Source: a virus
IMG/VR virus record: IMGVR_UViG_3300036780_000408
Location: 1-22,756 of that record
DNA length: 22,756 nucleotides
Strand: one strand, 5' to 3'
This document shows positions 1 to 22,756 of the stretch, one piece after another. The notes beneath the pieces were generated by a model. It saw only the letters and a program-made list of their open reading frames with translations. It did not search any database and was not told the DNA's origin. Within the stretch, counting starts at the first letter, position 1. Every line of letters begins with the position of its first letter. A program made the position numbers and the translations under genes.

Positions 1-22
1 TTCGAGGAGCTCCCGTGCAGAC

Positions 23-55
23 AAAAAAAGGCGCGGCCCCCGAAGGAGCCGCGCC
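23..55 (-). terminator. Rho-independent terminator at the end of the minus-strand gene train
   Basis: Read on the minus strand, an 8-bp GC-only stem (GGCGCGGC/GCCGCGCC, plus strand 30-37 and 48-55) with two more inner C-G pairs and a short loop is followed directly by seven T residues (plus-strand A run 23-29). It lies 37 bases past the stop codon of the gene at 92-388, where a terminator for the leftward transcript is expected. No other hairpin in the window has such a clean U-tract. Confidence 0.9.
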
Positions 56-91
56 GGTCGTGATGCGAGAGATCGCGGAAGAGAGCGGCGG

Positions 92-388
92 TCAGGCCGG
101 TTTCGCCGCTGCCTTCGCCTTTTGCGCCAGCGGCACTTTGACGTTCTGCATGTACGCGACGACGAGGGCGATCACACCGCTCACCATGTCGCGTTCGAAT
201 TGCCCGGAAGGGGCCATCGCCTGCATGAGATCGCCCTGCAGCTTCGCGACTTTCGCGGGCTGGCTCAGCGGATTGAGGATGAGATCGGGATTGACCTCGA
301 TCGCCTGGAGGTCGCCGACAAAAATCGGCAGCACGTCCTTGGCGAGGTCGGTTTTGAAGGCGGCGACAAGGCTTTGCAGCACATCCAT
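92..388 (-). CDS. Small phage-type hypothetical protein (98 aa), last gene before the terminator
   Basis: I do not recognise a named family. The 98-residue product is mostly helical in character, with no signal peptide. It has an acidic and hydrophobic N-terminal half, a moderately hydrophobic helix near residues 68-82 (VSGVIALVVAYM) and an Ala/Lys-rich tail. The ATG at 388 is chosen because GGAG sits 7 bases upstream; an in-frame ATG four codons earlier (400) has no Shine-Dalgarno sequence. The open frame continues far upstream, but that part is Arg-rich shadow sequence. Small proteins of this kind are found near the lysis or late end of alphaproteobacterial prophages. Its position between a two-helix membrane protein and a terminator fits a late accessory gene, but no function can be assigned. 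Confidence 0.75.
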   Translation of the reverse strand: MDVLQSLVAAFKTDLAKDVLPIFVGDLQAIEVNPDLILNPLSQPAKVAKLQGDLMQAMAPSGQFERDMVSGVIALVVAYMQNVKVPLAQKAKAAAKPA

Positions 389-426
389 GCAAGACTCCAT
401 TGGAGAAAGCGCGTCGGCAGCGCCGA

Positions 427-795
427 TCACGCGGTGGTGGTTGGACTGGCTTCGGTGACCGCGGCGGCGGACGCAGTGGTCGCGGCATCGCTGAAGTTCG
501 CCGAAGCGGCGGGTGATGCCGAAACAGCGGCGGCTGGCGGCGAGCCCGCGGAGAATGCACCGCCCTCGCCATTGCCCAAAGGCGGCAACACCACCCCGCG
601 CGACGCTGCCCAGGCACGCAATGCGGTTGCCGCCCACAATATGAGGGCCGAATGCGCCAACGCTGTCGTCATATCCATATCGGCGAGATGGGCGCTCCGC
701 CAGCAGCCGAACCAGAAGAGAATGACCTGCGCCAGAATCAGCGACCCGCCGCCGCCATAAGCCATGGCGTGCGACGCCCTCATCGACGACGGCAT
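427..795 (-). CDS. Two-helix small membrane protein (122 aa), holin-like by shape only
   Basis: The product has two hydrophobic segments (about residues 16-33 and 42-64) followed by a low-complexity Ala/Ser/Thr tail of about 50 residues. ATG at 795 is preferred because GGAG lies 8 bases upstream; in-frame ATGs at 783 and 765 are alternatives and give the same membrane segments. Two helices and a disordered tail recall phage holins and accessory membrane proteins, but there is no diagnostic motif and no endolysin gene beside it. The holin idea is therefore only an inference from size and position near the end of the transcript. The gene lies 38 bases upstream of the 98-aa gene and probably shares its transcript. 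Confidence 0.65.
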   Translation of the reverse strand: MPSSMRASHAMAYGGGGSLILAQVILFWFGCWRSAHLADMDMTTALAHSALILWAATALRAWAASRGVVLPPLGNGEGGAFSAGSPPAAAVSASPAASANFSDAATTASAAAVTEASPTTTA

Positions 796-1022
796 CGGTG
801 TGCTCCAAGAGTGAAAGCGGGGATGGCGATGGGCGTACCGCCCGGCGCGAGCAGGGCGCCGAGCCTTGCGAGTGGTGCCCGATGTCGGGTGGAAATGCGT
901 GCGCGGCGCCGACCCTCATCGCAGCTTCGGCTCGGTGTCGCGCGACGCTCAGCGTAGTAGCAGATGGCGGGCCGGCGCTTGCACCCGGGCTTTCACGGCC
1001 AGGGGTGGGCGCCCGTGCCGGG

Positions 1023-1556
1023 TCAGCCCATCGGGCCACCCTTTATGCAGTGGATGACCGCCGCCGCGCTATCGGAAGTCGCCAAATATTGGATGGTGTC
1101 GGGCTTGTCCCAGGCGAGCCCATCGACGGGCGTCGCTGGCGCCGAGCTGCCACCCATCGGCATCCCGTAGCGCCTGATCATCGCTTGCCGGAACGTCGCG
1201 TTTTGCCGAAGATCGGAGAGGCGGTAGGTCACGCAGCCAAGCCCGCCCGATCGGGCGTCGATGAGGAATTCCACCTCGAGGCGGAATTCGCCATCCTGGA
1301 ACGTGCCTTCGGCGACCTTGACGGTGCCCATTGGCGACGGCTTCTCGCGGTCCTTCACCGGCAGCAATTTCATCCCGCCATTGGACGCCTTCACCGCCAC
1401 GTCCGGCGTCATGCCCCACCGCGTGTATTGCCAATCGGCGCGGGCGGAGGCGGGAAGAAGCGTGGCGAGCATACCGGCGGCAAGCGTGAGGCGAAGGACG
1501 GGCAATCGCGCGGCGAGCACCGCACGAGACAACCGGCTGGACTTGTCATTCGACAT
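1023..1556 (-). CDS. Exported protein with Sec signal peptide (177 aa), unknown family
   Basis: ATG at 1556 is preceded by AAAGG at good spacing. The N-terminus has a long basic region (residues 1-26), a hydrophobic core (LTLAAGMLATLLP) and an AxA-type cleavage site near residue 40 before DWQYTRWG, so the mature protein of about 137 residues should be periplasmic. The mature part starts with WQYTRWGMTPD. It carries a Gly/Lys-rich stretch, an EFRLEVEFLID strand and two Cys residues (in GLGCVTYRL and VIHCIKGG) that could form a disulfide. The 'YTRWGMTPDxV' opening occurs in many alphaproteobacterial periplasmic proteins of unknown role, from memory. It is the third exported or membrane cargo type in this prophage and is divergent from the plus-strand gene that starts at 1706. 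Confidence 0.8.
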   Translation of the reverse strand: MSNDKSSRLSRAVLAARLPVLRLTLAAGMLATLLPASARADWQYTRWGMTPDVAVKASNGGMKLLPVKDREKPSPMGTVKVAEGTFQDGEFRLEVEFLIDARSGGLGCVTYRLSDLRQNATFRQAMIRRYGMPMGGSSAPATPVDGLAWDKPDTIQYLATSDSAAAVIHCIKGGPMG

Positions 1557-1705
1557 GACGGCGCCTTTCAAGCTGCGGCTCGCGCGCTGTGCGAGACGGC
1601 CAACGGGCTGAGCCGAGATGTCGGCAGTCGATCAGATCTAAGAGCGCCCAGCCTCCGCCATACGGTGGAGCAGCAATGCCGGCATGAGGCCGGCGCGGCT
1701 GTGTC
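1557..1705. promoter_or_regulatory. Divergent intergenic spacer, likely holding promoters for both flanking genes
   Basis: This 149-bp spacer separates the minus-strand exported protein from the plus-strand membrane protein and is the only divergent gene start in the window, so promoters must lie in or near it. A consensus-like TTGACA occurs on the plus strand at 1706-1711, overlapping the annotated TTG start, but I see no good -10 element 17 bases later. A 6-bp inverted repeat (GCCGGC, 1678-1683 and 1689-1694) is present without a U-tract. Confidence 0.3.
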
Positions 1706-2353
1706 TTGACAGAATCACCGCAACGCAAGATCGTCTCCACAACCGGATGGGATGGCACCTTTGGACGGAAACGGATCGCCGAAAAAGCTGGGGGAGCAGG
1801 CCAAGGCGTCGGCGTCAAGGCCTATGGCGTAGCCTCGGCAACGGTTGACGTGCTGGCCGTGTGGCTGATGAGCGTTCTTTTGATGCTGGTCGTGCCATCC
1901 CTCCCCATCGCCATCGAATTCCTCAAGACCGATACCGTGGGAGCGGCCAGTTATCTCATAACGGCCGCTGTGTTTTCCGCCACTTTTGCGGTGTCGGCGG
2001 AACACAATTTCTTTCGCGTCCTCTATATTCTGGTGTTTGTGACGTCGCTTCTGTTGGTGATGGTCACCTTGAATTCCCAGGTCGCGGTCATAGATCAGGG
2101 ACCAGGTGACCTGCCCGCCGGCTCTTCCCCCGGTTTGACGGCCTCGGCCTGGCGCATGCCCGCGAATTCAAGCGTGCGCGTGATGAGCGCGCGATATTCA
2201 TCCGCGCCGATCTCGAGATCGTCGGGGTCTTCGACCGGCGGCTCGGCGTGGCTCAGCGCCTGGCGCAACACTTCGAAGCCGAACTCCGCCGGGGCGATGT
2301 TCCCGGCGAAAAGCCGACGCAGCTCGCCGAGCTTGAAGCGGCGGATGGCATAG
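1706..2353 (+). CDS. Plus-strand membrane protein, natural part ends near 2095, probably truncated
   Basis: Only residues 1-130 look like a real protein: a basic soluble N-terminus (about 1-44), then hydrophobic segments near residues 46-70, 80-97 and 101-123. The frame then runs 258 bases antisense through the tail chaperone gene, giving a Ser/Arg-rich shadow tail. Residue 130 ends at 2095, exactly where the convergent chaperone gene has its stop codon, which suggests a recombination junction that removed the original 3' end. The start is uncertain: TTG at 1706 lacks a Shine-Dalgarno sequence, and GTG at 1850 or ATG at 1868 are in frame but fall at or inside the first membrane helix. No family recognised. 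It is the only credible plus-strand gene in the window. Confidence 0.5.
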   Translation: MTESPQRKIVSTTGWDGTFGRKRIAEKAGGAGQGVGVKAYGVASATVDVLAVWLMSVLLMLVVPSLPIAIEFLKTDTVGAASYLITAAVFSATFAVSAEHNFFRVLYILVFVTSLLLVMVTLNSQVAVIDQGPGDLPAGSSPGLTASAWRMPANSSVRVMSARYSSAPISRSSGSSTGGSAWLSAWRNTSKPNSAGAMFPAKSRRSSPSLKRRMA

Positions 2354-2391
2354 TTGCGGCCGCCGATCGAGAGAGTGAGACGTTCCGTCAT
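2095..2391 (-). CDS. Phage tail assembly chaperone, gpG-like (98 aa)
   Basis: The protein (SIGGRNYAIRRFKLGELRRL...FEVLRQALSHAEPPV) has the opening typical of tail tube chaperones: a short beta-rich start followed by helices acting on a small globular domain. This family keeps tape-measure and tube subunits assembly-competent in long-tailed phages. It directly follows the tail tube gene with a TGATG overlap at 2389-2393, the usual arrangement. A GTG one codon upstream is an alternative start. In most siphophages a programmed frameshift extension and the tape-measure gene come next; neither is present here, and the gene instead meets the convergent membrane-protein gene. Family assignment rests on position, size and sequence style. 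Confidence 0.75.
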   Translation of the reverse strand: MTERLTLSIGGRNYAIRRFKLGELRRLFAGNIAPAEFGFEVLRQALSHAEPPVEDPDDLEIGADEYRALITRTLEFAGMRQAEAVKPGEEPAGRSPGP

Positions 2392-3128
2392 CACGACGCC
2401 TCCGCGAAGCTCCAGTTCATGACATTACCGGCGGCGTTGGCGAAGACATCGAAATCCATCTCGGGGACGACGAAATCCTCGAGCTTTGTCGAATAGGCGA
2501 GCTTCGAGGCGACGCAGTTGAAGAGCTTCACATTGACCGGCTTGCCCTGGTATGTCCCGCCGTAGAGCTGCGCCTGGAAAGTGGGCGTGGTGCCGAGCAG
2601 CTGGTTATTGACGGCGTTCTGCTCAGCCGAAGTGCTTGTCTGCGTGAAGGTGTAGGAGATCAGCACCGCCTTGCCATTGTCGCCCGTGTTGAAGGAATAG
2701 ACGCCGGCGGCGACGCTGTACTGTCCCGAAGCGGGCGCGCTCGCGACTTTGGTGAAAGGCAGTCCCGTCGCGGCGTTGACGACGCCGTAATCATCGACGA
2801 AGGTCGCAGCGTTCGCCACCGTGACGGCGCCGGTCGCAATCGTGCCGGCTTCGCCGAAGGATGTCGCGAGCTGGCCCGAGGCGAGCGTCTGGCCGAAAAA
2901 CAGGTTGTTGAAGGCGAGGCCGGAGATCTGCGCCATCTTCGCCTTTCCCGTGATCTTGCCCGCGCCGCGCGCGACGGCGACCGGGAATTGGAACTGCCCG
3001 GTCAGCGTCTTGGTGGTGAAGCTCACATCGAGCTGCACGTCTTGAATGAGGCCGAAATTTCCTGGCGTCGCGTTGGCGACGTCGGTGCGCGAGCCCAGCA
3101 GCACGCCGGAGCCAAACTGAAAGATCAT
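2391..3128 (-). CDS. Phage major tail tube protein (245 aa)
   Basis: The beta-rich sequence opens with MIFQFGSGVLLGSRTDVANATPG and NFGLIQDVQLDVSF and ends in a VPEMDFDVFANAAGNVMNWSFAEAS strand. This is the pattern of siphophage tail tube subunits, which polymerise into the tail lumen (gpV-like fold). A strong Shine-Dalgarno (GAGGAG) precedes ATG at 3128. Residues about 60-170 contain an Ala/Thr/Ser-rich stretch that may be a surface loop or Ig-like insertion. The upstream neighbour is a 61-aa small protein ending 3 bases before this start, and the tail chaperone overlaps its stop codon. The order small protein, tube, chaperone supports the call independently of homology. Confidence 0.88.
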   Translation of the reverse strand: MIFQFGSGVLLGSRTDVANATPGNFGLIQDVQLDVSFTTKTLTGQFQFPVAVARGAGKITGKAKMAQISGLAFNNLFFGQTLASGQLATSFGEAGTIATGAVTVANAATFVDDYGVVNAATGLPFTKVASAPASGQYSVAAGVYSFNTGDNGKAVLISYTFTQTSTSAEQNAVNNQLLGTTPTFQAQLYGGTYQGKPVNVKLFNCVASKLAYSTKLEDFVVPEMDFDVFANAAGNVMNWSFAEAS

Positions 3129-3131
3129 GGG

Positions 3132-3317
3132 TCAAATCTCCTCGCTGAAGCGCCGCTTAAGATCTTCCTTGGCGGCAAAAGCATGGTTCCATGCAGTGGT
3201 GTCGGGGGCGACCGGACTGCCGGGAAAATGGTCGGACCACCAAGCGTCGACGAATGCGGCGACATCGCCAGCGCTGAGCACGCGCGCAGACCGCTGCGGC
3301 GCGGAAGGCGCATCCAT
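3132..3317 (-). CDS. Small conserved-type phage protein upstream of tail tube (61 aa)
   Basis: ATG at 3317 has GGAG 7 bases upstream, and the gene ends 3 bases before the tail tube start, so the two are probably co-translated. The sequence is acidic at the centre and aromatic-rich (DAWWSDHFPGSP, AWNHAFAAKEDLKRRF), with no membrane segment. The compact Trp/His/Phe pattern looks like a genuine folded small protein and not a shadow frame. I do not know a function. Its place inside the tail operon suggests a role in tail assembly or simply a carried small gene. Confidence 0.7.
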   Translation of the reverse strand: MDAPSAPQRSARVLSAGDVAAFVDAWWSDHFPGSPVAPDTTAWNHAFAAKEDLKRRFSEEI

Positions 3318-3374
3318 GGCTCGTCTCCGTATCAGTTAGGTGAGGAATCGCTGCGCCGCGGATCGGGCGCGAAG

Positions 3375-3974
3375 CTAGTTGCTGATCGCGACGATGTAGA
3401 AATTGTCGCCGATCGGCGCGATGAACCCGACGCCGTATTCGAGCGGCGTATCGGCGATCTTAGCCTTCCAATCGGCCGACCACTCGGCCTGCGGACGTGC
3501 GATCTCACCGCTCTCGTCATAGACGAGAAGATGCCAATTGCTGATGCCGGCCCAGCCATCCTCCGAGAGCACAAAGACCTTGGTGCGCGCGCCGCGATCC
3601 GCCGGCATCGCGGCGATCTCCGCGAGATAGCGGCCGCGATTCATCCGATAGTCGAGATATTCGCCGGCGACCATGGTGCCGTCATGAAAGACGCGGTAGT
3701 TCGCGAGCGAGATCGCCAGCGACAGCGGCAGCATGGCGAATGCCGCGGCCCGCGCGTACCGTTTCACGATGGCGGACCAGATAGCAAGGCCCAGCCCGAT
3801 CACCGCCGCGACATACCATGCGGCGACGATGAGAAGATCACCCCACGTATCGTCGGGCTCGGAGGCCCAGTACAGCACCGTCGCCAGCGGGAAGGCGAGC
3901 GCGCATATGATGCCCACGAGGCACGAGAGCGGCCACGACACGCGGCGCCGATCGACCAGACCTTCGCCCGTCAT
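3375..3974 (-). CDS. Membrane protein D (199 aa), distant fourth member of the tandem array
   Basis: Three hydrophobic segments lie at about residues 15-36, 47-70 and 76-92, followed by a soluble domain of about 105 residues. The C-domain carries DGWAGISNWHLLVYDESGEIARP, which aligns with WDGFLSQWWGVVYDAADEFAKRP of its neighbours, so I treat it as a distant homolog. It lacks all four C-terminal cysteines of the other three. ATG at 3974 overlaps the stop of the preceding gene by 4 bases (ATGA), showing translational coupling; a TTG two codons upstream is the alternative. With KR residues between segments 2 and 3, the C-domain should be periplasmic. Proposed role, by context only: immunity or accessory protein for the toxin-like gene at 6096-6395. 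Confidence 0.8.
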   Translation of the reverse strand: MTGEGLVDRRRVSWPLSCLVGIICALAFPLATVLYWASEPDDTWGDLLIVAAWYVAAVIGLGLAIWSAIVKRYARAAAFAMLPLSLAISLANYRVFHDGTMVAGEYLDYRMNRGRYLAEIAAMPADRGARTKVFVLSEDGWAGISNWHLLVYDESGEIARPQAEWSADWKAKIADTPLEYGVGFIAPIGDNFYIVAISN

Positions 3975-4618
3975 TGGCAATAGCCGAAGGTACCGGCGCC
4001 GACATAGTAGTGATTGCCGACACTAAGCGAGGTGCTGGAGCAGGAAAGAGACTTGCCGATCGGGTGGCGCTTCGATTCAGCCGATCGTTCGCGCGGCGGC
4101 TTCGAGAACTCGTCACTGGCGTCGTAGACGACGCCCTCCCAATTCTCGAGAAAGCTATCCCAGACAAAGATGATGATCATCGGATCGTCGCACTGCCAAT
4201 CGGCGACAGTAATGTCTTGTGATTTGATGTCCTCGGGATCGCATTTGCCGGCCTTGGCGCGCGTTACAACCGCGTCGAAAGCCGCTTTGTTCGTGGCAAA
4301 ATGAAGCACCTCGCTGACATGCTGACCCAGAATCGCGACCGTCGCCGCGAAGGCGAGAACTCCCATCCATGCGAGACCCATGAGGTATCGACGCCTGAAG
4401 ATGGTCTTCAATGCCATGACCAATGCCGCGATCGATATGACGAGCGCGAATAAGGTCACCGGCCCCAAGAACAGCAGCGCCAGCCAGAAGACATGAGCAG
4501 CGATGACGAGGAGGCCGGCCAAGATCAAGCCGATTGCACACAGCGCCACAAAGCTGCGCACGGCACGGTGCTGCTCGGCGGATATGGGCACTTTCTTGGA
4601 GACGGGAGTGTTGCTCAC
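3971..4618 (-). CDS. Membrane protein C (215 aa), tandem array paralog
   Basis: Three membrane segments (about residues 21-42, 45-70 and 79-98) are followed by a C-terminal domain of about 115 residues. That domain contains the shared motifs AKAGKC, WxCDDPxxIxFxWDxF, GVVYDAxDEFxKxP and LSCSxxSxxVGxHYY. Four C-domain cysteines (126, 143, 193, 214) match those in proteins A and B. The positive RRRY after segment 2 predicts a periplasmic C-domain, where two disulfides could form. GTG at 4618 is chosen because it lies 1 base past the upstream stop and keeps the natural N-terminus; the longer open frame upstream is Arg/Ser-rich shadow. Function unknown; probably part of an immunity-like or envelope-protective set. 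Confidence 0.85.
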   Translation of the reverse strand: MSNTPVSKKVPISAEQHRAVRSFVALCAIGLILAGLLVIAAHVFWLALLFLGPVTLFALVISIAALVMALKTIFRRRYLMGLAWMGVLAFAATVAILGQHVSEVLHFATNKAAFDAVVTRAKAGKCDPEDIKSQDITVADWQCDDPMIIIFVWDSFLENWEGVVYDASDEFSKPPRERSAESKRHPIGKSLSCSSTSLSVGNHYYVGAGTFGYCQ

Positions 4619-4619
4619 G

Positions 4620-5267
4620 TCACTGGCAACCCTCTGGTCCGCTGGCAAAGCTCCCGCTGCCGATATAATAGTGGTTGCCCACGCCGAACGACGCCCAGGA
4701 GCAGGAGAGAAGGTCGCCAATTTCACGGCTCTTCCACGCCGCCGCTCGCGTGCGCGGACGCTTCGCGAACTCGTCGGCGGCGTCGTAGACGACGCCCCAC
4801 CACTGCGAAAGGAATCCGTCCCAGGGGAAAACGATGGTGATGGGATCATCGCAGTCCCAGCTATCGACAGCGACGCTTCGTGCCTTGAAGTCCTCGGCTG
4901 TGCATTTCCCGGCCTTGGCACTCGCCACGACAGCATCGTAAGCCGCCTTGTGCCAAACGAAGTAAATCGCGTCACCGGCGCGCGAACCGAGCATGGCGAT
5001 CGCGACCGCGAGAACGGGAAATCCCGACCATGCGAGGCCCTGGAGGTATCGGCGCTTGATCATTCTTCTGACGGCGACAACCACGGCCGCGATGGGCACC
5101 ACCAGTGCCCAAGTCGCCGCGAAGAAAAAGAGTGGCGACGTTACGACCAAGAAAGCCCACGCCATTTCCCACGGAGCGATCGCGGCACAGACAAGGCCGG
5201 TGATGATCAGCCATCCGACGCACAGCGCCAAAAAAACACGCGATGGGTCGGGCCCTTCAGGAGGCAT
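4620..5267 (-). CDS. Membrane protein B (215 aa), tandem array paralog
   Basis: Membrane segments lie at about residues 11-31, 36-66 (possibly one long or two shorter) and 77-94, with RRMIKRRY between the last two, so the C-domain is predicted to be periplasmic. The C-domain is nearly the same as that of protein A in the middle (VAVDSWDCDDPITIVFPWDG onward) and keeps the four cysteines at 122, 139, 189 and 214. ATG at 5267 is preferred over GTG at 5285 because AAGGA sits 8 bases upstream of it. An 86-bp block is identical at the DNA level to protein A although the flanks differ. The next gene, C, starts 1 base after this stop. No named family recognised. Confidence 0.87.
   Translation of the reverse strand: MPPEGPDPSRVFLALCVGWLIITGLVCAAIAPWEMAWAFLVVTSPLFFFAATWALVVPIAAVVVAVRRMIKRRYLQGLAWSGFPVLAVAIAMLGSRAGDAIYFVWHKAAYDAVVASAKAGKCTAEDFKARSVAVDSWDCDDPITIVFPWDGFLSQWWGVVYDAADEFAKRPRTRAAAWKSREIGDLLSCSWASFGVGNHYYIGSGSFASGPEGCQ
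4789..4874. repeat. 86-bp perfect direct repeat, copy in gene B (other copy 5557-5642)
   Basis: The 86 bases here match 5557-5642 without a mismatch, including all synonymous positions, whereas sequence just outside is clearly diverged. The block encodes the SWDCDDP-to-GVV core of paralogs B and A. Perfect identity inside diverged genes points to recent gene conversion or recombination. Confidence 0.93.
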
Positions 5268-5387
5268 GAGCGCAATCCTTGCCACGGCATTGCACCGGTG
5301 CGGCCGGAGACAGCGAGCTTGCTTTCTGGGTCATCACGGTCTCCCTGCCAGATCATGCGTCGAAGTCGCTCATCCGCGTACTCGGCC

Positions 5388-6032
5388 TCAATCGCAGCCG
5401 TTAGGACCTGTGCCGTAGTCGCCATAGGCGATGTAGTAGTGATGGCCCACGCCGAACGACGCCCAGGAGCAGGACAGAAATTCGCCACTACGACGGTGAG
5501 TCCACGTCGCTATCCGCTTTCGCGGCCGCTTCGCGAACTCGTCCGCAGCGTCGTAAACGACGCCCCACCACTGCGAAAGGAATCCGTCCCAGGGGAAAAC
5601 GATGGTGATGGGATCATCGCAGTCCCAGCTATCGACAGCGACACCCCGTGCTTTGAGGTCCTGCCCCGAGCACTTCCCCGCCTTGGCGCTCGCGACGACC
5701 GCATCGTAAGTCGATTTGTACCAGGCGAACCGCAGCGCATCGCCAACCCGCCAGCCGGCAATCTCCATCAGCGCAGCGAGAACGGGAACGCAGAGCCAAG
5801 CGAGACCGATGAGATGGCGGTGGCTGAACAATCTCCTCGCGGCAACAATCATCGCCACCAGCGACACCGTCAGCCAGGCAAGCCAGAGCCAAACCGCTGT
5901 GAAAGTGAATCCCCTGAAAGGCACCCAATCCAGACCCGACGCGGCGAACGCCGCGGCAAGACCGGCGGCTACCGAGCAGACGGCACTCACCGCGACAAAA
6001 ATAGGAGAGGCGCCGGGCCTACCAGGGGACAT
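5388..6032 (-). CDS. Membrane protein A (214 aa), first of the tandem array
   Basis: Hydrophobic segments lie at about residues 11-33, 42-66 and 73-92, with ARRLFSHRH between the second and third, giving an N-in, C-out prediction. The C-terminal domain has cysteines at 121, 138, 188 and 213 and the shared motifs AKAGKC, SWDCDDPITIVFPWDG, GVVYDAADEFAKRP and LSCSWASFGVG. ATG at 6032 has no clear Shine-Dalgarno sequence. It begins 63 bases after the toxin-44-like gene ends, making it the first gene behind that candidate toxin. Multiple paralogous immunity genes behind one toxin are common in polymorphic toxin loci, which motivates the immunity idea; no known immunity family is recognised. Confidence 0.86.
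   Translation of the reverse strand: MSPGRPGASPIFVAVSAVCSVAAGLAAAFAASGLDWVPFRGFTFTAVWLWLAWLTVSLVAMIVAARRLFSHRHLIGLAWLCVPVLAALMEIAGWRVGDALRFAWYKSTYDAVVASAKAGKCSGQDLKARGVAVDSWDCDDPITIVFPWDGFLSQWWGVVYDAADEFAKRPRKRIATWTHRRSGEFLSCSWASFGVGHHYYIAYGDYGTGPNGCD
5557..5642. repeat. 86-bp perfect direct repeat, copy in gene A (other copy 4789-4874)
   Basis: This is the partner of the block at 4789-4874, 768 bases away and in the same orientation, identical over its whole length. A shorter near-identical block also links the two 3' ends (GCCCACGCCGAACGACGCCC, around 5443 and 4676). Confidence 0.93.
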
Positions 6033-6095
6033 GCACGCAATAGCAGCTGAATCATTGCGTCATTTCTACCGTCAGGATTGCGGCGGTTTAGTGAT

Positions 6096-6395
6096 TCACG
6101 GAGCGATCTTGCCCGTCATGTAGTCGTCGTACCCCTTCTTGATCAGGGGGACCGTGACCGGGTTGGCTCCCAAAAGGCGCAGCGACCTTTCGCCGTGATT
6201 GGCAATCGCCGCTCCGACCAAGGTCTCTGGCCAGGAAAGCCCCGCTGCCGCGGCGACAACGCCATAATTGTAATTGCCGATGTCGACATAGTCTCGATTG
6301 TAATCGTCGGTACTGCCGCCATAGATCACTTGGTAATCCACCGGACCACCGCGAGGAAATAGGGCGCGCGTGCAGGCGGCGGAATACGGGCACAC
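6096..6395 (-). CDS. Toxin-44-like domain protein (99 aa), candidate polymorphic toxin
   Basis: Residues 38-45 read DIGNYNYG, followed by VVAAAAGLSWPETLVGAA and, near the end, PLIKKGYDDYMTG. From memory, this order (a GN-x-NYG motif, an Ala-rich helix, then a GYxYY-like end) resembles the 'bacterial toxin 44' domain of polymorphic toxins, a predicted RNase family. The match is by eye and needs a profile search. GTG at 6395 is the first start codon after the tail gene's stop; no Shine-Dalgarno sequence is visible, so translation may depend on coupling to or readthrough from the tail gene, which is in the same frame. The protein has no signal peptide. Four membrane-protein genes follow. An alternative is that it is the cut-off C-terminal domain of a former tail fusion. 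Confidence 0.6.
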   Translation of the reverse strand: MCPYSAACTRALFPRGGPVDYQVIYGGSTDDYNRDYVDIGNYNYGVVAAAAGLSWPETLVGAAIANHGERSLRLLGANPVTVPLIKKGYDDYMTGKIAP

Positions 6396-6401
6396 GCAGC
6401 A

Positions 6402-6836
6402 TCAGCTCGGCACCACGATTTCGACGGGAATGATGGCGACGGCCTGGTGGCCGAGGATGCCGCCATCGGTTTCGATCTTGCCGTTGATCCAGGCCTGGTA
6501 GACGGCGCCGCCGAGCGTCTGGACATTGGCGGCGAGGTCGCGGCCGAGCGGCGCGATCGCGGCGTCGAGAGCGTCGAGCAACGGGTTCAGCGACAGCGCC
6601 GGCGCGCTGCCGTCGTCGGACGCCTGGGCATAGACATAGAGGTCGACGGCCAGCGTCCATTTCGCCGGCAGGCCGCGCTGGCGCGCCGCCGTCTCATGCT
6701 TTTGCGTCATGAACAAGGCCGGCTGCTCCGCCGCGGGCACGTCGCTCCAGTGGCGCAAGCGCCGGCTCGCCGTGGCAAAGCCGGCGGCGCCCGAGATGAC
6801 CGTGAAAAAGGCGGAGTAGATGGCTTCGCGATTCAT
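6402..6836 (-). CDS. Tail terminator / tail completion-like protein (144 aa)
   Basis: ATG at 6836 overlaps the upstream stop by 4 bases. The sequence starts with helix EAIYSAFFTVISGAAGF and has RLRHWSDVPAAEQPALFMTQKHE, WTLAVDLYVYAQ, LNPLLDALDAAIAP and GGAVYQAWINGKIETDGG, the layout of HK97-type tail completion/terminator proteins (gp11-like). Such proteins cap the tail tube and join it to the head. It sits directly after the gp10-like gene, exactly where this function is expected. The TGA stop at 6402-6404 is followed in the same frame by the toxin-44-like domain, which is unusual for a tail terminator gene. Confidence 0.8.
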   Translation of the reverse strand: MNREAIYSAFFTVISGAAGFATASRRLRHWSDVPAAEQPALFMTQKHETAARQRGLPAKWTLAVDLYVYAQASDDGSAPALSLNPLLDALDAAIAPLGRDLAANVQTLGGAVYQAWINGKIETDGGILGHQAVAIIPVEIVVPS

Positions 6837-7309
6837 CGGCTGACCGCTTGCATGACGGCGTCCTGCAGCTCGGCCGCGATGTCAGGCGCCATGTCATCAA
6901 GCGCCGAGCGCAGGAAGGAGCGCGCGGGGATGCGCGAACCGGGATGATGCACATGCCTCGCAAAGACCAGCTTGCCGCCGAGCATGAAGGCGAGCGCCTT
7001 GGCCTTGCGCACCTCGATATCATGGGCCGGCGTCTGCCCGCCGAATTCGTTGATGGCGGCATAGGGCAGATCGCTGCCGACACGGCCGGAAAGCCCGGTG
7101 GCGTCCTCGCCCGCATCGACCGTGATGCTGGCGCGAAGAGCGCCGGTGCGCAGGTTCAGCACGTCGCCGCTGAGATTCTGCTGGACCTTGGCCTGGAGCG
7201 CGATGTTGAGGCGCGCGATGGCGCGGCCGATGCCGTCATGGAGCGCGCCGGGCATCGCCGAGAGGCGATCGGCCAGCGCCTGGTCTCCGGTGAGGGCGAC
7301 ACTGATCAT
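6833..7309 (-). CDS. HK97 gp10-like minor structural / head-tail joining protein (158 aa)
   Basis: The motifs NLSGDVLNLRTGALRASI, VGSDLPYAAINEFGG and PARSFLRSALDDM are characteristic of the HK97 gp10 / virion morphogenesis family (LxTGxLxxSI, YAxxxExGG, PxRPFLxxAL). These proteins help complete the head-tail connection. ATG at 7309 overlaps the gp6-like stop by 4 bases (ATGA) and the next gene also overlaps by 4 bases, so the three are translationally coupled. The longer upstream open frame is a shadow of the gp6-like gene. Residues 87-115 (IEVRKAKALAFMLGGKLVFARHVHHPGSR, quoted here only by position) form the usual insert before the PARSF motif. Confidence 0.88.
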   Translation of the reverse strand: MISVALTGDQALADRLSAMPGALHDGIGRAIARLNIALQAKVQQNLSGDVLNLRTGALRASITVDAGEDATGLSGRVGSDLPYAAINEFGGQTPAHDIEVRKAKALAFMLGGKLVFARHVHHPGSRIPARSFLRSALDDMAPDIAAELQDAVMQAVSR

Positions 7310-7869
7310 GGCGCGAAGGTCCGGCGGTATTGCTCGAGCAGCGTCTGCACATCGGGCGGCATATCCTTTTGCGCAAACGACACGACCTCGCCGGCGAGAT
7401 TTTTCGACACCTGGCCGATGCGGTCGCGCTCGCGATAGCGCAGCGCCACGAGCTCGATGCAAGCTTGCTCGATCTCGGGGGGTGTCGCGGCATAGCCGGC
7501 GGTGTAAGTGACAGCGACGTTCTGCGCGCCGCGTCGGAAACAGTAGCCGCCGATGAGATAAAGCACGCCTGGGCTGAAGACATAGCCGGGCGTCTGCGGC
7601 GCGCTCGCGACGGGAATGGCGATGCCGTCAACTGTCACGCTCGTCACCGCCGTCACCGGGCCATGGGCGAAAGCGAGCTTCTGGCCGCCATCGCCGTCGC
7701 GTGTCTCGCTGTAGCTTTGGGTCGCAAAGCTGCGGCCGAGCCAAGTCTGGATGAACTGGCTCGCCGCGGTGATGAGCCGCGTGAGCAGCGCATCATCGCT
7801 CGACGTCGCCAAAGGCGGCGAGAACCATGCTTTGACATTCGCGAGCGTCGTGAGGTCGCCGGTTGCCAT
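7306..7869 (-). CDS. Head-tail connector, HK97 gp6-like (187 aa)
   Basis: The N-terminus (LTTLANVKAWFSPP, DDALLTRLITAASQFIQTWLGR) is the two-helix start of gp6-like connectors that track residue-by-residue with 'VKxWL ... DxLLxxLIxAAS'. It is followed by a beta-rich middle (PVTAVTSVTVDG) and the YTAGY...PPEIEQACIELVALRYRERDRIG helix that is very typical of the family. These proteins form a ring beneath the portal. ATG at 7869 follows a 61-aa-class small gene by 6 bases. Length and position between capsid and gp10-like genes agree with the HK97-type gene order. I see nothing abnormal in this gene. Confidence 0.92.
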   Translation of the reverse strand: MATGDLTTLANVKAWFSPPLATSSDDALLTRLITAASQFIQTWLGRSFATQSYSETRDGDGGQKLAFAHGPVTAVTSVTVDGIAIPVASAPQTPGYVFSPGVLYLIGGYCFRRGAQNVAVTYTAGYAATPPEIEQACIELVALRYRERDRIGQVSKNLAGEVVSFAQKDMPPDVQTLLEQYRRTFAP

Positions 7870-7875
7870 CGCTTT

Positions 7876-8058
7876 CTATCGTGCCTTTTTATCAGCGGGT
7901 GTCGTCGCCTCGCCAAGCACGGTGAACCTATGGGAGCGCGCGACATCGACCGCGGATTCCGGCAATTCGATGATCCCGTCACGGTCGGGCAGGTAAGCTT
8001 TGCCCGAATGGGCAAAGCCGCCGCTCTCAAGCGGGGCGAGCATCTTAATCATTGGCAT
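7876..8058 (-). CDS. Small hypothetical phage head protein (60 aa)
   Basis: ATG at 8058 is preceded by GAGGAAC, a strong Shine-Dalgarno at good spacing. The sequence has a hydrophobic start (MIKMLAPLESGGF), a Gly/Asp turn region and an ELPESAVDVARSH segment. Short proteins of this type (often with 'V...DxV.LPxxxA..A...G.A') are commonly encoded between the capsid and the gp6 connector gene in alphaproteobacterial prophages, from memory. Their function is unknown. It is spaced 77 bases from the capsid gene and 6 bases from the connector gene. Confidence 0.75.
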   Translation of the reverse strand: MPMIKMLAPLESGGFAHSGKAYLPDRDGIIELPESAVDVARSHRFTVLGEATTPADKKAR

Positions 8059-8135
8059 GTCAGTTCCTCACGTCACTGAAATCGGCGATGTGGCCCGGCT
8101 TGTGACAGCGGAGCCACATGCCGCGAGATGATCGC

Positions 8136-9635
8136 TCAGTTATTGGCGATGTTCGTGATCACGCCCATGGCGAAGGGCGCGTAGATGGCGAGGACTTCCT
8201 CGGCATAGACGCCAACTTCGCGCTGGCGCGTGCGTAGCGGCCAGTCGATGCGGTAGTAGTCGCGCCGCGTCTTGACCTCGGCGACGTTCGGCACTTCGTT
8301 CGACTGATAGGCCGCCGGTAGGCGCTCGCACCAGCCGATGATCGTGCCGGGCGGCAGATCGGGATGGAGCTTCACCGGGATCTTGGTGCCGCCATCGACC
8401 GCGAAGGGGTTGTAGTAGAACTCGATGGCGCCGCTGGCGACGATCGCATAGGGGTCCTGGCCCTGCGCAGCCGCCTCGGCGTTGTAGCGCAGCAACGGGC
8501 CCGAGGAGGAGTTCAGCACTTTATTCGTGATGTTGCGCTGCTCCTGGCTGTTGACATAGATCACGGTCGGCGACAGTCGGAATTGATCCCACATCGATTG
8601 CAGCATCGCGTCGATCTCGATGACCGAGCCGCGGCTCGAGGCGGTGAGTGGCGTGCCGGCGCCGGCCGTGCCGGTCGGAAGCACATTGACGAAGGCGCTG
8701 TTCGCGGGATTGAACGCCGCCGTGAGCAGGCCGTCGAAAGCGAGGGTGGCGTTGCGCGAATTGTCGCCGGTGATCGCGGTTGCCGCCTGGCGGCCGCCGG
8801 CAAGCGGTGCCGCAAAGGCCGCGCTGTTGATCGTGGTGATCGCCTGCAGCGTCTCAGATCCCGCCGTGCCGACATACCAGGCATAAGCGACGGCGCCCTG
8901 CGCGGCCGCGACCGAGGCGAAAAGCGTCTGGCCGAGTGTGACCGCTTGCGTCGCGTTCGCCGATTTGTTCGAGGAGCCGCCGCCGAGCGTATAGGGATTG
9001 CCATCGGCGCCGGTGAAGGTCTGGCTGGTGGCGACACCGCCGGCGAGGCTCGAATTCTTGTAGCCCTCAAAGGCGAGCGCCACGACGATCACCGAATAGG
9101 TCGCGGCCGGCAGGGTGGCACCACTGCCCGAGGCCGAAAGCGCCGGTGTCGCCGGCGTGCCCAAAGCGAGCGAGGCGTTGCCGCCCAAGAGGCCCGTCTC
9201 CTCCTTGCGCATGAGCTTCTGCAACAGGCGCAGGCTCATGGTCGCGTCGAGATCCTCGAAATTTTGCGCCGCGGCCTCGGCTTCGAAGCTCAGCTGATCT
9301 TCCTCGCCGATCGTGACGAATGTGGCCGCCTTGCTCGTCGTCGAATAGGACATGCGCGCCGAGCGCTGGCCTTCCGGGACCCAGCCCATGGCGTCGAAGC
9401 CCGAGCCGGTGATGGCGTTCACCTGGCGCCATTGCGTCGCGGTGCCGGTGCCGCCGCCGACGCGCGGGATCGCATTCCTGAGCGGCGTGATGATGGGATA
9501 GAGGTTTTTCGCCGGCGCCTGCAGGTCGATGGCGACAAGGCCGGTGCCGAGATTGATGCTCTTGGCGAGATCCTGGCTGGGATTGGCGAGAGCGAGCTTG
9601 ATGAGATCGAGCGTCTCTTGCGTGACATTGGACAT
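8136..9635 (-). CDS. Major capsid protein, HK97-fold, with inserted domain (499 aa)
   Basis: The start is ATG at 9635 (MSNVTQETLDLIKLAL), with GGAG upstream; the 138 extra codons before it are a shadow of the protease gene. Residues 30-160 (STTSKAATFVTIGEEDQLSFEAE quoted by position, AMGWVPEGQRSARMSY) and 340-499 (YNPFAVDGGTKIPV, VYAEEVLAIYAPFAMGVITN) match the style of HK97-fold capsids of alphaproteobacterial phages. Residues about 160-282 form an Ala/Thr/Gly-rich, beta-like insertion with an AYAWYVGTAGSETL segment resembling fibronectin- or Ig-like modules, which accounts for the large size compared with about 385 residues for HK97 itself. Protease upstream and connector genes downstream confirm the role. 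Confidence 0.9.
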   Translation of the reverse strand: MSNVTQETLDLIKLALANPSQDLAKSINLGTGLVAIDLQAPAKNLYPIITPLRNAIPRVGGGTGTATQWRQVNAITGSGFDAMGWVPEGQRSARMSYSTTSKAATFVTIGEEDQLSFEAEAAAQNFEDLDATMSLRLLQKLMRKEETGLLGGNASLALGTPATPALSASGSGATLPAATYSVIVVALAFEGYKNSSLAGGVATSQTFTGADGNPYTLGGGSSNKSANATQAVTLGQTLFASVAAAQGAVAYAWYVGTAGSETLQAITTINSAAFAAPLAGGRQAATAITGDNSRNATLAFDGLLTAAFNPANSAFVNVLPTGTAGAGTPLTASSRGSVIEIDAMLQSMWDQFRLSPTVIYVNSQEQRNITNKVLNSSSGPLLRYNAEAAAQGQDPYAIVASGAIEFYYNPFAVDGGTKIPVKLHPDLPPGTIIGWCERLPAAYQSNEVPNVAEVKTRRDYYRIDWPLRTRQREVGVYAEEVLAIYAPFAMGVITNIANN

Positions 9636-9771
9636 TGCGGGGCTCCGTCTTGCTTCCGGTGAAGCGTGGGAATGCGGCGCGATCAGGCGCTGCTGGTGCC
9701 GTTGCCCAAGCGGCATCTGAGAGAGGGTCGGTAGGCGTGCCGGCCTCAGGGGAATGAGGAGTGAGCGAGTG

Positions 9772-10728
9772 CTACCGCGGCAGTGGCTGCGGCAGGCGCA
9801 GCGCGAGCTTGGTGAGCTCATGGGCGCGCTGCTCGGGGCTAAGCCCCGCGAGGCGCGTGACGAAATCGGCGACCCGCTCGCCACTGGCGCCGCCGCCATC
9901 CTGCTCCTTGCCGATGACAATCGCCTTGGCGATGGCGCGGGCCGGCAGCGGCTCGGCTTCGAGCCTCTCCAGGCGCTTCGCCAGCGCCTCCATGCGGCGC
10001 TGCAACGGCGCCATCTCTGCGGCGAGCCGCGCGAGTTTCTCCGCAGCACCGGCAGCGCCCGCCGTCATCGCTCCATCCGCGGCGGCCGGACAGGATGCGC
10101 CGAGATCAACCGACGTATCATGCAGCTTTTGCACCCGCGCGAGGTCGACGCGGCTGTGGCGCGCGCCGACCTTGCCGTAGCTTGAGGCGGCAGCGCTCGA
10201 GGGCAATTGGCCCGGACATGAGGCGCCCAAATCGACCGAGGTGTCGTGCAGCCCCTGCACGCGCGCGAGATCGACCCGGCTATGGCGGGCGCCCACCTTG
10301 CCGAGACCGCGCGCCTTATAGAGCTCGATCACCGCTTCGGGATTGGCGGGGCGGTCGACGAGGCTGATCTCGAGGAGCTCGACGCCGGTGATGATATTCT
10401 TCTGCGCCTTGTCGCGCTCGACGACATGGCCGCCGATCGAGAAGCCCTTGTAGACGCCTTCCGTCACTTTGCGCCAGGCCTCGTCATCGATGATGCGCGC
10501 GGCGAGGTACAGCCCCTTGTCGTCGATCTCGGCTTCCTTGGCGACACCGACCGCCGAGGGCCGATGCATCTCGCGAATGTTGGCGAATCGCATATAGTCG
10601 GGCAGCGCCGCCTCGATCGCTTCCTTGCGCACGACCTCGCCCTGGCTGTCGAGTGCCTCGGTGCTGGCATAGCCGCAGACCAGCCGCTGCTCGCGATCGA
10701 TCTTGGTGATCTCGGCGAAGAGCCTCAT
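9772..10728 (-). CDS. Prohead serine protease, HK97/XkdF-like, with duplicated motif (318 aa)
   Basis: Residues 1-135 carry the prohead protease core: GYASTEALDSQGEVV, a likely catalytic His55 in REMHRPSAVG, likely nucleophile Ser97 in YKGFSIGG and the ISLVDRPANPEA strand. It matures the capsid by cutting the scaffold part. Residues 143-172 and 185-214 are a near-perfect repeat of a 30-residue unit (GKVGARHSRVDLARVQ, LHDTSVDLGASCP). Such units occur at the C-terminal side of phage proteases, usually once, from memory. A coiled, Ala/Leu-rich region (223-262) follows and may serve as scaffold. ATG at 10728 has AGGAAG just upstream. The gene follows a hairpin at 10757-10778 and precedes the capsid gene. 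Confidence 0.9.
   Translation of the reverse strand: MRLFAEITKIDREQRLVCGYASTEALDSQGEVVRKEAIEAALPDYMRFANIREMHRPSAVGVAKEAEIDDKGLYLAARIIDDEAWRKVTEGVYKGFSIGGHVVERDKAQKNIITGVELLEISLVDRPANPEAVIELYKARGLGKVGARHSRVDLARVQGLHDTSVDLGASCPGQLPSSAAASSYGKVGARHSRVDLARVQKLHDTSVDLGASCPAAADGAMTAGAAGAAEKLARLAAEMAPLQRRMEALAKRLERLEAEPLPARAIAKAIVIGKEQDGGGASGERVADFVTRLAGLSPEQRAHELTKLALRLPQPLPR
10088..10302. repeat. Intragenic tandem duplication in the protease gene (two 89-bp units)
   Basis: Units at 10088-10176 and 10214-10302 align without gaps at a 126-bp offset (42 codons). I count 17 differences in 89 bases, yet the encoded 30-residue units differ at only one residue (Lys versus Gly). Confidence 0.9.
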
Positions 10729-10755
10729 GTCTTCCTGCTCCCGTGGGTCAAACAG

Positions 10756-10778
10756 AAAGGGCGCCGCAGGGCGCCCTT
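10756..10778 (-). terminator. Hairpin between accessory block and protease gene, probable terminator or attenuator
   Basis: A 9-bp perfect stem (AAGGGCGCC / GGCGCCCTT, plus 10757-10765 and 10770-10778) with a 4-base loop lies between the zinc-finger gene and the protease gene. On the minus strand it is followed by TTTCTGTTT, an imperfect U-tract. It could end the cargo transcript or partly attenuate it before the capsid module. Confidence 0.55.
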
Positions 10779-10803
10779 GTCGTATGTTTGGTGTGGCGAC
10801 GCG

Positions 10804-11073
10804 CTAGCTGTTGGTCTTTTCCGCGAATATTGTGCCGGCCATAGTTGCACAGCTCTCGCTGATCGCACCGGAATGTCCCGCGACCAGCCGCACTTCGGGT
10901 TTCGTTCGCGCGCAGAACGAGCAAGTGAGCTTGCGCTCCTCCGGCCCGGCCTCCGGTCCCAGCGTATCCCGCAGCACGGCGCCCGCCACTTCATGGAGAT
11001 TCATAAGCGTGCCCGTCTGATAGGCGTCGTCCTTGAGCGCGCGAAATAAAATCGCGCGCAGTGCGAGCTCCAT
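10804..11073 (-). CDS. ClpX-type C4 zinc-finger-like small protein (89 aa), degenerate
   Basis: The C-terminal half (LTCSFCARTKPEVRLVAG, SGAISESC) matches the ClpX N-terminal zinc-finger pattern CSFCGKSxxEVRxLIAG...ICDEC, known from family memory. One of four zinc ligands is replaced: the expected CxxC second pair reads SxxC (ISESC). ClpX zinc fingers bind substrates and adaptors, so a phage copy could interfere with the host ClpXP system, but this is inference. The N-terminal part (ALKDDAYQTGTLMNLHEVAGAVLRD quoted by position) is helical. ATG at 11073 lacks a Shine-Dalgarno sequence and lies inside a frameshifted ORF, so the gene may be either an overlapping gene or the C-terminal piece of a broken fusion. 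Confidence 0.6.
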   Translation of the reverse strand: MELALRAILFRALKDDAYQTGTLMNLHEVAGAVLRDTLGPEAGPEERKLTCSFCARTKPEVRLVAGHSGAISESCATMAGTIFAEKTNS

Positions 11074-11267
11074 AGGCGAGCGCGATGGTGCCCGTCAGCT
11101 CATCGCGCGGCCGCGGGCGATAGATGCGCCGGCCGCCCTTCTCCGCCACTTCCACCAGGATCGCCGGCCCCAGCGCGATGCTGTCACGATCGCAAGCAAG
11201 CCGAAGCCCACCCATCGCCCAGCGCGAACGTGGTCATACGGGCATTGCTCGAGATGCGGAGGTTCAT
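10991..11267 (-). pseudogene. Frameshifted paralog of the N-terminal domain of the 12098-13129 gene
   Basis: From ATG 11267 the frame reads MNLRISSNARMTTFALGD, then stops after 27 codons. A second frame continues from 11215 as GGLRLACDRDSIALGPAILVEV, ending at 10991. The intact paralog at 12098-13129 reads MNLRVSGDARITTFRLGE and then GLACDRDGIALGPATLVDAVE without interruption. Between the shared anchors CTGGGCGA and TTGCTTGCGATCG the paralog is 2 bases longer, which explains the frameshift. A further shift near 11040 would connect to the zinc-finger ORF, so the ancestor may have been one fusion gene. Sequencing error cannot be excluded. Confidence 0.7.
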
Positions 11268-11360
11268 TTCCGTCTTTCCAGGGACGAGGGTGAACAAAGA
11301 TAGAGAAAGCGGTATCCCGCGGCAGCGCCGTGTCCTCAGCTATTCCTCGCGATTCGCCGA

Positions 11361-11822
11361 TCAGCGCTTACAGCGCTGTTGCTGTTGCTGGATCGCTCGC
11401 CACTGAGCCAGCAGTGTGTTTCCCGGCGGTCCCCCCAGCGCGAATTCATCGTGGTTCATGGGCCCGTGAACAGTCGGCGCGAAAACGAAATCATTGCCGA
11501 GCATGATCAAGATTTGCTCGCGATCATGCTTCGCCACTTCCGCCGCGAGTACGTCGACGGCCGGGTGCGTCAGCTTGATGAGCACAGCCTCCCCGAACCG
11601 CCCTTTGTCAGAAGGCATCACCGACACAATTTCGGGATCGACAAGGAAGGGCGGATGCCGTAGCGCTTTCCGTGGCGGATGGACCACGTCGCCGCGGAGC
11701 GGGGTTCCCGATGTCCAGCGGAATGTCAAAGACGGGCAGCTCCCGCCATCGTCCGCGCCCCAGACCGGACCGCTCGCAGCGATGAGCAATGCGGCAACCA
11801 AGACGCGACAAAGCGAGCGCAC
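11361..11822 (-). CDS. Exported protein with SecD P1-like domain (153 aa)
   Basis: GTG at 11822 gives a signal peptide (VRSLCRVLVAALLIAASGPVWGADD) with likely cleavage after WGA. An earlier in-frame start at 11987 gives an unnatural Arg-rich N-terminus and is not used. The mature part (VDPEIVSVMPSDKG, AVLIKLTHPAVDVLAAEVAKHD, REQILIMLGNDFVFAPTVHGP, HDEFALGG) follows the SecDF P1 head sub-domain pattern, 'DV.sA....G.p.V.f.L...g...la..T....gk.laI.ldg.v..aP.v..pI..g...I.G'. No SecD transmembrane region is present, so it is a soluble periplasmic version. A Gln run (QQQQQ) near the end is notable. In this cargo block it could be an exported immunity or secretion-blocking factor; the role is inference. 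Confidence 0.7.
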   Translation of the reverse strand: MRSLCRVLVAALLIAASGPVWGADDGGSCPSLTFRWTSGTPLRGDVVHPPRKALRHPPFLVDPEIVSVMPSDKGRFGEAVLIKLTHPAVDVLAAEVAKHDREQILIMLGNDFVFAPTVHGPMNHDEFALGGPPGNTLLAQWRAIQQQQQRCKR

Positions 11823-12097
11823 GACGCCGGCGTCCGCGCCCACCGACCGCAGCCGGCAGACATCGCCATTCCGCGTCACGCCGGATTTGGCGGGCTTTCC
11901 CCGAGAGTTCCAGAGCATCGTCATCAACGGCCCCGACAAGAGCCACGAAACATGGGTGATACGCGAACCGTTATCGCGCATCCCCACGCGAGGTCATCGA
12001 CCTCCGGCTCCGCTGGAGACTGTTTTTGAGGGAAATGCGACTTCGCGTCAAGGTAGAAAAACAGGAAGGGATACCTCCTCCTGGGCGAGGGAGGCAC

Positions 12098-13129
12098 CTA
12101 GTTCCTTTGTAATAGTCTCTTGACGTATTCGGCGCCCGGCCGCGAGATCGACGATGACCGGGGGAAGCGCGGATCGATCATCACCAGCGTGTTGCTGCGC
12201 TTGTCATAGAACAAGGCGCGTCCGCTGGCATCCCGCTGCGGCTGCGCCGTCCGCATGACATTCTCTGCCAGCGCCGCCAAATCGCCTGGGCCGCCGACGT
12301 CGGGGAACTGCCTTGGGTCAACCGCATGCAGCCGATAGGTATTCGCCGCGGCGACGCCAGCAGCGTTCCTGATCGCGTCATCCAGCGCATGCCTGGCCTC
12401 GGCGACATGATCGCCGGTCGGCGGCTTCTCGGGGTCCCACATATCGTTGAACAGCTTGTTGTTCGGGTCGATGGCGTAAAGCTGCTTGGTATAGATATCG
12501 AAGAGCTCTCGGCGAACTACCGCCGTCGGATCGAGGGCGTCTTCGTCGGGGTCATGGATGTCGGGCTCACTGTACTCGGGGGACTGGCGCGTAGGGCATG
12601 CCAGGGGCGAGGGTCTGGGCAAGCTGCTCGCCCGCTGCCTCGCTGCCGCCGTTCGCGTCGCTACGGGTGCCGTCGTCGTAGGCGGCGACCTGCATGCCGC
12701 CGCTGCCGCCTCGCTCGTCCAGCGCCCGTGCTCGTCGCGCGGTTGGTCGGGGCTGTATTTGGCAAGGCTCTCCGCGCGGGCGAGTTTGCCGAACGCCGCG
12801 GCGGTCAGTGGCGGCAGCCTCAGGAGCACCGTGGCGATGCCGGCGAGCGGCAGGTTGCCATCTTCCAGCGCTCGCACCGCGACATCGAGCTTTGACAGGC
12901 ACCGGGCAAGATCGCGCGGTTTTTGCCTTCCATACGCCAGATCGAGAATGCGCGCGATCTCCGCATCCTGCCGCCGGCGATAGAGGCGCTGACCGATCGC
13001 CTCGACCGCGTCCACCAAGGTCGCCGGGCCGAGCGCGATGCCGTCGCGATCGCAAGCAAGGCCTGGCCCGCCGCGCTCGCCCAGCCGAAACGTGGTTATG
13101 CGGGCGTCGCCCGAGACGCGGAGGTTCAT
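12098..13129 (-). CDS. Cargo protein with QPRDEHGRWTS motif and possible toxin-like C-terminus (343 aa)
   Basis: Residues 1-110 form an N-terminal domain with LACDRDGIALGPA, shared with the broken gene at 10991-11267. Residues about 126-138 carry KYSPDQPRDEHGRWTSE, the motif also found in the portal. A Ser/Pro/Thr-rich linker of about 45 residues follows, then a C-terminal domain (about 185-343). The domain ends with ALFYDKRSNTLVMIDPRFP and SRPGAEYVKRLL, similar in style to the 'GTxxIxDPRxPxxGTxFRPxxGxxYF' ending of BECR-type toxin domains, low confidence. ATG at 13129 is preferred; ATG at 13135 is an alternative. The linker probably contains two compensating frameshifts (see findings). Motif plus variable tail suggests a phage-linked effector. 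Confidence 0.7.
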   Translation of the reverse strand: MNLRVSGDARITTFRLGERGGPGLACDRDGIALGPATLVDAVEAIGQRLYRRRQDAEIARILDLAYGRQKPRDLARCLSKLDVAVRALEDGNLPLAGIATVLLRLPPLTAAAFGKLARAESLAKYSPDQPRDEHGRWTSEAAAAACRSPPTTTAPVATRTAAARQRASSLPRPSPLACPTRQSPEYSEPDIHDPDEDALDPTAVVRRELFDIYTKQLYAIDPNNKLFNDMWDPEKPPTGDHVAEARHALDDAIRNAAGVAAANTYRLHAVDPRQFPDVGGPGDLAALAENVMRTAQPQRDASGRALFYDKRSNTLVMIDPRFPRSSSISRPGAEYVKRLLQRN

Positions 13130-13215
13130 TTCCATCCATCCAAGGGCGAGTGCGGGCGGGGATCGAGCGGGCGGCACTCCCACCAGCGCTGCCGAGGCTG
13201 CGGCTCAACCGGCGC

Positions 13216-13680
13216 TCATTCCTCGCGCCAGAATGTGAGCTGCAGCGTCGCGGCGATGTTGAGATAGGGGATAACGCGCGGGTTGGTGAGCCAATCCGGC
13301 CAATCCGCATCGGCATGGGGCGGCGGCTCGCTGAGCGCGGCCTCTTGCGCCCAGACCCCGCCACGCCGCGTCGGGCGGCTCAAGGGGATCTCGAGGTAAC
13401 GCTGTGTGCCGGCGAAGAGGTAGCGATCGCCGCTGTCTTTGGGGTGCAGAAGAACTTTCACATAGAGCCGGCCATTGGCGATGGCGGCGGTGATCGTGAT
13501 GCGCTGGCGTTTCTCGTACCAGAACAGGGCCATGTCGCCCGAGCAAAGCGGGCGCGCCACGTCCACGACGCAATGCAGCATCACACCGGGATCGCGCGGC
13601 GCCGGATCGAGTTGCACGGCGCCTACCGCCCAAGTCTCCGCCGCGGCCGGCGCCGACATCGCGTATGGGAGACCGAGCAA
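13216..13680 (-). CDS. Exported protein, paralog of 14084-14566, with disturbed start (154 aa)
   Basis: The mature part (AETWAVGAVQLDPAPRDP onward) aligns with the paralog at 14084-14566: AETW, LDP/VDP, DPxVxxxC, LCxxxMxLxWY, GxRYL, LSEPPP and a final N...ATLxL strand are shared. Two conserved Cys (VMLHC and PLCSG) may form a disulfide. TTG at 13680 is the first start codon but leaves a very short signal peptide. In-frame codons upstream (CTG AAA CTG GGC, from 13707) continue the alignment with the paralog's signal peptide MAKLGAAL, with ATG replaced. The start therefore seems to be lost, non-standard, or shifted by one base. It stands between the 57-aa gene and the motif-bearing cargo gene, and may be a periplasmic immunity-type protein. 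Confidence 0.7.
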   Translation of the reverse strand: MLGLPYAMSAPAAAETWAVGAVQLDPAPRDPGVMLHCVVDVARPLCSGDMALFWYEKRQRITITAAIANGRLYVKVLLHPKDSGDRYLFAGTQRYLEIPLSRPTRRGGVWAQEAALSEPPPHADADWPDWLTNPRVIPYLNIAATLQLTFWREE

Positions 13681-13779
13681 AATCGCCAGCGCCGCGCCCA
13701 GTTTCAGAGCGCGTGAAAGTCCGGCGCGACGAAGAGACGGGCGATCATCGCCCGATCGATGTAACCGCCGATCATAGAG

Positions 13780-13797
13780 AAATTATGGTCGAATCAG
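13780..13797 (-). promoter_or_regulatory. Conserved block upstream of exported paralog, copy 1 (copy 2 at 14638-14655)
   Basis: On the minus strand both copies read TGATTCGrCCATAwTTT-like sequence, located about 100 bases before the first paralog and about 80 before the second. The AT-rich CATAATTT/CATATTT could be part of a promoter -10 region. No matching -35 element is convincing, so it may equally be residual duplicated DNA. Confidence 0.3.
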
Positions 13798-13825
13798 CAC
13801 GCCAGGATGTCTTTGCGCGCCCGCG

Positions 13826-13999
13826 TCACGACGGATTTGGCGCGCGATCCACTGCGATAGTCGCATTTCCGCCCAGCGCCGCGCGCTCAATCTCCCATCG
13901 GCACGCCGCAAGACTTGCCGCCCGCCTTTGTTGCTCCGTCGCGCTCGCGATCTGCTCGCCCAGTTTCGGTACGATATCTGCCAGAATGTTTGTCGACAT
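13826..13999 (-). CDS. 57-aa small protein with strong Shine-Dalgarno
   Basis: ATG at 13999 has GAGGAAG 5-7 bases upstream, one of the best ribosome binding sites in the window. The product (MSTNILADIVPKLGEQIASA, then ATEQQRRAASLAACRWEIERAALGG by position) is a helical, Gln/Arg/Ala-rich protein with one Cys and no membrane segment. It looks like a genuine small protein. It lies between the two exported paralogs. The 3' end carries a 22-bp sequence that recurs at 11871-11892. An overlapping +1 frame also yields an Arg-rich peptide, so a late frameshift cannot be excluded. No function is known. Confidence 0.65.
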   Translation of the reverse strand: MSTNILADIVPKLGEQIASATEQQRRAASLAACRWEIERAALGGNATIAVDRAPNPS

Positions 14000-14083
14000 G
14001 ATCACTTCCTCGGTCCCGTCGCCATAACGCCAGCTGCATCGAGTGTCGGGCTGCGTAGCGTGGCGTCCATGCTGAGCGGGCGA

Positions 14084-14566
14084 TCAGCGTTCTGGACGGA
14101 CGTCGATCCGCAATGTAGCGGCGGGCACAAGATTGCCGTTCTCGGGCCAATGATATGGCCAGCCCTCGCCGGCACTTGGCGGCGGTTCGCTCAAGCTCAC
14201 ATCGAGCGAGTAGGTGCTGCTGCGCAGTGTAGGATCACCCAACCGGATCAGCGCGTAAGGCAGGGCGGAGACATAGAGGTAGCGCTCGCCGGTCTCGTGG
14301 TCTTTCAATCGAAATTTCAGAAAGAGGTTACCGGGCCTAACGAGGGCGATGAGCACGACCGTCCAGGGCTCACCGTACCAGAGCAATTTCATCTCGGCTT
14401 GGCAAAGAACTCGCACGTTCTCGGAGCAACGGATCGTCACCGCGGGATCGGACGATTTGGGATCGACCTGGTGGATGCGAAGAACCCAAGTCTCCGCCGC
14501 CACTGCCGACGGAACCGCTAACAACGGTGCGAGCAGCAATGTCAGCGCAGCGCCCAGTTTCGCCAT
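14084..14566 (-). CDS. Exported protein with Sec signal peptide, paralog of 13216-13680 (160 aa)
   Basis: ATG at 14566 gives MAKLGAALTLLLAPLLAVPSAVAAETW, a clear signal peptide with AxA cleavage near residue 24, so the mature protein of about 136 residues is periplasmic. An upstream TTG at 14605 extends it by 13 residues and is not needed. Conserved with the paralog: AETW, QVDP, DPxVxxxCxxxxxxLCxxxMxLxWY, GxRYL, LSEPPP and WPxxW...N. Two Cys residues (TIRCSENVRVLC) are close together and likely pair. The gene follows the portal gene and is the first cargo gene in the portal-protease interval. It could be an immunity or envelope factor linked to the portal C-terminal extension; this is inference only. 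Confidence 0.82.
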   Translation of the reverse strand: MAKLGAALTLLLAPLLAVPSAVAAETWVLRIHQVDPKSSDPAVTIRCSENVRVLCQAEMKLLWYGEPWTVVLIALVRPGNLFLKFRLKDHETGERYLYVSALPYALIRLGDPTLRSSTYSLDVSLSEPPPSAGEGWPYHWPENGNLVPAATLRIDVRPER

Positions 14567-14637
14567 CTTCGTAAGCACGGCTAGATCACCAGTCGGGTTG
14601 AGCAATACATGATTTGTATAACTGCCAATCGTGGAAC

Positions 14638-14655
14638 AAATATGGCCGAATCAAC
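14638..14655 (-). promoter_or_regulatory. Conserved block upstream of exported paralog, copy 2 (copy 1 at 13780-13797)
   Basis: This lies in the 182-bp gap after the portal gene. The surrounding minus-strand sequence (CATATTTGTTCC...TTATACAAATC) is the most AT-rich patch nearby and could hold a separate promoter for the cargo genes. A TATACA hexamer lies downstream of it, but no -35 with proper spacing is evident. Confidence 0.3.
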
Positions 14656-14748
14656 GCCCTGTGTCGCGCAAGGCGCCAATTTCCGGCCAGATGATCTGCT
14701 CAATCTCGCAGGAGCCGAGCCCAGCCTGCCGACCGACGACCACGACCG

Positions 14749-16698
14749 CTATCTCCGCGGCCGGGGGGCTTTTGGCAGCGGTGACGGCGGAAATTGTGTC
14801 AATTCGCCATGTGGAAGGTCGATCTGCGGCGCCGGCACCTGCGCCCCATGGATCTCAGGATCCTCATTTTCATGAGGTGTTGGACCGAGGGGATGCACTC
14901 TTCCCTCCTCGGGAATGCTCTCATCCGGAATATTGGTGCCGGGGATGTTCGGCCGCTCTGGCGGTGGGAGGGGCTCCCGCTCGACGTGGCGGTCATCGCT
15001 GCTCGCGACGAGGTCGCCAAGACGATCGCCGCTTGTCACTCTTGTGCCGACCGCAGGTGCTGTCGCCGGATCGATGCCGCCGTATACGAGAGTGGTGCCG
15101 TCCGATCCGAGAACGTGAACGGTTGCGCCCGCGCCACGACCGACAGAAATCTCGTCGCCACTGTGCACGACCACGCCATCAGCTTGCGCATGCACGCCAG
15201 GCCGGGCATTTCCACCAACACTTGTCCACCGCCCGTGCTCGTCACGCGGTTGGTCGGCGCTGAATTTGCTGACCGCGTGTTTGTCCCCAGACGCGACCAG
15301 CGCAGCGTTGCCGTTGGCCGCATTGCCCCCCAGCGGCACCGGTCCGGAGCCGGTGAAGACCATGGGTGTGTCGCCATGCTCGACGGGGTCGAGGCCGATG
15401 TCGTGGCGCGCCTCCTTGATGGTCTTGATGCCGGTCGTGACATAGGTCCGGGCGATGTTGGCGAGCGTCTCGGGATCAACCTCGCGATCATCGCACCAGG
15501 CGAATTCGAGGTCGGGCGCGGCGAACTCGGTCACCAGGATGTAGTCGATGAGCTGCTTCACCCAGTTCTGCACCGGCGCCAGACCCTCCGCGACCGCGGC
15601 GTCATGCGCGGTCTCGGCTGTGGCTCGGTTCATCATCCCGGCGAAAGGCTGCGGCGAGATCGAGAAGGCGAAGCAGATGACCCGCGCCAGCCACTCGTCG
15701 AAGACGTTCTTGAGCTCGTCATCCTTGGTCGCGATGAAGGTCTTGGCGACCCCGCCCGGCACGAACTTGGCGTGGCGACGCTGCGCCAGATTGCCTTCGA
15801 GCAACGCGTCCCAATATTGCTGGAATTCCTTGATCTGCTGCGGCGACCAGCTTTCGGGCGTGCCGATGAGCGCTTCCGGCACGTTGCCTTCGGTATAGTA
15901 GCTCAGCTGAAAAAGCTGGCGGCGCAGCGCGATGTTGACCGTCATCAGCACTTGCTCGACCGGCGAATAGCCATAGAGCTTGTGCGAGCGCGCATTGCGC
16001 GGGCGGTAGATCAGATCGCGCGTCGTGAGATCGACGGCAGGAAGCCCGTGCAGCACTTGCTGGTATGCGGGCTCGGGCGGCAGCGGCGAGCGGCCATCGG
16101 CGGTAATGAGGCGCTTCACCGTCGTGCCGTCGATCGGCTCCAGCGCGTAGAGTTGGCCGCCGCGCGTGCGCCTGATGAATAGCGCCGGCGCATCGACGAC
16201 GAAGAGATCCTCGAGCAATTGGCGCAGCCAGGTCGACCAGAAATTGATCCGGTCGGGCATGCGGAAGAATTCTTCGATCGCGCCGATGCGAGGATCGTCG
16301 AGCCGGTCGGAAGCGGGCTTCGCATTGGCGAGAGCGCGCGGGCGGATGTTCCAGGTGAGCCGCTCCATCTGGTCTTTGCGCGTCTCGATGACCAGGCGCA
16401 AGAGATCATAGCCATCGGCGATGGAGCGGAGCTGCGCGAAGGATACCGCCTCGTTGCCGCGCGGCGTGACGGTGAGGTTGTAGCCGACGGGATAGTCGAA
16501 CTGCCGCCCCGCCACTTCCGGCGGCGCTTGCGGCGCCAGCGGCTGGAACGGGCCGAACCATGCCTCGGGCCCGGCGCCGGTGATCATGTATTTGACGCCC
16601 TGCAGCACGCGCTGAATGAAGGTAGGCTCGATGGCCGTGCGCGTGGCCCCGGCGCGTTGCGCTGCGGCGATGGATTTGCGGTCAACCGGCTCGGCCAT
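14749..16698 (-). CDS. Phage portal protein, HK97-type, with C-terminal extension (649 aa)
   Basis: The start is ATG at 16698 (MAEPVDRKSIAAA); the 115 codons upstream are a shadow of the fibre-adaptor gene. The core, about residues 20-465, has the portal features: QFDYPVGYNLTVTPRG, RSIADGYDLLRLVIETRKDQ, LEPIDGTTVKRL, SHKLYGYSPVEQVLM and FVPGGVAKTF. It forms the dodecameric DNA gate at the capsid vertex. Residues about 470-492 contain KFSADQPRDEHGRWTS, then about 155 extra residues. In these, GTTLVYGGID, VGTRVTSGDRLGDLVASSDDRHVERE recall an M23 peptidase-like beta fold without the catalytic His, and the end is Pro-rich (PPPERPNIPGTNIPDES by position). An added C-terminal module on a portal is unusual; its role is unknown. 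Confidence 0.93.
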   Translation of the reverse strand: MAEPVDRKSIAAAQRAGATRTAIEPTFIQRVLQGVKYMITGAGPEAWFGPFQPLAPQAPPEVAGRQFDYPVGYNLTVTPRGNEAVSFAQLRSIADGYDLLRLVIETRKDQMERLTWNIRPRALANAKPASDRLDDPRIGAIEEFFRMPDRINFWSTWLRQLLEDLFVVDAPALFIRRTRGGQLYALEPIDGTTVKRLITADGRSPLPPEPAYQQVLHGLPAVDLTTRDLIYRPRNARSHKLYGYSPVEQVLMTVNIALRRQLFQLSYYTEGNVPEALIGTPESWSPQQIKEFQQYWDALLEGNLAQRRHAKFVPGGVAKTFIATKDDELKNVFDEWLARVICFAFSISPQPFAGMMNRATAETAHDAAVAEGLAPVQNWVKQLIDYILVTEFAAPDLEFAWCDDREVDPETLANIARTYVTTGIKTIKEARHDIGLDPVEHGDTPMVFTGSGPVPLGGNAANGNAALVASGDKHAVSKFSADQPRDEHGRWTSVGGNARPGVHAQADGVVVHSGDEISVGRGAGATVHVLGSDGTTLVYGGIDPATAPAVGTRVTSGDRLGDLVASSDDRHVEREPLPPPERPNIPGTNIPDESIPEEGRVHPLGPTPHENEDPEIHGAQVPAPQIDLPHGELTQFPPSPLPKAPRPRR

Positions 16699-16703
16699 GC
16701 CCG

Positions 16704-17060
16704 TCACCCCGGCGCCTGGCAATAGACATGCGACCACAGGGTGAGCGTGCGGCCGAGGCTGGTCACGATGGTCGCCTCGCCGCGATAGGTGTTCCCTGCG
16801 ATCACGCCATTGCCGATGGTCTGGTTGGAAAAAGTGCGCGTGCCCAGAATGGGATCGCTTTGCGTCGTTGCCGTCGCGGCGCCGACGAGGCGCGATGCGG
16901 CTGACGCGTCCGGCGTGATCCCGGGATCGCTGCTCACCACCGCGAGCTGCCACGAGGTCGAGGCGACGGTCTCGCCTGTCTTCAGCCGCGAGGTGAATTC
17001 GAGCGAGAACGTATCCGTCTCGCTGGGCTCGATGATGTCCCAATCCTTGCCGACATACAT
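16704..17060 (-). CDS. Small beta-rich virion protein, possible fibre-tail adaptor (118 aa)
   Basis: ATG at 17060 lies 1 base after the preceding stop codon (TGACATG), indicating coupling. The protein starts with MYVGKDWDIIEPSETDTFSLEFTSRL, then TVASTSWQLAVVSSDPGI, GNTYRGEATIVTSLGRTLTLWSHVYC. This Ig-like arrangement (tryptophan after 'SST', a central strand, then TxxGRTLxLxxxV) resembles small phage adaptor or fibre-tail proteins, from memory of similar sequences. It sits between the propeller-like protein and the portal. The extended upstream frame is an Arg-rich shadow. Assignment is tentative; a decoration or adaptor role is the most likely. Confidence 0.7.
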   Translation of the reverse strand: MYVGKDWDIIEPSETDTFSLEFTSRLKTGETVASTSWQLAVVSSDPGITPDASAASRLVGAATATTQSDPILGTRTFSNQTIGNGVIAGNTYRGEATIVTSLGRTLTLWSHVYCQAPG

Positions 17061-17061
17061 G

Positions 17062-19206
17062 TCAGACCTGCCTTGTGGGCGGCTGTTGCGGGGCGAGCGC
17101 CCGCGCCGGCGCCGCTTCTGGCGCGAGGCTGCGGCGCTGTGGCGGTGAAGCGGCGAGGCTGCGCGCGGACGTGACCACAAAGCCGAGCGCGCGGCGGACA
17201 AAACGGGCGAGCGTGCGCGCCGGATTGGCGACAACGTTGCTTGCGAAGGCGAGGGTCAGCGAGAGGACGCTCGAAATCTGCGCCGAGATGGCGAGATGGC
17301 GCGTCGCCGGCCGAAGCAAACCAGCAGCGCTCGCCGCAGCGGCGGGGAGGACCTTTGCCATCGCGCGCGACAGGCTCGCGGCCGAGGTCGCGGTGCCGGA
17401 GAGTGCGAGAAGCCGCGCCTTGATCGCCGAGAGAGCGACACTTTCCCCGGCGGCGAGAGCAAGGGATTTGTTGACGGCGCGGGCGAGCAATCCCGTCGAC
17501 CCTGCCGCCACAACCAGCGATTTGCCGATGCTGTGCAGCAGCACGATGGCGCTGGCCATGCCGGCGGCCAGCGTCACCAGCCTCGCCTTGACCGCACCGA
17601 GCGCAGCGATGCCACTCTCGCCGAGCGAAAGGGCTTTCGCCACCGCGCGCGCGGCGCTGGCAGCGTTCGCCGCCACGGCGCGCATCACCTTGGCGACACC
17701 CTTGGCGAGGAGCGCGGCTGAGCCCGATGTCACCGATAGGGATAGGCTGTGCGCCGTGCCGCTCGCCACGGCCGTCCACGCATCGAGGCCCCAATATTGC
17801 CAGGGAAACGGCGTGGGCAGCGACCAGCCGGCGGGCTTATAGACCCAGACCACGCCTTGATTTTCCAGGACGTATGCGTCCGCCGAGGGCACATAGTTGA
17901 GCGACGGCACGTTGGTGCCGCTCGGCAGCGACGGCGTGTCGCCGGTGGCGCTTGCGCTGAGCGCGGCAACGATCCAACCGGTGATCGACGCCGTTGGCGC
18001 GACAGCACAGAGCTGTGTGCCGTCGAAGAAGACGATCTGGCCGCGCTTGCTGTCGTAGCAGTGCGCCAACGCCGTGCTGCTGCCCTGCGTGGTGATCGTG
18101 CCGCTGACATAGGCGTGCGAGGAAATGTCGGGCACGGCGAGGCCCTTGAGGCCGCGCACCAGCAGGAAATCGCTGTCGGCGTAGCCGCCGGCGCCGTTGC
18201 GGCCGTGCTGGAAATAGACGAGGTCGCCGGCGGTGGCGGGATCGGCGATGACGATGCCATCGACTTGCGGGCCGAAAATGTCGATCGAGTTCTCGAAAGG
18301 CGGCGAACCCGTCGAATTGGGCGCGACATCGACCGTGATGCCCGCGCCCTTGTTGAGCGGGTCGGTCCACAGCACGACGAACCAGCCGAAACTCCCGCCA
18401 CACGCGGCATAGACCGTGCCATCCGGTCCCCAAGGGACAACGGAGCAGGGCGAACCGCTGCTGGCGCTCGATGCGAACTGGCCGTAGCCGACGCTGTCGA
18501 TGATGCCGTCTGACGTGTCGAGAAAAGTCGGCGAGAGCGGCCCGGTCAGCGTGTCGGTGTCGACATTGTAGGCCCAGGGCGCGCCGATCGTGCCGCCGCC
18601 CAGACTGTCGAAGCCGAAATTGCCGCCAAGCAGCATGGTATGCGTGCCAGGCATGAATTTCTGCGCGTGATAGCTATGGGACGTCGCCGGCATCATCACG
18701 CCGTCGGCATTCTTGTCGATCCAGTAGCTTTGGTTGTTGCCAGTGGGCGTCGTCACTGCGGTCTGCGAGGATCCCACGGGTGCAGCAAATTTGTTGGCGT
18801 CCCGGTACATGCCGGATTTTTTCTTGAGCTGCCAGAAGCCGCCGCTGCCACCGCCATTGCGGCTGGCGGCGCCATCCTCGGGGTTGAAGGCATAGATCGA
18901 GCCGTCGCCATTGTCGGTGTGGCCGCCGCCTTGCACCGCGCAAAGCCCGTCGCGCTCGCTAATCGCGCATCCGGAGAAGGCGCGCATCGCCGGTGTCGTG
19001 GTGAGACCGACGCCACCCGCCGAAGGCGCCTGGTTCACCGCCGCATCGCTCGCCCAGGTGGCATTCCCGAGCGTCACACCGGCGTCGAAATTCGCCCGTG
19101 TCCGCGGCAGCGCATTGGCGAGGCTGCTCGCTTCGCCATGATCGGTCAGCCGCACGAAGGAATTGGCGGTCATGCCCGTCAACAGCGTGATGAGCTGGGT
19201 GGTCAC
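17062..19206 (-). CDS. Large propeller-like virion protein with Ala-rich repeat tail (714 aa)
   Basis: GTG at 19206 (MTTQLITLLTGMTANSFVRL) begins 21 bases after the upstream stop. Residues about 55-470 contain repeated kelch-like strings (AVQGGGHTDNGDGSIYAFNPEDG by position, WGPDGTVYAACGG, IVFFDGTQLCAV, YVLENQGVVWVYKPAGW), suggesting a beta-propeller for receptor or glycan binding. Residues 486-690 are Ala/Leu-rich, with units starting at KxL about every 16-22 residues, and a higher-order period of 56. The last 25 residues are Pro/Ala/Arg-rich. It is probably a tail-tip, fibre or appendage protein, although the gene lies between terminase and portal rather than in the tail module. Signal peptide absent. 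Propeller assignment is by eye. Confidence 0.75.
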   Translation of the reverse strand: MTTQLITLLTGMTANSFVRLTDHGEASSLANALPRTRANFDAGVTLGNATWASDAAVNQAPSAGGVGLTTTPAMRAFSGCAISERDGLCAVQGGGHTDNGDGSIYAFNPEDGAASRNGGGSGGFWQLKKKSGMYRDANKFAAPVGSSQTAVTTPTGNNQSYWIDKNADGVMMPATSHSYHAQKFMPGTHTMLLGGNFGFDSLGGGTIGAPWAYNVDTDTLTGPLSPTFLDTSDGIIDSVGYGQFASSASSGSPCSVVPWGPDGTVYAACGGSFGWFVVLWTDPLNKGAGITVDVAPNSTGSPPFENSIDIFGPQVDGIVIADPATAGDLVYFQHGRNGAGGYADSDFLLVRGLKGLAVPDISSHAYVSGTITTQGSSTALAHCYDSKRGQIVFFDGTQLCAVAPTASITGWIVAALSASATGDTPSLPSGTNVPSLNYVPSADAYVLENQGVVWVYKPAGWSLPTPFPWQYWGLDAWTAVASGTAHSLSLSVTSGSAALLAKGVAKVMRAVAANAASAARAVAKALSLGESGIAALGAVKARLVTLAAGMASAIVLLHSIGKSLVVAAGSTGLLARAVNKSLALAAGESVALSAIKARLLALSGTATSAASLSRAMAKVLPAAAASAAGLLRPATRHLAISAQISSVLSLTLAFASNVVANPARTLARFVRRALGFVVTSARSLAASPPQRRSLAPEAAPARALAPQQPPTRQV

Positions 19207-19227
19207 CGTCGCCGTCCAGCGCCGGGG

Positions 19228-19917
19228 TTAGTATTCGAAACCGGTCAGGCAGAAACTCGAAATCGCCGCTGTCGTCACGTTCTCCAGATGCGAGATTGCG
19301 ATCTGATTGCCCGACGCGACCTCAATGCCGCCATCCCAATTGACCGCCGCCGCACCGATCGCCGACGCCACCGCCGCAGGAGCGCTCGCGAACAGCGCGG
19401 CGACGACCGGCGAAGTCACGGAGACGGCGGACGCCGCGGAACGCAGCTTGACCTGGATGCTGTTAGCCGTCGTCGTCGTGTCCTTGACCAGGATCGAGAG
19501 CGACTGCAGGCGCAACGTCTTGCCGGTCGTCACCGTGTAGGAGGTCTGGCCCGTCGTCTCGGTGCCGCCGACATTTTTGGTGAAGGTGAAGACGGCCTCG
19601 GCGGTAACGCCGGCGACGTTGTCGGCGTGAAGGACGATGTAAGTGCGCCCGGTATCGGCTGCCGCCTGGACCGGCAGAAAGTTCGCGGCCTGCGTGCCCT
19701 TGGGCTCGGCCGCGAAATTCGTGCCACCGGCGCCGGTGAGATTGACCGAGAGGCCATCCGTGGCGTCGACCGTTGCCAAGCCCGACGCATTCGTCGGATC
19801 GGCGATGACGACGCGCTGACGAATGACGGTGTTGGCGCCGACGGTCAGTTGGCTCTCGTCGACAAGCTTACCGGTATTGCTGCTATCGTCCGGCAGCTTC
19901 AGGATCGTATCGGTCAC
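19228..19917 (-). CDS. Beta-rich hypothetical virion protein (229 aa)
   Basis: GTG at 19917 (VTDTILKLPDDSSNTGKL) is preferred: it avoids overlap with the previous gene and removes an unnatural 23-residue extension. The sequence is rich in Thr, Ser, Val and Ala, with alternating beta patterns (NTVIRQRVVIADP, TYIVLHADNVAG, TSYTVTTGKTLRLQSLSILVKD) and one Cys near the end. No catalytic motif or membrane segment is present. It resembles decoration, fibre-associated or carbohydrate-binding virion proteins in composition. The neighbours on both sides are other virion-type proteins, and all are closely spaced, so it is probably part of the appendage set. Confidence 0.7.
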   Translation of the reverse strand: MTDTILKLPDDSSNTGKLVDESQLTVGANTVIRQRVVIADPTNASGLATVDATDGLSVNLTGAGGTNFAAEPKGTQAANFLPVQAAADTGRTYIVLHADNVAGVTAEAVFTFTKNVGGTETTGQTSYTVTTGKTLRLQSLSILVKDTTTTANSIQVKLRSAASAVSVTSPVVAALFASAPAAVASAIGAAAVNWDGGIEVASGNQIAISHLENVTTAAISSFCLTGFEY

Positions 19918-19936
19918 GGCGCCAGCGCCTCGCAGC

Positions 19937-20452
19937 TCAAGTGAATTGCAGCTTGATGGTGAAGGCGATGCTGTCGCCGCTCGCAAGACCGATGCTGGCG
20001 AAGTCGCCCTTCAGGAACAGGGCGCCCGACCCGATGGCGGCGTTGTCCCAGAGCCCGGCATTGGTGATCGAGAGCGCCGCCGTCGCCGCGCGCGTGCCGG
20101 TCACTTGATAAGTGTCATTGGTGACGGTGGTCGTCACTTGCGCGGACGTGCCGCTCGTGCGCGAGCCGGTCGAGGAACCGCCGGGATCGACTTCGGTGAA
20201 AAGCGTCGTGTCGGTGGCGGCAGACGTGCCGGCGCCCGTACCCCAGCCGATATTGAGCGGCTCGGTTTGCGATGTCGTCTTGACGCGAGCCGTCAGGATG
20301 CTGCGCCCACCGTTGGTCAGGACCGTCGCTAGCCAGCTGAGCACGCCGTGCCCGCGGCTCGGACGTGGCCAATCGCTGGCCGCGGCGATGCTCGCGGCCG
20401 CCGCCAACGGCGCCCTTGCCGTGAGATCAGCAGTGAGAATGAAAGCGGTCAT
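19937..20452 (-). CDS. Hypothetical virion protein (171 aa)
   Basis: ATG at 20452 follows AGGAAGG by about 11 bases. The N-terminus (MTAFILTADLTARAPLAAAA) is hydrophobic but lacks a charged n-region, so I do not call a signal peptide. The middle has NIGWGTGAGTSAATDTTLF and TSGTSAQVTTTVTNDTYQVTGT, and the C-terminal half (LSITNAGLWDNAAIGSGALFLKGDF, by position; DSIAFTIKLQFT) forms beta strands. This 'WGTGAGTS...TDTxLFTE...ITNAGLWD' style is known from phage proteins of unknown function near terminases. It is packed between genes at 20459 and 19917 and probably contributes to the virion surface. Confidence 0.75.
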   Translation of the reverse strand: MTAFILTADLTARAPLAAAASIAAASDWPRPSRGHGVLSWLATVLTNGGRSILTARVKTTSQTEPLNIGWGTGAGTSAATDTTLFTEVDPGGSSTGSRTSGTSAQVTTTVTNDTYQVTGTRAATAALSITNAGLWDNAAIGSGALFLKGDFASIGLASGDSIAFTIKLQFT

Positions 20453-20458
20453 GGCGGT

Positions 20459-20716
20459 TCAGCCTTCCTCGCTCGATGAGTCGGTTACGGCGAAATTGGC
20501 GCGCACGATCTGGCCCTCTGCGTACAGAACGGCAGCCTTCTCGGCGTCCTTGCCGATGAAGCGCAGCGTCACAGCGCTCGCATGCTCGTGGCTCGAGGGC
20601 ACCAGCTCGACCTCGAAGCTGTCGATTTCCGCACGCACGCTCTCGCCACCACCGAGCGTGGCAGCCGTCGCAAGTCTGTGATGCGAAGCACGGTGGACGC
20701 GATAGGCGATCTGCAT
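20459..20716 (-). CDS. Small phage protein (85 aa), unknown function
   Basis: ATG at 20716 follows GGGAG at 8 bases. The protein begins MQIAYRVHRASHHRLATAATL and continues with EIDSFEVELVPSSHEHASAVTLRFIG (by position) and a basic-acidic C-terminus (KDAEKAAVLYAEGQIV, SSSEEG). It has alternating strand and helix patterns, with no membrane segment. It lies 3 bases after the zinc-ribbon gene and 6 bases before the next gene, in one tightly packed operon. No family recognised. Confidence 0.7.
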   Translation of the reverse strand: MQIAYRVHRASHHRLATAATLGGGESVRAEIDSFEVELVPSSHEHASAVTLRFIGKDAEKAAVLYAEGQIVRANFAVTDSSSEEG

Positions 20717-20719
20717 CTT

Positions 20720-20995
20720 TCAACTCCCGGCGCGAAGCCAGCGTGAAGCGCGCCAGAAAAGCCGGCGCAGCGGATTGCGATGCCAAAATGCGACGATGCC
20801 GAAATGCTCGGCCGTGCCTGCGCTGCCGCAACGCGGGCAGCTGCGCCAGTGCCTCGCGCCATAACGGCGCTCGCCGGACGTGTCGCGCGGCGGATTGCCG
20901 AGGCCGCAGCTCGGGCAAGCCCGGAACACCACCGCCTCGACCGACGCCATGCGCGCCCGCTGGCGCGCCCGGGCGCTCAGGATCTCGATCGTCAT
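20720..20995 (-). CDS. Zinc-ribbon protein next to terminase (91 aa)
   Basis: ATG at 20995 (MTIEILSARARQRARM) follows AAGGA by about 9 bases, and lies 26 bases after the TerL stop. Two CxxC pairs, at residues 27-30 (CPSC) and 53-56 (CPRC), form a zinc-ribbon or rubredoxin-like knuckle. A basic, Trp/Phe-rich C-terminus (WHRNPLRRLFWRASRWLRAG) follows and could bind nucleic acid or membranes. The longer open frame upstream is a shadow of the TerL gene. Small zinc-ribbon proteins are often encoded beside phage terminases; a packaging-related or regulatory role is inference. Confidence 0.78.
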   Translation of the reverse strand: MTIEILSARARQRARMASVEAVVFRACPSCGLGNPPRDTSGERRYGARHWRSCPRCGSAGTAEHFGIVAFWHRNPLRRLFWRASRWLRAGS

Positions 20996-21021
20996 GCGAA
21001 AGCTCGTTTCCTTGTGAGGGA

Positions 21022-22368
21022 TCAGTCTCGGCCCGCGGCCCGCTCCGCATAGAGTTGGCGGTAGTAGTCGAGGAGGCCGGTGTCGCCTGATGCAACCATC
21101 AATTCGGTGAGCGCCCAGATCAGCGCATCGAGCCGGTCGGGCGAATAGCCTTCGCGGCCGCGGTCGAAGTCGCTCGCGAAGGCGCAGAGCTGGTCTTCGA
21201 GCGCGGGAAAGGCGCCCAGATGATGCACGCGAGCTTGCTCGTAAAGCGCGGCCACGGGCTCGGCGCGGGTGGCCTTGCCGCGGGTTGCGCGCACCGCTTT
21301 GAAACTTGCACTGGGATCGAGCGTGCGGATGACGGTTTCGACCATGTCGCCGCCATTGTTCACCTCGGCGACGATGCGGTCGGCATGGCGTGCGTGATAG
21401 AGCGCGAGAGCGCGGCGCGCCCATTCGGGCGGCGCGTACCGGCCGGAGAGATCGTCGAGGACATAGCCATGCCCGTCCTCGCCGAGACCGGCAGCGATGA
21501 TACCGGTCTCATCGGCCCCATCGCTCACGCTCGCGGCGGGATCGATGGCGACGACGACACGGCGCAGCGCCGGTATCTCGCATACCCGCGCGCGCTCGAC
21601 GACATCGCGTGTCCAGAGCGCGCCCGGTATATCGTCGAGGAGTTCGGCAGCGATCTCCTGGCGCCCGAGCCGCGTGCCTTCGTAGCGTTTGACGATCTGC
21701 GACAAGAACGGCGGCGCGAGATTGACGCGGTTCTCATAGGTCGAGCCGCGGGTCACCGCGACATCGCTCCGCTGCAGCAAGCCGCGCACGAGCTTGATCG
21801 GTTTCGGCGTAGTCGTCACCACACAGCGCGGACGCTCGCCCAGCCGCAGCCCGAACATCAGCATGTCCCAGGCTTCGGGATAGCGCCAGGCCGCGAGCTC
21901 GTCGCACCAGGCGGCGTCGTGCTGCGGCCCGCGCAGCTCTTCCGGCTGCTCGGCCGAATAGGTCGTGGCAACGGCGCCGTTAGGCCACGTCAATCGGCGC
22001 TTCGTCGGCTCGTAGCGCGGCCGGAACCATGGCGGCGAGATTGCGAGAATGCCGCTTTCGCCTTCCACCAGCACGTCGCGGACATCGCTTGCGGTGCGCG
22101 CGACCAGCGCGATGCGATTGACCTGCCGCGCCTCGACTTGCGCGCGCACCCATTCGGCGCCGGTGCGTGTCTTGCCGAAGCCGCGGCCGGCGAGGACGAG
22201 CCAGATGAACCAGTCGCCGTGCGGCGGCAACTGATTGCGCCGCGCCCAGAACGCCCAGTCATATTCGAGCGCCGCCCACTCCTCAGCCGTGAGGTCGGCC
22301 AGGATCCTCGTCCGTTCCGCCATCGGAAGAGCGCGCAGCGAGTCGGCGAGCGATGCGTTCCCTGGCAC
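21022..22368 (-). CDS. terL: Terminase large subunit, packaging ATPase and nuclease (448 aa)
   Basis: Residues 60-67 (AGRGFGKT) form the Walker A motif and 150-157 (HDAAWCDE) the Walker B with catalytic Glu157; TTTPKP at 185-190 is the coupling motif. The C-terminal nuclease has acidic residues at Asp276 (VVAIDPAAS), Glu335 (VAEVNNGG) and Asp414 (DRLDALIWA), all in order. The protein packages DNA into the prohead through the portal and cuts it. The GTG start at 22368 keeps the conserved leader SLADSLRALPMAERTRILADL (by position) and overlaps the small terminase gene by 86 bases; ATG at 22323 would remove it. No frameshift or missing catalytic residue is apparent. Confidence 0.95.
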   Translation of the reverse strand: MPGNASLADSLRALPMAERTRILADLTAEEWAALEYDWAFWARRNQLPPHGDWFIWLVLAGRGFGKTRTGAEWVRAQVEARQVNRIALVARTASDVRDVLVEGESGILAISPPWFRPRYEPTKRRLTWPNGAVATTYSAEQPEELRGPQHDAAWCDELAAWRYPEAWDMLMFGLRLGERPRCVVTTTPKPIKLVRGLLQRSDVAVTRGSTYENRVNLAPPFLSQIVKRYEGTRLGRQEIAAELLDDIPGALWTRDVVERARVCEIPALRRVVVAIDPAASVSDGADETGIIAAGLGEDGHGYVLDDLSGRYAPPEWARRALALYHARHADRIVAEVNNGGDMVETVIRTLDPSASFKAVRATRGKATRAEPVAALYEQARVHHLGAFPALEDQLCAFASDFDRGREGYSPDRLDALIWALTELMVASGDTGLLDYYRQLYAERAAGRD

Positions 22369-22756
22369 TCTCCACCTTCGCAGGTGCGGCAGCGTTGCCG
22401 CTCATCTCGACACGGTCGCGATATTTCATCGGACGATTGGCGCGCAGCAGCAGCGTCATGAGCCCGTCGCTGTAGTCGCGCACGAACGTCACGATCTTGC
22501 CGGCGCTCATCACCGGCTTTTCCACGCCGGCGACAGCGCGCCGCCACGCCTCGGCCTCGAGCAGATCGATCGCCGACTCCTCGGCGTCTCGGAAGCGCGC
22601 TTTGAACTCGGCATCGCCCGCGAGCTTGTCATAGACGGTGCGTCGGCCGAGCCCGCAGGCTTTCGCCGCCAGCGTCACATTGCCGTGCTCGGCGAAGGCC
22701 GCGAGGAATTTCTCCCAGGTCGCATCGGCGACCCGTTTACCGGTGCGGCGCCGCAT
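22283..22756 (-). CDS. Terminase small subunit-like protein (at least 157 aa, reaches window edge)
   Basis: The first codon, ATG, coincides with the window edge, so the true start could lie further right. Residues 26-48 (NVTLAAKACGLGRRTVYDKL) form a helix-turn-helix typical of small terminase subunits, followed by an AEFKARFRDAEESAIDLLEAEAWRRA (by position) helix for oligomerisation. This protein recognises the packaging site and loads the large subunit. The tail (RIARRLAARSSDGG) overlaps the TerL start. Position directly before TerL supports the call; no family search was made. Confidence 0.85.
   Translation of the reverse strand: MRRRTGKRVADATWEKFLAAFAEHGNVTLAAKACGLGRRTVYDKLAGDAEFKARFRDAEESAIDLLEAEAWRRAVAGVEKPVMSAGKIVTFVRDYSDGLMTLLLRANRPMKYRDRVEMSGNAAAPAKVESARERIARRLAARSSDGGTDEDPGRPHG

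Follow-up and report, generated by a model that had tools for sequence, protein, structure and literature searches.

Genes between two tail genes

The stretch of DNA that we analysed, referred to here as the window, comprises 22,756 nucleotides of a virus (IMG/VR record IMGVR_UViG_3300036780_000408) and carries, between a terminator-like and a tube-like gene, an insert of 3.3 kb made up of a 99-aa open reading frame, ORF99 (6096..6395), and four membrane-protein genes, M1 to M4, all on the minus strand. ORF99 starts with GTG, its reading frame is open to 6401, and it does contain both strings, DIGNYNYG and GYDDYMTG, by which the initial annotation had singled it out. The upstream border gene (6402..6836, minus) matches PHROG 8150 (2.7e-40), with a weak second match to a tail-terminator PHROG (0.0028); the downstream one (2391..3128, minus) matches PHROG 8234 (2.8e-60). 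The array thus sits between the two genes that had been labelled tail terminator and tail tube, but these labels derive mostly from position, PHROGs 8150 and 8234 being of unknown function. A small gene between M4 and the tube-like gene (3132..3317, minus), absent from the initial annotation, has relatives in 11 fetched phage loci and is probably native to the slot.

M1 (5388..6032), a candidate immunity protein, has three transmembrane (TM) segments; M2 (4620..5285) is 60% identical to it, M3 (3971..4618), a paralog of both, 43%, and M4 (3375..3980), a distant paralog, 22%. M4 has a 44% identical relative in phage locus L005; its place in the family is supported both by a profile hit (E 1.9e-5) and by blastp to the L005 relative (E 3.5e-7 in an 11-protein database). 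The tandem proteins first described are indeed three clear paralogs and a distant one. By hydropathy each of M1-M3 has three TM segments, whereas in M4 just two exceed the threshold, and the three-helix description is only partly confirmed for M4. The C-terminal domain has four cysteines common to M1, M2, M3 and the L005 relative, and the soluble domain of about 120 residues is predicted to lie outside the cytoplasm in M1-M3. Pairwise counts give the membrane genes dN/dS values of 0.06-0.45. A structure model of M2 was weak (mean pLDDT 50.3), a profile search of the family against solved structures reached only E 0.29 at best, and M2 found no relatives in phage or plasmid records. Small membrane proteins in a phage setting might also be holins or parts of known defence systems, with ORF99 beside them by chance; however, the best holin-family match was E 1.2, for M4 only, PADLOC returned no match among ten proteins, and the size of the soluble domain and the association with toxin tips described below make this explanation very improbable.

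ORF99 and its kinship with Ntox44

ORF99 resembles part of a longer protein. Phage L005 holds an intact 391-aa toxin consisting of a carrier domain, a short joint (QPRDExGRWT) and an Ntox44-like tip, and ORF99 is 44-45% identical to the tips of L005 and L006. Against the Ntox44 profile PF15607 in Pfam, ORF99 scores E 0.0012 and 19.6 bits and the phage tips 15.7-21 bits, all under the curated cut-off of 24 bits. Pairwise comparison of the phage tips with four cellular Ntox44 domains by hhalign gave a probability of 97.7% (E 1.8e-12), and on these alignments ORF99 is related to Ntox44. Among plasmid records its match was a Rhizobium plasmid Rhs protein (E 0.003), and among phage records nothing was better than E 0.5.

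The three Ntox44 motifs given in the survey text of Zhang 2012 (PMC3482391) are DxK, GNxxxG and DxxxD. All four tips of the first phage lineage have DYQ where the four cellular domains have the DxK counterpart WDYK or WDLK, and by eye all four lack DxxxD where the cellular ones have DDPxDQ or DNPADQ. GNxxxG is present in the window tip and L005a, and is not found in L005b or L006. The toxin-44 assignment of the initial annotation thus stands as kinship, but with a score below the cut-off and two of three motifs missing at aligned sites, and given these the first-lineage tip may be inactive. ORF99 also has a DYNRD string upstream of GNxxxG. Structure prediction, which had been put forward as a check, did not strengthen the assignment: the L005b tip model, all-helical as predicted at low confidence, had a mean pLDDT of 60.6, and Foldseek, run with this model only, yielded no relative, the lowest E being 1.6 in PDB and 0.65 in the viral set. 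Profile searches against solved structures gave no credible relative; RecA appeared at E values down to 4.2e-9 with no single passing stretch, and was attributed to artefacts that long fused chains produce.

The DNA just upstream of ORF99 bears on how the tip came to stand alone. An ATG at the terminator stop opens 13 codons (6364..6402, minus; MLRVPVFRRLHAR) in a frame other than that of ORF99. An 18-base piece of the L005b start, picked after the match had been seen, matches at 16 of 18 bases at 6381, the sole place with at least 15 matches among 45476 positions. By this likeness the 13 codons are probably a remnant of a toxin carrier start. With the carrier gone and the carrier-start piece kept in another frame, ORF99 can probably be regarded as an orphan tip or relic, and would no longer be a working toxin. 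It has the look of a tip detached from a long carrier toxin, not of the intact small toxin gene that had been annotated. ORF99 might instead be a working stand-alone toxin that starts at its GTG, is produced late or packed into virions, and has M1-M4 as immunity proteins. In favour of this, most of the Ntox44 domain is retained, plasmids carry stand-alone Ntox44 proteins of 130 aa, its codon-position GC (0.60, 0.49, 0.71) resembles the coding DNA of the window, and against L005b pN is below pS, with dS near saturation. The out-of-frame carrier-start piece, the absence of carrier and signal sequence and the missing motif residues argue the other way, and we think this explanation unlikely.

Relatives in other phages and plasmids

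Of 54 related loci, 52 have 23-833 bp between the terminator-like and tube-like genes. The two others have wide gaps, 2646 bp in L006 and 4548 bp in L005, and in these lie toxins of Ntox44-like type together with genes related to the membrane family. With relatives of ORF99 and of the membrane proteins both turning up again at this position in two further phages, the association goes beyond chance. Another membrane family, F3, comes first behind two of the four first-lineage tips.

Co-occurrence of the two families, a check suggested with the initial annotation, was also seen more widely. PF15607 and the membrane profile match the identical three of 48 phage records, and a scan using the membrane family alone led to five additional contigs, each with a weakly Ntox44-like tip. 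All seven tips counted there (L162 being omitted, as its hits are identical to those of L161) have a membrane-family match next; one of the seven is an orphan, and carrier-less tips occur in two phage lineages. These second-lineage tips align with L005-type tips at 57.9% (E 1e-4) and with cellular Ntox44 at 5.4% (E 0.007) by hhalign, PF15607 is silent on them at E 1, and in sequence they are tied to Ntox44 only weakly. Their membrane proteins have two, three or five TM segments and do not retain the four conserved cysteines, with one Cys invariant in three proteins. Tip and membrane genes nevertheless remain neighbours in both lineages, although the carriers differ. The initial annotation had held that its proposal would fall if the ORF matched no toxin and the membrane homologs occurred mostly without it; we found kinship to a toxin and membrane homologs beside its relatives. 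Its toxin/immunity array accordingly survives in the Ntox44 kinship and the tip-membrane association, but not in ORF99 as an intact small toxin.

On plasmids, where we examined the neighbourhoods in four of 14 records, the gene after three of the four Ntox44 genes encodes a protein whose N-terminus contains a TM segment; the fourth, from Rhizobium, has IS66 genes next and no such TM protein annotated. Viral contigs gave no match when scanned with ORF99 and M1 as single sequences, which is weak evidence because relatives do exist. Two alignment-based scans of genome contigs likewise gave no relative, as did searches with the L005b toxin among phage or plasmid records and with L005_F1 among plasmid records.

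Joint-bearing proteins and a proposed cargo slot

The window contains further proteins of this build, all on the minus strand. The portal protein ORF (14749..17043; PF04860 8.2e-17) includes a QPRDEHGRWT joint and has, at its C-terminus, an M23-like tip (PF01551 3.5e-4, below cut-off). Behind it lies a gene for a small protein with a hydrophobic start (14084..14605), which may be its immunity, and a 37% paralog of that gene (13216..13680), with no TM segment above threshold. A second carrier protein of 361 aa (12098..13183) has a carrier domain related to that of L005b (E 3e-7), the same QPRDEHGRWT joint and an unnamed tip related to the L135 portal tip (37% over 161 aa, E 5e-27); this one tip type is thus found both on portal and on carrier. 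A 208-aa ORF with a hydrophobic segment follows (11361..11987), again a candidate immunity gene, and then a carrier-domain relic of 74 aa (10991..11215), which shares 53% of its residues with the 361-aa carrier across 55 aa. Pfam gave no match for the products of 14084..14605, 13216..13680 or 11361..11987.

Across these phages, M23-like, pesticin-like and lysozyme tips occur on portal or carriers, and one carrier domain is shared by Ntox44-like, lysozyme and two further tips, the sharing by which polymorphic toxins are recognised. The sister carrier in L071, whose tip we read by eye as JAB-like and in which Pfam found nothing, is followed by a gene of the curated immunity family PF15631 (37.2 bits, cut-off 26). 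The sister cargo of L105 has an RNase A-like CdiA-CT domain, the one NCBIfam match above chance level. A census of the joint found 71 motif places in 69 stretches; after 3 short and 6 duplicate tips were dropped 62 were left, 61 of which were run against Pfam, giving MuF in 5, zeta toxin in 3, ADP-ribosyltransferase exoenzyme in 3, topoisomerase IB in 2, other domains in 1-2 each, and many without any match. The joint is not specific to toxins, as topoisomerase IB among other domains also sits behind it. Six joint-like strings had no occurrence in the literature text searched.

Such enzymes raise another explanation, that the tips are entry enzymes or injected effectors aiding the phage, and the membrane proteins either serve in superinfection exclusion or come from unrelated accessory genes. 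The lysozyme, pesticin-like and M23-like tips fit it, as do the zeta, ADP-ribosyltransferase and topoisomerase domains, and lysozyme domains found in portal and tail proteins of phages have been proposed as entry aids (in the text of PMC5512222). It leaves aside, however, the tip-membrane pairing kept in two lineages with different carriers, and the CdiA-CT domain and curated immunity family in sister cargo. Tandem paralogs and orphan tips, moreover, are typical of toxin loci. Polyimmunity has been described for phage toxin loci (part of PMC11699363). On balance we find the entry explanation improbable.

We favour, at a probability of roughly two in three, a polymorphic-toxin cargo slot in a tailed-phage structural cluster, with a relic tip and a membrane immunity array. 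In this scenario an ancestor would have carried a long toxin, built of carrier domain, QPRDExGRWT joint and Ntox44-like tip, with membrane immunity genes behind it; in the window phage a deletion would have removed the carrier, so that tip and surviving start are now in different frames, and the immunity set would have grown to four genes. Established at the level of sequence are the kinship of the tip with Ntox44, the recurrence of cargo in the slot of two relatives and the long toxins there, the co-occurrence and adjacency of tips and membrane genes, the carrier-less tips, and the tip type shared by portal and carrier. The membrane genes behind tips are candidate immunity genes by strong positional association and the one curated family in L071. 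Toxicity, protection, virion loading and delivery would complete the picture, with the soluble domain of M1-M3 neutralising incoming toxin at the cell envelope. Immunity placed in the membrane would suggest a toxin that acts on the envelope, either as a phage enters or once cells have lysed; this would connect virion proteins with competition between lysogens. Papers, in the parts available, predict Ntox44 to be an RNase or nuclease; such an activity would suit a target in the cytoplasm better than one at the envelope.

Another way to view the locus, possible but tentative, is as part of a modular weapon kit. The short joint (QPRDExGRWT or a variant) would permit tip exchange between portal and dedicated carriers, the latter sitting in gaps between structural genes; virions would bring tips to the next cell's envelope, and prophages would hold growing membrane immunity arrays, such that lysogens survive sister phages and rivals do not. 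The available text of the 2012 survey (PMC3482391) lists no immunity protein for Ntox44. Candidate immunity families for Ntox44-like toxins are now provided, and if the kit exists the M family would be their first.

Among known systems, the nearest in the accounts available are the polymorphic toxins of the MuF type that temperate phages encode (PMC5576092), Bxa among them (PMC11699363). MuF toxins are likewise phage-encoded among structural genes, with an N-terminal carrier, variable C-terminal toxin domains and small immunity genes behind, as the small genes here may be. Their genes, however, lie directly behind the portal gene, whereas this slot lies between tail genes; neither the carrier nor the full toxin contains a MuF domain by Pfam search, and the window has a predicted membrane immunity array and a tip without carrier. 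Our data also point to phage toxins on non-MuF carriers and on the portal itself. Ntox44, or polymorphic toxin type 44 (PF15607; part of PMC3482391), is the homologous domain, but is carried by Rhs, T6SS or LXG proteins, from which the carriers here differ. Phage polyvalent proteins and portal-fused effectors (part of PMC5512222) likewise have effector domains on portal or MuF, thought to be injected; here, one tip type occurs on portal and dedicated carrier with the same short joint, and candidate immunity genes accompany the cargo. In CDI and Rhs loci, orphan toxin/immunity cassettes consist of carrier-less tips followed by immunity genes. The window shares this arrangement, but places it in phage structural gene clusters.

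A toxin-like tip and four membrane genes in the tail-gene slot

We read the locus as a phage-borne polymorphic toxin locus, reduced here to an orphan tip (a C-terminal toxin-like domain) and four candidate immunity genes. Within the 22756-base virus record, these genes occupy the minus strand in a slot bounded by a terminator-like gene (6402-6836) on one side and by a tube-like gene (2391-3128) on the other, both labels being mostly positional, and comprise ORF99 (6096-6395), which encodes the 99-residue tip, the membrane-protein genes M1 (5388-6032), M2 (4620-5285), M3 (3971-4618) and M4 (3375-3980), and a further small gene (3132-3317). Relatives of both border genes were drawn from viral contigs and two cultured phages, giving 54 loci with both genes (including two same-contig pairs, L017/L043 and L018/L044). 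The slot gap measures 23-833 bp in 52 of these, the exceptions being L005 (4548 bp) and L006 (2646 bp), and it is only in these two, among the compared phage loci, that matches to ORF99 (44-45%) and to M1-M3 occur beyond the window.

Orphan cassettes exist in CDI and Rhs loci, and the window locus would work like them. With MuF toxins it would share the way of working, but it has neither the MuF domain nor the MuF position. In searches of PMC papers by title, abstract or passage, we found no description of the membrane family, of the carrier (the N-terminal domain of the longer toxins) or of the joint (the short motif between carrier and tip, of type QPRDExGRWT). A host among the alphaproteobacteria would be our guess from the Brevundimonas phage relatives.

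Divergent Ntox44-like tips and the missing carrier

Two toxin genes lie in the L005 slot, of which one is intact (391 aa, at 3937-5112) and the other frameshifted, and the L006 slot holds a single frameshifted one; in each, a carrier of ~120-140 residues is linked by a QPRDEGGRWT or QPRNDRGRWT joint to an Ntox44-like tip. The L071 carrier gene is also frameshifted and the L005 relative of M4 contains stops, lesions which could possibly reflect decay, phase variation or assembly errors.

The L005 and L006 tips and ORF99 score 15.7-21 bits against PF15607, for which the cut-off is 24, and a profile-profile comparison aligns the phage tips with four cellular Ntox44 domains at 97.7% (E 1.8e-12). 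Zhang et al. (PMC3482391) list DxK, GNxxxG and DxxxD as Ntox44 motifs and give no Ntox44 immunity protein. In the four tips of the first lineage (window, L005 and L006), the DxK site always reads DYQ, GNxxxG is kept in two, and none has the acidic pair where the alignment places cellular DDPxDQ. Judged by sequence, these tips are divergent Ntox44 relatives rather than full members, and the initial annotation of ORF99 as Toxin-44-like is upheld by the profile-profile relation, with the sub-threshold score and the partly missing motifs speaking against full membership.

From an ATG that overlaps the stop codon of the terminator-like gene runs a frame with the reading MLRVPVFRRLHAR, which resembles the carrier start of L005b, one of the two L005 toxins (...RRLHAR...). 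An 18-base stretch of the L005b start, picked after the match was seen, agrees at 16 of 18 bases with window position 6381; nowhere else among the 45476 positions of the two strands do 15 or more bases match. The simplest history would be an internal deletion of the carrier, leaving ORF99 as a probable relic, of which reading from its GTG could still occur. The proposal that ORF99 is a toxin gene is supported as regards its Ntox44-like tip, but the carrier is missing and the ATG frame holding the carrier-start piece differs from that of the tip downstream.

A membrane family that accompanies the tips

As first described, M1-M3 form a set of clear paralogs, to which M4 is distantly related. M1-M3 and the related L005 protein each contain three hydrophobic segments; the loop joining the second to the third is positively charged, and the C-terminal part is a soluble domain that has four conserved cysteines. 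By the positive-inside rule, this domain would lie outside the cytoplasm. Over about codons 120-165 the DNA of M1 and M2 is 89-100% identical, against 47-69% in the membrane half, as if gene conversion had acted on the soluble core.

The membrane profile and PF15607 match the same three of 48 phage records. When viral contigs were scanned with the membrane family alone, the L005 and L006 records were recovered together with five new contigs, and every one of the five holds a related tip, in answer to the initial question whether the family co-occurs with the toxin-like ORF. Tips of this second lineage gave no PF15607 match at E 1; by hhalign they reach E 1e-4 (probability 57.9%) against L005-type tips and only E 0.007 (5.4%) against cellular Ntox44. 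Their cassettes flank the terminase gene on both sides, their carrier differs from that of the first lineage, the joint is mostly a variant of type QPRVxAGNxDGGQWTSG, and the four cysteines of the membrane proteins are not conserved. Counting one tip in L159, two in L160, three in L161 and one in L163 (L162 was excluded, its matches being the same as those of L161; L159 and L160 have first tips that agree at 99%), a membrane-family match follows 7 of 7, with those in the second cassettes of L160 and L163 being N-terminal pieces only, near the locus end. One L161 tip is carrier-less and sits beside a terminase gene fragment, paralleling the window. Further carriers with the joint variant, some with other tips, surround the terminase gene (L159 258, 6682 and 7762; L161 6846; L163 2885).

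In the window and L005b, a family member directly follows the tip. Behind the tip of L005a, the other L005 toxin, and that of L006, a gene of a different membrane family, F3, comes first (157 and 165 aa, 40% alike), and then the M-family member. Ntox44 genes occur in 14 plasmid records, and for four of these the neighbouring genes were inspected. In three (Enterobacter, Pantoea and Metabacillus) the gene that follows codes for a protein with a TM segment at its N-terminus, and in Rhizobium IS66 genes lie behind the Rhs gene bearing Ntox44. Immunity located at the envelope would point to a toxin whose site of action, or of entry, is the envelope; three papers describe Ntox44 as a predicted RNase or a nuclease, which argues for a cytoplasmic target.

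The joint on portals and other carriers

Two window proteins contain the same joint. In the portal ORF it precedes a tip that is M23-like at a score below the cut-off (E 3.5e-4); the other is a 361-aa carrier, whose tip matches the L135 portal tip (E 5e-27, 37% over 161 aa), which places one tip type on both portal and carrier. The related phage G001 has a pesticin-like domain on its portal (5e-37) and a lysozyme on a third carrier (8.7e-38), the G002 portal tip is deaminase-like by eye (Pfam 0.07), and the L071 carrier, lying between capsid and connector genes, is followed by an Imm-NTF2-2 immunity-family gene (3.3e-9). The joint as a toxin-specific feature was considered and rejected.

In other portal or portal-like proteins the joint is followed by an RNase A-like CdiA-CT domain (L105 1159-1662, 9.8e-14) or by unnamed tips (L114 5230-5802 and L140 4115-4906). 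The closest cultured portal, from Brevundimonas phage Strzyga (L164 2375-4702, 776 aa), has no joint and a C-terminal part that is MuF-like by eye; from this comparison, joint and tip may stand in a place once held by MuF. Displaced pieces of portal gene beside cargo genes (L071 5471-5694; L085, from G002, 2202-2288) are probably recombination debris. Behind the window portal gene with its M23-like tip, two paralogous small proteins (14084-14605 and 13216-13680) look like another candidate immunity pair, an unrelated one. Lastly, the prohead-protease-like gene of the window (9772-10728, minus strand) has a linker with two 92-nt direct repeats (10086-10177 and 10212-10303), 82% alike and read in frame, and its G001 relative has an additional stretch of ~310 nt at the repeat site.

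What the first reader, a model, noticed from the sequence alone, without database searches (positions are those of the whole stretch)
14749..15270. Portal protein carries an extra C-terminal module with an M23-like but catalytically empty beta fold
Seen: about 155 residues follow the motif QPRDEHGRWTS, with strands resembling the M23/lipoyl-type end of peptidases (LVYGGIDP, VGTRVTSGDRLGDLV) yet lacking the HxH and related His, then a Pro-rich tail. Inference: a module that might be exposed on or inside the capsid portal.
Basis: partly seen in the sequence, partly recalled or inferred. Interest (0 to 1): 0.62.

Follow-up and report, generated by a model that had tools for sequence, protein, structure and literature searches.

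The report
Portal protein with swappable effector tail
This phage's DNA-gate (portal) protein ends in a slot that, in its nearest relatives, is filled after the same short connector by completely different toxin-like domains, each followed by its own likely protector gene; here the slot holds a small folded piece of a cell-wall peptidase that has lost its catalytic residues.

Summary
The portal gene (14752-16698, minus strand, 649 aa) ends, after the connector QPRDEHGRWTS, in a ~68-residue folded beta module and a Pro-rich, low-confidence tail. The module is a truncated M23/LytM core (Pfam E 3.6e-5, below the gathering score; M23 peptidases fill most top viral structure matches). The matched stretch leaves out both ligand-bearing ends of the domain, and the YxH histidine is Gly. 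The more important result is comparative. Portals 71-77% identical in the core carry unrelated tails after the same or a similar connector: Pesticin-type muramidase, deaminase-like, JAB-like, and a domain also found in a second window protein. More distant portals carry Ntox37, Zeta toxin, or Gln-amidase papain-fold toxin followed by a curated Imm35 immunity gene. Downstream small genes co-segregate with cargo type. Displaced 3' portal fragments lie downstream in 7 of 17 connector+cargo loci against 2 of 95 others. I read this as a polymorphic-toxin cassette slot on the portal itself, related to MuF toxins but without a MuF domain. The window's occupant is probably an envelope-directed cargo, with two tandem secreted paralogues as candidate immunity proteins. 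Toxicity, packaging and delivery are inferred, not shown.

The parts
14752..16698 (-). Portal protein, 649 aa (stop codon 14749-14751); trunk of the system
   Evidence: Phage_portal 5.8e-17; phrog_2662 5.6e-83
15220..15252 (-). Connector QPRDEHGRWTS, portal residues 483-493
   Evidence: same or similar motif precedes unrelated tails in relatives
15001..15198 (-). M23/LytM-like beta module without catalytic residues, portal residues 501-566
   Evidence: Pfam 3.6e-5; fold; 9gy1 alignment
14752..15000 (-). Pro-rich C-terminal tail of the portal, mostly predicted with low confidence
   Evidence: pLDDT mostly 45-62, last block of residues about 76
14087..14605 (-). Secreted-type protein directly after the portal, candidate immunity protein 1 (TTG start listed; a later ATG at about 14566 is possible)
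   Evidence: N-terminal signal-like stretch by eye; beta-sandwich model; no known family
13219..13725 (-). Second secreted-type paralogue, candidate immunity protein 2 (start uncertain)
   Evidence: 36% identity over 143 aa to the first
13874..13999 (-). Fragment resembling the immunity-type gene that follows the deaminase-like portal tail of L010
   Evidence: 40% over 42 aa, E about 1e-4; weak
12098..13183 (-). Second trunk protein with the same connector (12713-12745) and a C-terminal domain X shared with portal tails of L009 and L167
   Evidence: phmmer 1.8e-23 and 1.3e-22; trunk homologues in L147 and L158
10994..11339 (-). Broken second copy of that trunk
   Evidence: E 4e-12 and 0.0078 in two ORF pieces

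Best explanation
The C-terminus of this portal is a cargo slot of a polymorphic-toxin-like system built on the portal itself. Shown: the conserved portal core is the trunk; a short QPRDxxGRWT-type connector marks the junction; what follows is exchanged between close relatives as a cassette made of effector domain plus immunity-type gene(s), leaving displaced 3' portal fragments behind. Inferred: portal C-termini face the capsid interior in known portals (own knowledge), so the cargo would be carried in up to 12 copies at the portal vertex on a flexible linker, and reach the next cell with the DNA or be released at lysis. In this window the cargo is the small M23/LytM core. Having lost its catalytic residues it should not be an M23 hydrolase; most likely it acts in the cell envelope by binding (peptidoglycan or a host hydrolase), with the two secreted paralogues directly downstream as its immunity proteins. 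Separate confidences: slot reading about 0.8; this particular module being a functional envelope-directed cargo about 0.45.
For: Portals 71-77% identical in the core have unrelated tails after the connector. Tails match curated toxin families: Pesticin 1.9e-38 (L008) and Zeta_toxin 5.6e-14 (L012), Gln_amidase 3.6e-8 (L186) and Ntox37 8.8e-5, below cut-off (L165). Imm35 (1e-8 and 1.9e-9, above cut-off) follows the Gln_amidase portal and its relative L196. Downstream genes group exactly by cargo: L177/L182/L183/L188, L009/L167, L186/L196, L008/L164/L169. Displaced portal fragments in 7 of 17 connector+cargo loci against 2 of 95 others, Fisher p 1.6e-5. In L195 the fragment runs in frame into a second connector and a CHAP-like domain; in L009 it precedes a pesticin-like gene. 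In the window: folded module and tandem secreted paralogues directly downstream, as after the muramidase and lysozyme-type tails of L008, L164 and L169.
Against: No toxicity, packaging or delivery was shown for any of these. The window's module has no close relative in the collections searched, so constraint on it cannot be measured. Its two candidate immunity proteins are orphans. No displaced portal fragment was found in the window itself. The tail classes were assigned by my own pattern and loci are not independent, so the p-value is only a guide. Connector-bearing proteins that look like internal or scaffold-like proteins also exist.
Confidence: 0.6

Rival explanations
1. The slot is real, but in this phage it holds a decayed effector: an M23 peptidase cassette that lost both catalytic ends and is now a neutral tail on a working portal.
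For: Match covers only profile positions 15-75 of 96 and catalytic residues are gone. Cassette decay occurs nearby: broken second trunk at 10994-11339, an immunity-type fragment at 13874-13999, and a split Gln_amidase in L196.
Against: The remaining core is open, in frame and predicted to fold well; both secreted paralogues are kept in tandem.
Confidence: 0.3
2. The module is a delivered regulator of the LytM type that activates or misdirects the target cell's own peptidoglycan amidases.
For: Catalytic residues lost with core fold kept; the LytM domain of DipM and the Csd1-Csd2 complex are among the structure matches. Catalytically inactive LytM factors that regulate other hydrolases are established (PMC8360153, PMC8416486).
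Against: The module is shorter than those regulators, the fold match is generic, no amidase-binding residues were identified, and delivery to the periplasm is not shown.
Confidence: 0.12
3. The module is a structural addition to the portal, for example a capsid-side or DNA-binding domain needed for assembly, with no effector role.
For: It is part of a structural protein, and small beta domains decorate many head proteins (own knowledge).
Against: Nearest portals carry unrelated tails or none (L007, L013) and keep the same head gene order, so no single structural role is conserved; neighbouring tails are toxin families.
Confidence: 0.1

Closest known systems
MuF toxins of temperate phages (Zhang 2012 PMC3482391; Jamet 2017 PMC5576092; Bxa PMC11699363)
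   Same: Head-module protein near the portal as trunk, variable C-terminal toxin domains, small immunity genes directly downstream.
   Different: The trunk here is the portal itself without a MuF domain; a recurrent connector marks the junction; displaced portal 3' fragments lie downstream.
Portal-fused effector domains in polyvalent proteins (PBECR, 2H, InPase; Iyer 2017 PMC5512222)
   Same: Enzymatic domains fused to the portal and proposed to be injected.
   Different: The passages read do not describe cassette exchange, linked immunity genes or the connector; the domains differ.
CDI and Rhs polymorphic toxins with orphan modules (PMC3150448, PMC3967940)
   Same: Conserved trunk, swappable toxin plus immunity, displaced trunk 3' ends in front of orphan modules.
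   Different: Secreted or contact-dependent systems, not virion structural proteins.
M23/LytM peptidases and catalytically inactive LytM factors (for example EnvC, NlpD, ActS, DipM)
   Same: Core beta fold and alignable sequence; loss of catalytic residues as in the regulators.
   Different: Only the inner ~60 positions remain, both ends are missing, and it is fused to a portal.

Membership tests
Phage portal (PF04860) | Portal domain above the curated cut-off | tested here: met
   62.3 bits against 39.1
Polymorphic toxin system | Conserved trunk with unrelated C-terminal domains including toxin families | tested here: met
   met by the portal family, with the window's own tail not a known toxin
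Polymorphic toxin system | Immunity gene directly downstream, specific to the cargo | tested here: inconclusive
   Met in relatives (Imm35; co-segregation); for the window only two orphan secreted paralogues
Polymorphic toxin system | Displaced trunk fragments or orphan cassettes | tested here: inconclusive
   Met in 7 of 17 related loci; in the window no portal fragment, only a weak immunity-type fragment and a broken second trunk
Polymorphic toxin system | Toxic activity neutralised by the immunity protein | not testable with these tools
   Needs experiment
MuF toxin | MuF domain (PF04233 or PF06152) in the protein | tested here: not met
   No MuF hit in the window portal
Peptidase M23 | Match above the curated cut-off | tested here: not met
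   24.3 bits against 28.7
Peptidase M23 | Zinc ligands and catalytic histidines | tested here: not met
   Match leaves out both ends; YxH reads YGG
Peptidase M23 | Core beta fold | tested here: met
   AlphaFold2 model with M23 domains in its alignment; phage M23 peptidases among the best matches; lysostaphin Z 8.3, though unrelated barrel-sandwich folds score alike
Catalytically inactive LytM amidase activator | Activation of a wall amidase | not testable with these tools
   Only loss of catalytic residues and the retained core fold are seen

The most novel reading that the evidence does not exclude
The QPRDxxGRWT-type connector is a general loading or cleavage signal by which several unrelated phage head proteins (portal, MuF, and a third trunk found here) carry interchangeable effector cassettes inside virions; and this window's portal delivers a catalytically empty LytM core that works by regulating or binding the target cell's own wall machinery.
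Probability: 0.2. Interest if true: 0.82.

Novelty: new variant of a known kind. Interest (0 to 1): 0.62.

Why it matters
If right, the portal, which is present in 12 copies and central to packaging and ejection, is itself a polymorphic-toxin trunk, with immunity genes carried between the portal and the head protease. Prophages of this family could then change what their virions carry by swapping one cassette. The connector also gives a simple sequence handle for finding new virion-borne effectors and their immunity proteins, many of which here match no known family.

Tried and rejected
Ordinary portal tail: rejected, because tails of the nearest relatives are unrelated. Frameshifted intact M23: no HxH half in other frames at the 3' end. 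Relatives of the module in phages or plasmids: none; in four related genomes: none. Relatives of the secreted paralogue in viral contigs and 397 genomes: none (without a positive control these show little). Fold of the secreted paralogue: best Z 7.7 to secretins, others to C2 domains, not above background, so no function is read from it. The first M23 alignment (A2) misplaced the C-terminal half and was replaced by A3. GC is not strikingly different in the tail (0.64 against 0.65 for the window; first secreted gene 0.60), so composition neither supports nor excludes recent import. Weak module hits in L097, L076 and L083 are in unrelated phage proteins and were not used. A literature search for the connector found nothing.

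Full report
What is in the sequence. The window is a 22,756-base viral record with small and large terminase, portal, head maturation protease, head-tail adaptor and neck genes in order on the minus strand. The portal is 14752-16698, 649 aa, with the core recognised by Pfam and PHROGs. After QPRDEHGRWTS (residues 483-493) come 156 residues. Residues 501-566 match Peptidase_M23 (E 3.6e-5 for the tail alone, below the gathering score), profile positions 15-75 of 96, and align to PDB 9gy1 with YGH replaced by YGG. AlphaFold2, given four aligned phage M23 domains, predicts an all-beta module at portal residues ~498-565, mostly pLDDT 80-94, and mostly low confidence elsewhere. Because M23 sequences were in the alignment, the model leans towards that fold. 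Most of the best matches among viral models are M23 peptidases. PDB matches mix lysostaphin and LytM domains with unrelated barrel-sandwich folds, so the fold alone would not prove M23 ancestry; sequence and fold together make it likely.

What relatives show. Scanning viral contigs with the portal core gave 65 loci. Portals 71-77% identical in the core end in unrelated tails: JAB-like HTHP (by eye) in L005, Pesticin (1.9e-38) in L008, a domain 'X' in L009, and a deaminase-like domain (by eye) in L010; L007 and L013 have almost no tail and a stand-alone lysozyme-like gene (by eye) next door. A scan of bacterial genomes added 79 loci, many of them Alphaproteobacteria, with Ntox37 (L165), Gln_amidase (L186), lysozyme-like (by eye; L164, L169), X-like (L167, L181) and Cys-rich tails. 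More distant portals are fused to MuF or have short tails.

Immunity and cassette exchange. The gene directly after the portal changes with the cargo. Imm35 follows the two Gln_amidase loci; all-against-all comparison groups the downstream genes by cargo. Muramidase- and lysozyme-type tails are followed by proteins with a signal-like N-terminus; deaminase-like, Ntox37 and X tails by proteins without one (by eye). The Gln_amidase loci are followed by signal-bearing proteins too, so localisation is suggestive only. Displaced portal fragments, most of them 76-99% identical to the resident portal, occur downstream in 7 of 17 connector+cargo loci, 2 of 33 short-tailed, 0 of 49 MuF-fused and 0 of 13 others. 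In L195 such a fragment leads in frame to a second connector and a CHAP-like domain; in L009 it precedes a pesticin-like gene. This is the pattern of orphan modules in CDI and Rhs systems (PMC3150448, PMC3967940; own knowledge of those systems).

The window's own cassettes. After the portal lie two secreted-type paralogues, 36% identical, the first predicted as a beta-sandwich, with a short fragment resembling the L010 immunity-type gene between them. Next comes 12098-13183, a second trunk with the same connector and the X domain of L009 and L167, and a broken copy of that trunk at 10994-11339. Far downstream, a weak Ntox44-like gene at 6099-6395 is followed by tandem membrane-type paralogues; L158 has the same order.

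The connector elsewhere. A DNA pattern for QPRDExGRWT hit 94 viral stretches. Of 87 distinct post-connector regions, some match ADP-ribosyltransferase, Zeta toxin, lysozyme, RNase A toxin or MuF; most match nothing. Some connector-bearing proteins look like internal or scaffold-like proteins, so the motif is not proof of an effector.

Mechanism. Shown: conserved trunk, connector, variable cargo, linked downstream genes, displaced fragments. Inferred: cargo sits inside the capsid at the portal vertex and reaches a target cell; the window's empty M23 core works by binding in the envelope; the secreted paralogues protect the producer. The neighbouring head maturation protease could cut at the connector, but nothing here tests that. 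A decayed effector is the main rival (0.3). A LytM-type regulator of host amidases is attractive but untested (0.12).

Compared with what is known. MuF toxins are the closest system (PMC3482391, PMC5576092, PMC11699363), but the trunk differs. Portal fusions to PBECR, 2H and InPase domains are published (PMC5512222), so portal-borne effectors as such are not new. Not found in the passages read, or in searches of the held library, were the portal as a polymorphic trunk with co-segregating immunity genes, the connector, and displaced 3' ends. The library lacks most subscription journals, so this is not proof of priority.

Noticed in passing
window 3974-6395 (-): A weak Ntox44-like gene (6099-6395, Pfam E 0.0012, below cut-off) is followed by at least three paralogous membrane-type proteins (47-57% identical); L158 has the same pair in the same order, which suggests another toxin with a tandem immunity array.
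   Followed up: partly
window 12098-13183 (-) and 10994-11339 (-): A second trunk family (RDGxALGP...) carries the same connector and variable C-terminal domains in L005, L147 and L158; the window holds one intact and one broken copy.
   Followed up: partly
window 9772-10728 (-): The head maturation protease has a long C-terminal region with a near-identical internal repeat (KVGARHSRVDLARVQxLHDTSVDLGASCP) present twice.
   Followed up: no
window 10807-11073 (-): A small protein with a ClpX-type C4 zinc-finger match (E 3e-5, just below cut-off) lies next to the head protease; similar sequences are in L106, L123, L146 and L225.
   Followed up: no
L195 4712-5617: An orphan cassette: a displaced portal fragment continues in frame into a second connector (GQPRDAGGKFA) and a CHAP-like domain.
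   Followed up: partly
L198, L200, L201, L205, L208 (Methylobacterium): Portal tails of about 650-680 residues contain a MuF-type motif and two connector-like motifs, as if several modules were strung together.
   Followed up: no
L003 5017-6630: A minor-head-type protein with the identical connector QPRDEHGRWT is followed by an ADP-ribosyltransferase domain (Pfam ART 1.8e-5, above cut-off).
   Followed up: partly
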